Shown one piece after another: positions 1 to 64,000 of a stretch of 64,000 nt of DNA (position 1 is the stretch's first letter; each line of letters begins with the position of its first letter). Source of the stretch: Streptomyces sp. f51 (GTDB lineage: Bacteria > Actinomycetota > Actinomycetes > Streptomycetales > Streptomycetaceae); assembly GCF_037940415.1 (NCBI RefSeq), contig NZ_CP149798.1, positions 1,980,501 to 2,044,500 of the forward strand, in the 5' to 3' direction. Both the position numbers and the translations under genes were made by a program. Under the pieces are notes generated by a model. It was not told where the DNA came from, searched no databases, and saw only the letters and a program-made list of their open reading frames with translations.

Positions 1-51
1 CACGAAGGCCGCCGGCTTGCGAAGGTGCGAGGGGCTGATGCGCTGGCGCAC
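1..51 (-). CDS. 5' end of an unrecognised gene, cut by the window edge
   Basis: Reading leftwards, a GTG at 49-51 follows a GAGGAG Shine-Dalgarno motif by about 8 nt. An open frame (VRQRISPSHLRKPAAFV) runs to the window edge. It lies downstream of the RDD gene on the same strand, with about 220 bp of apparently non-coding DNA between them. Only 17 residues are visible, so no family can be named. The call rests on the ribosome binding site and the open frame. Confidence 0.4.
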   Translation of the reverse strand, partial: MRQRISPSHLRKPAAFV

Positions 52-275
52 GGTGGGGTCTCCTCGTGGGAACAGTCTGGACGCCGCCGGAGGTTTCCCG
101 TCCGGCCACGTCCTGGACACCTGGGAGGCGGCGAGGGTTGTACCGCTGCCCGAGGAGAGGGCCGTGGCGGCGCCCGCACCGGCCCGGACCGCCCGGCCGC
201 GAAGGGCGCGTGCCGGCGGGACGGCCAGGACGCACCCGGGTGCGGGCACGTCCTGGCCGGAGGACCGGACCGGGA

Positions 276-821
276 TCAGACGGTGCGCCTGACGAGGACC
301 GAACCGGCCATCGAGTCGACCAGGGTCTGCTTCTCGCTGCCGAAGATCTTGAACAGGTTGACCCAGGCGACGATGCTCAGCGTGATGCCGCTGAGGAAGC
401 CCAGGACGACGCCGCCCAGCAGGAAGTTGCGGACGAACAGCTCGCCCCAGGTCATCCGGACGCCGGTGTCCTTCTTCACGACGCTCAGGCCCATGAGCTT
501 CTGGCCCGGGTTCGCCGAGTCGGTGGACCAGGTGACCATGGCCCAGATCAGCCAGCCGATGCCCAGGGTGACGGTCATCAGCAGAAGGTTCAGCAGGTAG
601 GCGAGGAAACGCGGGCCGCCGCCCACACGCAGTTCCTTCGGCACGGTCTGCGTGACGAGCACGGTGTAGCCCGGCGCCGGGGCGGGAACGACGGGCGCGC
701 CGTAACCGGCGGGCACGCTCGGAGCGGGTCCGAAGCCCGGCGCCTGCGTCGGGGCCGGCCCGGCCGCCGCCTCGGGCGTGGTCGGGGCGGGGGCTTCGGT
801 GGACGCCTTGTCCATGTTCAT
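276..821 (-). CDS. RDD family membrane protein
   Basis: This 181-aa protein has a Pro/Ala-rich, probably cytosolic N-terminal third (residues 1-60) followed by an RDD-type membrane domain. Visible parts are a hydrophobic helix in PRFLAYLLNLLLMTVTLGIG, the conserved GQKLMGLSVV segment, and a second helix pair ending in VNLFKIFG. RDD proteins are mostly of unknown function; some are transporters. The ATG at 821 was chosen because TTGAGGAG lies about 9 nt upstream; the frame stays open further upstream but without a better site. It is not tightly linked to glnA2, which is about 890 bp upstream on the same strand. Confidence 0.8.
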   Translation of the reverse strand: MNMDKASTEAPAPTTPEAAAGPAPTQAPGFGPAPSVPAGYGAPVVPAPAPGYTVLVTQTVPKELRVGGGPRFLAYLLNLLLMTVTLGIGWLIWAMVTWSTDSANPGQKLMGLSVVKKDTGVRMTWGELFVRNFLLGGVVLGFLSGITLSIVAWVNLFKIFGSEKQTLVDSMAGSVLVRRTV

Positions 822-1646
822 GGCACTGCTCCTCAAGAGGTCGGGACATGCGTGGGTGTCGGGAAGAGGTGCCTGCCGTGGCGCTGGGGCGACGGCGGGC
901 GTGGGGGTTCGGGTGACGGCGGCCGCGCGGCGGCGGGCCGATGCCGCGTCGAGCGGCCCGCCGTCAGAGCGAGGCGAGCCGGTGGCGGCCCGGGCCGGCC
1001 GCCGCCCGTGGCCGCCGTCGGGGCCGGAGGTCACGGCGGGTGTGGTGCGGCCGCCCCGGCTGACTCGTGTCACCGTCGCCGGAAAAAGGCCGGACACGGG
1101 CGGACGCCGAGGGGCCGGTCACGGCGGTCAGCGGGGTGGCCGCCAAAGGGCAGGTCACAGCAGACAGCGGGGTGGCCGCCGCAGGGCCGGGCGTGACCGG
1201 GGTCCCGCAACCGCCGGGCGACGCGGGGCCCGCGGCGATCGGTTCGGCACGGGACGGACAGGCACTCATTCGCTTCCCTGAAGGACTGGCGCCCCGGGGG
1301 GCCCACAGGTGGAACGCGCGAACTCCCCCGACCACCCGGACACATCACGGGTACGTCCGCGCCCTGAGCGCCGAACCGACAGGAAAGTTCTTCACGTTGT
1401 GAAGATCAAGTGGTTGATGCGTGAGCAATTGATAGCAGCCCTGAGGGACTCATGCAATGTGCATGCTCAATCACGACGGCGCTGACCGGCGGAAACGAGG
1501 CGCCAACATCCCAACGAAACCCACCAGTCAGCACACCCGTACCACCACAAAGCCCTTCACCTAGGCACCCACCCGACGTGACACCCCCTCACCAGGCCAC
1601 CCGGACACCTGACCTGAGACGCACGCCCCGAAGCGGCGAGAACGAC
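822..1646. other. Long intergenic region with a short direct repeat and a candidate promoter
   Basis: No convincing gene was found here. A 28-nt sequence occurs twice at a 36-bp period (1117-1144 and 1153-1180). The 1380-1520 stretch is clearly AT-richer. On the minus strand it contains TTGCAT (1452-1457) and TATCAA (1429-1434) separated by exactly 17 nt, a good match to a housekeeping promoter, although the RDD start is about 600 bp away. CTTCAC-GTT-GTGAAG (1390-1404) is a small palindrome just downstream. A possible 101-aa frame (964-1269, minus, SD GGGAAG) has poor C-terminal codon use and was not called. Confidence 0.4.
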
Positions 1647-1681
1647 CACGGGGCCCACGTTCGACGACCGTGGGCCCCGTG
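1647..1681. terminator. Hairpin terminator after glnA2
   Basis: This is a perfect 12-bp stem, CACGGGGCCCAC (1647-1658) with GTGGGCCCCGTG (1670-1681), and an 11-nt loop. It sits 33 bp past the glnA2 stop. There is no U-tract, as is usual in Streptomyces. Confidence 0.8.
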
Positions 1682-1714
1682 TGCTGGGCCGTGGAAAATG
1701 CCTCTGACCTGTGC

Positions 1715-3076
1715 TTACAGCACCGGCAGATTCTTCCGCAGCTCGAAGGCGGTCACCTCGCTGCGGTACTCCTCCCACTCCGCCTTCTTGTTGCGCAGGA
1801 AGAAGTCGAAGACGTGCTCGCCGAGGGTCTCGGCCACGAGTTCGCTGCGCTGCATCAGGGCCAGGGCCTCGCCGAGGTTCTGCGGGAGGGGTTCGATGCC
1901 CATGGCGCGGCGCTCGCCGTCGGAGAGGGCCCAGACGTCGTCGTCGGCGCCCGGCGGAAGCTCGTAGCCCTCCTCGATGCCCTTCAGGCCGGCGGCCAGC
2001 AGCAGGGCGTAGGCCAGGTACGGGTTCGCGCCCGAGTCGATCGAGCGGACCTCGACCCGTGCGGAGCCGGTCTTGCCGGGCTTGTACATCGGCACGCGGA
2101 CGAGGGCGGAGCGGTTGTTGTGGCCCCAGCAGATGTACGAGGGGGCCTCGCCGCCGGCGCCCGCGGTGCGCTCCGAGCCGCCCCAGATGCGCTTGTAGGA
2201 GTTGACCCACTGGTTGGTGACCGCGGAGATCTCCGCGGCGTGCCGCAGCAGGCCCGCGATGAAGGAGCGGCCGACCTTGGAGAGCTGGTACTCCGAGCCG
2301 GACTCGTAGAACGCGTTGCGGTCGCCCTCGAAGAGGGAGAGGTGGGTGTGCATACCGCTGCCCGGGTACTCCGAGAACGGCTTCGGCATGAAGGTGGCCT
2401 GCACCCCCTGCTCCAGCGCGACCTGCTTCATGATCAGCCGGAAGGTCATGATGTTGTCGGCCGTGGAGAGCGCGTCGGCGTAGCGCAGGTCGATCTCCTG
2501 CTGGCCGGGGGCGCCCTCGTGGTGGCTGAACTCGACCGAGATGCCCATCGACTCCAGCATCGTGATCGCCTGGCGCCTGAAGTCCTGGCCGACGTTCTGC
2601 GGGGTGTGGTCGAAGTAGCCGGAGTTGTCGGCCGGGGTGGGACGCGAGCCGTCGAGCGGGCGGTCCTTGAGCAGGAAGAACTCGATCTCGGGGTGGGTGT
2701 AGAAGGTGAAGCCCAGGTCCGAGGTCTTGGCGAGGGCGCGCTTGAGGACGTAGCGCGGGTCCGCGAAGGACGGGGAGCCGTCCGGCATGAGGATGTCGCA
2801 GAACATGCGGGCGGTGCCGGGGGCCTCGGCGCGCCAGGGCAGCACCTGGAAGGTGGACGGGTCCGGCTTGGCGATCATGTCCGACTCGTATACGCGGGCG
2901 AAGCCCTCGATGGCCGAGCCGTCGAAGCCGATGCCCTCGTCGAAGGCCTGTTCCAGCTCCGCCGGGGCCACGGCCACCGACTTGAGGAAGCCGAGTACGT
3001 CCGTGAACCACAGACGTACGAACCGGATGTCACGCTCCTCCAGTGTCCGGAGCACGAACTCCTGCTGCTTGTCCAT
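1715..3076 (-). CDS. glnA2: GlnA2-type glutamine synthetase-like enzyme (gamma-glutamylpolyamine synthetase)
   Basis: This 453-aa type I glutamine synthetase fold has the N-terminal beta-grasp (WFTDVLGFLKSVAV), the catalytic-domain signature DGSAIEGF, the HTHLSLF segment and the ATP-site stretch KPGKTGSARVEVRSID. It closely resembles S. coelicolor GlnA2 (SCO2241), which glutamylates putrescine, cadaverine and other polyamines rather than ammonia, allowing their use as nitrogen source. Where GSI-beta enzymes carry the adenylylated tyrosine (NLYDL), this protein reads NLGEAL, so adenylylation control is unlikely. The ATG at 3076 begins MDKQQEFVLRTLEERDIRF, the usual start for this family. It is monocistronic, with its own terminator. 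Confidence 0.93.
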   Translation of the reverse strand: MDKQQEFVLRTLEERDIRFVRLWFTDVLGFLKSVAVAPAELEQAFDEGIGFDGSAIEGFARVYESDMIAKPDPSTFQVLPWRAEAPGTARMFCDILMPDGSPSFADPRYVLKRALAKTSDLGFTFYTHPEIEFFLLKDRPLDGSRPTPADNSGYFDHTPQNVGQDFRRQAITMLESMGISVEFSHHEGAPGQQEIDLRYADALSTADNIMTFRLIMKQVALEQGVQATFMPKPFSEYPGSGMHTHLSLFEGDRNAFYESGSEYQLSKVGRSFIAGLLRHAAEISAVTNQWVNSYKRIWGGSERTAGAGGEAPSYICWGHNNRSALVRVPMYKPGKTGSARVEVRSIDSGANPYLAYALLLAAGLKGIEEGYELPPGADDDVWALSDGERRAMGIEPLPQNLGEALALMQRSELVAETLGEHVFDFFLRNKKAEWEEYRSEVTAFELRKNLPVL

Positions 3077-3313
3077 CTTCCGCTTCCACCCATCCTTGCT
3101 GGTCAGGCCGCCTGCTCCCACGCCTAGAAGACGATCGGCGCACCTGAGCATCCCACCACAACACCATTTCATGCGCGTTGCCGACCATGATCGGCCGGGC
3201 GACCGCGGCCTGAACGCCTCGCGTACGAGAGGTGTCCTGCTCTGACGCACATACTGCCTGCTCACCCACCCACCCGTAAGGGGCGTCCGGTCCCCATCTG
3301 TCACCCCGGTTTT

Positions 3314-3336
3314 AATTTGCATCTCAGATGCAAGTT
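3314..3336. promoter_or_regulatory. NsrR-type operator upstream of hmpA
   Basis: This is a 23-bp 11-1-11 inverted repeat centred on 3325, with half-sites AACTTGCATCT and AATTTGCATCT. It lies 68 bp before the hmpA start. Size and symmetry fit the known Streptomyces NsrR site at hmpA promoters. A related site precedes nsrR at 5085-5107. Confidence 0.8.
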
Positions 3337-3403
3337 TTACTACTGTGCGGCTCAGGCGGACGGGCGCAACCCAGCCCTCCCGCCCCGGCCTTGAGGAGTC
3401 CCG

Positions 3404-4609
3404 ATGCTGTCCGAACCGTCCGCCGTCACCGTCCGCGCGACCCTCCCCGTCGTCGGCGCCGCCATCGGCGAGATCACCGAGCGCTTCTACGCCGGGCTGT
3501 TCGCCGCCCACCCCGAGCTGCTCCGCGACCTGTTCAACCGCGGCAACCAGGCCGCCGGCACCCAGCGCCAGGCCCTGGCCGGATCCATCGCCGCCTTCGC
3601 CACCCATCTGGTCGAGCACCCCGACGAGCGGCCCGACGCGATGCTGAGCCGTATCGCCCACAAGCACGCCTCCCTCGGCGTGGCGCCCGAGCAGTACGGG
3701 GTCGTGCACGAGCACCTCTTCGCCGCCATCGTCGAGGTGCTCGGCGACGCGGTCACCGCCGAGGTCGCCGCCGCCTGGGACGAGGTGTACTGGCTCATGG
3801 CGAACGCCCTGATCGCCATCGAGAAGCGGCTGTACGAGGAGAACGCGGACGACGGGTCCCTGCGCCCCTGGGTCGTCACCGGGCGCGTCGAGGAGACCGA
3901 GGACGTCGCCAGCTTCCGGATCCGCCCGGCCGACGGCGCCCCCCTGCCCGACTTCCGAGCGGGCCAGTACGTCTCCGTGGGCGTCGAACTCCCGGACGGC
4001 GCACGCCAGATACGCCAGTACAGCCTCTCCGGCGCGCCCGGCGCCCCGGAGCGCCGGATCAGCGTCAAGCGGGTGCGCGCGGACGAGGGCACCGGGGCGC
4101 CGTGCCCCGAGGGCGAGGTCTCCGGCCATCTGCACGCCCACGTCCGCGAGGGCAGCGTCCTGGAGGTCTCCGCGCCCTACGGCGACCTGGTCCTCGACGA
4201 CACGGACGCCCCCCTCCTCATCGCCTCGGCGGGCATCGGCGTCACCCCCATGATCGCCATGCTGGAGCAGCTGACGCTCGCGGGCCACAAGGCCCCCGTC
4301 ACCGTGGTGCACGCCGACCGCTCCCCCGCCGAGCACGCGCTGCGCGCCGAGCACGAGCGGCTCGCGGGCGAACTCCCGGACGCGGAGACCCACTTCTGGT
4401 ACGAGCGGCCCGAGCCGGGCCACCCCGCCGAGCGCACGGGTCCGGCCGACCTGTCCGACGTGACCGTGCGACCGGGCACGCACGCCTACCTGTGCGGTCC
4501 GCTGCCCTTCATGCGCGCCGTACGGACCCAGCTCCTCGCCAAGGGCGTCCCCGCCCGCGACATCCACTACGAGGTGTTCGGACCGGACCTGTGGCTGGCC
4601 CGGGGCTGA
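3404..4609 (+). CDS. hmpA: Flavohemoprotein (nitric oxide dioxygenase)
   Basis: This 401-aa cytosolic enzyme converts NO to nitrate using O2 and NAD(P)H. Domain order is globin (1-140), FAD-binding (about 150-265) and NAD-binding reductase (about 270-400). Visible haem-pocket residues are the B10 tyrosine in ERFYAGLF (Y29), a distal Gln in TQRQAL and the proximal His in HKHASLG (H88). FAD contact is RQYSLSG; NAD contacts are ASAGIGVTPM and the C-terminal EVFGPDLW. An NsrR-type operator lies 68 bp upstream, and the regulator gene is convergent just 24 bp past the stop. Confidence 0.95.
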   Translation: MLSEPSAVTVRATLPVVGAAIGEITERFYAGLFAAHPELLRDLFNRGNQAAGTQRQALAGSIAAFATHLVEHPDERPDAMLSRIAHKHASLGVAPEQYGVVHEHLFAAIVEVLGDAVTAEVAAAWDEVYWLMANALIAIEKRLYEENADDGSLRPWVVTGRVEETEDVASFRIRPADGAPLPDFRAGQYVSVGVELPDGARQIRQYSLSGAPGAPERRISVKRVRADEGTGAPCPEGEVSGHLHAHVREGSVLEVSAPYGDLVLDDTDAPLLIASAGIGVTPMIAMLEQLTLAGHKAPVTVVHADRSPAEHALRAEHERLAGELPDAETHFWYERPEPGHPAERTGPADLSDVTVRPGTHAYLCGPLPFMRAVRTQLLAKGVPARDIHYEVFGPDLWLARG

Positions 4610-4633
4610 GCCCCGGAAGCTGCCGGACGGGCT

Positions 4634-5068
4634 CTACGGCCTGCGGGTGATGCCCAGCAGTACGGGACCGGTCGGCTCGGCGACGACGTCGGCGACGGTC
4701 AGCGGGTCCAGCGAGGCGTAGAAGGCCTCCTGGGCCCGCCGCAGGGCGCCCCGCAGCCGGCACGCGGAGACGAGCGGGCACGGTGTGTCGCCCTCGCACT
4801 CGACGACGTCGCCCTCCCCCTCGAAGGAGCGCACGATCGCGCCGACGGACTCCCCGCGCCCTTTCTCCGTGAGCGTGAGGCCGCCTCCCCTGCCGCGCCG
4901 GGCGTCGAGCAGGCCGAGGTGCTGGAGCTCGGCGACGACCTTGGCCGCGTGCGTGTACGGGACCCGCATGTCCTCCGCGACCTCGCGCGTGGTGGGCGTC
5001 GAGTCGCCGGCGACGGCCAGTCGCATCAGGACGCGAAGGGCCAGGTCGGTGGAGCGCAGCAACCGCAT
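4634..5068 (-). CDS. nsrR: NsrR, Rrf2-family nitric-oxide-sensing repressor
   Basis: This is a 144-aa Rrf2 winged-helix protein. It has the three cluster cysteines C91, C97 and C103 (CEGDTPC...SAC) and Asp8 (RSTDLALR), the four ligands known for the [4Fe-4S] cluster of S. coelicolor NsrR. Nitrosylation of the cluster releases DNA. The ATG at 5068 gives the standard MRLLRSTD start. The longer open frame upstream would be translated through the operator and is rejected. An operator-like sequence (5085-5107) directly precedes the gene, so autoregulation is likely. Convergent with hmpA, its expected main target. Confidence 0.93.
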   Translation of the reverse strand: MRLLRSTDLALRVLMRLAVAGDSTPTTREVAEDMRVPYTHAAKVVAELQHLGLLDARRGRGGGLTLTEKGRGESVGAIVRSFEGEGDVVECEGDTPCPLVSACRLRGALRRAQEAFYASLDPLTVADVVAEPTGPVLLGITRRP

Positions 5069-5084
5069 ACCCGCCAGGGTAGGT

Positions 5085-5107
5085 AATGCGCATCTCCGGT
5101 TCAAATT
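5085..5107. promoter_or_regulatory. NsrR-like operator in front of nsrR
   Basis: Read on the minus strand, this 23-bp element shares AA-TTG-A-C-G then GAGATGC--ATT with the hmpA operator at matching positions. One half-site is well kept and the other degenerate, as expected for a weaker autoregulatory site. It ends 17 bp before the nsrR start codon. Confidence 0.6.
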
Positions 5108-5268
5108 TTCTTCCCGGATCCCGTCCGTCCCCCTCCCCCTTCGCCTCCGGCCCCTCCCCCGGCCGTCACCGCGCACTCCGCGCCAATCCCGTGCCCTCCC
5201 TGCCGACGCCGTTCCCTTTCCGTCTACGATCGGCGGACTCGACCGTCCCGTCCCTCATAAGGATCACC

Positions 5269-5940
5269 ATGGGTTCCGCCAAGAACACCAGCACCGGATC
5301 GCGCAAGGAGCGCATCGAGGAGCTGCGCCGTGCCGAGCGTGCCCGTGAGCGGCGCAATCGCTTCCTGGTGATAGCGGCCTCCACGGTCGTCGTCGCCGGT
5401 CTCGTCGCCGGTGCCGTCGTGCTCGTCCAGTCACAGTCGGACGACGCGAAGAAGAGCACGGCGAGCGACTCCAAGCAGGCGTCGGGGCATTTCGTCACGG
5501 GCGCGGACGGGGTGAAGACGTGGAAGGGCACGCTGACCCGCAACCACGTCACGAAGACCGTCACGTACGCGATGGAGCCGCCGGTCGGCGGTGACCACCT
5601 CCAGGTCTGGATGAACTGCAACGGCGACGTCTACACCAAGGCCGTGAACAACATGAACGCCGTGCACTCCCTGGAGCACGGCGCGGTCTGGGTGACGTAC
5701 AACAGCAAGGCGTCCCAGGCCGACGTGAAGGCCCTCGCGGCCAAGGTCAGGAAGACCCCGTACACGCTGATGAGCCCGGTCGAGGACCAGAAGGACCCGA
5801 TCATGATGAGCGCCTGGGGCAAGCAGCGCACGGTGACCGGCGCGAACGACAAGAACGTGGACGCGTTCCTCGCCGAGTTCGTCCAGGGCAAGCAGACCCC
5901 CGAGCCGGGCGCCGCCTGCACCAACGGTCTCTCCCAGTGA
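5269..5940 (+). CDS. DUF3105 membrane-anchored protein
   Basis: This 223-aa protein has a basic cytosolic N-terminus (about 30 residues with RRAERARERRNR), one membrane helix (about 33-55) and an extracytoplasmic DUF3105 domain. Conserved-looking features are PPVGGDHLQVWMNCNGDVY, the paired histidines in AVHSLEHGAVWVTY and two cysteines (MNC, AACTNG) that could form a disulfide. Function of DUF3105 is unknown. The ATG at 5269 has an AAGG motif upstream. Its stop overlaps the next gene's start (GTGA, 5937-5940), so the two are translationally coupled and probably act together outside the membrane. Confidence 0.85.
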   Translation: MGSAKNTSTGSRKERIEELRRAERARERRNRFLVIAASTVVVAGLVAGAVVLVQSQSDDAKKSTASDSKQASGHFVTGADGVKTWKGTLTRNHVTKTVTYAMEPPVGGDHLQVWMNCNGDVYTKAVNNMNAVHSLEHGAVWVTYNSKASQADVKALAAKVRKTPYTLMSPVEDQKDPIMMSAWGKQRTVTGANDKNVDAFLAEFVQGKQTPEPGAACTNGLSQ

Positions 5941-6572
5941 GGCGCGCCGGGTGGATCGCGGGCGCCGCGGCGGCCGCGCTCGTCGCGGCGGGCGCGATCA
6001 CGTACGCGGTCGCCGACGGCTCCGACTCCGGATCCGGTTCCGGGACGCGGACGCCCGCCGCCGACTCCGCGGACGCGGGCTTCGCCCGGGACATGGCCGT
6101 CCACCATCAGCAGGCCGTCGAGATGTCGTACATCGTGCGGGACCGCACCAAGGACACGGAGGTACGGCGTCTCGCGTACGACATCGCGCAGACGCAGGCC
6201 AATCAGCGGGGCATGCTGCTCGGCTGGCTCGATCTGTGGGATCTGCCCAAGGTGTCCCCGGACGCGCCGATGACCTGGATGGGCATGGGTGACATGGCGT
6301 CGGGCAAGGACGGCTCGCTGATGCCGGGCATGGCCACGAACGCCGAGATGAAGCGGCTCGGCACGCTCGACGGGAAGCAGGCCGAGGTCTTCTACCTCCA
6401 GCTGATGACCGACCACCACAAGGGCGGTATCCACATGGCCGAGGGCTGTGTCGCCAAGTGCACGGTCGGCGTGGAGAAGCGGCTGGCGCAGGGCATGGTC
6501 GACGCCCAGCAGTCGGAGATCACGATGATGGCCGACATGCTGAAGGCACGCGGCGCGAAGCCGCGCGCCTAG
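5937..6572 (+). CDS. DUF305 membrane-anchored, probably metal-binding protein
   Basis: This 211-aa protein has an N-terminal membrane segment (AGWIAGAAAAALVAAGAITY) and a DUF305 helical domain. Paired-histidine motifs flank the domain (MAVHHQQAVEM near residue 57 and TDHHKGGIHMAEGC near 160). Between them is a methionine-rich stretch (MTWMGMGDM ... MPGM). DUF305 proteins such as cyanobacterial CopM bind copper, so periplasm-side copper or other soft-metal binding is a reasonable inference. It starts with GTG inside the stop codon of the DUF3105 gene, forming a two-gene operon that ends at the hairpin at 6577. Confidence 0.85.
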   Translation: MRRAGWIAGAAAAALVAAGAITYAVADGSDSGSGSGTRTPAADSADAGFARDMAVHHQQAVEMSYIVRDRTKDTEVRRLAYDIAQTQANQRGMLLGWLDLWDLPKVSPDAPMTWMGMGDMASGKDGSLMPGMATNAEMKRLGTLDGKQAEVFYLQLMTDHHKGGIHMAEGCVAKCTVGVEKRLAQGMVDAQQSEITMMADMLKARGAKPRA

Positions 6573-6576
6573 GTCC

Positions 6577-6612
6577 CGAGGGGGTCCGGGGTGGCCGCCC
6601 CGGACCCCCTCG
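6577..6612. terminator. Bidirectional hairpin terminator
   Basis: Perfect 15-bp stem CGAGGGGGTCCGGGG (6577-6591) with its complement at 6598-6612 and a 6-nt loop. It lies between two convergent operons. Confidence 0.85.
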
Positions 6613-6629
6613 GCCTGTCCGGCGTACGG

Positions 6630-7268
6630 TCAGCCGCGCCAGTCCGTACCGCACGTGAGGGCGACCCCGGTGGGGACGAGCCGCTCCATCGAGCCGGGCC
6701 GGCCCTGGGTGACGGCGAGCTGGGCCTTGTCCAGGTAGCCGATGAAGAGCTGGGTGCGGGCGGGCATGGCCGCCGGGTCGTACACGAAGACGACGGTGCC
6801 GTCGGCGCGCCGCTCCCGCTCGACGACCCGCTCGACCCCCGGTCCCGAGCCGTGACGGTCGACCCGTGTGCGGTCGTCCGGGCCCTTGCAGAACACCCCG
6901 GTCTTCACCAGGACGGGGAATCCGGCCGCGCGCAGCGCCTTCTGGAGACCCGCGGGGTTCTTGAAGTACTGCTCCTTGGTCCAGGTCACCGCGACCTTCC
7001 CGTCCGGCCGCTTGGCGACGGTGAACGCGACGGCCTCGGTGCCGCCGCCCGTGGGCGGCGCGGTCGGCGGGTGGCCGTAGCCGGGCGCGCCGAGCGCGAG
7101 GCCCGCGGCCGCGGTGACTCCGACGGCGGCGACGGCCAGGCGCCGTCGCCGGCGGCGGACCGCGCGGCCCTCGGCCACGATCCGTTCCACGGGCACCGTC
7201 ATCGTGATGTCGTCGAGGGAGCCCCTGAGGACGTCCAGGACGTCCCGGTCGTCGTGGGTGGCGTTCAT
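6630..7268 (-). CDS. Membrane protein coupled to ECF sigma factor, possible anti-sigma factor
   Basis: This 212-aa protein has a cytosolic N-terminus of about 40 residues (MNATHDDRDVLDVLRGSLDD), an arginine run, one membrane helix (LAVAAVGVTAAAGLALG) and an extracytoplasmic C-terminal domain of about 140 residues. It starts inside the stop of the sigma gene (ATGA, 7265-7268). That arrangement is typical of anti-sigma factors, but there is no zinc-type HXXXCXXC motif. The outer domain has no recognisable sensor fold. Anti-sigma function is therefore inferred from context only. Confidence 0.7.
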   Translation of the reverse strand: MNATHDDRDVLDVLRGSLDDITMTVPVERIVAEGRAVRRRRRRLAVAAVGVTAAAGLALGAPGYGHPPTAPPTGGGTEAVAFTVAKRPDGKVAVTWTKEQYFKNPAGLQKALRAAGFPVLVKTGVFCKGPDDRTRVDRHGSGPGVERVVERERRADGTVVFVYDPAAMPARTQLFIGYLDKAQLAVTQGRPGSMERLVPTGVALTCGTDWRG

Positions 7269-7765
7269 GATCCTGCCTCCGGTGTGTCGAGGGTGACGAG
7301 TTGGCCGCGGAGTGTCCCGACGGCCCGTGCCAGATGGGCGGTCACGGTCCCGGGGGCGATCCCGAGCGTCCGTGCCGTGGTCGCGGTGTCGAGGTCGAGG
7401 AAGACCCGCAGGGCCACGACCTCCCGCTGTCTGCGCGGGAGTTCGCGCAGCAGGGCCAGCAGCGCGGGGTCGAGTCCGGCGCCGCCGGACTCCGCGGCCG
7501 CGGCCTCCCGCCCGTCGTGGTCGCCGTACGCGACCTCGCGGCGGCGCCGACGCCACCACGAGACACGGGTGTTGAGCGCGGTCCGGACGATCCAGGCGCG
7601 GGGGGCGGGATGGCCGCGGACCCGGGGCCAGGCGGCCCAGGCCCGGGCGAACGCCTCGGCCACGAGGTCCTCGGCCAGCTGACGGTCGCTCACCGCGGCG
7701 AGGACCGCCCGCAGGCAGACGTCCCGTCCGCTCCGGTAGAAGTCTTCGAACTCCAGCTGCTTCAC
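7265..7765 (-). CDS. ECF-type RNA polymerase sigma factor
   Basis: This 166-aa SigE-like factor has region 2 (SDRQLAEDLVAEAFARAWAAW, a typical ECF core-binding/-10 helix) and region 4 (LRELPRRQREVVALRVFLDL then the helix-turn-helix TARTLGIAPGTVTAHLARAV). No extra C-terminal domain is present. It is the first gene of a two-gene operon with its membrane partner. The start MKQLEFEDFYRSGRD is the usual ECF N-terminus. The target regulon is unknown; the divergent protease gene across 303 bp is one candidate. Confidence 0.9.
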   Translation of the reverse strand: MKQLEFEDFYRSGRDVCLRAVLAAVSDRQLAEDLVAEAFARAWAAWPRVRGHPAPRAWIVRTALNTRVSWWRRRRREVAYGDHDGREAAAAESGGAGLDPALLALLRELPRRQREVVALRVFLDLDTATTARTLGIAPGTVTAHLARAVGTLRGQLVTLDTPEAGS

Positions 7766-8068
7766 ACCACTGACACGCCCCGGGGACTCGATCCGCTTAC
7801 GGAAAACGGGGACCTCTTTACAGAGCCAGGACCGGCATAGAGGGAAAACCCTTGACTATGAGCGAGGGTGCACGTCAAACCACCCCAAATGATCGTCAAT
7901 TGCCTTCACTTGGTCTTTCCTTGGGTTTTTCATTCCCCTGGCATGAACGGTTCACCGTAAGAGTTGCCCCCATCTGTGATCCATTCCTCACGCTCCGACA
8001 GGAACGCGGAGGTCTCGCATGGATCACCGCAACCACTACATGCGACGAATCGCATCGCAGGGGGTTCT
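7766..8068. other. Divergent control region between ECF sigma operon and sedolisin gene
   Basis: About 300 bp, clearly less GC-rich than its surroundings, as expected for promoters firing in both directions. TTGACT at 7853-7858 is a possible plus-strand -35, but no well-spaced -10 stands out. A perfect 6-bp inverted repeat ATGCGA-CGAA-TCGCAT (8040-8055) sits just ahead of the protease ribosome binding site. No gene was found. Confidence 0.5.
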
Positions 8069-10021
8069 ATGAGATCCAACCGCGCCACCGCGCGCGCCGG
8101 AGTGAGCCTGGCGGCGACGCTGCCTCTGCTCGCCGGCGCGCTGGCGCTCGGCATACCCGCGGCCCACGCCGCGGACGGCCCGAGCCGGGTCACGCTCGCG
8201 GGCACCAAGCCCGCGTGGGCGACCGCCCACGCGGACAAGGGGGCGGCTTCCGACAGCTCCCGGCTCTCGGCCCGGGTGTACTTCGCCGGACGGGACGCCA
8301 AGGGCCTGGCGGCGTACGCCAGGGCCGTGTCCGACCCGCACTCGGCTTCGTACGGGAAGTACCTCAGCGCCAAGAAGGCGCAGGCGCGTTTCGGTGCCAC
8401 CAAGGCCCAGGTCGCCGCGGTGACCCACTGGCTGAAGTCGGCGGGCCTGACGGTCACCGGGACGACGCGGCACTACGTCACCGTCACCGGTGACGTGGCC
8501 GCCGCCGAGAAGGCGTTCAACACGCAGCTGCACAACTACGCCAAGGGCGGCAAGACGTACCGGGCGCCGTCGAAGACGGCTTCCGCGCCCGCCTCCCTGA
8601 ACGGCGCCGTCCTGACCGTCACCGGCCTGGACAACGCTCCGCACAAGGCGCAGCACGCCGATCAACTGCCGCCTCCGGACGCGGTGTTCAAGAACTCCGG
8701 GCCGTTCTCCTCGTACTACGGCTCGAACACCGCGAGCACCCTGCCGTCCGCGTACGGAACGAAGATCCCGTACGCCGTCCAGGGGTACACCGGCAAGCAG
8801 CTGCGTGCGGCGTACGGCGCGGGCAAGCGCACCGGCAAGAACGTGCGCGTCGCCATCACCGACGCCTACGCCTCGCCGACCATCGCCTTCGACGCGGCCA
8901 CCTACGCCGGCAAGCACGGCGACGCCAAGTACACCAGCGGTCAGCTCCGTCAGGTGCTGCCCGCGTCGTACACGAAGACCGAGGAGTGCGGGGCGGCCGG
9001 CTGGTACGGCGAGGAGACCCTCGACGTCGAGGCCGTGCACGCCGTCGCGCCGGGCGCGAGCATCACGTACGTGGGTGCCGCCTCCTGCTACGACGACGAC
9101 CTGCTCGCCTCGCTCAACAAGGTCGTCGACGGGCACCTGGCCGACATCGTCTCCAACTCGTGGGGCGACATCGAGGCCAACCAGACCCCGGACCTGGCCG
9201 CGGCCTACGACCAGACGTTCCAGTTCGGAGCGGTCGAGGGCATCGGCTTCTACTTCTCCTCCGGTGACAACGGCGACGAGGTCGCCAATACCGGTACGAA
9301 GCAGGTCGACACCCCGGCCAACTCGGCCTGGGTGACGGCGGTCGGCGGTACCTCGCTGGCGGTCGGCAAGGGCGACAAGTACCTGTGGGAGACCGGCTGG
9401 GGCACCGAGAAGGCCACGCTGTCCACGGACGGCAAGAGCTGGACCGGGTTCCCGGGCGCGTTCACCTCGGGTGCCGGCGGCGGCACCAGCAAGACCGTGG
9501 CGCAGCCCTACTACCAGAAGGGCGTCGTCCCGGACGCGCTGGCCAAGGCCAACAACGCCGCGGGCAACCGCGTCGTCCCGGACATCTCGGCGATCGCCGA
9601 CCCCAACACCGGATTCAAGGTCGGCCAGACGCAGACCTTCCCGGACGGGACCGAGCAGTACAGCGAGTACCGCATCGGCGGCACCTCGCTCGCCGCTCCG
9701 GTGATCGCGGCGGTCCAGGCCCTGGCGCAGGAGGCCAAGGGCGGCAAGGCGATCGGTTTCGCCAACCCGTCGATCTACGCCAAGGCCGGTTCGAAGACGT
9801 ACCACGACGTCACCGACACGCCCGGCGGCAAGCAGTACGCCGTGGCCCGCATCGACTTCCTCAACGGCTTCGACGCGGCCGACGGCCTGGCGACCTCGGT
9901 CCGCAGCCTCGGTCAGGACAGCTCGCTGAAGGCGGTCAAGGGCTACGACGACGTCACCGGTGTGGGTTCGCCCGCCCCCGGCTACGTCGAGTCGTACGTC
10001 ACCACCAAGCACCACCACTGA
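8069..10021 (+). CDS. Secreted S53 family serine-carboxyl peptidase (sedolisin)
   Basis: This 650-aa secreted protease has a signal peptide ending near AHAADG (residue about 32). An activation prodomain follows (about 35-215; RVYFAGRDAKGLAAYARAVS ... SYGKYLSAKKAQARFGA). The catalytic domain contains the Glu/Asp pair in EETLDVEA, the SNSWG strand, the oxyanion Asp in SSGDNGDE and the serine in GGTSLAAP. Sedolisins act best at acid pH and are autoprocessed. The ATG at 8069 was chosen because it opens directly on the signal peptide, behind a GCAGGGGG site. Monogenic, with a hairpin terminator at 10048. Confidence 0.93.
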   Translation: MRSNRATARAGVSLAATLPLLAGALALGIPAAHAADGPSRVTLAGTKPAWATAHADKGAASDSSRLSARVYFAGRDAKGLAAYARAVSDPHSASYGKYLSAKKAQARFGATKAQVAAVTHWLKSAGLTVTGTTRHYVTVTGDVAAAEKAFNTQLHNYAKGGKTYRAPSKTASAPASLNGAVLTVTGLDNAPHKAQHADQLPPPDAVFKNSGPFSSYYGSNTASTLPSAYGTKIPYAVQGYTGKQLRAAYGAGKRTGKNVRVAITDAYASPTIAFDAATYAGKHGDAKYTSGQLRQVLPASYTKTEECGAAGWYGEETLDVEAVHAVAPGASITYVGAASCYDDDLLASLNKVVDGHLADIVSNSWGDIEANQTPDLAAAYDQTFQFGAVEGIGFYFSSGDNGDEVANTGTKQVDTPANSAWVTAVGGTSLAVGKGDKYLWETGWGTEKATLSTDGKSWTGFPGAFTSGAGGGTSKTVAQPYYQKGVVPDALAKANNAAGNRVVPDISAIADPNTGFKVGQTQTFPDGTEQYSEYRIGGTSLAAPVIAAVQALAQEAKGGKAIGFANPSIYAKAGSKTYHDVTDTPGGKQYAVARIDFLNGFDAADGLATSVRSLGQDSSLKAVKGYDDVTGVGSPAPGYVESYVTTKHHH

Positions 10022-10047
10022 CGTCCGTTCCACGGCCGTCCGTCGAG

Positions 10048-10075
10048 CGCGCCCGCCCCTTCGGGAGCGGGCGCG
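10048..10075. terminator. Terminator after sedolisin gene
   Basis: CGCGCCCGC (10048-10056) pairs with GCGGGCGCG (10067-10075). An inner CCC-TTC-GGG extends the stem with one bulged A. Confidence 0.7.
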
Positions 10076-10229
10076 TTCGCGCGTGCGGGACGCGTACGGG
10101 GGCGGGGCGCGGGCCTGACGTGCGGCGGCCGGGGTGCGCGGGACGTGCGGCGGCCGGGGTGCTCGCCCGACGGCCGTCGGCCGGGGTGTCCGGCGTCGGC
10201 CCACCACCCCATCGCGTCGCTCTGACGAT

Positions 10230-10235
10230 TACACT
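10230..10235 (+). promoter_or_regulatory. -10 element of nadE, leaderless transcript likely
   Basis: TACACT ends 6 nt before the GTG start of nadE and no Shine-Dalgarno motif is present. Transcription would begin at or next to the start codon. No clear -35 was seen. Confidence 0.5.
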
Positions 10236-10241
10236 GGCCCG

Positions 10242-12335
10242 GTGCCTCCTCTGAACTTCCGGTCGCTCTATCAGCACGGCTTCGCACGCGTCGCCGCCTG
10301 CACGGGCCACACCGTCATCGCGGACCCGCCCGCCAACGCCGAGGCGGTCCTGCGCCAGGCGCGCAGCTGCGCCGAGGAAGGTGTCGCCGTCGCCGTCTTC
10401 CCGGAGCTGGGCCTGTGCGGCTACTCGATCGAGGACCTGCTCCTCCAGGACGCGCTGCTCGACCAGGTCGACGAGGCGCTCCGTACGGTGGTGGCGGGGT
10501 CGGCGGAACTCCTGCCGGTCCTGGTCGTGGGCGCCCCGCTGCGGCACCGCAACCGGGTCTACAACTGCGCGGTGATCGTGCACCGCGGCCGGATCCTCGG
10601 TGTCGTGCCCAAGTCGTACCCGCCGAACTACCGCGAGTTCTACGAGCGCCGGCAGATCGCCGCGGGCGACGACGAGCGCGGCGGCACGATCCGGGCGGGC
10701 GGCGAGTCCGCGCCGTTCGGGGTCGACCTCCTGTTCGCCGCCGAGGACGTGCCGGGTCTGGTGCTGCACGCGGAGATCTGCGAGGACATGTGGGTGCCGG
10801 TGCCGCCGAGCGCCGAGGCGGCCCTGGCGGGCGCCACCGTCCTCGCCAACCTCTCCGGCAGCCCGATCACGGTCGGCCGGGCCGAGGACCGCAAGCTGAT
10901 GTGCCGCTCGGCGTCCTCACGCGGGATCGCCGCCTACGTCTACGCGGCGGCCGGTCTCGGCGAGTCGACGACCGACCTGTCGTGGGACGGCCAGACCATG
11001 ATCTACGAGAACGGGGCGCTGCTGGCCGAGTCCGGCCGCTTCCCGCTCGGCGACCAGTTCGCCGTGGCGGACGTCGATCTCGACCTGCTGCGCCAGGAGC
11101 GGCTGCGGACCGGCAGCTTCGACGACAACCGGCGCACGCACGCGGCCCGCACCGCCGACTTCCGGACGGTGGCGTTCCGGCTGGACCCGCCGACGGGTGA
11201 CCTGGGCCTGCGGCGCCGTGTCGAGCGTTTCCCGTTCGTGCCGGCCGACCCCGACCGGCTGGCCCAGGACTGCTACGAGGCCTACAACATCCAGGTCGCG
11301 GGGCTCCAGCAGCGGCTCGCGGCGATCGGTGGCCCGAAGGTCGTCATCGGGGTGTCGGGCGGTCTCGACTCCACGCACGCGCTGATCGTCGCCGCCCGCG
11401 CGATGGACCGGGCGGGCCGCCCGCGCGGCGACATCCTCGCCTTCACACTGCCGGGCTTCGCCACCAGCGACCACACCAAGGGCAACGCGCACGAGCTGAT
11501 GCGCTCCCTCGGGGTCACCGCGGCCGAGCTGGACATCACGCCGACCGCGCGGCTGATGCTCAAGGAGATGGACCACCCCTTCGCCTCGGGCGAGCCGGTC
11601 TACGACGTCACCTTCGAAAACGTGCAGGCCGGGCTGCGCACCGACTATCTGTTCCGGCTCGCCAACCAGCGCGACGGCATCGTGCTCGGGACCGGCGACC
11701 TGTCGGAGCTGGCGCTCGGCTGGTCCACGTACGGCGTGGGCGACCAGATGAGCCACTACAACGTCAACTCGGGGGTACCGAAGACGCTGATCCAGCATCT
11801 GATCCGCTGGGTCATCGGCAGCCACCAGTTCGGCGAGGACACGAACCGGACGCTGGCCGCCATCCTCGACACGGAGATCAGCCCCGAGCTGGTGCCGGGC
11901 GAGGAGTTGCAGTCCACCGAGTCGAAGATCGGCCCGTACGCGCTGCACGACTTCACCCTCTTCCACGTGCTGCGCTACGGCTTCCGCCCGTCGAAGATCG
12001 CCTTCCTGGCCTGGCACGCCTGGCACGACCCGGACGCGGGCGCCTGGCCGCCCGGCTTCCCCGAGGCCGAGCGGGTCGCGTACGACCTGCCGGAGATCCG
12101 GCGCTGGCTGGACGTGTTCTGCCGCCGCTTCTTCGGGTTCGCGCAGTTCAAGCGCTCGGCCATGCCGAACGGACCGAAGGTCTCGGCCGGCGGTTCGCTC
12201 TCGCCGCGCGGCGACTGGCGCGCCCCCTCCGACGGCTCGGCCCGCACCTGGCTGCGCGACCTGTCCCGCTTCGACGTCCCGGAATCAGCCGAACAGCCGG
12301 AGCAGGCCGAGCAGAAGCCCGGTTCCGGGGGCTGA
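10242..12335 (+). CDS. nadE: Glutamine-dependent NAD+ synthetase
   Basis: This 697-aa two-domain enzyme makes NAD+ from deamido-NAD+, ATP and glutamine. The N-terminal nitrilase-type glutaminase (about 10-290) shows the Glu-Lys-Cys triad context: FPELGLCGY, KSYPPNYREFYE and EICEDMWVP. The C-terminal synthetase (about 350-690) has the PP-loop GVSGGLDSTHAL and the NAD-site GTGDLSELALGW. Length fits the mycobacterial enzyme of about 680 aa. The start GTG-CCT-CCT-CTG-AAC was chosen because family members begin near NFRSLYQHGFARVAA and a -10 lies immediately upstream. Confidence 0.95.
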   Translation: MPPLNFRSLYQHGFARVAACTGHTVIADPPANAEAVLRQARSCAEEGVAVAVFPELGLCGYSIEDLLLQDALLDQVDEALRTVVAGSAELLPVLVVGAPLRHRNRVYNCAVIVHRGRILGVVPKSYPPNYREFYERRQIAAGDDERGGTIRAGGESAPFGVDLLFAAEDVPGLVLHAEICEDMWVPVPPSAEAALAGATVLANLSGSPITVGRAEDRKLMCRSASSRGIAAYVYAAAGLGESTTDLSWDGQTMIYENGALLAESGRFPLGDQFAVADVDLDLLRQERLRTGSFDDNRRTHAARTADFRTVAFRLDPPTGDLGLRRRVERFPFVPADPDRLAQDCYEAYNIQVAGLQQRLAAIGGPKVVIGVSGGLDSTHALIVAARAMDRAGRPRGDILAFTLPGFATSDHTKGNAHELMRSLGVTAAELDITPTARLMLKEMDHPFASGEPVYDVTFENVQAGLRTDYLFRLANQRDGIVLGTGDLSELALGWSTYGVGDQMSHYNVNSGVPKTLIQHLIRWVIGSHQFGEDTNRTLAAILDTEISPELVPGEELQSTESKIGPYALHDFTLFHVLRYGFRPSKIAFLAWHAWHDPDAGAWPPGFPEAERVAYDLPEIRRWLDVFCRRFFGFAQFKRSAMPNGPKVSAGGSLSPRGDWRAPSDGSARTWLRDLSRFDVPESAEQPEQAEQKPGSGG

Positions 12336-12341
12336 CGACGC

Positions 12342-12378
12342 ACCGGCCGCCGTCGGCGTACGGCCGCCGGCGGCCGGT
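12342..12378. terminator. Terminator between convergent nadE and MFS gene
   Basis: ACCGGCCGCC (12342-12351) pairs perfectly with GGCGGCCGGT (12369-12378), with further pairing inside the loop. Confidence 0.75.
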
Positions 12379-12381
12379 CCT

Positions 12382-13602
12382 TCACCCCCGGAGCGCACCC
12401 GGCCGTTCCGGGACGTGGGTGGCGACCACCCGTTCGTGGGTGGCGGCCGGGGCCGCCCGGTGGCGGTCCACCGCGTGGGCCACCGCGGCCACCGCGAGGC
12501 CCAGCACCGCGAGTCCCGCTCCGGCGAGGGCCGGAGAGGTCGCGCCGAGGCCCGCCGCCAGCGCGAGGCCGCCGATCCACGCGCCGCCCGCGTTGGCCAG
12601 GTTGAACGCGGCCTGGTTGGCGGAGGACGCCAGGGAAGGAGCGGCGGCGGCCTTCTCCATGACCATCAGCTGGAGGGGCGAGCCGGTGACGAACGCGGCC
12701 GTGCCGAGCAGCACCACCGCGAGCGCGGCGCTCCACTCGGTGCGCATCAGCAGCGGGAAGGCGGCCAGTACGACCACCAGCGAGGCCAGACCGCCGAACA
12801 GGGTTCCGCGCATGGCCTGGTCCGCGAGCCGCCCGCCGAGCAGGTTGCCCGCCGTGGCGCCGACACCGAACAGCGCGAGCAGCGGCGTGACACTGCCCTC
12901 GGTGTATCCGGCGGCGTCGGTGAGCATGGGCGCGATGTAGCTGTACGCGGAGAACAGGGCCGCGAAGCCCGCGACCGTCGTGCCGAGGGCGAGCCAGACG
13001 GGCAGCGGGCGCAGGGCGGCAAGTTCACCGCGCAGACCGCCGGCGGGGGCGTGCGCGGGGGTCCGCGGGATCAGCAGGAACAGCGCGGCCACGGCGGCCA
13101 CGCCGATCGCGCTCACCCCGAGGAACGTGGCCCGCCAGCCCAGGTGCTGTCCCACGAGGGTGGCGGCCGGGACACCGGCGATGTTCGCGACGGTCAGGCC
13201 GAGGAACATCAGCGACACGGAGCGGGCCTTGCGTTCGGGCGCGACCAGGCCGGTGGCCACGACGGCTCCGACCCCGAAGAAGGCGCCGTGCGGCAGTCCG
13301 CTGAGGAAGCGGGCGGCGAGCAGCCAGTTCTCGTCGGGCGCGAGCGCGGAGAGCGCGTTGCCCGCGACGAACAGGCCCATGAGGGCCATGAGGACGGTGC
13401 GTCGGGGCATGCGGGCGGTGGCCGCGGCGAGCAGCGGGGCGCCGATGACGACGCCGAGCGCGTAGGCGGAGACGAGATGCCCGGCGGACGGGATGGATAT
13501 GCCGAGGTCGCCTGCGACGTCGGGCAGCAGGCCCATCATGGCGAACTCGGTGGTGCCGATGCCGAAGGCGCCCACGGCGAGGGCGAGCAGGGCCAGAGGC
13601 AT
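12382..13602 (-). CDS. MFS efflux transporter, DHA1 AraJ/Cml-like
   Basis: This 406-aa, 12-helix major facilitator begins MPLALLALAVGAFGIGTTEF, the typical AraJ/chloramphenicol-resistance start (GTTEFAMMGLLPDVA). The loop 2-3 motif A is ATARMPRRTVL. Such proteins export sugars or drugs such as chloramphenicol; substrate cannot be read here. The ATG at 13602 follows a GAAAGG motif. The final ~25 residues (HERVVATHVPERPGALRG) form a cytosolic tail. Monogenic, convergent with nadE. Confidence 0.88.
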   Translation of the reverse strand: MPLALLALAVGAFGIGTTEFAMMGLLPDVAGDLGISIPSAGHLVSAYALGVVIGAPLLAAATARMPRRTVLMALMGLFVAGNALSALAPDENWLLAARFLSGLPHGAFFGVGAVVATGLVAPERKARSVSLMFLGLTVANIAGVPAATLVGQHLGWRATFLGVSAIGVAAVAALFLLIPRTPAHAPAGGLRGELAALRPLPVWLALGTTVAGFAALFSAYSYIAPMLTDAAGYTEGSVTPLLALFGVGATAGNLLGGRLADQAMRGTLFGGLASLVVVLAAFPLLMRTEWSAALAVVLLGTAAFVTGSPLQLMVMEKAAAAPSLASSANQAAFNLANAGGAWIGGLALAAGLGATSPALAGAGLAVLGLAVAAVAHAVDRHRAAPAATHERVVATHVPERPGALRG

Positions 13603-13807
13603 GAGGGGCCTTTCGGGGGGAGCTGGGGCGAGGCGGGAGTCCGTAGCGGCGCGGTCGCCTGCGGGAAGGCACGCGGGTACGGGCACGCCCGCGCACGGCG
13701 ATGTGCGCGGGACGCGGTCGGTCGGGCACCGGCCTATTAAGTTTAGCCGGTGAACAAAGTCTGCCGGGCCCAGTATTCCAGGAGGTTGAAAGGCGATGAC
13801 GGGCGGG

Positions 13808-14845
13808 TCAAGACGCGGTGGCGTCCACCTTGACGCGGGCGGCGATCGGGAGGTGGTCGCTGCCGGTGGCTGGCAGGGTCCAGGAGGTCACCGGCTCGAT
13901 GCCCTTGACCATGATCTGGTCGATCCGGGCCATCGGGAACGAGGCGGGCCAGCTGAACCCGAAGCCGTTGCCCACCGCGCCCTGAGTGGAACGCATCTGC
14001 GCGGTGACCGCGTTCAGGGCCCGGTCGTTCATCGTGCCGTTGAGGTCACCGAGCAGGACGACCTGCTTCAGGGGCTCGCCGGCGATCGCCTCGCCCAGCG
14101 CGTTGGCGCTCTTGTCGCGCTGCCGGGCGGTGAACCCGGCCTTCATCTTCACCCGCACCGAGGGCAGATGGGCCACGTACACCGCGACGCGGCCGGCCGG
14201 CGCCGACACCGTCGCCCGCATGGCGCGCGTCCAGCCCAGCTTGATGTCCACCGGCCGGACGTCACCGAGCGGGTACTTGCTCCACAGCCCGACCGTTCCC
14301 TGCACCGAGTGGTACTTGTACGTCGACGCGAGCGCCTTCTCGTACACCGGCACCGCCGACGCGGTCAGCTCCTCCAGGGCGAGCACGTCGGCGCCCGAGG
14401 CGGCCACGTCCCGGGCGGTGCCGGACGGGTTCGCGTTGTCGGCGTTGACGTTGTGGGTGGCGACGGTCAGATCGCCGCCCGGTGCCGTCTTGTCGGTCAG
14501 CAGTCCGCCGAAGAGGTTCAGCCAGACCGCGCCGGTCAGCACCACGGCGATCAGGGCGCTGGCGGACCTGCGCACGAAGGCGAGGACCAGCAGGACCGGG
14601 ATGAACACGCCGAGCCACGGCAGGAACGTCTCGGTGAGACTGCCGAGGTTGCCGATCCGGTTCGGGATCCGCCCGTGGGTCAGCATCACCAGGGCGAGCA
14701 GCAGCGCGAGGGCGGCCAGCACCAGTCCGCGCCGCCAGATGCCCCGGTCGCCGCGCCAGCCGTCGAGCAGGCGCCGGAGCCGGGACTCTCTGCGCTCCGG
14801 CCCCCGGCCGTCGCTGCCCGTCTCCGTCATATACGCCTGCGCCAT
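13808..14845 (-). CDS. Membrane-anchored endonuclease/exonuclease/phosphatase family protein
   Basis: This 345-aa protein has three hydrophobic helices in the first 110 residues (LVLAALALLLALVML, FLPWLGVFIPVLLVLAF, ALIAVVLTGAVWLNLFGG). An outward-facing EEP (DNase I-like) domain follows, with VATHNVNADN, LALEEL, VAHLPSV, LLGDLNGTMND and GSDHLPI, the usual metal and phosphate ligands. The substrate could be a phosphodiester, a lipid head-group or a nucleotide; it is not determinable here. The start at 14845 has GTGAGG upstream; an internal ATG six codons later is also possible. Confidence 0.85.
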   Translation of the reverse strand: MAQAYMTETGSDGRGPERRESRLRRLLDGWRGDRGIWRRGLVLAALALLLALVMLTHGRIPNRIGNLGSLTETFLPWLGVFIPVLLVLAFVRRSASALIAVVLTGAVWLNLFGGLLTDKTAPGGDLTVATHNVNADNANPSGTARDVAASGADVLALEELTASAVPVYEKALASTYKYHSVQGTVGLWSKYPLGDVRPVDIKLGWTRAMRATVSAPAGRVAVYVAHLPSVRVKMKAGFTARQRDKSANALGEAIAGEPLKQVVLLGDLNGTMNDRALNAVTAQMRSTQGAVGNGFGFSWPASFPMARIDQIMVKGIEPVTSWTLPATGSDHLPIAARVKVDATAS

Positions 14846-15045
14846 ACCGTCGCCTCACAACCTGCCGTGCGCACCGTCTGCCCCTCGACTACGACCCTAG
14901 GGGATGTCCGGTGTCGTTCTCGCCGTCCAGGACGGCCGTACAGGCAAGGGGACGTACAACTCCGTGCCCGGAGTTCCGCATACTGGCACGAGGTGCGGCC
15001 TCTGTGACGAAACGCGCACATTCACCCCGTCAGAAACGTGTCGTG

Positions 15046-15684
15046 TCACGGCCGGGCGGGGCGCAGGCCCTCCAGCAGGGTGTCGACGATCCGCTCGGCG
15101 AGCCCCTCGGGGAGATCGGTGTCGGGGCGCATGACGGAACGGACGAGCATGGGGCCGACGAACATGTCGTTGAGCAGCTCGATGTCGACGTCGTCGCGGA
15201 GTTCGCCGTTCTCCTGCCCCCGGCGCAGCACCTCGTAGCCGAGTTGGCGTCGGGGCGCTATGACCGTGGCGTCGTAGGCGGCCCACAGCTTGGGGCTGGA
15301 CTTCATCTGCGCGTAGACGTTGTGCAGGATCGCGGACGAGCGGCTGACCAGACCGCGCCGACGCAGCGTCTCCAGCAGGACGACGAGGTCGTCGCGCATG
15401 GAGACGCCGGGGAGTTCGGGGTCGGCGGGCTCGGCGCCGCGCAGGACGTCGACGAAGAGTTCCTCCTTGCCGCTCCAGCGGCGGTAGATCGTCGCCTTGC
15501 CGACGCCCGCGGTGCGCGCGAGGCGCTCGATGGAGATGTCCGCGAGCGGGACACCGTCCTCCAGGAGCTTCATCACGCCCTCGATGATGGCGCGTTCCAC
15601 CGCCTCGCTGCGGGGACGTCCCCGACCGGGGCACACCTGCCTGTCTCGGCTGTCCGCGAGGCTCACGTCGAACTCCGTTCCCAT
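15046..15684 (-). CDS. TetR family repressor, probably of the adjacent MFS pump
   Basis: This 212-aa protein has an N-terminal TetR helix-turn-helix (ADISIERLARTAGVGKATIYRRWSGKEELFVDV, residues about 48-80) and a C-terminal ligand-binding helical domain (TetR_C of the AcrR type). It is 107 bp downstream of the MFS gene on the same strand, probably co-transcribed. A palindrome with GATACG...CGTATC ahead of the MFS gene (17413-17442) is the likely operator. Ligand unknown. Confidence 0.88.
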   Translation of the reverse strand: MGTEFDVSLADSRDRQVCPGRGRPRSEAVERAIIEGVMKLLEDGVPLADISIERLARTAGVGKATIYRRWSGKEELFVDVLRGAEPADPELPGVSMRDDLVVLLETLRRRGLVSRSSAILHNVYAQMKSSPKLWAAYDATVIAPRRQLGYEVLRRGQENGELRDDVDIELLNDMFVGPMLVRSVMRPDTDLPEGLAERIVDTLLEGLRPARP

Positions 15685-15791
15685 CGTTGACCAGGTGTCA
15701 TTCTCCCCCGTTCACCGTGCCCGCGGGCACCCGGCGCGTCGCGCCGGCCGTGGGCACCCGGTCGGGGGTGCCCACGGCCGCGCGCGCCGTG

Positions 15792-17393
15792 TCAGTCCTG
15801 GCCGAGGTCGGCCGTGACCAGCTCGGCCTCCTCCTCGCCCTTCTGCGGGGCCGCGGGACGGCCGGGCAGGAACAGGGCGACGACGACCGCGCCGATGACC
15901 GCGACACCCGCGCCGCACAGGGCGGTGACGTGCATCGCGTGCAGGAAGGCGTCGTTGGCCGGGGTGATGAGGGCCTTGCCCTGGGGGCCGAGCTTGGCGG
16001 CGACGCCGAGGGTGGCCTCGATGGACTCGCCCGCGGTGTGCCGCAGGGGGGCCGGGACGAGGGCGAGCTTGCCGTCGATGCCGTTGCGGTAGGCGGTGGA
16101 GAGCACGGAGCCGAGCACCGCGATACCGAGGGCGCCGCCGACCTGGCGGAAGGTGTTGCTCAGCGCGGACGCGGAGCCGGCCTTCTCGCGCGGCAGCGCC
16201 TGCATGATGACGACGCTGGTCGGGGTCATGATGTGCGCCATGCCGGTGCCCATCAGGAAGAAGATGACCTCGAGAATCCAGATCGGGGTGTCCGCCTCCA
16301 GCGTGGCGAACGCGGCCAGCATCGCGGCGATGATCACCAGGCCGGCCGTGCAGGTGACGCGGTTGCCGAAGCGGTCGACGACCAGCCGGGCGCGCGGGGC
16401 GAAGATGATCTGGGCCACGGCCAGCGGGAGCATCAGCAGGCCGGTCTGGAGCGGCGAGTAGCCGCGCACGCTCTGCGTGTAGAAGACGGAGAAGAAGGTC
16501 ACGCCCATGAGCGCGAAGAACACGAGCGCGATGGCCGAGATCGCGGCCGAGAAGACCTTGTTCTTGAAGTAGGTGACGTCGATCGACGGGTGGTCGCTGC
16601 GCATCTCGAACAGCACGAAGCCGATGAGGACGGCGAGACCGGCGCCGATGGTCGCGAGGACCTGCGGGTCGGTGAAGTCGGCGAGCTGGCCGCCCTTGAT
16701 GATGCCGTAGACGAGCAGGACGAGACCGATGATCGACAGGACCACGCCGACCGGGTCGAGCCGGCCCGGGTTCGGGTCGCGGGAGTCGGGGACCAGCCAG
16801 ATCATCAGGCCGATCGCGAGGATCACGATGGGCACGTTGATCAGGAAGACCGAGCCCCACCAGAAGTGGTCGAGGAGCACGCCGCCGGTGATCGGGCCGA
16901 TCGCGATGGCGAGGCCGACGCCGCCGGCCCAGATGCCGATGGCCTTGGGCTGCTCGTCGCGCTCGAAGACGTTCATGAGGACGGCGAGCGTCGCGGGCAT
17001 CACGAAGGCGGCGCCGAGGCCCATCAGGGCACGGAAGACGATGAGCTGGACCGGCGAGCCGGACTCGGCGGCCAGCGCGGAACCGATGCCGAAGACGGCG
17101 AGACCGGCGAGCAGCACCTTCTTGCGGCCGAGGCGGTCGCCGAGGAGGCCGGCGGTGAACAGGAGACCGGCGAAGACGAGGGTGTAGGCGTTGATGGCCC
17201 ACTCCAGCTCACCCTGGGTGGCCCCGAGCCCGGTCGGCGCCGGGGTCGAGATCGTCTTGATCGCGACGTTCAGGATGGAGTTGTCGAGCACCACGATCAG
17301 CAGGCTGAGCATGAGCGCGCCGAGGATCGCCCAGCGGCGCCGGTGCACCGCCTCGGGCACTCGTCGGTCGAGCGGAGGAGCGGAAGTTGTCAT
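15792..17393 (-). CDS. MFS multidrug efflux pump, DHA2 (EmrB/QacA) type
   Basis: This 533-aa, 14-helix transporter has the DHA2 motif [13 protein letters not shown] in helix 1 (family form LDxTIVNVALP), motif [14 protein letters not shown] and motif C-like GGVLLDHF. The C-terminal tail is charged ([19 protein letters not shown]). It likely exports hydrophobic drugs or endogenous antibiotics by proton antiport. The ATG at 17393 is the start that directly precedes the helix-1 leader; the longer frame upstream crosses the palindromic operator. First gene of an operon with the TetR gene. Confidence 0.9.
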
Positions 17394-17412
17394 GACGACC
17401 ACCCTAGAGGCA

Positions 17413-17442
17413 TTTCGATACGGCACCGTCTCGTATCGGAAA
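17413..17442. promoter_or_regulatory. Palindromic operator upstream of the MFS-TetR operon
   Basis: TTTCGATACG (17413-17422) is repeated inverted as CGTATCGGAAA (17432-17442), with a single extra G in one arm. The core CGATACG/CGTATCG arms are 9 nt apart. It lies 20-50 bp ahead of the pump start, the usual place for a TetR site. Confidence 0.65.
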
Positions 17443-17679
17443 GCCTTTACGCAGAACTTACGAAGGGACCTAGGTCCGTGGACGGAGGCCCGGGGTGGCG
17501 GACAACGAGGGGGCTGCGGGACGCGGCGGTGAGTGGCGCGGCGGCACGGGGCGGAGTGGCGTGATCGACACCGGGTCCGGCGGGCCCGGTCTAGCCGCGC
17601 GTACCCCGAGGTGCCACCATGGAGGGGATCCGGGGACGCCGTCAGGGTGCCTCGAGATGACATATAAGGAGCCGTTGCG

Positions 17680-18567
17680 ATGACGCAGGTTTCGGCTGCC
17701 CAGAAGCAGCCTGCGGAGGGTGTCCTCAAGGCCGCCGGCAGCAGCAAGGCGCTGTACGGGGGCAAGAGCACCCGCCGTATCACGGTGCGCGACATCACCG
17801 CCGCCAAGGAGCGCGGCGAGAAGTGGCCCATGCTCACCGCCTACGACGCGATGACCGCGTCCGTCTTCGACGAGGCCGGCATCCCGGTCATGCTCGTCGG
17901 CGACTCGGCCGGCAACTGCCACCTCGGGTACGAGACCACCGTCCCGGTGACCATGGACGAGATGACCGTGCTGTCCGCCGCCGTCGTCCGGGGCACCAGC
18001 CGGGCCCTGATCGTCGGCGACCTGCCCTTCGGGTCCTACCAGGAGGGCCCGGTGCAGGCGCTGCGCTCGGCGACCCGCCTGGTCAAGGAGGCCGGGGTGG
18101 GCGCGGTGAAGCTGGAGGGCGGCGAGCGCTCGCACCGCCAGATCGAGCTCCTCGTCGAGTCCGGTATCCCGGTCATGGCGCACATCGGCCTGACCCCGCA
18201 GTCCGTGAACTCCATGGGCTACCGCGTCCAGGGCCGCGGCGAGGAGGCCGCGCACCAGCTGCTGCGGGACGCCAAGGCGGTCCAGGACGCGGGCGCCTTC
18301 GCCGTCGTCCTCGAACTGGTCCCGGCGGAGCTCGCGGCCGAGGTCACCCGCACCCTGCACATCCCGACCGTCGGCATCGGCGCGGGCCCCGAGACCGACG
18401 CACAGGTCCTGGTGTGGACCGACATGATGGGCCTGACGGGCGGCAAGGTGCCGAAGTTCGTCAAGCAGTACGCCGATCTGCGCCGGGTCATGGGCGACGC
18501 GGCGAAGGCGTTCGCCGAGGACGTGGTCGGCGGGACGTTCCCGCTGGAGGAGCACTCCGTCCACTGA
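17680..18567 (+). CDS. panB: 3-methyl-2-oxobutanoate hydroxymethyltransferase (ketopantoate hydroxymethyltransferase)
   Basis: This 295-aa enzyme performs the first committed step of pantothenate/CoA synthesis: alpha-ketoisovalerate plus methylene-THF to ketopantoate. Visible are the PanB N-terminal signature [20 protein letters not shown], the Mg ligand region [15 protein letters not shown], the general-base Glu stretch [24 protein letters not shown]-like [12 protein letters not shown], and IGIGAG-like [10 protein letters not shown]. About 25 extra N-terminal residues precede the core, usual in Streptomyces. ATAAGGAG precedes the ATG. Monogenic, with a strong terminator 44 bp later. Confidence 0.95.
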
Positions 18568-18610
18568 GCCTCGACGCCCCCCGGGGCATCCGAGCCACTG
18601 CGGCACCGGT

Positions 18611-18646
18611 GACAACCCGCCGATCTTCCCCCGTCGGCGGGTTGTC
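18611..18646. terminator. Terminator after panB
   Basis: Perfect 13-bp stem GACAACCCGCCGA (18611-18623) with TCGGCGGGTTGTC (18634-18646), 10-nt loop, followed by GTCGTTTCC. Confidence 0.9.
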
Positions 18647-18661
18647 GTCGTTTCCCCGTCC

Positions 18662-18809
18662 TGTCGGCCCACTGTCGGCCTGCTGTCGGCCTGCTGTCGG
18701 CCTGCTGTCGGCCTGCTGTCGGCCCACCATCGGCCTGCTGTCGACCGATTGTCGGCGACCTATCGGTGACAGTCGGGTTCTGTAGGCATCCTGTCGGTCG
18801 TTTGTCGGT
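18662..18809 (+). repeat. Phased array of heptamers (TGTCGGC) at exact 11-bp spacing; candidate SARP operator
   Basis: Ten TGTCGGC-like heptamers start at 18662, 18673, 18684, 18695, 18706, 18717, 18728, 18739, 18750 and 18761, always 11 bp apart. Seven of the ten are exact. After a 2-bp phase shift, four weaker copies follow at 18770, 18781, 18792 and 18803 (TGTAGGC, TGTCGGT, TGTCGGT among them). The last copy ends 17 bp before the ABC ATPase start. SARP/AfsR-family activators bind heptameric direct repeats 11 bp apart next to the -10 element. A SARP-like regulator is encoded at 20762-24088. Confidence 0.75.
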
Positions 18810-18825
18810 GGCGGCTGGCACCTTG

Positions 18826-19866
18826 ATGGACATGACGCGAATCGACAACACGCCCCGGCAAGCTGCGACCGGCCGCAGCGCCGTCACCGTACGGGGGCTG
18901 GTCAAGCACTACGGCGAGACCAAGGCGCTGGACGGGATCGACCTGGACGTGCGCGAGGGCACCGTCCTCGGAGTCCTCGGCCCCAACGGTGCCGGCAAGA
19001 CCACCCTCGTCCGCTGCCTTTCCACCCTCATCACCCCCGACGCCGGAACGGCCACGGTCGCCGGCTACGACGTGCTGAGGCAGCCCCGGCAGCTGCGCCG
19101 GGTGATAGGCCTCACCGGCCAGTACGCCTCGGTCGACGAGAAGCTCCCCGGCTGGGAGAACCTCTACATGATCGGGCGGCTGCTCGACCTGCCCCGCAAG
19201 GAGGCCCGCCGCCGCGCCGACGAGCTCCTTGAGCGCTTCTCCCTCACCGAGGCCGCCAAGCGCCCGACATCGACGTACTCCGGCGGTATGCGCCGCCGGC
19301 TCGACCTGGCCGCCTCGATGATCGGCAGCCCGGCCGTGCTGTATCTGGACGAGCCGACGACCGGCCTCGACCCGCGCACCCGCAACGAGGTGTGGCAGGA
19401 GGTCAAGCGCATGGTCGCCGACGGCGTCACCGTGCTCCTCACCACCCAGTACATGGAGGAGGCCGAGCAGCTGGCCTCCGAACTGACCGTCATCGACCGC
19501 GGCAAGGTCATCGCCGGCGGCCGGATCGACGAGCTGAAGGCGCGCGTCGGCGGTCGGACGCTGCGGATCCGCCCGGCGGACCCGCTCCAACTGCGGCCGC
19601 TGGCGACGATGTTCGACGAGCTGGGGCTCACCGGCCTCGCCACGACGATCGTGGACAGCGAGACCGGCAGCGTGCTGGTCCCGATCCTCAGCGACGAGCA
19701 GCTCACCGCCGTGGTCGGCGCGGTCACCGCGCGCGGCATCACGATCGGCTCCATCTCCACCGAACTGCCCAGTCTGGACGAGGTGTTCCTCTCCCTCACC
19801 GGACACAAGGCCAGTGCCCCGCAGGACGAGAACCCCGCCCGCGCCTACGAGGAGGTCTCCGCATGA
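18826..19866 (+). CDS. Drug-exporter type ABC ATP-binding protein (DrrA-like)
   Basis: This 346-aa ATPase has Walker A LGPNGAGKTTLV, Q-loop GLTGQYASVDE, signature YSGGMRRRLDLA, Walker B VLYLDEPTTGLD and H-loop TTQYMEEAEQL (Q in place of the usual histidine, a known DrrA-type variant). A C-terminal DrrA extension of about 100 residues is present. It resembles daunorubicin-resistance ATPases that power antibiotic or lipid export. The start at 18826 (MDMTRIDN) was chosen over longer frames because these run through the repeat array; no strong Shine-Dalgarno is seen. ATGA overlap with the permease gene. Confidence 0.92.
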   Translation: MDMTRIDNTPRQAATGRSAVTVRGLVKHYGETKALDGIDLDVREGTVLGVLGPNGAGKTTLVRCLSTLITPDAGTATVAGYDVLRQPRQLRRVIGLTGQYASVDEKLPGWENLYMIGRLLDLPRKEARRRADELLERFSLTEAAKRPTSTYSGGMRRRLDLAASMIGSPAVLYLDEPTTGLDPRTRNEVWQEVKRMVADGVTVLLTTQYMEEAEQLASELTVIDRGKVIAGGRIDELKARVGGRTLRIRPADPLQLRPLATMFDELGLTGLATTIVDSETGSVLVPILSDEQLTAVVGAVTARGITIGSISTELPSLDEVFLSLTGHKASAPQDENPARAYEEVSA

Positions 19867-20693
19867 GCACCGCCACCGCCACCGCCGAAGCCCCCCTCGT
19901 CGTCGAGGCCGACGCCCGTATCTCGCCGCGCGCGCACGCCCGCCACATCGGCGCGCTGATCCGCCGCAATCTGCTGTGGATCCGCCAGGACCCCGAGTCG
20001 ATGTTCGACGCCGTCCTGATGCCGATCATCTTCACCCTGCTGTTCGTGTACGTCTTCGGCGGCTCCATCGGGCAGTCGCTGGGCGGCGGCCAGGACAAGT
20101 ACGTGCAGTACGTGATGCCCGGCCTGATGGCGATGACGACCATGAACATGGCGACAGCCGTCGGCACCGGCTTCAACGAGGACTTCCACAAGGGGGTGAT
20201 GGACCGCTTCCGCACCCTGCCGATCGGCCGGGGCTCCGTGCTCTTCGCCAAGCTCGTGGTGGAGCTCATGCGGATGGTCGTCGCCACCACGATCCTCATG
20301 GTCGTGGGAGTGCTGGTCGGCTTCCACATCACCAACTGGCCCGGCCTGTTCGCCTCCGTGGGGCTCGCCACCCTGTTCGCCTCGGCCCTGATGTGGATCT
20401 TCCTGGTCCTCGGGGTGACGATGAAGAACGCCCAGTCCGTGCAGGCGATGGGCTTCCTGGTGCTCTTCCCGCTCCAGTTCGGCTCGTCGATCTTCTCGCC
20501 GACCGCGACCATGCCCGGCTGGCTCCAGACCTTCACCGACTACAACCCGCTGTCCAACCTCGCGGACACCGCCCGCGGCCTGATGGTGGGCGGCCCGGTC
20601 GCGCACAGCCTGTGGCTGACCCTCGGCTGGACGGCGGCCCTCACCGTGGTCATGGCGCCCATCGCCATCCACAAGTTCCGCACCAAGAGCTGA
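19863..20693 (+). CDS. ABC-2 type permease (DrrB-like)
   Basis: This 276-aa permease has six predicted helices of the ABC-2 type. Conserved pieces are NLLWIRQDPESMFDAVLMPIIF at the start (read in parts), FNEDFHKGVMDRFRTLPI, FPLQFGSSIFSPTATMPGWL and YNPLSNLADTARGLM. It pairs with the preceding ATPase, with which it overlaps by 4 nt (ATGA). Together they form a two-gene exporter; the substrate is unknown. Convergent with the SARP-like regulator gene 68 bp downstream. Confidence 0.92.
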   Translation: MSTATATAEAPLVVEADARISPRAHARHIGALIRRNLLWIRQDPESMFDAVLMPIIFTLLFVYVFGGSIGQSLGGGQDKYVQYVMPGLMAMTTMNMATAVGTGFNEDFHKGVMDRFRTLPIGRGSVLFAKLVVELMRMVVATTILMVVGVLVGFHITNWPGLFASVGLATLFASALMWIFLVLGVTMKNAQSVQAMGFLVLFPLQFGSSIFSPTATMPGWLQTFTDYNPLSNLADTARGLMVGGPVAHSLWLTLGWTAALTVVMAPIAIHKFRTKS

Positions 20694-20708
20694 CGTCCGG
20701 CGCACGGA

Positions 20709-20733
20709 CCCGGCCCCGCCCACCCGGGCCGGG
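20709..20733. terminator. Probable terminator between convergent ABC operon and SARP gene
   Basis: CCCGGCCC (20709-20716) pairs with GGGCCGGG (20726-20733), with a 9-nt loop. Confidence 0.55.
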
Positions 20734-20761
20734 CCGGATCGGGCCGGTTCGCGTCGGCGCC

Positions 20762-23700
20762 TCAGATCAGGGCGGTGGCCTCCTCCAGGGAGAGGCCGCC
20801 GCCCTCCGCGTACGCGGCCTCGTACGCCGTGTCGCCGAGGAGGGTGCGCGCGCCTGTCTCGGCCCGCTCGCGCACCTCCACCTCCATGGGGCCGGGGAAG
20901 TGGCCGGGCGGCAGCAGGGCGTCCGAGGCACCGAGGAGCCGGGCCGCGTCCACGGCCCGGCCGCCGCCGTCCAGACCGTTCAGGGCGATGGCGGCCGTGG
21001 TCAGATGCGCGGAGGGCATGTGCGGAGCGATCATCCGCGACAGCCGGTCGCCCGACCGCTCCAGCGCCACGCGCACCTTGTCCAGGGCGCTCTCGTTCCG
21101 CCCGTCGATCGCGTCCAGCCACGCCTCGGCACCGAGCATGAACCCGTCGAACAGAACGAAGGAACCGGCCCCGAAGTCCTGCCGCAGCAGCCGTATCTGC
21201 TCGCGCGCCTCTGCGGTCCTGCCCTTGCGGCCGAGCCAGATCGCGAGGAAGAGATGGGCCGCCGGCATGGCCTCGTTGTGGGCGCCCTGCCCGGTCGCGA
21301 GGACCTCACGGATCATCCGCTCGCCCCGCTCGGGCTCCCCCAGCTCCAGGTACATGCTGCCGAGCCGGACGTTGAGCACCGCCGTCTGGGCCCGCGCGCC
21401 GAGCCGCTCGGCGTACTTCGCCGCCTCCGCGTAGTCCGCGGCGGCGGCCCGGAAGTCGCCCTTGCGCTCATGGGCCTCGCCGCGCGCGGAGAGCGATTCC
21501 GCCGCGCCCCAGGCGTCCCCGATACGGCCGAAGAGCTCCAGTGCCTCGTCGGCGTCCACGGTGGCGTCGCCCGCCATCTCGGTGCGGTTGGCGAGGATGT
21601 TGGCCCGCATCTGGAGGGCGGTGGCCAGCTCCCAGTCGTAGCCGAGTTCCCGGCAGGTGCTCACCGTCTTGTTGATCACCTCGGTGAACCGCTCCATCGT
21701 GCCGGTGAGCAGGACGGCGTAGAACCAGAGGTAGCCCGGGGTCCGGCAGGTCTGCGGCATGCCGGGCTCGTAGGTCGCCCCGATGACGCGGAGCTTCTCC
21801 TGGGCCTGCGGGGTCTGCCAGGCGCCCATGTCCATGTCCATATAGGCGAGATGGACGAGGTGCACTCCGCGGCGGGCCTCTTCGAGGACCTCCTCGCGCA
21901 TCGGCGGCGGGAAGTCCGTGCAGCGTTCGTACAGCGGGGCGGCCGGGCGTACGGGCGGGGCGAAGGGGTCGGGGCCGAGACCCATCACCTCCAGGGACCA
22001 GGCGCGGGCGTCGACGCGCTGGTCACGGACCTGCCAGTACCAGGTCAGCGAAAGGACCATGCACAGCGCCTCCTGCTCGTCGCGCTCGGCGACGGCGTGC
22101 CGCAGGGCGGTGCGCAGGTTCTCGTACTCGCGCTCGATCAGGTCGATCGCGGCCCGCTGTCCGGGTCCGCGCAGCAACGGGTCGGTGGTGCGGGCGAGTT
22201 CGCGGTAGTACGTGAGGTGGGCGCGCTCGGTGTCCGCGCGGGCGCCGGACGCGTCGAGGCGTTCGCCCGCGTACTCGGCGACGGTCTCGAGGAGGCGGTA
22301 GCGCATCCCGCCGTCCCCCTCGCCCGAAGGGGCCGCGACGACCAGCGACTTGTCGACGAGGGAGCCGAGGACGTCCAGCGCGGCCGGGCCGCAGAGGGCT
22401 TCGGCGGCGGCGAGGTCGCAGCCTCCCGCGAACACGGACAGCCGCCCCAGGGTGTCGCGTTCGGCCTCGTCGAGCAGATCCCAGGACCAGTCGACGACGG
22501 CGCGCAGGGTCTGCTGGCGGGGCAGCACCGTGCGGCTGCCCGAGGTGAGCAGCCGGAAGCGGTCGTCGAGCCGGTCGGCGATCTGGCGCGCGGTGAGCAT
22601 CCGCAGCCGGGCGGCGGCGAGTTCGATGGCGAGCGGCAGGCCGTCGAGGCGCCGGCAGATCTCGGCGGCCGCCTCGGGGTCGTCCTCGACGCGGAAGCCG
22701 GGCCGGGCGGCCGCTCCCCGGTCGGCGAGCAGCCGCAGCGCGACGGGTTGTGGCAGCGGGTCCACCGGGCGCAGCAACTCCCCCGGCACACCGAGGGGTT
22801 CGCGGCTGGTGGCGAGGACGGTCACGCCGGGACAGCGTTCCAGCAGCGCCTCGGCGAGGTGCGCGGCGGCGTCGACGACGTGTTCGCAGTTGTCGAGGAC
22901 GATCACCATGCGGCGCTTGGCGCAGTGTTCGGTGAGCCGGGTGAGCGGGTCGTCGTGCCGGTCGGCCACGGCGCGCATCTCCTCGGCACCGGCTCCGCGC
23001 AGCACGGTCTCACGGGCGCCGACGGCGGTCAGCACGGCCTCGGGCACGGCCTTCGGGTCGTCCACCGGGGCCAGTTCGGCCAGCCACACCCCGTCCCGCG
23101 GGGCGGGGGCCAGGGCCTCTGCCGCCTCCTGGGACAGGCGTGTCTTGCCCGCCCCGCCGGGCCCGAGCAGGGTCACGAGCCGCGCCGTCGCGAGATCGCC
23201 CCGGATGGCATCGATGTCGTGCTCCCGCCCCACGAAGGACGTGAGCCGGGCGCGGAGGTTGCCGGGCGGCGGGACGGCGGGGCGGGCCGCCTCGGGCCCG
23301 CCGACGTTCCCCGCGGCGCGGGCCTGCGGGCCGTTCGCCCGGGCGGCGGCGCCGGTCTCGGCCGGGCGGAGCAACTCGGCGTGCAGGGAGCGCAGTTCGA
23401 CGCCGGGATCGGAGCCGAGGCGATCGGCCAGCAGCCGCCGTACGTCCTCGTACGCGGCCAGGGCCTCCGCCGTGCGGCCCACGTCCCGCAGAGCGCGCAG
23501 CCGCAGGGCCTGGAGCGGCTCGTCCAGGGGGTGGGAGTCGCACAGGGCGGTCAGCTCGGGGAGGACCGATCCGGCGTGGCCGAGGGCCAGGGCGGCGGTG
23601 AGGCGGGCGCAGCGGGCGTGCAGGCGACGGGTCTCCCAGTGCGCCGCCTCGGCGGTGCGGTCGGGGAGGTCGGCGAGGGCGGGCCCGCTCCACAGGGCCA

Positions 23701-24088
23701 GGGCGTCGTCGAGGAGGACGGCGGCCTTGGCGGGGTCCCCGTCCGCGACGGCGCGGGTGCCTTCACCGGCGAGCCGCTCGAAGCGGTGCAGGTCGACGTC
23801 GTCCGGCACGGCTTCGAGGCGGTAGCCGCCCTCCGCCGAGGCGACCGCGTCCGCGCCCACGGCCCGGCGCAACCGCCCGACCAGCGCCTGGAGCGCTCCG
23901 GGTGCGTCGGCGGGCGGGTCGCCGTCCCACACCTCGTCGACCAGGACGACCGCGGGAACGGTCCGTCCGGGCCGCAGCGCGAGAACGGTCAGCAGAGCAC
24001 GCAGCCGCGCCCCGCCGACCGGGACGGGCGTGCCGTCGGGGCGAAGTGCCTGGGTGGTGCCGAGGATGCGGTAGCGCACGGGGTCCAT
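20762..24088 (-). CDS. SARP/AfsR-like regulator: BTAD + NB-ARC-type ATPase + TPR
   Basis: This 1108-aa cytosolic regulator begins with an OmpR-type winged helix (MDPVRYRILGTTQALRPDGT to about residue 90). A BTAD domain follows (about 95-245; DDVDLHRFERLAGEGTRAVADG). Next is an AAA/NB-ARC-like ATPase (about 285-580) with P-loop LLGPGGAGKTRL and Walker B MVIVLDNCEHV. The C-terminal half is helical TPR-like (ALELFGRIGDAWGAAESLSARGEA). This is the AfsR architecture; such proteins activate secondary-metabolite and related genes by binding 11-bp-spaced heptamers. Such an array precedes the convergent ABC exporter. The ATG at 24088 gives the standard domain start. Confidence 0.9.
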   Translation of the reverse strand: MDPVRYRILGTTQALRPDGTPVPVGGARLRALLTVLALRPGRTVPAVVLVDEVWDGDPPADAPGALQALVGRLRRAVGADAVASAEGGYRLEAVPDDVDLHRFERLAGEGTRAVADGDPAKAAVLLDDALALWSGPALADLPDRTAEAAHWETRRLHARCARLTAALALGHAGSVLPELTALCDSHPLDEPLQALRLRALRDVGRTAEALAAYEDVRRLLADRLGSDPGVELRSLHAELLRPAETGAAARANGPQARAAGNVGGPEAARPAVPPPGNLRARLTSFVGREHDIDAIRGDLATARLVTLLGPGGAGKTRLSQEAAEALAPAPRDGVWLAELAPVDDPKAVPEAVLTAVGARETVLRGAGAEEMRAVADRHDDPLTRLTEHCAKRRMVIVLDNCEHVVDAAAHLAEALLERCPGVTVLATSREPLGVPGELLRPVDPLPQPVALRLLADRGAAARPGFRVEDDPEAAAEICRRLDGLPLAIELAAARLRMLTARQIADRLDDRFRLLTSGSRTVLPRQQTLRAVVDWSWDLLDEAERDTLGRLSVFAGGCDLAAAEALCGPAALDVLGSLVDKSLVVAAPSGEGDGGMRYRLLETVAEYAGERLDASGARADTERAHLTYYRELARTTDPLLRGPGQRAAIDLIEREYENLRTALRHAVAERDEQEALCMVLSLTWYWQVRDQRVDARAWSLEVMGLGPDPFAPPVRPAAPLYERCTDFPPPMREEVLEEARRGVHLVHLAYMDMDMGAWQTPQAQEKLRVIGATYEPGMPQTCRTPGYLWFYAVLLTGTMERFTEVINKTVSTCRELGYDWELATALQMRANILANRTEMAGDATVDADEALELFGRIGDAWGAAESLSARGEAHERKGDFRAAAADYAEAAKYAERLGARAQTAVLNVRLGSMYLELGEPERGERMIREVLATGQGAHNEAMPAAHLFLAIWLGRKGRTAEAREQIRLLRQDFGAGSFVLFDGFMLGAEAWLDAIDGRNESALDKVRVALERSGDRLSRMIAPHMPSAHLTTAAIALNGLDGGGRAVDAARLLGASDALLPPGHFPGPMEVEVRERAETGARTLLGDTAYEAAYAEGGGLSLEEATALI

Positions 24089-24267
24089 TGTCTCTGTTGC
24101 CGTCGGGTGCGGGGGCCGGGTGAGGGAGTTCCGCCAGGGCTCCGACGGCACACTCCCCCACCATCCCCGGAACCGATGGCCGATCGCGAGACGTTTTCGG
24201 GATGGGCCCGGTACGGTCGGGCAGGCCCGAACACACCGTCGTCAGCCCAGCCAGTCCAGGGAGCACC

Positions 24268-25065
24268 ATGACCACCGCCGCGACCCGCCACAGCGACCGG
24301 AGGATCAGCCCCGTCTTCGTCGGCATCGCCGCCGTCACGGGGGTGGCCGGCTGGGCCACCTGGACCGGCTTCGCCGAGAAGCCCGGTGTGGCCGTGTTCC
24401 TCTTCGTCACGGCCGCCTGGGTCGTCTCGCTGTGTCTGCACGAGTACGCGCACGCCCGGACCGCGCTGCACAGCGGCGACATCTCGATCGGCGCCAAGGG
24501 CTATCTGACCCTGAACCCGCTGAAGTACACCCATGCCCTGCTCAGCATCGTGCTGCCCGTGCTGTTCGTGATCATGGGCGGGATCGGGCTGCCGGGCGGC
24601 GCGGTGTTCATCGAGCGCAACCGCATCCGCGGCCGCTGGAAGCACAGCCTGATCTCGGCGGCGGGTCCGCTGACGAACGTGCTGTTCGCCGTCGTGTGCA
24701 CGGCCCCGTTCTGGCTGCACGCCCTGGACGGAGTCCCGGCCGCCTTCCGCTACGCTCTCGCGTTCCTCGCGCTGCTCCAGGTCACGGCCGCGATCCTGAA
24801 CTTCCTGCCGGTCCCGGGCCTGGACGGCTACGGCGTGATCGAGCCCTGGCTGTCGTACGGCGTCCGCCGTCAGGTCGAGCCCTTCGCGCCGTTCGGACTG
24901 ATCGCGGTGTTCGGGCTGCTGTGGATCCCGTCGGTCAACCGGGAGTTCTTCCACCTGATCGACACGCTCCTGAGCGGCCTGGGCATCGACGGCCGGGACA
25001 CCGACTGCGGACAGTGGCTCTACCGCTTCTGGGAGCCGAACAGCGACATCTGCGTCCGGTCGTGA
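24268..25065 (+). CDS. Site-2 protease family (M50) membrane metalloprotease
   Basis: This 265-aa integral membrane protein has the zinc motif HEYAHA (in SLCLHEYAHARTALHSGDI) in an early helix. The second motif is the LDG-type NFLPVPGLDGYGVIE near residue 185. There is no PDZ or CBS domain. Such small S2P-like proteins cut substrates within membranes, sometimes anti-sigma factors; no partner is visible here. The ATG at 24268 has AGGGAG upstream. The C-terminal 40 residues (DTDCGQWLYRFWEPNSDIC) carry two cysteines outside the membrane domain. Divergent from the SARP gene. Confidence 0.9.
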   Translation: MTTAATRHSDRRISPVFVGIAAVTGVAGWATWTGFAEKPGVAVFLFVTAAWVVSLCLHEYAHARTALHSGDISIGAKGYLTLNPLKYTHALLSIVLPVLFVIMGGIGLPGGAVFIERNRIRGRWKHSLISAAGPLTNVLFAVVCTAPFWLHALDGVPAAFRYALAFLALLQVTAAILNFLPVPGLDGYGVIEPWLSYGVRRQVEPFAPFGLIAVFGLLWIPSVNREFFHLIDTLLSGLGIDGRDTDCGQWLYRFWEPNSDICVRS

Positions 25066-25093
25066 CCGGAGGGGACCGGGGACCGGCCGGCGG

Positions 25094-25255
25094 TCACGCC
25101 CTGCCGCGCCGCGCGTAGTACCAGGTCATGTTCGACGACAGGCCCACCAGCAGCACCCACACGATGCCCAGCCAGCTGCCCTGGACGAACGAGACGACGG
25201 CCGCGGCCAGGGACAGCACGCAGACGGCGAGGGCGTAGAGAGCGAGGCGGGGCAT
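25094..25255 (-). CDS. Small two-helix membrane protein
   Basis: This 53-aa protein is almost entirely hydrophobic: helix 1 LALYALAVCVLSLAAAVVSF, short turn QGSW, helix 2 LGIVWVLLVGLSSNMTWYY, then basic ARRGRA. The ATG at 25255 follows ACAGGAGC at good spacing. Function unknown. It lies between the protease gene (convergent) and the F420 reductase gene on the same strand. Confidence 0.75.
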   Translation of the reverse strand: MPRLALYALAVCVLSLAAAVVSFVQGSWLGIVWVLLVGLSSNMTWYYARRGRA

Positions 25256-25350
25256 GGGGTCGGCTCCTGTCGGGGGGACACTGCTTGGCACCAGTGTCCC
25301 CCACGCGGCCCGTACGTCCGTCACCCGCGGCCCGTGTCAGTCGGCGCGGA

Positions 25351-26055
25351 CTATACGTCCGTGACCCGCAGCCCCGCGTGTGCCTTGTAGCGGCGGTTCA
25401 CCGAGATCAGGTTGGCGACCAGCGCCTCGACCTGGTGGGCGTTGCGCAGACGGCCGGAGAAGACGCCCCGCATGCCGGGGATGCGGCCCGCGAGGGCCTG
25501 GACGATCTCGACGTCGGCCCGCTCCTCGCCGAGGACCATCACATCGGTGTCGATCTCCTCGATCTCCGGGTCCGCGAGGAGCACGGCGGAGAGGTGGTGG
25601 AAGGCCGCGGTGACCCGGGAGCCGGGCAGCAGGGCGGCGGCCTGTTCGGCGGCGCTGCCCTCCTCCGGCTTGAGCGCGTAGGCGCCCTGCTTGTCGAAGC
25701 CGAGCGGGTTGACGCAGTCGACGACCAGCTTCCCGGCCAGTTCCCCGCGCAGCGATTCGAGGGTCTTGCCGTGGCCCTCCCAGGGCACGGCGACGATCAC
25801 GATGTCGCTGCGCCGCGCGGTCTCCGCGTTGTCGGCGCCCTCCACACCGTTGCCGAGTTCGTCGGCGGCGGCCCGCGCGCGGTCGGCGGCGCGCGAGCCG
25901 ATGATCACCTTCTGGCCCGCCTTGGCGAGACGGTAGGCGAGTCCCTTGCCCTGCGGACCGGTGCCGCCGAGCACGCCGACGACGAGTCCGGACACGTCGG
26001 GCAGGTCCCAGGGGTCCTTGGCGGGGGCCTTCTGTGCACTGTCAGTAGAGGTCAT
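25351..26055 (-). CDS. npdG: NADPH-dependent F420 reductase
   Basis: This 234-aa Rossmann enzyme transfers hydride between NADPH and coenzyme F420. The cofactor loop is VVGVLGGTGPQGKGLAYRLA, with the phosphate-binding IIGSRAADRA. Further family features are IVIVAVPWEGH, VVDCVNPLGFDKQG, TAAFHHLSAVLLAD and the C-terminal GMRGVFSGRLRNAHQVE. A 20-residue N-terminal extension precedes the fold. F420 use is typical for Streptomyces and supports oxidoreductases of primary and secondary metabolism. Confidence 0.93.
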   Translation of the reverse strand: MTSTDSAQKAPAKDPWDLPDVSGLVVGVLGGTGPQGKGLAYRLAKAGQKVIIGSRAADRARAAADELGNGVEGADNAETARRSDIVIVAVPWEGHGKTLESLRGELAGKLVVDCVNPLGFDKQGAYALKPEEGSAAEQAAALLPGSRVTAAFHHLSAVLLADPEIEEIDTDVMVLGEERADVEIVQALAGRIPGMRGVFSGRLRNAHQVEALVANLISVNRRYKAHAGLRVTDV

Positions 26056-26123
26056 GGGCCGACTTTACGTGCGCGGGCCGCGCCGGGGCTCCCGGGACGG
26101 CCGGGCGCCCGGGGTGAGCACGG

Positions 26124-27275
26124 TCACCCGAGCGCGGTCACCGGGACACGCCGGAAGGTGATCGTCTCGTAGGCGCCGAAGTCGCCCGTCTCGTAGAGGA
26201 GTCCGACCGTGCCGGTGTCGACGCGGACCAGGTCGGAGTAGGCGGCGGGCAGTCCGTCCACGGTGTGCGCCGAGCGCCAGGTGGTGCCGCCGTCGGCGGA
26301 GGCGCGGAGCGTCATCAGGGCGCGGAAGTCCGGGTCCGCGGGCCCCGAGAACAGGAGCAGGTCCGGGTCGCGGAGCTGGAGCAGGCTGCCCTGGACGATC
26401 GGGGTGACGAGCCCGGCCTGCGGACGGAAGGGCTTGACCAGGGTCCTGCCGCCGTCGAGGGAGTGGGCGTCGGCGCGGTTGCCGGGCGACGGGGAGTCGT
26501 TGCGGGTGTTGAAGTAGACGCGGCCGTCGAGGAGTTCGGCGGCGGTGGTCTCGTTGACGTTGACGTATCCGTTGGTGTTCTCGTCGAGGTAGCCGAGGTA
26601 CCAGGTCGTCCCGCGGTCGTCGCTGAGCAGACAGTGCCCGCTGTTGTACTTCGCCTCGGTCCCGTTGTCGGCGCCGGTGGGCGCGACGGTGTGGTTGGCG
26701 GGGACCACCACCCGGCCGGAGCCGAGTTGGAGGGCGTGGCCCGGTGTCGTGGCGTACCACCGCCAGCCCGCCTTCTTGACCTGTGCGGTGATCTCCTTGG
26801 GAGCCGACCAGGTGAGCCCTTCGTCGTCGCTGTGCTGCACCCACACGCGCCGCCCGTCGGCCGCCTTGACCCTGCCGCGCAGCAGGGCGTCCTCGGAGGC
26901 GCTCGCGGCGCTGCGGACGTGGACGAGCAGGACGCGGCCGGTGTCGAGGACGACGGGCGCGGGGTTGCCCGCGAGGTCGGTCCCGTTGTTCGCGGCGATC
27001 TGGAGCGGTCCCCAGGTCCGGCCGCCGTCCAGGGACCGTCTGAGCACGATGTCGATGTTCCCGTGGTCCTGCGCGGAGCCGACCCGGCCCTCGCAGAAGG
27101 CCAGCAGGGTGCCGGTACGGGTGGCGACGACGGCGGGGATCCGGAAACTGGCGTAGCCCTCGCGTCCGGCGCGGAAGGGGACGCTCACGGCGGGGTCCGC
27201 ACCCGCCCCGGTCCCTGTCGTCCCGTCGGTCCCTGTCGTCCCGTCGGTCCCGGTCGCTGCGCTCGGCTGTGTCAT
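26124..27275 (-). CDS. Exo-alpha-sialidase (BNR/Asp-box six-bladed propeller)
   Basis: This 383-aa GH33-like protein has the N-terminal arginine motif FRIPAVV and four Asp-boxes: SLDGGRTWGP, SDDEGLTWSA, SDDRGTTWYL and SADGGTTWRS. Catalytic context includes the acid/base region RVGSAQDHGNIDIVLR and the nucleophile pair near AAYSDLVRV...GLLYETGD. Unlike most bacterial sialidases there is no signal peptide: the N-terminus (MTQPSAATG then TDGTTG repeats) is short and polar, so a cytosolic or non-classical location is inferred. The ATG at 27275 has CAGGGAG upstream. Divergent from the next gene. Confidence 0.88.
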   Translation of the reverse strand: MTQPSAATGTDGTTGTDGTTGTGAGADPAVSVPFRAGREGYASFRIPAVVATRTGTLLAFCEGRVGSAQDHGNIDIVLRRSLDGGRTWGPLQIAANNGTDLAGNPAPVVLDTGRVLLVHVRSAASASEDALLRGRVKAADGRRVWVQHSDDEGLTWSAPKEITAQVKKAGWRWYATTPGHALQLGSGRVVVPANHTVAPTGADNGTEAKYNSGHCLLSDDRGTTWYLGYLDENTNGYVNVNETTAAELLDGRVYFNTRNDSPSPGNRADAHSLDGGRTLVKPFRPQAGLVTPIVQGSLLQLRDPDLLLFSGPADPDFRALMTLRASADGGTTWRSAHTVDGLPAAYSDLVRVDTGTVGLLYETGDFGAYETITFRRVPVTALG

Positions 27276-27390
27276 GGCCGGCTCCCTGCTGCGGTCGCTT
27301 GTGGGGTCGTCGGTGCGGAGTTCTGCCCAACTTGGGCGAATTCGTGGTGAACTCCGGGTCACGAGTGGCCCGTTGCGGCAGGATGCAGCA

Positions 27391-27993
27391 ATGGATGCCG
27401 TACGGGTCGCATTGCTGCGCGAGGTGCTTGCCGGGACCGAATGGCTGGGTGCGACACGGCGGTTCGGGGGAACCCTGCGGGGGGCCGTGGTGGCGCACGG
27501 AGGCGGGTTGCTGCTGGTCGGCTCCGAGGCGTACGAACCCTGGCATCTCGCGGCGCACCTGGTGGACGAGGCGGCCTGGTCGGGAACGCCGGAGCTGTCG
27601 CCGACGCTGGTGCGGCACGGGGCGCGGGAGTCCGATCCCGCCCACCTCGCGGTGGGGCTCGGACGGATCGAGGCGGCCCGGCGCGGGGAGACGCTGCTCG
27701 TGGTGGCGCCGGAGGCGCCCGGGGGCGCGCTGCTGGAGCGGGTGCACGACGCCCGGCGGGCGGGGGCGACGGTCATGGCCCTGTCCCACGGGGAGGGCGA
27801 GCTGCCGGCGCTGGCGCACGAGTCGCTCACGGTGCCCCAGGACCCCGAGCTCGACCTCGACACCGTGCAGCATCTGGTCAGCGCGGCGGCCGGGGAGAAC
27901 GCGCTGCCCTCGCCCCGGGGCCGGCACCGCTTCCGCGACCGCCTCTCCCGCCTCGCGGACCAGCTGACGGCCCCACCGTCGTACCGGTGGTAG
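27391..27993 (+). CDS. Conserved hypothetical protein, alpha/beta
   Basis: This 200-aa cytosolic protein is not recognised with certainty. Alternating patterns such as GGTLRGAVVAHGGGLLLVGSEA, ETLLVVAPEAPGGALLERVH and GATVMALSHGEGELPALAHE suggest an alpha/beta fold like a sugar-isomerase (SIS) domain, but the similarity is weak. The C-terminus is basic (RGRHRFRDRLSRLADQL). The ATG at 27391 follows CAGGATG at normal distance. Divergent from the sialidase. Confidence 0.7.
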   Translation: MDAVRVALLREVLAGTEWLGATRRFGGTLRGAVVAHGGGLLLVGSEAYEPWHLAAHLVDEAAWSGTPELSPTLVRHGARESDPAHLAVGLGRIEAARRGETLLVVAPEAPGGALLERVHDARRAGATVMALSHGEGELPALAHESLTVPQDPELDLDTVQHLVSAAAGENALPSPRGRHRFRDRLSRLADQLTAPPSYRW

Positions 27994-28002
27994 CGAACGG
28001 CC

Positions 28003-28260
28003 GTCGCCCCGGCGGCCGTCGCCCCGGCGGGCGCGGACTGCCGTCGTACCGGTGACAGCGGCGGGAGCGGACCGTGTCGCCCGGTGGTCGCGATCGGCTG
28101 CCGTGTCGGTGACAGCGGCGGGAGCGGACGGTGTCGCGTCGGTGGTCGCGAACGGCCGTCGCCCCGGCGGGCGCGGACGGCCGCCGTATCGGTGACAGCG
28201 GCGGTGGCGGACCGTGTCGCCGCGGTGGTCGCGGACGGCCGTCGTGCGGGCGTCGCCCCG
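28003..28260. repeat. Degenerate intergenic repeats
   Basis: This region fills most of the 370-bp gap after the hypothetical gene. A block of about 45 nt beginning CGGTGACAGCGGCGGGAGCG recurs at 28050, 28107 and 28190. Shorter GGTGGTCGCGAACGG and GTCGCCCCGGCGG motifs are interspersed. No coding potential or clean hairpin was found; it looks like slipped-strand expansion. Confidence 0.6.
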
Positions 28261-28364
28261 GTGGTGCCGGTCAGGGCTCCGGGGGCGGGGAGTCGCCCCC
28301 GGTGGTGCCGGCCGTCACCCGCCCCGGGGTCCGGCGTCGCGGCGGGGCCGGGGGCGGCGCAGCC

Positions 28365-28601
28365 TCAGCCGTCCTCGGCGCCCGGCTCCTTGCCCGACGC
28401 GTCGTGCCACTTCGGGTCCGTCTCCCATTCGAGGTTCCGCTCCCGCGCGAGGTCCATCGCGCGCGTGGCCTCCTCACGGGAGGCGTACGGGCCGAAACGG
28501 TCCTTGCCCGGGCAGTCGGGGCCCTCCTCGACCTTCTTGTGCTCCAGGCAGTAGTACCACTCGCCGGGCTTGCCGACCGTCCTCTTCTTGAACAGGGCCA
28601 T
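28365..28601 (-). CDS. Small conserved hypothetical protein
   Basis: This 78-aa soluble, charged protein ([20 protein letters not shown]...) contains two cysteines around [20 protein letters not shown] and a helix [16 protein letters not shown]. The composition suggests a small single-domain protein seen in Streptomyces. An excellent AAAGGAG site sits 8 nt before the ATG, so expression is credible. Divergent from map; function unknown. Confidence 0.8.
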
Positions 28602-28646
28602 CACCAGCTCCTTTCGCCAGAGACATGTTCCCCCATGCCCGCTGGT

Positions 28647-28652
28647 TAGACT
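28647..28652 (+). promoter_or_regulatory. -10 element of map, leaderless transcript likely
   Basis: TAGACT ends 7 nt before the map ATG (28660) and no Shine-Dalgarno motif is present, so the mRNA probably starts at the initiation codon. Confidence 0.55.
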
Positions 28653-28659
28653 CGCTGTC

Positions 28660-29517
28660 ATGTCTGGCCAGTCGCTGCTCGTACCAGGGGAGCTCTCTCC
28701 CACCCTTCCCGTGCCGGGAAACATCAGGCGCCCCGAGTACGTGGGAAAGCCCGCCCCCACGCCGTACACCGGACCGGAGGTGCAGACGCCCGAGACGATC
28801 GAGGCGATGCGCGTCGCCGGGCGGATCGCCGCGCGGGCGATGGCCGAGGCCGCGAAGCTCATCGCGCCGGGCGTGACGACGGACGAGCTGGACCGGGTGG
28901 CGCACGCGTACATGTGCGACCACGGCGCCTACCCGTCGACCCTCGGCTACCGCGGTTTCCCCAAGTCGCTGTGCACCTCGGTCAACGAGGTCATCTGCCA
29001 CGGCATCCCCGACTCCACGGTGCTGCGCGACGGCGACATCGTGAACCTCGACGTGACGGCGTACATCGGCGGGGTGCACGGCGACAACAACGCGACCTAC
29101 CTGGTCGGTGACGTGGACGAGGAGTCGAGGCTCCTCGTGGAGCGGACCCGGGAGTCGCTCGACCGCGCGATCAAGGCAGTCAGGCCGGGGCGCCAGATCA
29201 ACATCATCGGGCGCGTCATCGAGTCGTACGCGAAGCGCTTCGGGTACGGGGTCGTGCGTGACTTCACCGGGCACGGGATCAACTCCTCGTTCCACTCCGG
29301 GCTGATCGTCCCGCACTACGACAACCCGCACGCGACCACCGTCATGCAGCCCGGGATGACCTTCACCATCGAGCCCATGCTCACCCTCGGTACGCACGAC
29401 TACGACATGTGGGACGACGGCTGGACCGTCGTGACGAAGGACCGCAGGCGCACGGCCCAGTTCGAGCACACCCTCGTCGTCACCGGCAGCGGCGCGGAGA
29501 TCCTCACCCTGCCGTAG
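28660..29517 (+). CDS. map: Methionine aminopeptidase, type I
   Basis: This 285-aa metalloprotease removes the initiator methionine from new proteins. It has the actinobacterial N-terminal linker ([13 protein letters not shown], a proposed SH3-ligand-like extension of Ib/Ic enzymes) and then the pita-bread fold. Metal and catalytic residues are seen in [20 protein letters not shown] (Asp), [10 protein letters not shown] (Asp), GHGINSSFH (His), FTIEPMLT (Glu) and [11 protein letters not shown] (Glu). The start at 28660 is set by the -10 just upstream and by the family N-terminus. Monogenic with a terminator. Confidence 0.95.
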
Positions 29518-29541
29518 CCCCCGGAAGCTCCCGGACCCATG

Positions 29542-29569
29542 GAACCCGCCCTGTCCACAGGGCGGGTTC
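29542..29569. terminator. Terminator after map
   Basis: 13-bp stem GAACCCGCCCTGT (29542-29554) with ACAGGGCGGGTTC (29557-29569), followed by TCTCAT. Confidence 0.85.
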
Positions 29570-29636
29570 TCTCATGTGGACGCGGCCGCCGATCGGGGTA
29601 CGGTTTTACCGACAGAGCGTCGGGAAGGTTATTGAC

Positions 29637-29655
29637 TTAGGTAAGCCTAACCATA
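29637..29655. promoter_or_regulatory. Iron box (DtxR/IdeR/DmdR-type operator) of heme oxygenase gene
   Basis: The 19-bp element beginning TTAGGTAAGCCTAACC matches the DtxR-family consensus at 16 of 19 positions. It overlaps a promoter: -35 TTGACT (29632-29637) and -10 TAGAAG (29654-29659), 16 bp apart. Binding of an iron-loaded repressor would block transcription. Confidence 0.85.
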
Positions 29656-29712
29656 GAAGCTGTGATCGATCCCGTAACGGCTCACGCCCCTCCCCCCGGC
29701 CCCGGAGGCCCC

Positions 29713-30417
29713 ATGAACGCGTCGGACACGCCGGACACCCCGAGCACGCCGGACCCTGCGGACCCGGCGGCCGTCCCCTTCTCGACGCTCATCCGCACCG
29801 CGTCGCACGAACAGCACACCGAGGCGGAGACCTCGACGTTCATGAGCGACCTGCTCGGCGGCCGGCTCGGCGTCGAGGCGTACACGCGCTACACCGAGCA
29901 GCTGTGGTTCGTGTACGAGGCGCTGGAGGCGGAGACCGGGCGCCTGGCCGCCGATCCGGTGGCCGGGCCGTTCCTGCGGCCCGAGCTGCCGCGCCGCGGC
30001 GCGCTGGAGCGTGACCTCGCCCATCTTCGCGGCCCCGACTGGCGGGACTCGCTCACCGCGCTGCCCGCGACCCGCGCGTACGCGGACCGGGTCACGGAGT
30101 GCGCCCGGACGTGGCCGGGAGGCTATGTGGCCCACCACTACACGCGCTATCTGGGCGATCTCTCCGGGGGCCAGATCATCCGTGGCAGGGCCGAGCGGGC
30201 CTGGGGGTTCAGCCGCAAGGGCGACGGGGTCCGCTTCTACGTCTTCGAAGACATCGCCAACCCGGCCGCGTTCAAGCGGAGCTATCGCGAACTGCTGGAC
30301 GGGGTCCGGGCCGACGACCTGGAGAGGCAGCGGATCGTGGCGGAGTGCAAGCGGGCTTTCGCCCTGAACACCGGGGTGTTCGGGGCGCTGGGGGCGGAGT
30401 TCCCGCTGAGCGCGTGA
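29713..30417 (+). CDS. hmuO: Heme oxygenase (biliverdin-producing)
   Basis: This 234-aa all-helical enzyme opens heme to release iron, CO and biliverdin. The proximal histidine lies in RTASHEQHTEAETS; the distal-helix glycines are YLGDLSGGQIIRGRA, the family signature. Further family features are YVAHHYTRYLGD and FYVFEDIAN. The ATG at 29713 was chosen because CGGAGG precedes it; a GTG 51 nt upstream lacks a ribosome site. Iron-box control fits a role in using heme as iron source. A relic of a heme-type ABC ATPase lies 1.2 kb downstream. Confidence 0.93.
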   Translation: MNASDTPDTPSTPDPADPAAVPFSTLIRTASHEQHTEAETSTFMSDLLGGRLGVEAYTRYTEQLWFVYEALEAETGRLAADPVAGPFLRPELPRRGALERDLAHLRGPDWRDSLTALPATRAYADRVTECARTWPGGYVAHHYTRYLGDLSGGQIIRGRAERAWGFSRKGDGVRFYVFEDIANPAAFKRSYRELLDGVRADDLERQRIVAECKRAFALNTGVFGALGAEFPLSA

Positions 30418-30499
30418 AGGTCGCCCCGGGCGCGGGTGCGGGGGGTGTGGCGGGCTCCGGGGACCCCGGGTCCCGCCCCGCCCTCCGGGGGAAGGGGCG

Positions 30500-30566
30500 C
30501 TCCGGCCGTGCGCCTGCGGGGCAGTGGGGGCTGGGCGCGCAGTTCCCCGCGCCCCTGCCGGGGCCC
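30500..30566 (+). repeat. Dispersed hairpin repeat, copy A
   Basis: A 67-bp element whose core GGGCGCG-CAGTTCCC-CGCGCCC folds as a hairpin. It is nearly identical to copy B 143 bp downstream, and its core recurs three times inside the RNase H/phosphatase gene (57565-57790). GCGCAGTTCCCCGCGCCCC is a very common Streptomyces intergenic repeat. Confidence 0.75.
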
Positions 30567-30642
30567 AGGGGCCCCACGCGTACGAGGCGGCCACCCGGAA
30601 GAAGGGGGGTCCCCCTTGCCTCGCCCTCCAGGGAAAGGGGTG

Positions 30643-30709
30643 CTCCGGCCGTGCGCCTGCCGGCCGGTGGGGGCTGGGCGCGCAGTTCCCCGCGCCCCTG
30701 ACGGGGCCC
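30643..30709 (+). repeat. Dispersed hairpin repeat, copy B
   Basis: Second 67-bp copy, differing from copy A at only about six positions, in the 329-bp gap between hmuO and the convergent PhzF-like gene. The hairpin may serve as terminator or mRNA end for either gene. Nothing else was found in the gap. Confidence 0.75.
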
Positions 30710-30746
30710 GGCGTTCTGGGCGGCCCACCCGGAAGCGAAGGTTTGG

Positions 30747-31391
30747 TCAGCGTTCCAGGCGGACTCGGCCGCCCATCTCCACCCAGTCGCCCGGCTGGGG
30801 TGCGGTCAGGATCTGCGAACCGACGCCCTGGGTGATGTTGAGGGCACGGCCGAGCTGCTGGGTCAGCAGCAGCGCCGCCGCCCCGGTGGCCTCGTCCTCC
30901 TCGATGCCGTCGTTGCGGCCGGGGAAGGCGCGGGCCCGCACCCGGCCCGCGGCCTCGTCCTCCCAGGCCCAGGCGTAGATCCACTCGCCCGACGGCGGCA
31001 CGGCCAGCGCGTCGACCTCGGCCGCGGTCCCGTGCCGGCGCAGCGTCCTGGGCGGGGCCCATTCGGCGCGCGCCTCGATCCAGCTGAACTCGCCGTCCAG
31101 CCGGACCCCCACCACACCGGCGGGCGTGACCAGTTCGGGCACATCGAGCAACCAGCCCACCCCGACGCACGGATGGCCCGCGAACGGCAGCCGCAGCGAG
31201 GGGGTGTAGATGTCGATGACCCCGCGCTCGGGGTCGTCGACGAACACGGTCTCGCTGAAGCCGAGTTTCGCGGCGAACTCCTGCCGTTCCGCACGGTCCG
31301 GCATCACCGAACCCTCGCGCACGACACCGAGCTCATTGCCATACCCGCCGCCTGGTCCGCAGAAGACCCGCAGCACGTCGTAGTCAGTCAC
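30747..31391 (-). CDS. PhzF family isomerase-like protein
   Basis: This 214-aa protein has the PhzF/DapF-like fold. The N-terminal catalytic segment is GGGYGNELGVV, matching the GNP/E active-site region. Family motifs LGFSETVFVDD, LPFAGHPCVGVGWLL and DEATGAAALLLTQQLG are present. At about 214 aa it is shorter than the usual 260-300 aa, so some loops are reduced. Reaction unknown; PhzF itself isomerises a phenazine precursor. The start chosen is a GTG at 31391 (VTDYDVLRVF) with GGA close upstream; the start is uncertain. No phenazine genes nearby. Confidence 0.8.
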   Translation of the reverse strand: MTDYDVLRVFCGPGGGYGNELGVVREGSVMPDRAERQEFAAKLGFSETVFVDDPERGVIDIYTPSLRLPFAGHPCVGVGWLLDVPELVTPAGVVGVRLDGEFSWIEARAEWAPPRTLRRHGTAAEVDALAVPPSGEWIYAWAWEDEAAGRVRARAFPGRNDGIEEDEATGAAALLLTQQLGRALNITQGVGSQILTAPQPGDWVEMGGRVRLER

Positions 31392-31568
31392 TCCGGCATT
31401 CAAACATTCATCCGTCCGATCGGTGACCCGCACGACCGGACCGCCCGCTTCCGAAAGCTCCCTGATCACAGGAAACGGTGTCGGAGGCGTCCGATCCCGA
31501 GCCGGAGGCGGCCGATTCCGCGTCCCCGTCCGACAGTTGGGCTGCGGGCGTGCCGGGAAAGGGCGCAC

Positions 31569-31808
31569 GCCGGTGACGCGGTGGGCGTGGTGTTGCACGA
31601 TCCGGGTCCGGCGGCGGCCTACGCGCACCGGCTCGCGATTCCGTGCGCCGGTCGTGTCGCGGCCCGGGGCCCGCCGGCGGAGGTTCTCACCGGCGCGTCG
31701 CCGGCCGAGGTCCACCGGCAGCCGGTGGGGGTGTTCGCGCACCCCAGGACCGGAGCCGCGCCCATCACCCCGAAACGCGACGAAAGCCGTCCCTTGACCT
31801 CCCCTTGA
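31569..31808 (+). pseudogene. Relic of the C-terminus of a heme/iron ABC transporter ATPase (hmuV-like)
   Basis: One frame reads AGDAVGVVLHDPGPAAAYAH, RLAIPCAGRVAARGPPAEVL, TGASPAEVHRQPVGVFAHPR and TGAAPITPKR without a break. This matches the order of the last ~75 residues of FecE/HmuV-type ATPases: H-loop VVLHDL, (A)YADR, GRVVADGPPAEVLT, YRHPV.V.PHP.TG.P. Walker A, signature and Walker B are absent, and nothing upstream resembles the rest. It lies in the 595-bp gap between the PhzF gene and efeO. It is inferred to be the leftover of a deleted heme-uptake operon near the heme oxygenase gene. Confidence 0.7.
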
Positions 31809-31899
31809 CCATTCTTTGGGGATTGGTTTGAGTCGTCGTGATCAAGCCGTTCCTGTACGGCGTCCGTGAGAGGTGAATCACCGCACGGGTGGGTATCAG

Positions 31900-31938
31900 T
31901 GAGGCAAGCCTCAGATAAGTTAGGCCAGCCTCACCATG
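31900..31938. promoter_or_regulatory. Tandem iron boxes ahead of efeO
   Basis: Two DtxR-like sites start 20 bp apart: TGAGGCAAGCCTCA (perfect palindrome, 31900-31913) and TTAGGCCAGCCTCACC (31920-31935). Each matches the 19-bp consensus at about 13 positions. They end about 50 bp before the efeO start, consistent with iron repression of the efe operon. Confidence 0.75.
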
Positions 31939-31986
31939 CCGAACGGGCCCAGCCGTGCGGCTTGTCCGACTTCTCTTGGAGCCTGC

Positions 31987-33123
31987 ATGCGAGCCGTCCG
32001 ACTGTCCGTTGTCACCGCTGCCGCCACCGCGGCCGCTCTGGCCGCCGTCACGGGCTGCACCCAGAAGAGCGACGCGAAGAACGGCGACGCGATCCAGGTG
32101 ACGGCCGCCGACTCCAAGTGCGAGACGTCCACAAAGACCGTGCCGGCCGGCCACGTCACCCTGAAGATCGAGAACAAGGGGTCCCAGGCCACCGAGGTCG
32201 AGATCGTCTTCCCCGACGACCGCATCGTCTCCGAGAAGGAGAACATCGGCCCCGGCACCAAGTACACGCTGACCGCCGAGGTCAAGGCCGGTTCGTACGA
32301 GATCGCCTGCCGCCCGGGCATGAAGGGCCACGGCGTCCGCCAGAAGCTCACCGTCACCGGCGGCAAGGTCGCCCAGCGCGACCCGCGCCTGGACAAGGCC
32401 GTCGCCTCCTACCGTGAGTGGGCGCAGTCCGAGGCCGACGCCACGATCCCCAGGGTCAAGACGTTCGCCGACGCCATCAAGGCCGGCGACCTCGAGGCCG
32501 CCATGAAGGCCTACGCCCCCTCGCGCGTCGGCTGGGAGAGCACCGAGCCGATCGCCGAGTCCTTCGGCGACATCGATCCCAAGACCGACACCCGCGCCGA
32601 CGGCCTGGAGAAGGGCCAGAAGTGGACCGGCTGGCACGCGCTGGAGAAGGCGCTGTGGGCGGACAAGAAGATCGGTGACGAGCAGAAGGCCCTCGCCGGC
32701 CAGCTCGTCACCGACCTGACCGACTGGCAGAAGCGCGTCGGCAAGGCCGAGATCACCCCGACCTCCATGGCCAACGGCGCCAAGGAGCTGCTCGACGAGG
32801 TCGCCACCGGCAAGGTCACCGGCGAGGAGGACCGCTACTCGCACACGGACCTCAGCGACTTCAAGGGCAACGTCGACGGCGCGCAGAAGGCGTACGAGCT
32901 GCTCAAGCCGGTCGCCGCGGAGAACGACGCGGCGCTGACGGCGGAGCTCGACAAGCAGTTCGCCGCGCTGGACAAGCTGCTCGACAAGTACCGCACGGAC
33001 AAGACCTCGGACGGTTTCGTCTCGTACGACACGGTCGGCAAGGCCGACCGCAAGGAGCTCTCGGACGCCGTCAACGCGCTCGCCGAGCCCCTGTCCAAGC
33101 TCGCCGCCGCCGTCGTGAAGTAG
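31987..33123 (+). CDS. efeO: EfeO, iron-uptake lipoprotein (cupredoxin + M75 domain)
   Basis: This 378-aa lipoprotein has a signal with lipobox AAVTGC (Cys about residue 20). A cupredoxin-like domain follows (about 25-130; CETSTKTVPAGHVTLKIENKG ... YEIACRPGMKGHG). The C-terminal M75 helical domain carries the metal-binding HXXE motif GWHALEKALW. EfeO binds iron outside the membrane and hands it to EfeB/EfeU. The ATG at 31987 follows TTGGAG. First gene of efeO-efeB-efeU (gaps of 10 and 2 nt), preceded by iron boxes. Confidence 0.95.
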   Translation: MRAVRLSVVTAAATAAALAAVTGCTQKSDAKNGDAIQVTAADSKCETSTKTVPAGHVTLKIENKGSQATEVEIVFPDDRIVSEKENIGPGTKYTLTAEVKAGSYEIACRPGMKGHGVRQKLTVTGGKVAQRDPRLDKAVASYREWAQSEADATIPRVKTFADAIKAGDLEAAMKAYAPSRVGWESTEPIAESFGDIDPKTDTRADGLEKGQKWTGWHALEKALWADKKIGDEQKALAGQLVTDLTDWQKRVGKAEITPTSMANGAKELLDEVATGKVTGEEDRYSHTDLSDFKGNVDGAQKAYELLKPVAAENDAALTAELDKQFAALDKLLDKYRTDKTSDGFVSYDTVGKADRKELSDAVNALAEPLSKLAAAVVK

Positions 33124-33133
33124 GAGCATCGCC

Positions 33134-34426
33134 ATGACGGACACGACCGACAGCGCGAACACCGCCGGCACCGCCCGCGCCGGCTCCGCGCCGACCCGGC
33201 GCAACCTGATCGGCTGGGGCGGTGCCGGGCTCGCGCTCGGCGCCGCCGCGGCCGGCGGCGCCGTCGCCATGACCCGCACGGGCAACGACGTGGACCCGGC
33301 CGGCGCCGACACCGGTGCCGCCGTCCCCTTCCACGGCGCCCACCAGGCCGGCATCGCGACAGCCGTGCAGGACCGGCTGCACTTCGCCGCGTTCGACGTG
33401 AAGACGGACGACCGCGCCGAGTTCGTCCAGCTCCTCAAGGACTGGACGCAGGCGGCCGCCCGGATGACCGCCGGACACACGGTCGGCGAGGGCGCGTACG
33501 GCGGTCTGGCCGAGGCTCCGCCGGACGACACCGGTGAGGCCCTCGGGCTCAAGCCGTCGCGGCTGACCCTGACCATCGGCTTCGGTCCGTCACTGTTCGA
33601 CAGGTTCGGTCTCGCCGACCGGCGCCCGCAGGCGCTCGTGGACCTGCCGGAGTTCCCGGGCGACAACCTGGACAAGGCCCGCAGCGACGGCGACCTGTGC
33701 GTCCAGGCCTGCGCGGACGACCCGCAGGTGGCGGTGCACGCCATCCGCAACCTGGCCCGTATCGGCTTCGGCAAGGTCGCCATCCGCTGGTCGCAGCTCG
33801 GCTTCGGCAAGACCTCCTCGACGACCCCGGACGCGCAGACCCCGCGCAACCTCATGGGCTTCAAGGACGGCACCCGCAACATCGCGGGGACCGAGACCGC
33901 GCGGCTGAAGAAGTTCGTGTGGGCCGACGAGAAGGACCACGACCCGAACTCCGCCTGGATGAGCGGCGGTTCCTACCTCGTGGCCCGGCGCATCCGGATG
34001 AACATCGAGACCTGGGACCGTACCTCGCTCCAGGAGCAGGAGGACGTCTTCGGCCGCGACAAGGGCGAGGGCGCCCCCGCCGGGAAGGCCAAGGAGCACG
34101 ACAAGCCGTTCCTGAAGGCCATGAAGCCCGACGCCCACGTCCGGCTGGCGCACCCCGACTCCAACGACGGCATCACGATCCTGCGCCGCGGCTACTCCTT
34201 CACGGACGGCACGGACGGTCTCGGCCGCCTCGAAGCGGGCCTGTTCTTCCTCGCCTACCAGCGGGACGTGCGCAAGGGGTTCATCCCCCTCCAGCGGAGC
34301 CTGTCGCGCTCCGACGCGCTCAACGAGTACATCCAGCACGTGAGTTCGGCTGTCTTCGCCGTTCCGCCCGGCGTCCGGGACAAGGACGACTGGTGGGGCA
34401 GGGCGCTGTTCTCCAAGGAGGCGTAG
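33134..34426 (+). CDS. efeB: EfeB, Tat-exported DyP-type heme peroxidase/deferrochelatase
   Basis: This 430-aa protein has a twin-arginine signal (TRRNLIGWGGAGLALGAAA) and a DyP-type peroxidase domain. The DyP signature is GFKDGTRN (catalytic Asp, distal Arg downstream in VARRIRMNIETWDR), and LAHPDSNDGITILRRGYSF contributes the proximal histidine. EfeB is thought to oxidise ferrous iron, or to strip iron from heme, for EfeU. TAGGAG precedes the ATG at 33134, 10 bp after efeO. Heme-iron release by EfeB is interesting next to the heme oxygenase gene. Confidence 0.95.
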   Translation: MTDTTDSANTAGTARAGSAPTRRNLIGWGGAGLALGAAAAGGAVAMTRTGNDVDPAGADTGAAVPFHGAHQAGIATAVQDRLHFAAFDVKTDDRAEFVQLLKDWTQAAARMTAGHTVGEGAYGGLAEAPPDDTGEALGLKPSRLTLTIGFGPSLFDRFGLADRRPQALVDLPEFPGDNLDKARSDGDLCVQACADDPQVAVHAIRNLARIGFGKVAIRWSQLGFGKTSSTTPDAQTPRNLMGFKDGTRNIAGTETARLKKFVWADEKDHDPNSAWMSGGSYLVARRIRMNIETWDRTSLQEQEDVFGRDKGEGAPAGKAKEHDKPFLKAMKPDAHVRLAHPDSNDGITILRRGYSFTDGTDGLGRLEAGLFFLAYQRDVRKGFIPLQRSLSRSDALNEYIQHVSSAVFAVPPGVRDKDDWWGRALFSKEA

Positions 34427-34428
34427 CC

Positions 34429-35304
34429 GTGTTCAGCAACTATCTGATCGGACTCCGCGAGGGCCTGGAGGCCAGCCTCGTCGTCTGCATCCTCATCGCC
34501 TACCTGGTGAAGACGGGGCGCAGGGACGCCCTGAAGCCGATCTGGGCGGGCATCGCGGTCGCGATCACCGTGGCGCTCGGCTTCGGCTGCGCCCTCGAAT
34601 TCGGCTCGCAGGAGATGACGTTCCAGGCGCAGGAGGCGCTCGGCGGTTCGCTGTCGATCCTCGCCGTGGGCCTGGTGACGTGGATGGTCTTCTGGATGCG
34701 GCGCACCGCCCGGCATCTGAAGTCCGAACTGCACGGCAAGCTGGACGCGGCGCTCGCGATGGGCACGGGCGCGCTGGTCGCGACCGCGTTCCTGGCGGTC
34801 GGCCGTGAGGGCCTGGAGACGGCCCTGTTCGTGTGGGCGTCGGTGCACGCGGCCAGCGACGGCACTCCCCGTCCGCTGATCGGCGTGGCGCTGGGCCTGG
34901 CCACCGCGGTCCTGCTCGGCTGGCTGTTCTACCGCGGCGCGCTGAAGATCAACCTCGCCAAGTTCTTCACCTGGACCGGCGGCATGCTGGTCGTCGTCGC
35001 CGCGGGCGTGCTCGCGTACGGCGTCCACGACCTCCAGGAGGCCGACTTCATCCCGGGCCTGACGCGTCTGGCCTTCGACATCAGCGACACGATCGACCCG
35101 ACGAGCTGGTACGGGACCCTGCTCAAGGGTGTCTTCAACTTCCAGCCCGACCCGACCGTCCTTCAGGTCACGGTGTGGGCGCTGTACTTGGTCCCCACGC
35201 TCACGATCTTCTTCGCCCCGGTAGGGTTCGCCTCCGGGAAGAAGAAGGTGAAGGCAGCTGATGCGCAGGGATCGCACGGATCGCAGCCCTCGAAGGCCTC
35301 GTAG
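34429..35304 (+). CDS. efeU: EfeU, FTR1-type iron permease
   Basis: This 291-aa, seven-helix membrane permease carries two REGLE iron-passage motifs: GLREGLEASLVVC in helix 1 and VGREGLETALFVW in helix 4. The GTG at 34429 follows AAGGAGG and starts 2 nt after the efeB stop. It imports iron presented by EfeO after oxidation by EfeB. The C-terminal tail (GKKKVKAADAQGSHGS) overlaps the next gene by 44 nt. Confidence 0.95.
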   Translation: MFSNYLIGLREGLEASLVVCILIAYLVKTGRRDALKPIWAGIAVAITVALGFGCALEFGSQEMTFQAQEALGGSLSILAVGLVTWMVFWMRRTARHLKSELHGKLDAALAMGTGALVATAFLAVGREGLETALFVWASVHAASDGTPRPLIGVALGLATAVLLGWLFYRGALKINLAKFFTWTGGMLVVVAAGVLAYGVHDLQEADFIPGLTRLAFDISDTIDPTSWYGTLLKGVFNFQPDPTVLQVTVWALYLVPTLTIFFAPVGFASGKKKVKAADAQGSHGSQPSKAS

Positions 35305-36271
35305 GCTCGGCCGTCTCGCCCTGGCGGCGACGACGGTGACCACGTTGTGGGCGGCGAGCGGCTGCGTGGTGGTGCACGGCGAGCGCGAGGTCGTGCCGGC
35401 CACGACCCGCGCCGACGCCGCCCGCGCGCTGGCCGGCTTCACCGCCGCCTACAACAAGGCGGACGCGACGTACGACCGTTCGAAGGACGCGGACCGGGTC
35501 AGCGGTCCCCTCGCCGCCATCGACGGCGCCAGGCTGAAGGCCGGCCACCTCGGCAGCCCGGGCGGCAATCCGACGCATTCGGCGCTGACGTTCGACGACG
35601 CCCGCTTCTCCATCCCGGCGAAGGCGGGCTGGCCGCGCTGGTTCGTGGCGGACGCGACCGCCAACAAGGGCGTTCCGGGCAGCCGCTGGCTGCTCGTCTT
35701 CACCCGCGACAACGTCCGTGAGCCCTGGCAGGCCTCGTATCTGACGGTCCTCGGCGCGGGTGACGTACCGAAGTTCGCGACCGACTCCGCCGGCTGGGCA
35801 CAGCCCGTCGCGGCCGACGACCCGGCGCTCGCGATCGAACCCCGGCGGCTCGGCCGGTCGTACGCCGACTATCTCCGATCCGGCGGCGAGACCTTCGCGG
35901 CGGGTGTCCACACCTCGCAGTGGCGGGCCCAGCGGGAGAAGTACGCCAGCCGGCCCGGCCTCGCCCGGCAGTACATCGACGAGCCGCTGTCCTCGGGCGG
36001 CTACGCGCCGGTGGGGCTGCGCACCGCGGACGGCGGGGCGCTGGTGTTCTTCGCCACGCACCGCTTCGAGAAGGAGACCGCCGCCGCGGGCACCGAGATC
36101 CCCTCCCCCGGCGCGGACGTGCAGGCGCTGACGACCGGCGAGATCGGTCAGTCGCTGACCCTGGAGTTCGTCTCCAACCAGGTCGCCCTGGACCCGCCGA
36201 AGGGCTCGGGCCGGGGGCAGGTGTCGGTCCTCGGGCGGGTCGAGGGGCTGACGGGCGCCAAGGGCGAGTAG
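35261..36271 (+). CDS. Putative lipoprotein of the efe operon, function unknown
   Basis: This 336-aa protein has a basic N-terminus, a hydrophobic segment and lipobox WAASGC (Cys about residue 35). The secreted part is made of two similar-sized alpha/beta regions: ALAGFTAAYNKADATYDRS... and LRSGGETFAAGVHTSQWR...; the layout suggests a duplicated NTF2-like fold, but this is not certain. It overlaps efeU by 44 nt, so it is certainly co-transcribed and likely coupled. EfeUOB is usually a three-gene system, so an accessory surface role in iron uptake can only be inferred. Confidence 0.8.
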   Translation: MRRDRTDRSPRRPRRLGRLALAATTVTTLWAASGCVVVHGEREVVPATTRADAARALAGFTAAYNKADATYDRSKDADRVSGPLAAIDGARLKAGHLGSPGGNPTHSALTFDDARFSIPAKAGWPRWFVADATANKGVPGSRWLLVFTRDNVREPWQASYLTVLGAGDVPKFATDSAGWAQPVAADDPALAIEPRRLGRSYADYLRSGGETFAAGVHTSQWRAQREKYASRPGLARQYIDEPLSSGGYAPVGLRTADGGALVFFATHRFEKETAAAGTEIPSPGADVQALTTGEIGQSLTLEFVSNQVALDPPKGSGRGQVSVLGRVEGLTGAKGE

Positions 36272-36301
36272 CCCGGAGCGCGTCCGCGCACCGGGGCGGG
36301 C

Positions 36302-37036
36302 TCAGCCCCTGTGGGGCCAGGCGGCGAGCTGGTCCGCGCCGTTCTCCCCGGCGTAGCGGGCGCACGCGTCGGTCAGGGTCTCCAGGAGCGTGAGCGGGTC
36401 GGGCAGCGCGTGCTCGGGGCCGCGCACCCAGTCCACGCCCGGACCACCGGGCAGCTGGGCCGGCGGCACCAGGACGTACGAGCCGCGGCAGTGCCAGCGG
36501 AAGCCGGGGTGTTCGTCCATCGTCTCGGGGTGGCAGTCGAGCTCGCAGGGCCACCACTCGTCCTCGTCCTCGGGCGTACCGCGGGTGAGGGTGAAGAACA
36601 GCATGCGTCCGTCGCCGGTCTGCGCGACGGGTCCGACCTCGATGCCGGAGGCGAGCAGGCGCTCCAGGGCCTCGCGGCCCGCGTCCAGCGGCACGTCCAG
36701 GACGTCGTGCACCATGCCGGTCGCGGTGATGAAGTTCGCCTTCGGCTGGTGCCGGGCCCAGCGCTCGATCTGGGCGCGGTCGGTCGTCGACTGCGTCTGC
36801 CAGGCGAAGGAGACGGGGTGACGCGCGGGCGTGGGACAGCCGACGCGGTCACAGGAACAGCGGTAGCCGACGGGGTGGGCGGCCTGCGCGAGCGGCAGTC
36901 CCGCGGCGGCGGCGGCGAGCAGAAGCTCCTCACGGCCTGCGGCGGAGGTCTCCGCCGGGGCTTCGGACCGGCGTCCGCGCAGCCACTTCGAGATCCTGCC
37001 CCGCGTGCCGGAGCGACCTGCGAACTCTGCGCTCAT
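36302..37036 (-). CDS. Stand-alone Prim-Pol (bifunctional primase/polymerase N-terminal) domain protein
   Basis: This 244-aa protein matches the DNA primase/polymerase N-terminal domain found in plasmid and phage replication proteins. It has AAGLPLAQAAHPVGYRCSCD, the CSCDRVGCPTPARHP cysteine stretch, QIERWARHQPKANFITATG and RGSYVLVPPAQLPGG. There is no helicase part. In Streptomyces chromosomes such single-domain copies are common and their role is unknown. The acidic pair expected in the active site is hard to place (VLDVPLDAG may correspond). GAGGGG precedes the ATG. Convergent with the efe operon. Confidence 0.8.
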   Translation of the reverse strand: MSAEFAGRSGTRGRISKWLRGRRSEAPAETSAAGREELLLAAAAAGLPLAQAAHPVGYRCSCDRVGCPTPARHPVSFAWQTQSTTDRAQIERWARHQPKANFITATGMVHDVLDVPLDAGREALERLLASGIEVGPVAQTGDGRMLFFTLTRGTPEDEDEWWPCELDCHPETMDEHPGFRWHCRGSYVLVPPAQLPGGPGVDWVRGPEHALPDPLTLLETLTDACARYAGENGADQLAAWPHRG

Positions 37037-37424
37037 CTATCCCCTCGCCTCGCCGTAGTGCGATTCGTCCTTGCCCCATCGTCCCACCATCCTGCGCTCC
37101 GGGTGGCCGGAGCCGACAACCGGGGTAGGTGGGGCGATGCGCCCGCCAGGCCCTGATCAGGTGTTATTACAGGATTTGGGGAGATTTCACGGGCGCCGAA
37201 CGAGTGCGGGATCACGACGCGGGACCCGGCCGGGGCGCGCGCCCGCGCACGTGAGGCGCACGTCAGCGGACGGGCGGCGCCCGTCCGCGGACCAGGCGCA
37301 CGCGCCCGCGGGGTCGAACGAGGCGGTCGTACGCGGTCACGACCGCGCGCCGGTGCCGTGACGGAGCCGGGACGCACCGCACCATGAGCATCAACTGCCC
37401 CTGCGGTCGCGTAAGGAGCCTTCC
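37037..37424. other. Divergent intergenic region with a candidate promoter
   Basis: There is an AT-rich patch at 37150-37190 in an otherwise very GC-rich gap. On the minus strand TAATAA (37164-37169) is a good -10 for the Prim-Pol gene, about 120 bp upstream of it. The palindrome CCTGATCAGG (37152-37161) lies directly next to it. For ddaH only the AAGGAG ribosome site is clear. No gene was found. Confidence 0.45.
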
Positions 37425-38246
37425 TTGCACCCTGTCCGCCGCGCCACGCCCCGGCGCTACCTCATGTGCCCCCCGGTGCACTTCGACGTCACGTACGCGA
37501 TCAATCCGTGGATGAACCCGGCCAAGCCGGTCGACGTGCCGCTGGCCCTGGCCCAGTGGGAGGACCTGCGGGACCGCTACCGCTCCCTCGGGCACGCGGT
37601 CGAGGAGCTCGCTCCGCGCCCGGGTCTGCCGGACATGGTCTTCGCGGCGAACGGCGCGACGGTCGTGGACGGCCGGGTGCTGGGCGCCCGGTTCGCCTAC
37701 CCGCAGCGCGAGGCCGAGGCGGCGGCGCATCTGGAGTGGTTCCGCGCCCGCGGTGTCGGGCCGGTCCGCGAACCGGAGCACGTCAACGAGGGAGAGGGCG
37801 ACTTCGTCGTCACGGCGTCGTACCTGCTGGCGGGCCGCGGCTTCCGGGCGAGCCCGCTCTCGCACGGTGAGGCGCAGGAGTTCTTCGGCCGCCCGGTGAT
37901 CGGCCTCGACCTGGTCGACCCGCGCTACTACCACCTGGACACCGCGCTCGCCGTCCTCGACGACGGCACGGACGAGGTCATGTACTACCCGCCCGCGTTC
38001 TCCCCCGGCAGCCGCGAGGTCCTGCGGCGGCTGTTCCCCGACGCGCTGACCGCCACGGAGGAGGACGCCGCCGCGCTGGGCCTCAACGCCGTCTCGGACG
38101 GTCTGCACGTGCTGCTGCCGCAGGAGGCCACGGGCCTGTTCGACCCGCTCAGGGAACGCGGCTTCGTTCCCGTCGGCGTCGACCTCGGCGAACTCCTCAA
38201 GGGCGGGGGCAGCGTGAAGTGCTGCACCCAGGAGCTGCGGGCCTGA
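37425..38246 (+). CDS. ddaH: Dimethylarginine dimethylaminohydrolase (DDAH-type amidinotransferase fold)
   Basis: This 273-aa enzyme of the pentein superfamily hydrolyses methylated arginines to citrulline plus methylamine. Substrate- and catalysis-related motifs are FDVTYAINPWMNP, DMVFAANGATV, NEGEGDFVV, YYHLDTALAVL (catalytic His) and GGSVKCCTQELR (nucleophile Cys). It starts with TTG at 37425, supported by AAGGAG 7 nt upstream and the absence of ATG/GTG nearby. It could instead act on other guanidines. Ends 1 bp before the convergent rsm22. Confidence 0.88.
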   Translation: MHPVRRATPRRYLMCPPVHFDVTYAINPWMNPAKPVDVPLALAQWEDLRDRYRSLGHAVEELAPRPGLPDMVFAANGATVVDGRVLGARFAYPQREAEAAAHLEWFRARGVGPVREPEHVNEGEGDFVVTASYLLAGRGFRASPLSHGEAQEFFGRPVIGLDLVDPRYYHLDTALAVLDDGTDEVMYYPPAFSPGSREVLRRLFPDALTATEEDAAALGLNAVSDGLHVLLPQEATGLFDPLRERGFVPVGVDLGELLKGGGSVKCCTQELRA

Positions 38247-38247
38247 G

Positions 38248-39243
38248 TCAGGAGGCGTCCCCGGGCGGCGGCCAGGCGTCGCCCCACTCGGCGTCGCGGG
38301 CCGCCTTGTACAGCGGTCCGTGGCGCTTGGTCACCGTCTCCCGGCGCAGCCGCTCGTCCGGCTCGCACAGGTCGAGCAGCACCTGCCCCTTGCGGATCTG
38401 CGGCTTGCGCACCACACGCGAGGGCGCCGGTTCGGGCGCGAGGCGGGTCGCCGCGACATAGCTGAACTTCTCGTCCTCGTAGGGCAGGGAGCCGCCCTTG
38501 ACCTGGCGGTGCAGGGAGGAGCGGGCGACGCGGGCCGAGAAGTGGCACCAGTCCTGGCCGGGGACGATGGGGCAGGCCGCGCTGTGCGGGCAGGGGGCGG
38601 CGACGTGGAAGCCGGCGCCGATCAGGCGCTCGCGGGCGGCCAGCACCCGGGCGTAGCCGTCGGGGGTGCCGGGTTCGATGACCACGACGGCCGGGGCGGC
38701 GCTCGCGGCGGCGTCCACGACCGAGCCGCGGTCCTCCTCGGTGAGCTCGCCGAGGACGTAGGAGATCGTGACGAGATCAGTGCTCTCGATGGTGAGCGCC
38801 GCTCCGATACGAGAGCGCCGCCACTCGGCGCACTCCAGCTCCGGGTTGGCGGCGGCGATCTCCCGGCCGAGCGCGAGGGCCGGCTCGGCCCAGTCGAGCA
38901 CGGTGACCGGGCGGACGCCCTCCCAGGTCGCGTTCACCGCCCAGGTGGCCGCGCCGGTGCCGCCCCCGACGTCCACGTGGCTGCCCGGCGCCCAGCCGGG
39001 CACCGCGTCCGCGAACGCCTCCAGCGCCGCGCACACCGCCTCGAAGGTCGCGGGCATCCGGTACGCGGCGTAGGCGGCCACGTCCGAGCGGTCCCGCAGG
39101 ACCGGCGTGTGGGTCGGGGTGGTCCCCCGGTAGTTCACGATCAGCCGCTCGACCGCCTGCGCGGCGGCCTTGGGCGGCAGTCCGTCGAGCAGTCCGGCGA
39201 GGGCGCCGCGCAGGATGTCGGCGGGGGATGCGGGGGCGTTCAC
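38248..39243 (-). CDS. Rsm22-like small ribosomal subunit methyltransferase
   Basis: This 331-aa protein has an SAM-binding Rossmann domain (HVDVGGGTGAATWAVN; TVLDWAEPAL; LVTISYVLGEL) and the Rsm22 cysteine cluster CPHSAACPIVPGQDWCHF. That cluster is proposed to bind Fe-S in mitochondrial Rsm22. Family members associate with the small ribosomal subunit; the exact methylation target is unknown. It starts with GTG at 39243, shortly after the serine hydrolase gene on the same strand (12-bp gap), so it may be the last gene of that operon. Confidence 0.88.
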   Translation of the reverse strand: MNAPASPADILRGALAGLLDGLPPKAAAQAVERLIVNYRGTTPTHTPVLRDRSDVAAYAAYRMPATFEAVCAALEAFADAVPGWAPGSHVDVGGGTGAATWAVNATWEGVRPVTVLDWAEPALALGREIAAANPELECAEWRRSRIGAALTIESTDLVTISYVLGELTEEDRGSVVDAAASAAPAVVVIEPGTPDGYARVLAARERLIGAGFHVAAPCPHSAACPIVPGQDWCHFSARVARSSLHRQVKGGSLPYEDEKFSYVAATRLAPEPAPSRVVRKPQIRKGQVLLDLCEPDERLRRETVTKRHGPLYKAARDAEWGDAWPPPGDAS

Positions 39244-39255
39244 GGCCCGATTCTC

Positions 39256-40386
39256 TCAGGTGCCGCGGACCGCCCGGCGCAGCCGTGTGGCCGCCGCCGC
39301 CCGGGGCGCGTTGTCCGCGGGGCGGCGCCGGGGGTGGACCGTGTTGGCCAGCAGCACCAGGAACGTGTCCGTCGCCGGGTCCAGGACCAGCGAGGTGCCG
39401 GTGAACCCGGTGTGCCCGGCCGCGCCGTGGCCCGCGAGGGTGCCCATGAACCAGGGCTGGTCGAGGGCGAATCCGAGGCCGGGCGGGGTGAGGAGGAGTT
39501 CGACGAAGTCGGGCCCGAGGATGCGGGCGGGACCGTACGAACCGCCCGCGAGCAGGGTGCGGCAGAACACGGCCAGATCGCGTGCGGTGGAGAACAGTCC
39601 GGCGTGACCGGCCACCCCGCCCAGCGCCCAGGCGTTCTCGTCGTGCACGACGCCCCTCAGCATGCCCCGGTCCGCCTTGGCCCACGGCCGCCGCTGGTCC
39701 TCCGTGGCCGCCGCGCCGGGGCAGGGCCCGAAGCCGGTGGCGTGCATCCCGAGGGGGCGCGTGATGCCGTCGCGGACGAGGACGTCGAGTCCCCGGCCGG
39801 TGACGCGTTCCAGTACGTACTGGAGGAGGAGCAGGTTGATGTCGGAGTAGAGGTACTCGCCCGGCGGCGACGAGGGCGCCTCCGCCCGCAGCAGCGCCAG
39901 CCGGGACGCGTCGTCCGGGCAGTCGTACAGCGGGAGTTCGGGGCGCAGCCCGGAGGTGTGGGTGAGCAGCTGCCGTACGGTGATGCCGTGCCGGCGGGCC
40001 GCGCGGAACTCCGGCAGATACGCGCCGACGCGCGCCTCGATGCCCAGGGTGCCCCGCTCCAGCTGCTGCACCGCGGCGACCGCCGTGAACAGTTTGGTGA
40101 GGGAGGCCAGGTCGAAGGGCGTGTGCACGGTCATCGGCACACGTGCCGCCGGCGGCAGCTCGATTCCCCTGCCCTTCTCGGCGTCGTGGGCGGAGTAGCG
40201 CACGGCCCATCCCGCCGCCTCCTCGACGGCCATGACCGGGCCCCGCCCCGCGGCCACCACGACACCCGCCGCCCACGGGTCGTCCCCGCGGGTGAGGGCG
40301 CGGACCTCGTGGACCAGCTGCCGCAGTTCACCGGAGTCGAGTCCGGCCCGTTCCGGCGTGCCGGTCCGCAGTCTTGGCGCGCTCAG
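39256..40386 (-). CDS. Beta-lactamase family serine hydrolase, CTG start
   Basis: This 376-aa class C-like hydrolase/penicillin-binding protein relative has the SXXK motif DLASLTKLF, the YXN-type motif YSDINLLLL and the HTG motif GAAGHTGFTG. No signal peptide is seen, so it is probably cytosolic; an esterase role is as likely as peptidase. No ATG, GTG or TTG occurs near the family N-terminus (SAPRLRTGTPERAGL). A CTG at 40384-40386 overlaps the stop of the MFS gene as CTGA, behind GGGGCGGAG. This is the likely start. Confidence 0.83.
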   Translation of the reverse strand: MSAPRLRTGTPERAGLDSGELRQLVHEVRALTRGDDPWAAGVVVAAGRGPVMAVEEAAGWAVRYSAHDAEKGRGIELPPAARVPMTVHTPFDLASLTKLFTAVAAVQQLERGTLGIEARVGAYLPEFRAARRHGITVRQLLTHTSGLRPELPLYDCPDDASRLALLRAEAPSSPPGEYLYSDINLLLLQYVLERVTGRGLDVLVRDGITRPLGMHATGFGPCPGAAATEDQRRPWAKADRGMLRGVVHDENAWALGGVAGHAGLFSTARDLAVFCRTLLAGGSYGPARILGPDFVELLLTPPGLGFALDQPWFMGTLAGHGAAGHTGFTGTSLVLDPATDTFLVLLANTVHPRRRPADNAPRAAAATRLRRAVRGT

Positions 40387-41759
40387 TGCTCCGCCCCTTT
40401 TCCGTTCGCAGTGGGTCCCGTCCGCCGGGGACGGCACAGTCCCACGAAGCAGCCCACGGCGACGAGGGCGGCCACCAGTTGGACAACGGCCATCGGGACG
40501 GCGGTGTGCTCCCCCGCCACGCCGACGAGCGGTGAGGCCACCGCGCCGATGAGGAAGGAGGTGGTGCCGAGCAGCGCGGAGGCGGACCCGGCCGTGTTCC
40601 GCACCCGCATGAGGGCGAGCGCCTGGGTGTTGGGCAGCGCGAGGCCCATGGCGGACATCAGCACGAACAGCGCGGCGGCGACCGGGGCCAGCCCGACCGG
40701 GCCGAGGGCGCCGGTGGACATCAGCAGCAGCGCGGTCGCGGCCAGGACGATCAGGGCCAGGCCGGTGGCGAGGACCTTCTCCAGGGCGACCCGGCCGACG
40801 AGCAGTTTGCCGTTGACCTGTCCGGCGATCACGAGGCCCACGGAGTTGGCGCCGAAGAGCAGGCTGAAGGTCTGCGGCGAGGCGCCGTACAGGTCCTGGA
40901 TCACGAACGGGGAGGCCGAGATGTAGGCGAAGAGGGCCGCGAAGGTGAAGCCGCCGGCGAGCATGTACCCGGCGAAGACGCGGTCGGCGAGCAGCCGTCG
41001 CATGGCGCCCAGGGCCTCGCCGGCGCCGCCGGCGTGCCGGTCCGCGGGCGCGAGGGTCTCGGGCAGCTTCGTCCAGACGAGGGCCGACAGCGCGATGCCG
41101 ACGGCGGTGAGGACCACGAACACGCCCCGCCAGTCGGTGAAGCGCAGGATCTGTCCGCCGATGAGCGGCGCGACGACCGGGGCGACGCCGGAGATCAGCA
41201 TGAGGGTGGAGAAGAAGCGGGCCATGGCCACGCCGTCGTAGAGGTCGCGCACGACGGCCCGGGCGATCACTATCCCGGCCGCGCCCGCGAGCCCCTGGAG
41301 GAGGCGCAGGGCGACCAGGAGCCCGACGCCGGGCGCGAGGGCGCACAGGGCGGTGGCGACGACGTAGACGGCGAGTCCGGCGAGCAGTGGCCTGCGGCGG
41401 CCGAACCGGTCGCTCATGGGCCCGACGACGAGCTGCCCGAGGGCCATCCCGGCCAGGCACGCGGTGAGCGTGAGCTGGACGGTGGAGGCGGGGGCGTGCA
41501 GGGAGCGGGTGACCTCCGGCAGCGAGGGGAGGTACATGTCCATCGCGAGCGGGGGTGTGGCGGTGAGTCCGCCGAGGACGAGGGTGACGAGGAGTCCGGT
41601 GCGGCCCCGGGCGCCGGGTCCTGCGTGCGGTCGCGCCGCGGCGGGCCCGGCCGGCCGCGCCCCCTCGGCGGTCGCGGGTGCGGTGCCCGCGGTGGTTGCC
41701 CGCGGTATGTGCCCCCGCGGGTCTTCCTGGTCCCGCGTGGTGCGGCCACGCTCGGGCAT
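40383..41759 (-). CDS. MFS drug-resistance transporter, Bcr/CflA type
   Basis: This 458-aa, 12-helix DHA1 pump has the Bcr/CflA hallmarks LATPPLAMDMYLPSLPEV-like TATPPLAMDMYLPSLPEV, motif A GPMSDRFGRRRPLLAG and FSTLMLISGVAPVVAPLIGG. A long Ala/Pro-rich cytosolic leader (about 55 residues) precedes helix 1; this is unusual, but CCGGAGAGGGG stands before the ATG at 41759. Its stop overlaps the hydrolase start. Substrate unknown; relatives export bicyclomycin, sulfonamides or chloramphenicol. Confidence 0.88.
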   Translation of the reverse strand: MPERGRTTRDQEDPRGHIPRATTAGTAPATAEGARPAGPAAARPHAGPGARGRTGLLVTLVLGGLTATPPLAMDMYLPSLPEVTRSLHAPASTVQLTLTACLAGMALGQLVVGPMSDRFGRRRPLLAGLAVYVVATALCALAPGVGLLVALRLLQGLAGAAGIVIARAVVRDLYDGVAMARFFSTLMLISGVAPVVAPLIGGQILRFTDWRGVFVVLTAVGIALSALVWTKLPETLAPADRHAGGAGEALGAMRRLLADRVFAGYMLAGGFTFAALFAYISASPFVIQDLYGASPQTFSLLFGANSVGLVIAGQVNGKLLVGRVALEKVLATGLALIVLAATALLLMSTGALGPVGLAPVAAALFVLMSAMGLALPNTQALALMRVRNTAGSASALLGTTSFLIGAVASPLVGVAGEHTAVPMAVVQLVAALVAVGCFVGLCRPRRTGPTANGKGAEH

Positions 41760-41840
41760 GTGCCCCCCTCTCCGGATGATGCGGCCCCCTATGCTCTCAG
41801 TTCGGACAGCGGGTTCGGAGTCACGGATCAAGGGGCGGGC

Positions 41841-42860
41841 ATGACGGGCGAGCGTGAACGCGTGCGGTGGGGGATTCTGGCGACCGGCGGGATCGCCGCG
41901 GCGTTCACGGCGGACCTGGTGGACATGCCGGACGCCGAGGTGGTGGCCGTCGCCTCGCGCTCGGACTCCTCGGCCAAGGCGTTCGCGGAGCGGTTCGGGA
42001 TCCCGCGGGCGTACGGGGACTGGGCCTCGCTCGCCGCGGACGAGGACGTCGACGTCGTGTACGTCGCCACTCCGCACTCGGCGCACCGGGTCGCCGCCGG
42101 GATGTGCCTGGAGGCGGGGCGCCATGTGCTGTGCGAGAAGGCGTTCACGCTGAACGCGCGGGAGGCCGGGGAGCTGGTCGCGCTCGCCCGCGAGCACGAC
42201 CGGTTCCTGATGGAGGCCATGTGGATGTACTGCAATCCGCTGGTCGGACGGCTGAAGGCACTGGTCGACGACGGGGTCATCGGTGAAGTGCGCACGGTGC
42301 AGGCCGACTTCGGCCTGGCCGGGCCGTTCCCGCCCTCGCACCGGCTGCGGGACCCCGCGCAGGGCGGCGGCGCGCTGCTCGACCTCGGCGTCTATCCGGT
42401 GTCGTTCGCGCAGCTGCTGCTCGGGGAGCCCTCGGACATCGTCGCGAGAGCGGTGCTCTCCGACGAGGGCGTCGATCTCCAGACGGGTGCGGTGCTCTCT
42501 TTCGAGAGCGGCGCTCTGGCTTCGGTGCACTGCTCCATCAACGGTGGCACTCCGGTGGCCGCCTCCGTCACCGGTTCCGCGGGCCGCGTCGACATCCCCG
42601 GCGGCTTCTTCTTCCCCGACCACTTCGTCCTGCACCGGGACGGCCGCGAGCCGGAGACGTTCCGCGCCGACCCCGCCGCCGGCCCGCGCAACAGCCTCAA
42701 GCACGAGGCCGCCGAGGTGATGCGCGCCCTGCTCGCGGGCGAGACCGAGTCCCCGCTCGTCCCGCTCGACGGCACCCTCGCCGTGATGCGGACGCTGGAC
42801 ACGATCCGGGACCGCATCGGCGTCCGCTACCCCGGCGAGACGACGGAAGCGACGAAGTAG
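41841..42860 (+). CDS. Gfo/Idh/MocA family oxidoreductase
   Basis: This 339-aa NAD(P)-dependent dehydrogenase has a Rossmann start VRWGILATGGIAAAFTADL and the pocket motif VYVATPHSAHRVAAGMCLEAG. The catalytic-lysine motif is VLCEKAFTLN (family EKP), followed by MEAMWMYCNPLV and the substrate-domain GGGALLDLGVYPVSFAQLLLG. Relatives oxidise sugars, trans-dihydrodiols or inositols; no neighbouring pathway indicates the substrate. AAGGGGCGG precedes the ATG at 41841. Divergent from the MFS gene. Confidence 0.9.
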   Translation: MTGERERVRWGILATGGIAAAFTADLVDMPDAEVVAVASRSDSSAKAFAERFGIPRAYGDWASLAADEDVDVVYVATPHSAHRVAAGMCLEAGRHVLCEKAFTLNAREAGELVALAREHDRFLMEAMWMYCNPLVGRLKALVDDGVIGEVRTVQADFGLAGPFPPSHRLRDPAQGGGALLDLGVYPVSFAQLLLGEPSDIVARAVLSDEGVDLQTGAVLSFESGALASVHCSINGGTPVAASVTGSAGRVDIPGGFFFPDHFVLHRDGREPETFRADPAAGPRNSLKHEAAEVMRALLAGETESPLVPLDGTLAVMRTLDTIRDRIGVRYPGETTEATK

Positions 42861-43118
42861 CGCACCCGCTACGGCACTTGACGGAGCGTCGGCCGGACGC
42901 GGACCCGCCGCGCGTGCGGCGTGGCCGTCTCCCACGTATCGCGGAGACCAGCGGTTCACCAAGGAACGGCAAACGCCGCAACCCTCACATACGGAAGCCG
43001 AATCTCCGGAGCATATAAGCCGTTGGTGCGCTTATGCTCGTCATCTCCCCCCTCAGAGCTTCACAGTTGGAGCACACGACTTCGGTACGACCACGGTCCA
43101 CACCGATGGGGGAGGTGG
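42861..43118. other. Intergenic stretch, relatively AT-rich, no gene called
   Basis: The 42940-43060 part is lower in GC than its surroundings and contains TATGCT-like sequence (about 43033), suggestive of a promoter. No plausible gene follows on either strand: the frames here are short and lack good codon bias. A 19-codon minus-strand frame (MTSISAPTAYMLRRFGFRM) has a GGGGGAG too close to its ATG to be convincing. Confidence 0.35.
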
Positions 43119-43191
43119 CAGCCGCTCCGCGGCCCGGGTGGGGGCCATCTCGCGCGGGACGCGAGATGTGCACCGGACCGCGGAGCGGCTG
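43119..43191. terminator. Nested double hairpin between convergent genes
   Basis: Outer 14-bp perfect stem CAGCCGCTCCGCGG (43119-43132) with CCGCGGAGCGGCTG (43178-43191). Inside it is an independent 9-bp hairpin CATCTCGCG (43146-43154) with CGCGAGATG (43160-43168). It lies 20 bp after the dacC stop, so a terminator role is most likely. Confidence 0.7.
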
Positions 43192-43210
43192 TCCCGTCGT
43201 CGTCCGCCCG

Positions 43211-44413
43211 TCAGCGGCGCCTGCGGCGGCCCTCCGCCTCGGCCGCCGGCTCCTCGGCCGCCGGCTCCTCCGCCGACCGGCGCCTGCGGTTGCGCAGCGC
43301 GAGCGCGCCGCCCGCGAGGAGCGCCGCCGCCGCCCCGGCCCCGCCGACCAGCCCCCACGGCGCGCCGTCCGAGTCCCCGGCCTCGGCCCGGGCCGGAGCG
43401 CCCGCCGCGGCCCTGGCCGCCTTGTGGGAGGGCGCCGCGCTCGCGCCGCCCGCGCTGAGCGGCTCGACCAGCGCGCCGACCGGCTCGGCGTGCGCGCCCT
43501 TGCCGAAGCCCCAGTCGAGCAGCTGGGCCGTCTCCTCGTAGACACCGCTGCCACCGCTCTTGGGGTGCATCACCGTGACGAGCAGGGTCCGCCCGTCGCG
43601 GGTCGCGGCGCCGGTGAAGGTGTTGCCGGCGTGGCTGGTGTAGCCGTTCTTCACCCCGATCAGACCCTCGTAGGGCCGTACGCCCCACGCGCCCGTCAGC
43701 AGACGGTCGGTGTTCTGGATCTGGAAGGTCTTCTTGCCGCCGGCCGGGAAGTCCGCGGTCTTCGTCGAGCAGTAGCCGCGGAAGGCGGCGTCCGCGAGAC
43801 CGTGCCGGGCGAAGAGCGTCAGGTCGTAGGCGGACGACAGCTGGCCCTTGTGGTCGAAGCCGTCGGGGCTGACGACATGGGTGTCCAGGGCCTGGAGGTC
43901 CCGCGCGAGCGCCTGCATCTCGGCGACGGTGGCCGGGACGCCCCCGTTCATGTGGCTGAGCACATGCACCGCGTCGTTGCCGGAGCGCAGGAAGACGCCC
44001 TGCCACAACTGCTCGACGGTGTAGGTGATGCCGGGCTTCACCCCGACCAGGCTGGAGCCCGCGGGGACGTCGGCGAGGTCGGCGTCGACGACCTTGTACG
44101 TCTCGGTGCGCTCGAACTTCTTCAGCACGGCGTCCGCGAACAGCATCTTCAGCGTGGAGGCGGGCGGCAGCCGCAGATGCGCGTTGTACGAGGCGAGCAC
44201 TTCGCCCGTGGTGTGGTCCGCGACCAGCCAGGAGCGGGCGGTGAGCCGCTTGGGCAGTCCCGACGCGCCGCTCGTCTGGACCCCGGGGCGGGCCAGTCTC
44301 GCGCCGCCGACCACCGTCGTGGCGTACGCGGTGCTGGCCGTCGCGGCGGCGAGGGGTACGGCGGCGGCGAGGCCCAGAGCGGCACGGCGGGAGAGGCCGG
44401 AAGAATCACGCAT
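43211..44413 (-). CDS. D-alanyl-D-alanine carboxypeptidase (penicillin-binding, S11)
   Basis: This 400-aa exported enzyme trims the terminal D-Ala of peptidoglycan stem peptides. A Tat-like signal (GLSRRAALGLAAAVPLAAATAS) is followed by the S11 domain with SXXK PPASTLKML, SXN LRSGNDAVHV and KTG-equivalent GVKNGYTSHAG (Asn for Thr). After an Ala-rich linker a C-terminal helix (WGLVGGAGAAAALLAGGALAL) and a basic/acidic tail anchor it in the membrane. The start at 44413 is the only one consistent with the signal. Divergent from the FtsX-type ABC genes. Confidence 0.92.
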   Translation of the reverse strand: MRDSSGLSRRAALGLAAAVPLAAATASTAYATTVVGGARLARPGVQTSGASGLPKRLTARSWLVADHTTGEVLASYNAHLRLPPASTLKMLFADAVLKKFERTETYKVVDADLADVPAGSSLVGVKPGITYTVEQLWQGVFLRSGNDAVHVLSHMNGGVPATVAEMQALARDLQALDTHVVSPDGFDHKGQLSSAYDLTLFARHGLADAAFRGYCSTKTADFPAGGKKTFQIQNTDRLLTGAWGVRPYEGLIGVKNGYTSHAGNTFTGAATRDGRTLLVTVMHPKSGGSGVYEETAQLLDWGFGKGAHAEPVGALVEPLSAGGASAAPSHKAARAAAGAPARAEAGDSDGAPWGLVGGAGAAAALLAGGALALRNRRRRSAEEPAAEEPAAEAEGRRRRR

Positions 44414-44773
44414 CCCGGGACCGTACAAAGTCCGTCCGGTAAGCCTGACAGCGGGGTCACAAAGAGAAGGAAAGACGATTCCAAAGCGGGGGCAAAACAG
44501 GGCGTGAGGGAACGGGCACATCCGTCGGCGGCTTCCGCCGGTCCGCCGTGAATACCCGCACGACCGGACCGCTCGCCCGTGGCGCGGGTCACTCAACAGG
44601 GCTTTCCTGGCATTGGGCCCTCGAAAGGCTGAGAATGGGCTGTCTGACCCAATATTGATTCCGGGGTCCGGATTCTCAGCCCGCACACATCCCTCGCTCA
44701 GCCCGGCGCAAAGGTTCCTCCCTAGCTTGTGACTGCGCCCACAGGGGGGCGCCAAGAACCTTTGAGGAACGGG
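44414..44773. promoter_or_regulatory. Structured control region upstream of the FtsX-type ABC operon
   Basis: A 10-bp inverted repeat, GGCTGAGAAT (44627-44636) and ATTCTCAGCC (44672-44681), brackets 35 nt. Further down, CAAAGGTTCCTC (44709-44720) can pair either with GAACCTTTG (44756-44764) or with GAGGAAC (44764-44770), which contains the Shine-Dalgarno of the permease gene. TAGCTT (44723-44728) is a possible -10. Regulation at DNA or RNA level is inferred. No gene found. Confidence 0.55.
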
Positions 44774-46225
44774 ATGTTTGGCATCTATCTCAAGCGTGAG
44801 CTGAGCCGGCGGAAAAAGGCGGCGCTGGTGATCGCCATGGGTCTGGCGCTCGGTATCGCGCTGGTCATCACCGTCAACTCGGTGTCGGCCGGCATGCAGC
44901 AGGCCCAGGACAAGGTCCTGAAGTCGCTGTACGGGCTCGGCACGGACATGACCGTCACCAAGGCCCAGGCGGCGCCGTCGGGCAGCTCCTCGGGCCGCCC
45001 CAAGTTCAACTTCGACGCCAAGTCGAGCGGCAGCAAGAAGCAGAGCTCGGACCGGGTGATGACCCAGGGCGGGCAGACGCTGAAGTCCTCGCTGGTCACC
45101 GAGGTCTCCGCGCAGAAGGGCGTGGCGAGCGCGGTGGGCTCGCTCAGCCTGAACGTCGTCAAGGTCGACGGCTCGTTCACCCAGGGCAAGGCGAAGTCCT
45201 CGGCGTCGAACGCGCAGGGCGGGCCCGGCGGCCAGGGCGGCAGCACCGGTATGCCCCAGGTGCAGGGCGGCGGCGCCTCCTTCGACGTGAACTCCTACTC
45301 CGTCGCGGGCGTCGACGTGGGTCACCAGGACCTCGGCCCGCTGGCCACCTCGAAGATCACCACGGGGAAGACCTTCACGTCGGCGCAGACCTCCGCGAAG
45401 GTCGCGGTGCTCAGCACGTCGTACGCCAAGGAGAACAAGTACAAGGTCGGCTCGACCCTCAAGATCTCCGGTACCGCGTACAAGGTCATCGGCATCGCGA
45501 CGCCCGACAGCAGCGAGTCGACCACCGACGTCTACGTGCCGCTGAAGCAGGCCCAGACCCTCGGCGACGCCAAGAACAAGGTCACCACGATCTACGTCAA
45601 GGCCACCGACTCGAAGCAGATCTCGGCGGTCAAGACGACCATCCAGAAGAACATCGCCGGGACGACCGTCACCACCTCCGCCGACCTCGCGGACACCGTC
45701 TCCGGGTCGCTGTCCACCGCCTCGGACCTCGCCACGAACGTCGGCAAGTGGCTGTCCATCGCGGTCCTGGTCGCCGCGTTCCTGGTCGCGGCGCTGCTCA
45801 CCTCCTCCGCCGTCTCCCGCCGGGTGCGCGAGTTCGGCACCCTGAAGGCGCTCGGCTGGCCCTCGCGCAAGGTCACCCGCCAGGTCGTCGGCGAGTCCGT
45901 CGTGAACGGTCTGCTCGGCGGTGCCCTCGGCATCGCCCTCGGACTCGCCGCGGCCTACACCGTCACCGCGATCAGCCCGAAGCTGACGGCGGAGCTCGGC
46001 TCCACCGGAGGCAGCGGCGGCCCCGGCGGCATGGGCGGCCCCGGCGGGCCGGCGGCCTCCGCGGCCAAGAACACCGTCGACATCGCCCTGTCCGCGCCGG
46101 TCTCCGTCACCACCATCGCGCTCGCCGTGGGCCTGGCCGTCACCGGCGGTCTGATCGCCGGCGCGATGGGCGGCTGGCGCGCCTCCCGGATGCGCCCGGC
46201 GGACGCGCTGCGCAGCGTCTCGTAA
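44774..46225 (+). CDS. ABC transporter permease, MacB/FtsX type
   Basis: This 483-aa protein has one N-terminal helix (AALVIAMGLALGIALVITVN), a large extracytoplasmic domain (about 45-335), then three C-terminal helices of the FtsX domain (VAAFLVAALLTSSAV...; NGLLGGALGIALGLAAAYTV; TTIALAVGLAVTGGLIAGAM). The cytosolic coupling motif is VREFGTLKALGWPSRKVTRQ. Low-complexity Ser/Lys/Gly inserts lie in the outer domain, and a Gly-rich loop (GGSGGPGGMGGPGGP) precedes the last helix. It probably works as a homodimer with the following ATPase in lipoprotein or peptide-type mechanotransmission. GAGGAA precedes the ATG. Confidence 0.9.
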   Translation: MFGIYLKRELSRRKKAALVIAMGLALGIALVITVNSVSAGMQQAQDKVLKSLYGLGTDMTVTKAQAAPSGSSSGRPKFNFDAKSSGSKKQSSDRVMTQGGQTLKSSLVTEVSAQKGVASAVGSLSLNVVKVDGSFTQGKAKSSASNAQGGPGGQGGSTGMPQVQGGGASFDVNSYSVAGVDVGHQDLGPLATSKITTGKTFTSAQTSAKVAVLSTSYAKENKYKVGSTLKISGTAYKVIGIATPDSSESTTDVYVPLKQAQTLGDAKNKVTTIYVKATDSKQISAVKTTIQKNIAGTTVTTSADLADTVSGSLSTASDLATNVGKWLSIAVLVAAFLVAALLTSSAVSRRVREFGTLKALGWPSRKVTRQVVGESVVNGLLGGALGIALGLAAAYTVTAISPKLTAELGSTGGSGGPGGMGGPGGPAASAAKNTVDIALSAPVSVTTIALAVGLAVTGGLIAGAMGGWRASRMRPADALRSVS

Positions 46226-46315
46226 CCCGCCCCCGGGCCCACCCCTCGGGTGGCGCGCCGCGTCCACTCCCCCGGGACGCGGCGCCCCCGCCCCCTTCAT
46301 CCTCGGAGAACCTTC

Positions 46316-47116
<801 letters not shown>

Positions 47117-47130
47117 GCCCCGCGCCTCCC

Positions 47131-47161
47131 GGGCCGCTCACCGGACCCCGGTGGGCGGCCC
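47131..47161. terminator. Terminator after the MacB-type operon
   Basis: GGGCCGCTCACCGG (47131-47144) pairs with CCGGTGGGCGGCCC (47148-47161), with one G-U pair and a 3-nt loop. It sits between convergent genes. Confidence 0.8.
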
Positions 47162-47169
47162 TTCGGCGT

Positions 47170-47496
47170 TCACGCCTGGCCGGTCTCGAAGCGGCTGATC
47201 CGGCCGCCGTCCTCGACGGTGAAGGTCCACCTGGTCTTCATCTCGCCCCAGGTGTCGTTGCGGTACCGCACGAGGAGGCAACGCCCGCCCGCGGACTCGC
47301 TGTCGACGTCCATGTGGCCGCGCGAGGAGAAGATCTCCCGGTCGGTCCAGTCGCCGACGTCACGGTCTGAGCCGTCGTCCGACATGGTGGCGCCCGGAGC
47401 GAGCAGCGCCTCGAAGGCGGCCCGGTCGTGGGCGTTCACCGCGCTGACGAAGGCCCGGACCGCCGGGTCGCTGAGTCGCGTCACCTGAATGGTCAT
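47170..47496 (-). CDS. SnoaL/NTF2-like small protein
   Basis: This 108-aa protein has the NTF2-like cone fold pattern: helix AVRAFVSAVNAHDRAAFEALLAP, then strands GATMSDDGSDRDVGDW, GGRCLLVRYRNDTWG, MKTRWTFTVEDGGRISRFETGQ. Such proteins are isomerases, cyclases or immunity/dimer modules; none can be assigned here. The ATG at 47496 is the only good start although its ribosome site is weak. Divergent from the DoxX gene. Confidence 0.75.
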   Translation of the reverse strand: MTIQVTRLSDPAVRAFVSAVNAHDRAAFEALLAPGATMSDDGSDRDVGDWTDREIFSSRGHMDVDSESAGGRCLLVRYRNDTWGEMKTRWTFTVEDGGRISRFETGQA

Positions 47497-47629
47497 GGGA
47501 GCCACACTCACACCGGCCGCCCGCACCCGCCACCCGATCGGCGGCGCGAGTCCGCCGGTCCGCCCCGATCGGTGCGACGGTGGAGACCCGGGAGGGAACC
47601 GTTGCCGCTGCCTGGACTGGGAGTTCACC

Positions 47630-48175
47630 GTGACCTGTATCGACCGGCGTGATCTGGGACTGCTGCTGCTCCGTCTGAGCGCGGGCGGCGTGCTGGCCGC
47701 GCACGGAGCGCAGAAGCTGTTCGGCTGGTTCGGGGGCGGCGGCATCGAGGGCACCGCACAGGCCATGGAGGCGATGGGGTACGAACCCGGCAAGGAGAGT
47801 GCCAGGGCCGCCGGGCTCGCGGAGGCCGGCGGAGGCACCCTGCTGGCGCTGGGCCTCGCCACCCCCGCGGCCGGCGCCGCGGCGGCCGGCGCGATGGCGG
47901 GTGCGACGGCGGTGCACGCGCCGAACGGGTTCTTCGCGCAGGGCGGCGGCTTCGAGTACTCGGCCGCGCTCGGTCTGACGGCGGTGGGCCTCGCGGTGTC
48001 GGGTCCGGGGCGGCTGTCCCTGGACCATCTGACGTGCAACGTGCTGAACCGGGGCTGGATGGTGCCGATCGCGCTGGGCGCGACGGCGGTGGCCACCGCG
48101 GTCGTCGTGAGTGCCCGCAACAACCGGCTGCGCGAGGCGCGCGAGGGCAAGCAGGAGGCCCTGTTCGAGGAGTAG
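47630..48175 (+). CDS. DoxX family membrane protein
   Basis: This 181-aa, four-helix protein has the DoxX opening DLGLLLLRLSAGGVLAAHGAQKLFGWFGG and GLAEAGGGTLLALGLATPAA. The third/fourth helices follow HAPNGFFAQGGGFEYS. The C-terminus is cytosolic and charged (EAREGKQEALFEE). DoxX relatives take part in thiol and oxidative-stress pathways in mycobacteria; the role here is unknown. The GTG at 47630 follows GGGAG. A Mazg-like gene follows 35 bp later on the same strand. Confidence 0.88.
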   Translation: MTCIDRRDLGLLLLRLSAGGVLAAHGAQKLFGWFGGGGIEGTAQAMEAMGYEPGKESARAAGLAEAGGGTLLALGLATPAAGAAAAGAMAGATAVHAPNGFFAQGGGFEYSAALGLTAVGLAVSGPGRLSLDHLTCNVLNRGWMVPIALGATAVATAVVVSARNNRLREAREGKQEALFEE

Positions 48176-48210
48176 GAGTCGGCTCGCCTCCCCCGGGGGA
48201 GGCTCGCCCC

Positions 48211-48603
48211 ATGGCGGATCACCTCGCAAGCGACGGCACGGACCCCTGGCCCACGATCGACCTGTTGCACGCCTGGCTGGACGCCGGACGGGCGCACGGC
48301 GGCCGGGAGGGGGTGCTGCTGCGGGTCCTGAAGCTGTCCGAGGAGGTCGGCGAGGTCGCCCAGGCGGTGATCGGCGCGACCGGCCAGAATCCGCGCAAGG
48401 GCGTGAGCCACACCTGGGACGACGTCCGTTCGGAGCTGTGCGACGTGGTGATCACGGCGATGGTGGCGCTGCGCACGCTCGCGCCGGACGCGCGCGAGGT
48501 CTTCGCCGCCCATCTGGCGTCCGTCGCCGGCCGTTCGCTCGGCGGGCCGTCGGCCGGGACGCCGTCCGGCGGCCGTTCGAGCGGTGGACCGTCAACTCCC
48601 TGA
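48211..48603 (+). CDS. MazG-like nucleotide pyrophosphohydrolase
   Basis: This 130-aa all-alpha NTP-PPase has the metal-binding ExxE...ExxD pattern KLSEEVGEVAQAVIG and SELCDVVITAMVAL. It hydrolyses nucleoside triphosphates, perhaps damaged ones, to monophosphates. The C-terminal 25 residues (SLGGPSAGTPSGGRSSGGPS) are low complexity. The reading frame ends inside the first copy of a 26-bp tandem repeat, which may have shaped that tail. GGGGGAGG precedes the ATG. Confidence 0.85.
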   Translation: MADHLASDGTDPWPTIDLLHAWLDAGRAHGGREGVLLRVLKLSEEVGEVAQAVIGATGQNPRKGVSHTWDDVRSELCDVVITAMVALRTLAPDAREVFAAHLASVAGRSLGGPSAGTPSGGRSSGGPSTP

Positions 48604-48750
48604 CGGGGCCCCGTACATGCCTCCCTGACGGGGTCACGCACATGCCCTCCCTGACGGGGTCACGCACATGCCCTCCCTGACGGGGTCACGCACATGCCCT
48701 CCCTGACGGGGTCACGCACGTGCCCTCCCTGACAGGGCTCGTACATGCCT
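48597..48750 (+). repeat. 26-bp tandem repeat, six copies
   Basis: Copies beginning TCCCTGACGGGGTCACGCAC start at 48597, 48622, 48648, 48674, 48700 and 48726. The spacing is 26 bp (first 25), and the middle copies are identical. It lies between the MazG-like gene and the rnpB terminator. No spacers of varied sequence are present, so this is not a CRISPR array. Confidence 0.9.
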
Positions 48751-48790
48751 CAGGGCCCGGTCCCGGTCCGTGGACCGGGGCCGGGCCCTG
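48751..48790. terminator. rnpB terminator hairpin
   Basis: CAGGGCCCGG (48751-48760) pairs exactly with CCGGGCCCTG (48781-48790), and CCCGGTCC with GGACCGGG inside, so nearly the whole 40 nt is one stem. It directly follows the RNA's 3' end (minus strand). Confidence 0.9.
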
Positions 48791-48792
48791 AG

Positions 48793-49214
48793 GGCAGACG
48801 AGTCGGGCTGTACGCCGGGTTCTGTCGCCCGGTCGCCTCGCGGCGGCCGGGGAGACGGCCATCCATCTAGGGCCGGCGTTGCCGCCGGCCTCGTGCGGTC
48901 TACCCGCGGACTCGGGCGGGCAGCCCTCGAACGTCCGCGCAGAGCCGCCTTCCCTCGCGAGAGAGCGGCTCCTCTTGACCTTGCTCCGGGTGGGGTTTAC
49001 CTAGCCGCCTGAGTCGCCTCAGGCGCTGGTGGTCTCTTACACCACCGTTTCACCCTTACCGTGAACCGGAGTTCACGGCGGTCTACTTTCTGTGGCACTG
49101 TCCCGCGGGTCACCCCGGGTGGCCGTTAGCCACCACCCTGCCCTGTGGAGCCCGGACGTTCCTCGGGAAGGTCCACAAGAACCTCCACGCGGCCGTCCGC
49201 CCGGCTCGTCTGCC
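48793..49214 (-). ncRNA. rnpB: RNase P RNA (class A)
   Basis: This is the catalytic RNA that matures tRNA 5' ends. Ends are set by the P1 helix: GGCAGACGAG (5', complement of 49205-49214) pairs exactly with CTCGTCTGCC (3', complement of 48793-48802), about 422 nt. Class A landmarks on the minus strand are GAGGAACGTCCGGGCTCCAC near the 5' end, GGCTAACGGCCACCCGGGG, GGGACAGTGCCACAGAAA, GGTAAGGGTGAAACGG and CAGAACCCGGCGTACAG near the 3' end. The 5' 89 nt also encode the C-terminus of the EamA permease. Confidence 0.95.
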
Positions 49215-50124
49215 GTGCCGACCATGGTACCGGGCGGGCGGGTCGCCGGGGACCGGCGGTGGCCGTGGCAAGGACGGAGCCCGCGAGGATGAGGGCGAAG
49301 GCGGCGAGGATCCCGGGCGTCAGGTGTTCGTCCAGGAGGAGGGCGCCCGCCGCGACCGCGACGGCCGGGTTGACGTACGTGATCACCGTCGCCCGGGTCG
49401 GACCCGCCTCCTTGATCAGTTCCAGGAAGGCCACGAAGGCGACGGCCGTGCAGATCACGCCGAGGCCCACGAGGGCGGCCAGGACGTGGCCGGACGGTAT
49501 CGCCTGCGGCCGGGTGAGGGCCGCCGCGGGGGCGTAGACGAGTGCCGCCAGCGCCAGGCAGGGGGCCGTCAGATGCAGCGAGGGCACGTCCTTGAGCCGG
49601 CGGGCCACGATGAGCGGCGCGGTGGCGTAGCCGACGACCGTCAGCAGCACCTCGACCAGCGAGCGGGCGTCACCGCCGGTCAGGTGCGGTGCCGTCAGGA
49701 CCGTGACCCCGGCGAGGCCCAGGGCGAGGCCCGTGAGGCGCCGGGCGCCGAGCCGTTCCGTGTCCCCGAGGAAGCGGGCCGCGGCCACGCCGACGATCGG
49801 CACACCGGCGATCAGCAGGCCCGCGGTGGAGCTCGACAGACGGCGTTCGGCGTCCGTCAGGGTCCACCAGGGGACCATGATCTCGATGACCGCGAAGGCC
49901 AGCATCGGCCGCCAGTGGGCCCGTACGGTCCGGGCGAGGCCGCCCTGACGGATCGCGAAGGGGAGCAGCAGCGCGGCGCCGACCGCGCAGCGGGTGAACA
50001 CCACCACCGACGGGGACACCTCGTCCACCGCCACTTTGATCATCAGATAGGGGATGCCCCAGATCACTCCCATCAGGGAGAACAGAAACCAGCCGCGTGC
50101 AGTCATGCGGGCAGTCTCGGTCAC
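49126..50124 (-). CDS. EamA (DMT superfamily) transporter, 3' end overlapping rnpB
   Basis: This 332-aa, ten-helix drug/metabolite exporter has two EamA repeats (FLFSLMGVIWGIPYLMIKVAV and the second from VVGYATAPLIVARRL). The family end EAGPTRATVITYVNPAVAVAAG is followed by the last helix. The final ~30 residues (from TSRADGRVEVLVDLPEERPG) are encoded within rnpB. The TAA stop is the TAA of the conserved GGCTAACGGCC of RNase P RNA. The GTG at 50124 overlaps the AraC stop (GTGA), supporting coupling; an ATG at 50106 is the alternative start. Confidence 0.88.
   Translation of the reverse strand: MTETARMTARGWFLFSLMGVIWGIPYLMIKVAVDEVSPSVVVFTRCAVGAALLLPFAIRQGGLARTVRAHWRPMLAFAVIEIMVPWWTLTDAERRLSSSTAGLLIAGVPIVGVAAARFLGDTERLGARRLTGLALGLAGVTVLTAPHLTGGDARSLVEVLLTVVGYATAPLIVARRLKDVPSLHLTAPCLALAALVYAPAAALTRPQAIPSGHVLAALVGLGVICTAVAFVAFLELIKEAGPTRATVITYVNPAVAVAAGALLLDEHLTPGILAAFALILAGSVLATATAGPRRPARPVPWSARQTSRADGRVEVLVDLPEERPGSTGQGGG
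49224..49229 (-). promoter_or_regulatory. Probable -10 element of rnpB
   Basis: TACCAT on the minus strand, about 9 nt before the inferred RNA 5' end. It lies inside the coding sequence of the EamA gene. No clear -35 was recognised. Confidence 0.45.
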
Positions 50125-51311
50125 CGGCCCGCGGCGCGTCTTGAACGCTGTTGCGCCCCGGGCGGGGGCGGGAGCACGCTCGCTCGGTACGCCGCGGGGG
50201 TCACCCCGAGCACCCGGCGGAACCAGCGGGTCAGATGCGCCTGGTCGGCGAAGCCCACGAGGGCCGCGACCTCGGCGGGGCGCAGTCCGGACTCCAGGAG
50301 CCTGCGGGCCCGGTTCACCCGGTGCTGGGCCAGCCAGGCGTACGGCGGTATCCCCGTCGTCGTCCGGAAGGCGCGCAGGAGCTGGTAGCGGGACAGTCCC
50401 AGGTCCAGGGCGAGGGAGGCCAGGGAGGGCGGGTCCTGGAGCTCGTCGGCCAGGCGGTCGCGTACGGCCTCGGCTATGCGCGCGGCGCCGGGGACCTCGT
50501 CGCGGTCCGGGCGGGCGGTGGAGTGGCGCCGGGTCAGCGCGGCGAGCAGCCAGGGGAGGCGGGACTCGGCCTCCAACGGGTCCGGGCAGAGGCTCAGTTC
50601 GGTGTGCGCGGCGCGCAGCGCGGCGGCGAGTTCGGGGTCGTCGAGCAGTCCTTCGCGGAAGTGCGGGAGTCCGCCGAGGGCGCCCTCGCGCAGCAGGGAC
50701 GGCTCCGCGTACAGGGCGCGGTAGGCGTAGCCGTCGCAGGCGGCGGGGCCGCCGGTGTGCATCTCGCCGGGGGCCAGGACGACGATGGACCCCGGGCCGG
50801 TGCGCAGCTGGCCGCCCCGGTAGCCGATGAGCTCCGAGCCGCCGACGCTGACGCCGATGGTGAACTCGTCGTGGGCGTGCGGGGCGTAGCGGTGCCGGTC
50901 GAAACGGGCGGTCAGCAGGTCGAGCGGCCGGCCGTCCCGGCCGAGGGTGGCCCGGGTCCAGCGGGTCTCCTCTTTCCCGGAGAACCCGGTCGTGCCGCTG
51001 CCGGGGTGCTGGGCCGTGCCACTTCCGGGGTGCGTGGTCGTGCCGCTGCCCGGGTGCCTGGTCACGCCGTCCCCGGGGTGCCGGGTCGTGCCGCTGCCGG
51101 GGGGCTGGGCCGTGCCACTTCCGGGGTGCGTGGTCGTGCCGCTGCCCGGGTGCCTGGTCACGCCGTCCCCGGGATGCCGGGTCACGCCACTGCCCGGGAG
51201 CGTGGTCGTGCCACTGTCCCGGTGCTGGGCCGTGCAGCTCCCGGGGTGCGTGGTCACGCCGTCCCCGGAGTGCCGGGTCGTGCCGTTCCCGGCGTACTCG
51301 GTCCTGGCCAC
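50121..51311 (-). CDS. AraC family regulator with expanded N-terminal repeat
   Basis: This 396-aa protein has a cupin-type AraC ligand domain (about 125-250; RYAPHAHDEFTIGVSVGG ... IVVLAPGEMHTGG). A C-terminal double helix-turn-helix follows (about 285-385; SLASLALDLGLSRYQLLRAF and AEVAALVGFADQAHLTRWFR). Residues 13-108 are twelve 8-aa repeats such as RHPGDGVT and THPGSGTA. The GTG at 51311 follows AAGGGGGAG; translation might also begin after the repeat, near TRWTRATLGRDG. It is coupled to the EamA transporter it probably regulates, a common AraC-exporter pairing. Confidence 0.82.
   Translation of the reverse strand: MARTEYAGNGTTRHSGDGVTTHPGSCTAQHRDSGTTTLPGSGVTRHPGDGVTRHPGSGTTTHPGSGTAQPPGSGTTRHPGDGVTRHPGSGTTTHPGSGTAQHPGSGTTGFSGKEETRWTRATLGRDGRPLDLLTARFDRHRYAPHAHDEFTIGVSVGGSELIGYRGGQLRTGPGSIVVLAPGEMHTGGPAACDGYAYRALYAEPSLLREGALGGLPHFREGLLDDPELAAALRAAHTELSLCPDPLEAESRLPWLLAALTRRHSTARPDRDEVPGAARIAEAVRDRLADELQDPPSLASLALDLGLSRYQLLRAFRTTTGIPPYAWLAQHRVNRARRLLESGLRPAEVAALVGFADQAHLTRWFRRVLGVTPAAYRASVLPPPPGAQQRSRRAAGR
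50988..51275 (-). repeat. 24-bp coding tandem repeat with 96-bp higher-order period
   Basis: Twelve 24-bp units encode 8-aa repeats. Four-unit blocks (RHPGDGVT, RHPGSGTT, THPGSGTA, Q-PGSGTT) repeat almost exactly, giving a 96-bp super-period. The frame is kept throughout. The outermost units (e.g. THPGSCTA, QHRDSGTT) are degenerate. Confidence 0.9.
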
Positions 51312-51413
51312 TTCTCCCCCTTGCCGCCCACCGTGGTCGCGCGCGTCGGCCGCGTTCGCTCTACGGAGCAACACCGGCGTCCCCCGTTTCCATGCCGGTG
51401 GCCGGGGCCGGGA

Positions 51414-52847
51414 TCACGCGGGTTCGAACTGCGCCTTCGCCGTTCCGGGGTCCGCGCGGGTGAGCCGGACCCGCAGGCGTTCGCCCAGGGGCAGTCCGGT
51501 CGTACCGCCCGAGATCCGGGCGAAGACCGCCGGGGACTCCAGCTGCACGGTGCCGACGGTGGGGTCGTGTTCCTGCACGTCCACCACACAGGCTTCGAAG
51601 AGCTCACCGACCCGGTCCTTGAGGAGGGCGGCCTCCACGATGTCGACGCACTCACGCTCGACGGTGCCCGCGCGCCGGCTGCCCTCGGCCATCTCCTTGG
51701 GCAGGGCGTCGAGCGCCGCGAGGACCCACTCGGGGGTCGGCAGTCCGGCGGCGGCCGCGAGGCAGATCTCCGAGGCGTAGCGGTCGACGAGCCGCCGCAG
51801 CGGGGCCGTGCAGTGGGCGTAGGGCGCGGCGACGGCGGAGTGCGCGGTGACCTCGGGGAGCACGCCGTCCCTGAAGACGGTGTACCCGGCGCCGCGCAGC
51901 AGGGTCGTGCACTCCTGGAGGAAGGCCGCGTGGTGCGGCAGGTGCGGGTCGAGGGAGCGGACGAGCCGCGCGTACGAGACGTGGTGGGGCCAGTCGATGC
52001 GCAGGGCGCGGGCGGTGCGGCGCAGACGTCCGACGGCTCCGTCGGGCGCGGCGGGCAGGGTGCGCAGCACGCCCGTGCCGTGGTCGAGCATCAGCTCGGC
52101 CGCCGCCATCCCGGTGAGCAGGGAGATCTGCGCGTTCCAGCCGTCGGCGGGCAGCGGGGCGCGGTAGGCGAGTTCGTACGTCCCGTCCTTCTCGACGATC
52201 TCCTGCTCGGGCACGTTGAGCGAGATGCCGCCGCGCTCGACCTCCAGGGCCTCGCGCAGGGTGCCGATCTCCTTGAGCAGGGCGAGGGGTTCCTCCGCGG
52301 TCCCGTCGTCGATCCGGCGCTGCACGCCCGCGTAGTCGAGTTTGGCGCGGCTGCGGACGAGGGCGCGGCGGACGTCGGTGATCTCGGTGCGGCCGTCCGC
52401 GCCGAGGTCGATCGTCCACAGGACGGCCGGGCAGGTCTGGCCCGGCAGGAGGCTCGCCGCGCCCTCGGAGAGCCGGGGCGGGTGGAGGGGGACCTTGCCG
52501 TCGGGGAAGTAGAGGGTCGTCACGCGCCGGTGCGCCTCGGCGTCCAGGGCTCCGCCGGGCACCACGAAGGCGGCGACGTCGGCGATGGCGTACTGGACGC
52601 GGTAGCCGCCCCGCTCGCGGCGGGAGAGGTGCATCGCCTGGTCGAGGTCCTCGGACGTCGGCGGGTCGACGGTGAACAGGGGCAGGTCCGTCGCGTCGTA
52701 CGCGGGCAGGCGGGCCGGAGGGCCCACTTCGGCGAGGACGTCGGCCGGGAAGATCCCGGGCACGCCGAGTTCGGTCCGCAGCGCGCGCAGAGCGGCTCGC
52801 AGCGGGGCCTGGGGGGCGCCGGTGACGCGGACGTGGCGGCGGGGCAT
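51414..52847 (-). CDS. RNB-domain ribonuclease (RNase II/R-like)
   Basis: This 477-aa 3'-5' exoribonuclease-type protein has the RNB signature DDP-like TVDPPTSEDLDQAMHLSR with its acidic metal ligands, YAIADVAAFV and SLLPGQTCPAVLW. The C-terminal TAPLRRLVDRYA helix region is also present. It lacks full N-terminal cold-shock and C-terminal S1 domains; a short barrel-like C-terminus remains (GTVQLESPAVFARISGG...). Such compact RNB proteins are typical of actinobacteria. The ATG at 52847 has no ribosome site but TACGCT (52854-52859, minus) ends 6 nt before it, suggesting a leaderless mRNA. Confidence 0.9.
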   Translation of the reverse strand: MPRRHVRVTGAPQAPLRAALRALRTELGVPGIFPADVLAEVGPPARLPAYDATDLPLFTVDPPTSEDLDQAMHLSRRERGGYRVQYAIADVAAFVVPGGALDAEAHRRVTTLYFPDGKVPLHPPRLSEGAASLLPGQTCPAVLWTIDLGADGRTEITDVRRALVRSRAKLDYAGVQRRIDDGTAEEPLALLKEIGTLREALEVERGGISLNVPEQEIVEKDGTYELAYRAPLPADGWNAQISLLTGMAAAELMLDHGTGVLRTLPAAPDGAVGRLRRTARALRIDWPHHVSYARLVRSLDPHLPHHAAFLQECTTLLRGAGYTVFRDGVLPEVTAHSAVAAPYAHCTAPLRRLVDRYASEICLAAAAGLPTPEWVLAALDALPKEMAEGSRRAGTVERECVDIVEAALLKDRVGELFEACVVDVQEHDPTVGTVQLESPAVFARISGGTTGLPLGERLRVRLTRADPGTAKAQFEPA

Positions 52848-53093
52848 GGGTCGAGCGTAGGCCGGGGGCACCTGTTGAGCACGCCGGGCGCCCTCCGGGC
52901 GAGGGGGACCGGTTCGGCCGGCCGGTGCGGGGACGGTGATGTCTGCGGGCGGCCGGGCGGGAGGCCGGTTCGAGGCCGCCGGAGCGGGGGCCGGTGACGC
53001 TGCGGGCGGCGGAGACCCGGATCGGGCTTGCTGGGCCGGCGGCGGTGAAGTCTGCGGGTGGTCGGGGGCGGAAAGGGGTTCGGGTGTACCCCG

Positions 53094-53099
53094 TAGGCT
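53094..53099 (+). promoter_or_regulatory. Probable -10 of yaaA
   Basis: TAGGCT about 37 nt before the GTG start; AGGAGAACC is the ribosome binding site at 53124. The -35 is unclear. Confidence 0.4.
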
Positions 53100-53135
53100 G
53101 GCGGCGGTCCGTATCCACCGTGAGGAGAACCCACC

Positions 53136-53936
53136 GTGCTCGTGCTGCTGCCGCCTTCCGAGGGCAAGGCACCCTCCGGCCGGGGAACCGCGCTCAAGCC
53201 GGAGTCGTTGTCCCTGCCCGGTCTCGCCGAGGCGCGACGGGCGGTCCTGGACGAGCTGGTCGAGCTGTGCGTGGCCGACGAGGACAAGGCCCGTGAGGTC
53301 CTCGGACTGAGCGAGGGCCTGCGGGGAGAGATCGCGAAGAACACGGAGCTGAGGACCGCGGGCACGCGCCCGGCCGGGGAGATCTACACGGGGGTCCTGT
53401 ACGACGCCCTGGACCTGGCCTCGCTGGACACGGCCGCCAAGCGGCGCGCGGGCCGTTCGCTGCTCGTGTTCTCCGGGCTGTGGGGCGCGGTGCGGGTCAC
53501 CGACCGGATCCCCTCGTACCGCTGCTCGATGGGCGTCAAGCTGCCGGGGCTCGGAGCGCTGGGCGCGCACTGGCGCACGCCGATGGCGGCCGCGCTTCCC
53601 GAGGCCGCGGGCGACGGGCTCGTACTGGACCTGCGCTCTTCGGCGTACACCGCGGCATGGAAGCCCAGCGGTGAGGTGGCGGGGCGGACGGCGACCGTGC
53701 GGGTGCTGCACGCGCAGCTGGTGGACGGGGTCGAGAAGCGATCCGTCGTCAGCCACTTCAACAAGGCGACCAAGGGCAGGATCGTGCGGAGCCTGCTCAC
53801 CGCGAACGCCGCCCCGAAGGACCCGGCGGAGCTGGTGGAGGCCCTGCGCGATCTCGGACACACGGTGGAGGCGTCGGCCCCCGCCCGGGCGGGGCGGCCG
53901 TGGGCGCTCGACGTGATCGTGCGGGAGATCCACTGA
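53136..53936 (+). CDS. yaaA: YaaA family peroxide stress protein (DUF328)
   Basis: This 266-aa protein has the YaaA N-terminus LVLLPPSEGKAPSGRG, IYTGVLYDALD, LLVFSGLWGAVRVTDRIPSYR, DLRSSAYTAAWKP and VSHFNKATKGRIVRSLL. In E. coli YaaA lowers free iron and protects DNA from peroxide; it binds DNA. The GTG at 53136 follows AGGAGAACC. Divergent from the RNB gene; eda follows about 100 bp downstream but probably with its own promoter. Confidence 0.92.
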   Translation: MLVLLPPSEGKAPSGRGTALKPESLSLPGLAEARRAVLDELVELCVADEDKAREVLGLSEGLRGEIAKNTELRTAGTRPAGEIYTGVLYDALDLASLDTAAKRRAGRSLLVFSGLWGAVRVTDRIPSYRCSMGVKLPGLGALGAHWRTPMAAALPEAAGDGLVLDLRSSAYTAAWKPSGEVAGRTATVRVLHAQLVDGVEKRSVVSHFNKATKGRIVRSLLTANAAPKDPAELVEALRDLGHTVEASAPARAGRPWALDVIVREIH

Positions 53937-53980
53937 CCGGGCTCCGCTGAGCGAGGCCCCGTCAGGGCCCCCGCATCAGC

Positions 53981-54016
53981 GTTGCAACATGTGCAACGAC
54001 CTTTGCGCATGCTGCA
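53981..54016. promoter_or_regulatory. Candidate operators upstream of eda
   Basis: TTGCA-ACATG-TGCAA (53982-53996) is a perfect 15-bp palindrome. A related TTGC...TGCA element (TTGCGCATGCTGCAC, 54003-54017) starts 21 bp later. Both lie 20-55 bp before eda in an otherwise unstructured gap, so a dimeric sugar-acid regulator is plausible. Confidence 0.5.
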
Positions 54017-54037
54017 CACCCCGGGCAGGATGAGGGC

Positions 54038-54682
54038 ATGACTTCGCCGTCGCCCTCGCCTTGGCACGCCTCCGTCCTGGATCTCGCGCCCGTCGTCCCC
54101 GTCGTCGTGGTCGCGGACGTCTCCGACGCGGTGCCGCTGGCCCGGGCGCTGGTCGCCGGCGGACTGCCCGCGATCGAGGTGACCCTGCGGACCCCGGCTG
54201 CGCTCGACGCGATCCGGGCCGTCGCGGCCGAGGTGCCGGAGGCGGTGGTGGGCGCGGGCACGGTCCTGACGCCGGAGCAGGTGGCCGCGTCGGTGGCCGC
54301 GGGCGCCCGTTTCCTGGTCAGCCCCGGCTGGACGGACGGACTCCTCGCCGCGATGCAGGCGTCGGGGGTGCCGTTCCTGCCGGGGGTGTCCACGACCTCC
54401 GAGGTGGTCGCACTGCTGGAACGGGGCGTGCGCGAGATGAAGTTCTTCCCCGCGCAGGCGGCGGGCGGCACGGCCTATCTGAAGTCACTGGCGGGACCGC
54501 TCCCGCAGGCGCGGTTCTGCCCGACGGGCGGCATCGGCCCCGAGTGCGCGCCGGACTACCTCGCCCTCCCCAACGTGGGCTGCGTGGGAGGCAGTTGGAT
54601 GCTCCCGGCGGACGCGGTCGCGGCCCGGGACTGGCGCCGGGTGGAGGACCTGGCCCGAGCCGCGTCGGCACTGCGCCGGTAG
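54038..54682 (+). CDS. eda: 2-dehydro-3-deoxy-phosphogluconate aldolase (KDPG/KHG aldolase)
   Basis: This 214-aa class I aldolase splits KDPG into pyruvate and glyceraldehyde-3-phosphate. The TIM-barrel motifs are GLPAIEVTLRTPAAL (catalytic Glu), VVGAGTVLTPEQ, FLVSPGW, VPFLPGVSTTSEV and MKFFPAQAAGG with the Schiff-base Lys in MKFFPA. PTGGIGPECAPDYL binds phosphate. The ATG at 54038 has GGATGAGGG upstream. No edd is adjacent; it may serve sugar-acid breakdown. Confidence 0.94.
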   Translation: MTSPSPSPWHASVLDLAPVVPVVVVADVSDAVPLARALVAGGLPAIEVTLRTPAALDAIRAVAAEVPEAVVGAGTVLTPEQVAASVAAGARFLVSPGWTDGLLAAMQASGVPFLPGVSTTSEVVALLERGVREMKFFPAQAAGGTAYLKSLAGPLPQARFCPTGGIGPECAPDYLALPNVGCVGGSWMLPADAVAARDWRRVEDLARAASALRR

Positions 54683-54713
54683 CCGCGGACCCACCGACCC
54701 GGCTCAGCTCAGC

Positions 54714-55730
54714 TCAGCTCACGCGGATGACCACCTTGCCGAAGGCCGCACCGCTCTCGTAGTGGCGGAACGCCTCCCCCACCTCGTCGAATCCGAGGAC
54801 ACGGTCGACGACCGGGCGGGTCCCGTGCAGTTCCAGGGCCCTGTTCATGGACTCGAAGTGGGCCCTGCTGCCCACGAAGACGCGGCGGATCGTGGCCAGA
54901 CTCGACGCGTACGCCGTGTTGGAGATCTCGATTCCGGGCCTGCGCCCGTTGCCGGTGATCAGGAGCACGACCTGGCCGTAGAGCGCGGCGGCGCGCATCG
55001 ACTGCTCGATGGTGTCGGGCCCGTTGGTCTCCACGATCAGGTCGGCGCCCCGGCCGCCCGTCAACTCCCTGATGACGCGCCCCCATTCGGGATGCTCGAC
55101 GTAGTCGACGACCTGGTCCGCGCCGAGCGCCTTGACCCTGTCGGCCCTGGCCCTGTCCGACGTCGTCACGATCACCTCGGCGCCCAGCGTCTTGGCGAAC
55201 TGCACGACGAAGAGGGACAGCGCGCCGGTGCCCAGGGTGAGCACGGTCTGGCCGGGGACGAGCGGCTCGCCGCCCGTCAGGGAGTGCCAGGCGGTCACCC
55301 CTGCGCAGGGCAGACAGGCCGCCTCCTCCCAGGTCAGATGGCCGGGAACACGCACCACGGCGTCCTGGCCAAGACAGGCGTACTCGGTCAGCATGCCGTC
55401 GAGGGTGGCACCGGGCTGGTCGAACCGGTCCGGGGTGATCCGTCCGTCGGTCCAGTTCGGGAAGTACGTGCTCGCCACCCGGTCGCCCACCGCGAACCGG
55501 GTCACCTCCGCGCCCACCGCGACGACCTCCCCCGCTCCGTCGCTCAGCGGGATCACGTCCGGCACGGCCTTGAGCGGGTAGGTCCCCCGCAGGATCAGCA
55601 GGTCGCGCTTGTTGAGGGAGACGGCACGCACGCGGACGAGGACGTCCCGGGGCCCCGGTTCGGGGACGGGCGACTCGCGCGGCACGATCCCGTCGACGGT
55701 GCCGGGGATTTCGAGGTGGTAGGCCCGCAT
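54714..55730 (-). CDS. Zinc-type alcohol dehydrogenase-like / quinone oxidoreductase (MDR family)
   Basis: This 338-aa protein is a medium-chain dehydrogenase/reductase. It has the N-terminal GroES-like domain (VSLNKRDLLILRGTYPLKAVP; PLSDGAGEVVAVG). The Rossmann domain has VLTLGTGALSLFVVQFAKTLGAEVIVT. The catalytic-zinc ligands of classical ADH are not all visible, so a quinone-reductase-like activity is possible. The ATG at 55730 follows GGGAGCGG. Divergent from an MmyB-type regulator, with a four-copy repeat between them, a frequent pairing. Confidence 0.87.
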   Translation of the reverse strand: MRAYHLEIPGTVDGIVPRESPVPEPGPRDVLVRVRAVSLNKRDLLILRGTYPLKAVPDVIPLSDGAGEVVAVGAEVTRFAVGDRVASTYFPNWTDGRITPDRFDQPGATLDGMLTEYACLGQDAVVRVPGHLTWEEAACLPCAGVTAWHSLTGGEPLVPGQTVLTLGTGALSLFVVQFAKTLGAEVIVTTSDRARADRVKALGADQVVDYVEHPEWGRVIRELTGGRGADLIVETNGPDTIEQSMRAAALYGQVVLLITGNGRRPGIEISNTAYASSLATIRRVFVGSRAHFESMNRALELHGTRPVVDRVLGFDEVGEAFRHYESGAAFGKVVIRVS

Positions 55731-55827
55731 GTCCGCTCCCTGAGTGGGTTCCCGAGTGGTCGCTTCCATGCTGGTGCGAGACGGATTCCCGCTCAATTCC
55801 CGCCGGGGTATGGCGCGTTCGGCGTGC

Positions 55828-55907
55828 CGCTCCCTGTGATGCCGCGGTGCCGCTCCGTGTGGTGCCGTGCCGCTCCGTATGGTGACGCCGACTCGCTCCG
55901 TGTGGTG
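55828..55907 (+). repeat. Four short repeats between the ADH gene and MmyB regulator
   Basis: Variants of CGCTCCGTGTGGTG start at 55828, 55851, 55871 and 55894 (spacings 23, 20, 23). They lie in the divergent promoter region, ending about 28 bp before the regulator's -10. They may be operator sites for the regulator at 55949. Confidence 0.65.
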
Positions 55908-55935
55908 CAGGCGTGCCGCCGTCGCGGGCGTGACG

Positions 55936-55941
55936 TACAAC
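55936..55941 (+). promoter_or_regulatory. -10 of MmyB-type regulator gene, leaderless transcript likely
   Basis: TACAAC ends 7 nt before the ATG at 55949; there is no Shine-Dalgarno motif. Confidence 0.5.
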
Positions 55942-55948
55942 TGGTCGC

Positions 55949-56749
55949 ATGACGAGCGGTATCTCCACCGAGCCCCCTCTCTTCGCCCGGGAGCTGTCGC
56001 GCTGGCGGCACGCGCGCAGGGTGAGCCAGCTGGAGCTCGCCTCCCGCGCGGGCACGACCCAGCGGTACGTCAGTTTCATCGAGCGCGGACGTTCGGTGCC
56101 CGGCAGGGACATCGTGATCAGGCTCGCCGAGTCGCTGGAGCTGACCCTGCGGGAGCGCAACGCGCTGCTCCTGGCGGCCGGTTACGCCCCCGCGTTCACC
56201 GAGTCGCCGCTCGACGCGGCCGCGCTCGAACCCGTACGCGAGGCGCTGGACGGCATCCTCGAAGGGCATCTGCCGTATCCGGCGGTGGTGACGGGGCCGC
56301 TCGGTGAACTCGTCGCCGCCAACGCCGCGTTGGACGTCCTGGCCGAGGGGGCGGCGCCCGAGTTGCTGGAACCGCCGGTGAACGTGCTGCGGCTGGCCCT
56401 GCATCCGCGCGGGATGGCCCCACGGGTGGTGAACCTGGACGCCTGGGGCCGGCACATCGTGGAGAACCTGCGGGCCCGCGCCCTGCGCAGTCCCGACCCC
56501 CGTCTCGACGCGCTGGTGCAGGAGTTGGCGCGGTACGTGCCGGCGAGCGAGCCCGGCGCGGATCATCTCGGGTTCGCCGTGCCGCTGCGACTGCGGTGCC
56601 CCGAGGGCGAGTTGAGGCTGCTCACCACGCTCACCTCGTTCGCGACCGCGGTGGACGTCACGCTCGCCGAACTCCATCTGGAGGCGTTCCTCCCGGCGGA
56701 CCGGGAGACCGCCGGGATCCTCCGGGACCGTGCCGCCCGGCGGGGGTGA
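55949..56749 (+). CDS. XRE family regulator with MmyB-like ligand-binding domain
   Basis: This 266-aa protein has an N-terminal HTH_3 (RVSQLELASRAGTTQRYVSFIERGRSVP, residues about 20-65) and a C-terminal MmyB-like domain (about 95-260; PYPAVVTGPLGELVAANAALDVL; FPPP-type region replaced by RLALHPRGMAPRVVN). Members are widespread in Streptomyces beside oxidoreductase genes; the MmyB domain is PAS-like and may bind fatty acids. The divergent dehydrogenase is the probable target. Confidence 0.9.
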   Translation: MTSGISTEPPLFARELSRWRHARRVSQLELASRAGTTQRYVSFIERGRSVPGRDIVIRLAESLELTLRERNALLLAAGYAPAFTESPLDAAALEPVREALDGILEGHLPYPAVVTGPLGELVAANAALDVLAEGAAPELLEPPVNVLRLALHPRGMAPRVVNLDAWGRHIVENLRARALRSPDPRLDALVQELARYVPASEPGADHLGFAVPLRLRCPEGELRLLTTLTSFATAVDVTLAELHLEAFLPADRETAGILRDRAARRG

Positions 56750-56785
56750 GACCGCCGTGCGGCGCCGGGACCGGATCGGCCGGGG

Positions 56786-58348
56786 TCAGCGCAGGTGCGA
56801 GGTGTCGTTGAACAGGCGGACGCTCGCGTTGCCGTCACCGTAGTACGCCACCGCCGACAGCGACGCCGCCGACAGTTCCATCCGGAACAGGGACTCCGGC
56901 GGGGCGCCGAGCGCCAGGCGTACGAGGGTCTTGATCGGGGTGACGTGCGTGACGAGCAGGACCGTGCGGCCGGCGTGGGCGGCGATCAGCTTGTCGCGGG
57001 TGGCCGCCATGCGGTGCGCCGTCGCGGCGAAGCTCTCGCCGCCGCCGGTCGGTTCGGCCTCCGGGGAGGCGAGCCAGGCGTTCAGGTCGTCCGGGTGGCG
57101 CTCGCGGACCTCGCCGAAGGTCAGCCCCTCCCAGGCGCCGAAATCCGTCTCGCGCAGGCCCTCCTCGACGGTGACGTCGAGGCCGAGGCGGGCGGCGACG
57201 GCCGCGGCTGTCTCGCGGGTGCGGGCCAGTGGGGAGGCCACGATGGCCTGGATGGTGCCGCGCGCCGCCAGTGCCGCGGCCACGCGTTCCGCCTGTTCCC
57301 TGCCCGCGTCGGACAGCGAGGGGTCGCTGCCGCCGCTGCCCGAGAACCGCTTCTGCGGGGTCAGGGGGGTCTCTCCGTGCCGGAGCAGGACGAAGGTGGC
57401 GGGGGCGCCCATGTCGGGGGGTGCGGTCCAGCCTGTGGCGGGGGTGGTGGCGGCCACGTTTCTCGCGGCCCGCTTGTCGTCGGCGGCCGCTCCGGACCGG
57501 TCGGTGTCACCCGGCCCTGCGGGCGGCCTGCCGGCTTCGCCGCCGGGCGACGGGGTGCCACCGGGCGTCGTCTCCCGGCTCTCGCCCGTCCCGGGCTGGT
57601 CGCGCAGTTCCCCGCGCCCCTCACGGGGCACGTGCGTGTCGCCCGGCGTCGTCTCCCGGGTGCCGGCCGTCGCGCGCTGGGCGCGCAGTTCCTCGCGCCC
57701 CTTGCGGGGCACGTGCGGGCCGGCCGGCGTCGTCTCCCGGCTCTCGCCCGTCCCGGGCTGGGCGCGCAGTTCCTCGCGGTCCTTGCGGGGTGTTTCTCCG
57801 CGGGTTTCCTTCAGGGCCGCTCGGGCTCTGGCCGCTCCTGCTGTCGCGTCGCCCGGTGGGGCCGTCGGGGCCGGTGGCGTGGGGCGGGTCGCGCGGGTGT
57901 TCAGGTCGGCGGCCGACGCGGACGGGGACCAGGTCTCGCCTCGCTTGCCGGCGTCCATCGCCTCGTTGGCCAGCCGGTCCGCGTGCTTGTTGCGTTCACG
58001 CGGGATCCACTCGTAGGTGACCTGGGAGCCCGGGAGGACCCCGGCCGCCCGTGCCGCCAGCGGCTTCATGTCCGGATGCTTGATCTTCCAGCGTCCGGAC
58101 ATCTGCTCGACCACGAGCTTGGAGTCCATCCGGACCCTGACCCGCGCGGTCGCGTCGAGCTCGCGGGCCGCCTCCAGACCGGCGACCAGACCGCGGTACT
58201 CGGCGACGTTGTTGGTGGCCACGCCGATGTACTCGGCGCGCTCCGCCAGCGTCTCCCCGGTGGCCGCGTCGATGACCACGGAGCCGTAGCCCGCGGGCCC
58301 CGGGTTGCCCCGGGACCCTCCGTCGGCCTCGACGATGAACTCCCGCAC
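56786..58348 (-). CDS. Bifunctional RNase HI / histidine phosphatase (CobC-like)
   Basis: This 520-aa fusion has an N-terminal RNase HI domain (1-135; EADGGSRGNPGPAGYGSVV with catalytic Asp, NNVAEYRGLVAGLE with Glu, RMDSKLVVEQM with Asp). Its C-terminal histidine phosphatase (about 315-520) has FVLLRHGETPLT, SPLARTRETA and VTHVTPIKT. Mycobacterial Rv2228c has the same fusion and acts on RNA/DNA hybrids and alpha-ribazole phosphate. The ~180-residue linker contains a 27-aa in-frame triplication and is longer than usual. The GTG at 58348 follows GGGAG. Last gene of the Nif3 operon. Confidence 0.93.
   Translation of the reverse strand: MREFIVEADGGSRGNPGPAGYGSVVIDAATGETLAERAEYIGVATNNVAEYRGLVAGLEAARELDATARVRVRMDSKLVVEQMSGRWKIKHPDMKPLAARAAGVLPGSQVTYEWIPRERNKHADRLANEAMDAGKRGETWSPSASAADLNTRATRPTPPAPTAPPGDATAGAARARAALKETRGETPRKDREELRAQPGTGESRETTPAGPHVPRKGREELRAQRATAGTRETTPGDTHVPREGRGELRDQPGTGESRETTPGGTPSPGGEAGRPPAGPGDTDRSGAAADDKRAARNVAATTPATGWTAPPDMGAPATFVLLRHGETPLTPQKRFSGSGGSDPSLSDAGREQAERVAAALAARGTIQAIVASPLARTRETAAAVAARLGLDVTVEEGLRETDFGAWEGLTFGEVRERHPDDLNAWLASPEAEPTGGGESFAATAHRMAATRDKLIAAHAGRTVLLVTHVTPIKTLVRLALGAPPESLFRMELSAASLSAVAYYGDGNASVRLFNDTSHLR
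57565..57790 (-). repeat. In-frame 81-bp triplication containing the dispersed hairpin repeat
   Basis: Three units start at 57565, 57646 and 57727, each exactly 81 bp. Each contains the core GCGCAGTTCC[C/T]CGCG that also occurs in the non-coding copies at 30500 and 30643. Read on the minus strand they give PRKGREELRAQ and TRETTP blocks of 27 residues, in frame with the RNase H/phosphatase. Confidence 0.9.
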
Positions 58349-58360
58349 GAGCCGGACTCC

Positions 58361-59104
58361 CTACAGGCCGGACTCGGACGTGCGCACCAGGATGCGCTGG
58401 CAGTTCTCGCAGCGCAGCACGGCGTCGGGAGCGGCCGCCTTCACCTCGTTGACCTCGGTGATGTTGAGCTCCAGACGGCAGCCCTCGCAGCGGCGCTGGA
58501 AGAGCCGGGCGGCGCCGACGCCACCCTGCTGGAGGCGCAGCTTGTCGTACAGCTTGAGCAGGTCGGCGGGCACGGAGGCGGCGATGACCTCGCGCTCCTT
58601 GGTGATCGAGGCGGTCTCGCCGTCGAACTCCTCGAAGGCGGCGTCACGGCGCGCGGTCGCGTCGTCGATCTTCCCCTGGACGGAGGAGACCCGCTCGGTG
58701 AGCTCGGCGACCCGCTCCTGGGCGGACTCGCGGCGCTCCATGACCTCGAGGACGACGTCCTCCAGGTCGCCCTGGCGCTTGGCGAGGGAGACGATCTCGC
58801 GCTGGAGGTTCTCCAGGTCCTTGGGCGAGGTGACGGCACCCGAGTCGAGGCGCTGCTGGTCGCGGACGGCGCGCTGACGCACCTGGTCGACGTCCTGCTC
58901 GGCCTTGGTCTGCTCGCGGGCGCAGTCGCTCTCCTCGGTCTGCGCGGCGACGAGCAGGTCGCGCAGCTGGGTGAGGTCCTTGGTCAGCGACTCGATCTCT
59001 GCGTGCTCGGGCAGCGACCTCCGCTTGTGCGCGAGCTGCTGCGCACGGGAGTCGAGGGACTGGACGTCGAGAAGTCGGATCTGGTCGGCGGGCGCGGCGT
59101 TCAG
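58361..59104 (-). CDS. Zinc-ribbon coiled-coil protein (DUF164/CT398-like), CTG start
   Basis: This 247-aa protein has a long coiled-coil (residues about 20-180; LPEHAEIESLTKDLTQLRDL ... AQERVAELTERVSSVQGKID) and a C-terminal C4 zinc ribbon, CEGC...CENC. Family members are found next to Nif3 and RNase H genes across actinobacteria; a role near flagellar or secretion ATPases is known for CT398, but not here. Translation probably starts at CTG (NAAPADQIRLLDVQ) overlapping the Nif3 stop as CTGA; no ATG, GTG or TTG is near. Confidence 0.88.
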   Translation of the reverse strand: MNAAPADQIRLLDVQSLDSRAQQLAHKRRSLPEHAEIESLTKDLTQLRDLLVAAQTEESDCAREQTKAEQDVDQVRQRAVRDQQRLDSGAVTSPKDLENLQREIVSLAKRQGDLEDVVLEVMERRESAQERVAELTERVSSVQGKIDDATARRDAAFEEFDGETASITKEREVIAASVPADLLKLYDKLRLQQGGVGAARLFQRRCEGCRLELNITEVNEVKAAAPDAVLRCENCQRILVRTSESGL

Positions 59105-59952
59105 TTGGGGGCTCCTGAGGTTTCGTTGTGTGAGGCCGCGTGGGCGGTCCAGGGGTCGGTGACCGTCCGGGAGACGTGGACGCGCAGTCCCCATCCCTTC
59201 CGGTCGGAGATCTCGTCGAGCTGGGCGGCGGCCAGCTCGCACCAGGGCCACTCGGTGGCCCAGTGCGCCGCGTCGAGCAGCGCGAGAGGACTGTGGGCGC
59301 GGGCCTCCGACACCGGGTGGTGCCGCAGGTCCGCGGTGAGGAACGCGTCCACGCCCGCGGCGCGCACGTCCTCGAAGAGGCTGTCGCCCGAGCCGCCGCT
59401 GACGGCGACGGTCCGTACGAGCGCGTCGGGGTCGCCCGCGACGCGGATGCCCTGCGCGGTGGCGGGCAGCCGCTCGGCGGCCCGGGCGGCGAGTTCGCGC
59501 ACGGTCAGCGGATGGTCGAGCTCGCAGACGCGGCCGAGGCCACGGCGTCCCTCGGGGTCGGTGGTGTCCGGCACGAGGGGCCGTACGACCCTGAGGTCCA
59601 GGGCTCCGGCCAGCGCGTCGCTGACTCCCGGGTCGGCGCGGTCGGCGTTGGTGTGGGCGACGTGCAGCGCGATGTCGTTCTTGATCAGCGTGTGCACGAC
59701 CCGGCCCTTGAAGGTTCCGGCCGCCACGGTCGTCGTGCCGCGCAGATAGAGCGGGTGGTGGGTGACGAGCAGGTCGGCCTCCAGCTTCACCGCCTCGTCG
59801 ACGATGTCCTGGACCGGGTCGACGGCGAACAGGACGCGCGTGACCTCCTGGTCGGGGTCGCCGCAGACGGTGCCGACCGCGTCCCACCCCTCGGCCCGCT
59901 CCGGGGGCCACAGGGCGTCGAGCGCGGCGATGACTTCAGAGAGACGGGGCAC
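59101..59952 (-). CDS. Nif3-like dinuclear metal centre protein
   Basis: This 283-aa NIF3/YbgI-type hexamer subunit has metal ligands in LLVTHHPLYLRG and VAHTNADRADPGV and the C-terminal FLTADLRHHPVSEA and DAAHWATEWP. Often annotated GTP cyclohydrolase type 2-like, but its biological reaction is unsettled. GTG start at 59952; TAGCCT (59959-59964, minus) ends 6 nt before it with no ribosome site, suggesting a leaderless mRNA. First gene of the Nif3 - zinc ribbon - RNase H operon. Confidence 0.93.
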   Translation of the reverse strand: MPRLSEVIAALDALWPPERAEGWDAVGTVCGDPDQEVTRVLFAVDPVQDIVDEAVKLEADLLVTHHPLYLRGTTTVAAGTFKGRVVHTLIKNDIALHVAHTNADRADPGVSDALAGALDLRVVRPLVPDTTDPEGRRGLGRVCELDHPLTVRELAARAAERLPATAQGIRVAGDPDALVRTVAVSGGSGDSLFEDVRAAGVDAFLTADLRHHPVSEARAHSPLALLDAAHWATEWPWCELAAAQLDEISDRKGWGLRVHVSRTVTDPWTAHAASHNETSGAPN

Positions 59953-60239
59953 GGGGAAAGGCTACCTGCCCCGGGTCCCTGTCCGGCCGGTCGCGGACCA
60001 CGGACCCGTGCGGACCGGCGCCCGCGCGGCCGGCGGGCACACGGGACCCGCGCCGGGACGGCGGCGGGCACCCGGTTCCCGGCGTACGGCCCCGCACGGC
60101 TCCACGCCATCCTTCAGCACATCCGTCCCGTTCCCTCAGGCGAATACGGACACGGCCACCCTTATGTGTGAAGCAGCAGCCCGTCGCCTCCCCGCCTGTG
60201 CGTGCGAAAACTACCTTCGTCGCCGGAGGTGACCGAACG

Positions 60240-62681
60240 ATGACGGCCGGTGCGAGAGAACCCCTGGTGCAGAGCGGGCACGCGAGCGGCGCCGAGTACG
60301 GTGACGCCGCGAGCCGGTGGGCCGCTCCTCCCGGCTGTGTGATCACCGCCGACGGCGCCTACGGGGCACGGCTCGCCCACGACGGCGAGCGCTGGTACCC
60401 GGAGCGCTGGACGCTGGACGGACCCGAGCCGTACGCCGTACCGCTGCCCGGTCCGCAGCCGGAGGAGCCCGGCACCGAGGTGCTGCCGCTGTCCGACGGC
60501 AGGGTGCTGATCCATCGCGTGGACGACGGACGCCACACCTTCGCCCTGCTGTACCCGACCGGTCCCGGCACGGGCGAGCTTCCGCTCGGCGCGGTGGAGT
60601 GTCCCGACGCCGGCACGGTGCTGCGGCTGCTGCCGCCCTCGCCGGACGGCGAACGTGCCTACGCCCTCGCGGTGGGCCGGGGATCGACGGCGGTGTGGCT
60701 GGTGGCGGGCGGCGCGTTCGGCCCGGAGCATCTGGCCGAGGTGCCGGGCCACTGCTCGGGCGGGGTCTGGCTGGACGGGACGGGGCGCCTGCTCGCACTG
60801 GACCGCTCCCTGCACGGCCGCACCAAGACCGTGGTCGTCGACCTGGAGCGGAGCGGCGAGGTGTCGCCGCTCCTCCAGATCGCGGAACACAGCAACGACC
60901 GCCTGCTCCTCGCGGACGCGGACAGCGGGCTGCTGCTGATCCGGTCCGACGCTCCCTCTCCGGGCCGGGACCGGCTCGGCTGGGGCGTGCTGGGCAGCAC
61001 CCTGCCCGTCCGCTTCCCGGACTGTCTGAGCGCGACGGGCTGTTCGATCAGCCCGTTCGCGATCCAGCCGGGCCAGGTGCTCACCCCCGAGTCCTGCGCG
61101 GTCGCCCTGCGCCTCGACGGGCCGGGCGGCACCTGGGTGGGGGTGTGGCGCCCGTCCGAGCGGCGGATCCACCATCGCCCCGCGCCCGAGGGCTGGCTGC
61201 CCGGCACCGGGCTGTGGACCGCGGAGGGAGTGCTCCGGCTGCCGTACGTCACCGGGGGCGTCCCCTGTGGTGTCGCCCGGCTGGATGCCTCCGAGGAGGA
61301 GCAGAACACGGGGGATCCGGCTCTCCCCGGCCTCCCCGCACCCCGGCCGGTCCCCCTCCAGCAGGCGCCCCTGCGGACCGCACGCCCGTCCGGTCCGTCC
61401 CCGCAGTCTCCGGCGGTCATCGACCCGCCCCGGGCGATCCCCGCCCATCTGGCACTGAGCGACGGCATCGCCCGCGCCCGCAAGGACGCGGCGGCCCGCG
61501 CGGCCGAGGGGCCCCTGGCAGCGGGGACAGGTGCGGGCGCCGTGCCCGGAGGGTCCTGGGCATCGCAGGCCGGCGCGGGCCCCGTGCCCGAGGGATCCTG
61601 GGCATCGCAGACCGGTGCCGGCCCCGCACCCGAGGGGTCCCCGGCATCGCAGACCGGTGCCGGCCCCGCACCCGAGGGGTCCCCGGCATCGCAGACCGGT
61701 GCGGGCCCCGCACCCGAGGGATCCCCGGCATCGCAGACCGGTGCCGGCCCCGTGCCCGAGGGCCCGGAGACGCAGTCGACGGTGACGAGCCTCATCCTCA
61801 GGACCTCGCCCGCCGGGGTGCCGGGGGCCGACCCGCACTCCGGCCACCGGGCGGACGGGGAGCTGCCCCCCGTCGTACCGCTCCCGGGAGGGGAGGCCGA
61901 ACCGCTCCCGCCCGCCGTGCCGCGTGCGCCCGAGGCCACCGGACCGGTGCGGCCCAGCCGCTGGACCCGGGTCCCCCGGCCGCCCACGCCCATGATGTCC
62001 GCGTCCAGGCCCACGCAGCCGGCGCCCACGACGTCCGCCCCCATGCCCATGGAGTCCATCGGTACGTCGCCCGCGCCCATGGCTCCCGCGCCGCAGCCGG
62101 CGCGCCGGGCCGCGCCCGCCGGAACACCGACGACCGAGCCGGGCCTCTGGACCAAGGTCGCCGAGACACCCCCGCCCGGTATGGGCCTGCGGACCAGGGC
62201 CGACGGGACGCTCCCGGGCGGCATGACCGTCGTCATCGAGACGACCGAGCCGATTCCACCGGCCATGCCGGTCGGTGCCGGCCTCGGCACGGACACCTAC
62301 TCCACGGCGGACACCGACACAGGCACCACCACCGGCACCGTCGCGGCCGCCAAGGCACAGGCCCCGGCCCCGGCCCCGGTCGCACCACTGCTCTGGACCA
62401 AGGTCGCCGAGACACCCCCGCCCGGCATGCGCTTCGGCACCCGCACGCGGTCGGCTTCCCCGGACGGCACCGCTCCCGGGAACGGGACCCCCGACGGTCC
62501 GCCGCCCGTCGGCGAGTTCAGGGGCCAGGTCACCCTGCGCCCCCTCCCCCCCGCCCCGCACACACCCGGGGACGCGGAGTCCGGCGGTCCGTGTGTACTG
62601 GCCCACACGGACGAGGAGAAAAGGGACGGCACGGGCGAAGAAACGTCACCCTCCGACTCCCGTGCGATGACCGCACGTTAG
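60240..62681 (+). CDS. Large Streptomyces hypothetical protein with 14-aa repeats
   Basis: This 813-aa cytosolic-looking protein is not recognised. Residues about 25-370 look beta-rich, like a propeller (PEPYAVPLPGPQPEEPGTEV; VLIHRVDDGRHTFALLYP; VWLVAGGAFGPEHLAEV; LLLADADSGLLLIRSD). Residues about 370-813 are Pro/Ala/Gly-rich and disordered. They hold six 14-aa repeats (GAGPAPEGSPASQT, 61530-61781) and two copies of LWTKVAETPPPGM. A near-perfect GGAGGTGA precedes the ATG at 60240, which was chosen over an ATG-less longer frame. Divergent from the Nif3 operon; it may be a scaffold or phosphorylated adaptor, but this is a guess. Confidence 0.75.
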   Translation: MTAGAREPLVQSGHASGAEYGDAASRWAAPPGCVITADGAYGARLAHDGERWYPERWTLDGPEPYAVPLPGPQPEEPGTEVLPLSDGRVLIHRVDDGRHTFALLYPTGPGTGELPLGAVECPDAGTVLRLLPPSPDGERAYALAVGRGSTAVWLVAGGAFGPEHLAEVPGHCSGGVWLDGTGRLLALDRSLHGRTKTVVVDLERSGEVSPLLQIAEHSNDRLLLADADSGLLLIRSDAPSPGRDRLGWGVLGSTLPVRFPDCLSATGCSISPFAIQPGQVLTPESCAVALRLDGPGGTWVGVWRPSERRIHHRPAPEGWLPGTGLWTAEGVLRLPYVTGGVPCGVARLDASEEEQNTGDPALPGLPAPRPVPLQQAPLRTARPSGPSPQSPAVIDPPRAIPAHLALSDGIARARKDAAARAAEGPLAAGTGAGAVPGGSWASQAGAGPVPEGSWASQTGAGPAPEGSPASQTGAGPAPEGSPASQTGAGPAPEGSPASQTGAGPVPEGPETQSTVTSLILRTSPAGVPGADPHSGHRADGELPPVVPLPGGEAEPLPPAVPRAPEATGPVRPSRWTRVPRPPTPMMSASRPTQPAPTTSAPMPMESIGTSPAPMAPAPQPARRAAPAGTPTTEPGLWTKVAETPPPGMGLRTRADGTLPGGMTVVIETTEPIPPAMPVGAGLGTDTYSTADTDTGTTTGTVAAAKAQAPAPAPVAPLLWTKVAETPPPGMRFGTRTRSASPDGTAPGNGTPDGPPPVGEFRGQVTLRPLPPAPHTPGDAESGGPCVLAHTDEEKRDGTGEETSPSDSRAMTAR
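61530..61781 (+). repeat. Six coding 42-bp tandem repeats
   Basis: Units start at 61530, 61572, 61614, 61656, 61698 and 61740; the middle three are almost identical (GAGPAPEGSPASQT). The frame is preserved. Confidence 0.9.
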
Positions 62682-62729
62682 ACTCCCCCGGCTGTAAAGA
62701 AGGATCTTGCATACGGGGTGAACACTTAA

Positions 62730-62900
62730 ATGAACGACACCAGCACCATGGAAGCGCCGGTCGGGGACGTCCACGAGGCGTCGGCGGCCGGGTCCGAGGG
62801 CCACGGCAGACACCGCGGCCCGGTCTCCGGCCACGACGACGAGGCGACCCCTCACGGCCGCCACCGCAAGCCGTCCGGCCAGCAGGCCACGACGGCCTGA
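62730..62900 (+). CDS. Small His-rich acidic hypothetical protein
   Basis: This 56-aa protein begins MNDTSTMEAPVGDVHEASAA; it contains HGRHRGPVSGHDDEATPHGRHRKP, with eight histidines, and no hydrophobic segment. GGGGTGA lies 10 nt before the ATG. A perfect 14-bp terminator hairpin follows 45 bp after the stop, so the short transcription unit looks genuine. Function unknown; such small, probably disordered proteins with metal-binding composition are common next to regulatory genes. Confidence 0.6.
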   Translation: MNDTSTMEAPVGDVHEASAAGSEGHGRHRGPVSGHDDEATPHGRHRKPSGQQATTA

Positions 62901-62944
62901 CGGTCCGCGGAGCGCCCTGCCGGCCAGGGCACACCGAACGACAC

Positions 62945-62978
62945 ACGGCCCCGCTCGCACCATGGCGAGCGGGGCCGT
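62945..62978. terminator. Strong terminator
   Basis: Perfect 14-bp stem ACGGCCCCGCTCGC (62945-62958) with GCGAGCGGGGCCGT (62965-62978) and a 6-nt loop. It separates the small gene from the convergent SDR gene. Confidence 0.9.
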
Positions 62979-63089
62979 ATCGGTTCGGGGCCGCGTCCGG
63001 GCGGGCCTAACCGATTCGGGACGATGTCCGGGCGGCCCGTGTCCCGTGGGGCCGGACCGATGCGGGCCGGTCCGCGGGTGGCCGTCCGC

Positions 63090-64000
63090 TCAGCGGGGGG
63101 AGCCCTCCCGCTTGAGCGCCAGCACCTCCGCGGCCGCGAACGTCTCGCCGCGCGGCCGGTCCGCGTAGTACGGGGTGAGCAGCGCGTCGAGTTCGTCGTG
63201 ACTGAAGGTGTCCTGCTTGCTGTCGAACTTCGCCGCCACCCGGGGCCGTTCGACGACCGCGACCATGCCGCCGTGCACCACGAGAAGCTGTCCGTTGACG
63301 TGCGCGGCGGCGGGAGAGGCCAAGTAGCCGACGAGCGGGGCGACATGCTCGGGGGCGAGCGGGTCGAGACCGTCCTCGGGCAGATCGAATCCGGCGAAGA
63401 CGTCCTCCGTCATCCGGGTGCGGGCGCGCGGGCAGATGACGTTGGCGGTGACGCCGTACTTGGCCAGGGCCAGCGCCGTCGAGGTGGTCAGGCCGACGAT
63501 CCCGCCCTTGGCCGCCGCGTAGTTGGGCTGCCCGGCGGAGCCCGCGAGGAACGCCTCCGACGAGGTGTTCACGATCCGTCCGAAGACCGACCCGCCGGCC
63601 GCCTTGGAGCGGGCCCGCCAGTGGACCGAGGCGAAGTGGGTGGTGTTGAAATGGCCTTTGAGGTGGACCCTGACGACCGAGTCCCACTCGTCCTCGGTCA
63701 TCGAGAAGACCATCCGGTCGCGCAGGATGCCCGCGTTGTTGACGAGGATGTCCAGTTTCCCGAAGCCCGTGACGGCCGACTCGACCAGTTCGCGGGCCTG
63801 TTCGTGGTCGGAGACGTCCCCGGTGTGGGCGAGGGCCCGGCCGCCCGCCGCGCGGATCTCGGCGGCGACCTCCTCGGCCGGGGTGGCCGAGGCCGCGCCC
63901 GAGCCGTCCCGTCCGGGCTGTCCGTAGTCGTTGACGACGACGGCCGCGCCCAGCCGGCCCAGTTCCAGAGCCTCGGCCCGGCCGAGCCCGCGGCCCGCGC
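63090..64000 (-). CDS. Short-chain dehydrogenase, 5' end outside the window
   Basis: At least 303 residues of a classical SDR are visible, reading from the right edge. The cofactor loop is partly present (GRGLGRAEALELGRLGAAVVVND), then HTGDVSD, LVNNAGILRD, the serine NTSSEAFLAGS and the YAAAKG catalytic Tyr/Lys. The Asp/Tyr-type C-terminal extension (AALLTPYYADRPRGETFAAAEVLALK) resembles FabG/MFE-2-like 3-hydroxyacyl-CoA dehydrogenases. About 10-15 N-terminal residues lie beyond the edge. Confidence 0.9.
   Translation of the reverse strand, partial: AGRGLGRAEALELGRLGAAVVVNDYGQPGRDGSGAASATPAEEVAAEIRAAGGRALAHTGDVSDHEQARELVESAVTGFGKLDILVNNAGILRDRMVFSMTEDEWDSVVRVHLKGHFNTTHFASVHWRARSKAAGGSVFGRIVNTSSEAFLAGSAGQPNYAAAKGGIVGLTTSTALALAKYGVTANVICPRARTRMTEDVFAGFDLPEDGLDPLAPEHVAPLVGYLASPAAAHVNGQLLVVHGGMVAVVERPRVAAKFDSKQDTFSHDELDALLTPYYADRPRGETFAAAEVLALKREGSPR

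Follow-up and report, generated by a model that had tools for sequence, protein, structure and literature searches.

The window, a stretch of 64,000 nucleotides from Streptomyces sp. f51, contains a locus composed of panB, two genes of a DrrAB-like exporter and a convergently oriented gene encoding a large SARP-type regulator; an array of heptameric direct repeats lies in the 265-bp gap that separates panB from the exporter (Table 1). Compared with the daunorubicin resistance (DrrAB) exporters, the ATPase is of the same kind, passing the TIGR01188 drrA cut-off (396.8 vs 312.45 bits) and containing the DrrA C-terminal domain, whereas the permease misses the drrB subfamily cut-off (67.1 vs 223.05 bits) and is a general ABC-2 permease according to Pfam. 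The regulator gene most likely starts at 24088 (MDPVRY), although a longer GTG frame reaches 24151. Its product exceeds the cut-offs of PF00486, PF03704 and PF13191, reaches that of the PF12424-type TPR_12 (PF13424) exactly, and thereby has the domain set of large SARPs (OmpR-type winged helix, BTAD, NOD/STAND and TPR). These domain matches and the start at 24088 agree with the first-pass annotation, made from the letters alone, which had described a SARP/AfsR-like protein convergent to the exporter and had seen no obvious biosynthetic cluster for the export system. The solved relatives of the regulator at E ≤ 0.001 are AfsR and EmbR only, the AfsR chains aligning with residues 11-679.

Table 1. 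Genes and predicted elements of the exporter locus (positions within the window).
Feature	Position	Strand	Remarks
panB (ketopantoate hydroxymethyltransferase)	17680..18567	+	Pfam PF02548; precedes the exporter in most relatives
Inverted repeat 3' of panB, probable terminator	18602..18655	+	22-nt arms, 82% complementary
Upstream module	18662..18771	+	Ten units at 18662 + 11n; eight score as sites
CAGTCGG (eleventh unit of the first-pass annotation)	18770..18776	+	Score -36; probably no site; inside the 20-bp hinge
Three-unit core operator (predicted)	18781..18809	+	11-bp steps; column counts in 181 promoters
CACCTT, putative -10 element	18819..18824	+	Last-position T in 181/181 promoters
DrrA-like exporter ATPase	18832..19866	+	Start ATG 18832; likely leaderless
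DrrB-like exporter permease	19863..20693	+	PF01061; under the drrB model cut-off
Large SARP-type regulator, convergent	20762..24088	-	Winged helix, BTAD, STAND-type ATPase, TPR; proposed array binder

TRF and a repeat search identified an 11-bp tandem array from position 18661 and a second 11-bp register (18770, 18781, 18792 and 18803), which is 2 bp out of phase with the first. The gap between panB and the exporter contains nine copies of TGTCGG (mean of 0.29 and maximum of 4 in 5000 dinucleotide shuffles) and six exact 11-bp TGTCGG pairs (shuffle maximum of 0), on the basis of which a chance origin was rejected and the array confirmed as real. Elsewhere in the 8.15-Mb genome there is one exact TGTCGG-N5-TGTCGG, located within a CGNR zinc-finger gene. 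The array had been described as ten TGTCGGC heptamers at 11-bp intervals, followed after a 2-bp phase shift by four weaker ones. Ten units with this spacing do begin at 18662, but only seven of them are exact TGTCGGC, the order being six TGTCGGC, CATCGGC (18728), TGTCGAC (18739), TGTCGGC and TATCGGT (18761). A 20-bp step leads from this upstream module to the core. The shifted register and three of its four units, TGTAGGC (18781), TGTCGGT (18792) and TGTCGGT (18803), which begin at -51, -40 and -29 relative to the start codon, were recovered as the core, and the unit at 18770 was lost on its score. CATCGGC (-8) also scores as a non-site, while TGTCGAC (0.5) and TGTAGGC (4.1) are weak; with CAGTCGG and CATCGGC discounted, about 11-12 of the 14 claimed units are credible. 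The exporter start conserved in relatives is the ATG at 18832, not 18826, which leaves 22 bp after the last heptamer (18803-18809) and not the 17 bp given earlier.

Exporter matches (E ≤ 1e-120) were found in 111 of 121 genomes of the genus and regulator matches (E ≤ 1e-150) in 106. The comparison covered 112 exporter loci (one genome has two) and the best 80 GTDB loci found via the regulator. A regulator match, in some cases partial or diverged, lies downstream of the exporter in 110 of the 112 loci; in the other two the sequence stops about 1 kb past the exporter. A first anchoring kept 104 of the 112 loci; one count of upstream units used 103 of these, excluding a locus whose start distance was odd. 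A broader anchoring rule kept 188 of the 192 loci, corresponding to 181 distinct Streptomyces promoters. Because this rule uses the motif and accepts a promoter only with an ATG 27-30 bp behind the last unit, unit sequence and start distance are favoured by the selection; outside the rule, a T at +21 is present in 181 of 181 promoters and TG at +13/+14 in 172 and 179 of them. The three proximal units all fit the unit rule in 161 of the 181, and 340 of 342 core steps measure 11 bp. Pairwise identity is 0.88 for the heptamer columns, 0.50 for the linkers and 0.31 for the flank (-100 to -60), with unit column 8 more conserved than the other linker columns (0.67 vs 0.47). Heptamers at 11 bp with less conserved linkers, as anticipated in the first-pass annotation, are thus kept genus-wide, and the predicted operator that is conserved is the three-unit core.

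The distance from the start of the last unit to the start codon is 29 bp in 146 promoters and 28 bp in 35, and a Shine-Dalgarno-like word occurs between them in 19 of 181; a leaderless message is therefore likely. The putative -10 hexamer, placed by the invariant T and lying 9 bp from the last heptamer in the window, reads CACTGT in 15 of the 181 promoters and CACCTT in 26, including the window. With the -10 element placed in this way, the promoters correspond to SARP operators, whose heptamers are spaced by 11 or 22 bp and whose 3' repeat overlaps the -35 region and is separated from the -10 element by about 8 bp.

An alternative view takes the entire array for a plain tandem repeat with no regulatory function, and we give it next to no weight: TRF does call a tandem repeat and the copy number differs between species, but the sequence, spacing and start distance of the core are conserved in the 181 promoters and the arrangement recurs in other families. 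The comparison of linkers with heptamers, proposed earlier as the means of recognizing a simple repeat, divides the array. The core stands as a predicted operator, and only the six 5' units, within the window genome, have the properties of a simple repeat; their linkers are almost as uniform as the heptamers, so that the 5' block by itself resembles the product of a recent tandem duplication.

The number of units differs widely among the 181 promoters: two in 10, three in 64, four in 44, five in 43, six in 13, seven in four, nine in two and 11 (strict count) in one, that of the window. The next highest number being nine, the expectation that more than ten units would be exceptional held. At least one upstream unit is found at -100 to -25 in 111 of the promoters, and upstream units occupy 206 of 13756 positions, as against 37 of 50167 control positions counted by a slightly different rule. 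The next unit above the third lies at a distance of 9 bp (14 promoters), 10 bp (18), 11 bp (11), 12 bp (9), 20 bp (17), 21 bp (10) or 22 bp (5); other distances are rarer, and 61 promoters have no unit inside 45 bp. In 88 promoters the next unit is no more than 24 bp away, and in 72 of these it departs from the 11/22 register; further upstream the 11-bp spacing resumes (68 of 82 steps of 9-12 bp). The 2-bp phase shift is a recurrent hinge in the genus and does not represent decay. Strict 11-bp phasing throughout was considered and rejected; phasing of 10.5-10.6 bp to the core fits the upstream positions slightly better (R of 0.768 vs 0.730 at 11.0 bp, values too close to decide between the periods), which suggests that the hinge may restore the DNA face of the upstream units. 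The exact alignment of units on one DNA face, which the first-pass annotation had derived from one helical turn per unit, does not follow from 11-bp steps alone, as every unit adds a drift of about 0.5 bp when a turn measures 10.5 bp.

On the exporter tree, with units counted in the 110 bp ending at the last unit, there were at least 46 changes between core-only and extended promoters and at least 15 changes involving long arrays. The closest relatives of the window (L031, L142 and L032) have the proximal part in common with it and lack the ten-unit block, and L032 and a further locus, L047, expanded the upstream module independently, with other linkers or a 10-bp period. The window block is hence regarded as a recent expansion, and by comparison of these loci the long upstream block is most likely lineage-specific. 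In L047 (identical with L189), the upstream module has a 10-bp period, with TGTCGGTGCG repeated six times consecutively; the upstream steps of L286, from another family, also measure 10 bp.

Whether such a block affects expression may be considered in the light of PimR, a SARP-LAL regulator. As reported (PMC5930380), PimR binds at pimM as cooperative monomers to operators of three and two heptamers with 4-bp spacers; the suggested optimum is three heptamers, the addition of an adjoining fourth brought no substantial gain, and a second triplet raised pimM transcription almost 5-fold. The exporter promoters are similar, as far as that account goes, in the heptamer triplet with 4-bp spacers and the presence of a second operator, and differ in that a three-unit core is combined with an upstream module of variable length and the target is an exporter and not a regulator gene. 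By analogy, the PimR data resemble the natural pattern of a core plus a second module, and caution against assuming that more units in one run have a greater effect. One reading holds that the core is the operator of the neighbouring regulator, whereas the ten-unit block arose neutrally when a site was duplicated in tandem and does not affect expression; we give it slightly less than an even chance. The near-identical linkers of the 5' units, the absence of the block from close relatives, the separate expansions in L032 and L047, the rapid turnover on the exporter tree and the ineffective fourth PimR heptamer are all in its favour, but upstream units are common in the genus, their usual displacement from the core register is unlike plain duplication of core units, and a second PimR triplet had a marked effect (PMC5930380). 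The long upstream block may act as the graded switch put forward in the first-pass annotation.

The regulator itself is related to AfsR without being its orthologue, scoring 205.9 bits against the 1430 bits of the NCBIfam cut-off (NF053617). In the alignment, the DNA-contact residues W74, P79, R92 and R94 of AfsR are kept, K95 is replaced by R, R87 by Q, T88 by A and S91 by G, and the arginine that reads the T at repeat position 3 is retained; T88, where the regulator has alanine, is described as highly conserved in the work on AfsR (PMC10936776). The same work places 11-bp direct repeats at -40 and -29 of afsS, with CACTGT as the -10 element, gives the heptamer as CGTT(T/C)ATCG and reports that AfsR touches the initial 8 bp of every repeat, leaving the final 3 bp free. 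The exporter system is similar in the order of winged helix, BTAD, NOD/STAND and TPR, in the units of the window at -40 and -29 when the start codon is taken as +1, in the eight conserved columns of the exporter promoters, which fit the 8-bp contacts, and in a poor -10 of the CACTGT type. It differs from AfsR in the orthologue score, in the TGTCGG units of its promoters, in the linkage to one exporter and in the number of units, 3 to 11 as against the two described at afsS. Small SARPs such as ActII-ORF4 and DnrI also have heptameric repeats near the -35 element, whereas they are presented in a review (PMC10972967) with sites of two or three heptamers, targets in antibiotic clusters and no STAND or TPR part.

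From the observed sequence, conservation and geometry of the repeats, their co-occurrence with the regulator and exporter and their recurrence in other families, we infer that the array is very probably the operator of the convergent regulator, which would activate the DrrAB-like exporter, its binding to the core recruiting RNA polymerase to a leaderless promoter. Winged-helix/BTAD protomers would bind one per 11-bp unit, and those on the -40 and -29 units would touch RNA polymerase and compensate for a weak -35 element in the manner of AfsR at afsS, with transcription beginning at or near the exporter start codon. The third unit (-51) would complete the core, and the upstream units may carry more protomers, bound side by side. 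DNA binding would probably be gated by a signal through the STAND ATPase and TPR parts. In the window lineage, tandem duplication would have brought the upstream module to ten units. MalT-type STAND activators also oligomerise and bind several direct repeats, with a DNA-binding domain unrelated to that of the SARP-type regulator.

The neighbour could alternatively bind the array as a repressor, or the array could be a decoy titrating the regulator. Atr32, a medium-sized SARP, is reported as a negative regulator (PMC10972967), and many sites could titrate a protein; nevertheless, the last two units are positioned as in the activating afs box, and a search of six genomes retrieved no strong three-unit site other than the exporter promoter, which makes either role improbable. 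In these six genomes, a relaxed three-unit search was used to look for a multi-promoter regulon, a possibility that was rejected: with zero or one mismatch only exporter promoters were retrieved (in five of the six genomes), the exporter promoter of G091 requires two mismatches, and totals up to three mismatches resemble those of a reversed-pattern control.

The proposal that the neighbour is the binder of the array draws on synteny, panB loci without an exporter match, paralogue loci, class-wide pairing and the association of recognition helix and heptamer. Nine of the ten genomes of the genus that gave no exporter match could be checked via panB, and in the 1.5 kb behind panB in these nine there is no 11-bp TGTCGG-type pair. 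G057 contains exporter and regulator remnants and G030 regulator fragments. In L272 (genome G079; assembly 78% complete) the regulator lies directly behind panB on the same strand, and the exporter and array are absent, an arrangement that suggests a natural deletion or rearrangement.

Paralogous regulators (50-55% identical) are convergent to a gene for a siderophore-interacting protein (PF04954/PF08021 in the two loci tested) in L259, L260, L261, L262, L269, L289 and L293, and all seven promoters of this gene carry units at 11-bp spacing that read TGTCGG, TGTCGA or TGTAGG or differ from these by one base; as L259 and L262 are alike, there are fewer than seven independent loci. Three-unit clusters around paralogues number 11 at 11 bp vs nine at 10 bp, and 51, 62 and 45 at 9, 12 and 15 bp (codon multiples). 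By count, 11 bp hardly exceeds 10 bp and falls behind the codon multiples, and the argument from the siderophore loci therefore rests on place and sequence, not on number. TGCCAG triplets at 11 bp were observed in L283 (about position 3940), L287 (about 3542) and L288 (about 8879), beside a third paralogue type; the gene adjoining the L288 repeats has no Pfam family match. The idea that every paralogous regulator has repeats beside it was rejected: they were found at the seven siderophore-interacting-protein loci, at L283, L287 and L288 (with the other heptamer) and at the exporter loci, and are absent from the remaining paralogue loci inspected.

Since the recognition helix is identical, other paralogues of the same genome could bind too. 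That the main binder is another SARP-type protein, such as paralogue G000:C1:3475607 (60% identical over residues 25-727), is nonetheless unlikely. This protein shares the recognition helix (ALQALIGRLRR/ALQALVGRLRR), and TGTCGG-type pairs are missing around its own gene, but it is the convergent regulator that stays linked to the exporter throughout the genus and in other families, and differently placed paralogues have repeats at their own neighbour.

Outside the genus, a convergent regulator-exporter pair with TGTCAGC repeats recurs in other actinobacterial families. A class survey revealed a regulator match (E ≤ 1e-110) in 56 of 197 genomes, 16 of them Streptomyces, and the best 40 regulator places outside the genus were compared. 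A DrrA-like exporter (>40% identity) is convergent to the regulator in 30 of these best 40 places, which together with L286 from the order gave 31 distant promoters. TGTCAGC pairs (≤2 mismatches together) at 11 bp are present in 24 of the 31, the other seven failing this two-unit test, and in 1.1% of 620 random pieces; at 7, 8, 9, 10, 12, 13, 14, 15 and 16 bp, such pairs occur in 0, 0, 1, 7, 13, 2, 0, 0 and 1 of the 31 promoters, respectively.

The dominant heptamer parallels helix position 7 (aligned with AfsR S91). In the distant set, in which TGTCAG prevails, 30 of 31 regulators have S there; in Streptomyces, in which TGTCGG prevails, 146 of the 160 readable regulators have G. L346 and L283/L287/L288 have T at helix position 4, K at position 7 and TGCCAG repeats. 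Within Streptomyces (160 of 181 readable), a G in the helix is accompanied by G as base 5 of the last unit in 133 of 146 cases, and an A or S in the helix by A as that base in 13 of 14. This association (Fisher, 3e-11) is the best of 63 columns, the next reaching 3e-4. Corrected for relatedness, there are six independent supported pairs, of which about 3.3 agree and none oppose, and the p value is not significant. The rule is one-sided, because 13 of 26 A-type promoters carry a G-type helix.

The known roles of SARPs lie mainly in the activation of antibiotic clusters, with two or three heptamers per SARP site listed in a review (PMC10972967); in the present case, the pairing of a large SARP-type regulator and its repeats with an exporter is found across the genus and several other families. 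As the module has one promoter and one target, the signal sensed by the STAND-TPR part becomes testable. The natural series of 2 to 11 units, with its spacing variants, provides a ready set for studying whether output depends on additional operator units, and the correspondence between helix and heptamer gives a starting point for work on the DNA specificity of SARPs. A more far-reaching reading, which we put forward tentatively and with considerable doubt, is that of an ancient actinobacterial one-regulator/one-exporter module, in which a fixed polymerase-recruiting core would be joined by a face-restoring hinge to an expandable upstream module of fast-evolving copy number, which would set exporter output through a chain of regulator protomers (here about 11, with side-by-side and STAND contacts). 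As far as our searches show, the kind of system is known, and the variant and its scale are new within the literature searched; among the matches listed, which were mostly at abstract level and included few subscription journals, no recognisable printed description of the regulator-exporter-repeat arrangement was found, nor was any paper on SCO2257-SCO2260, which we take to be the S. coelicolor counterparts. Other tandem repeats are also present in the window, namely six copies of a 26-bp repeat at 48596-48749 and repeats of 24/96 bp and 42 bp at 50988-51292 and 61491-61784, respectively.
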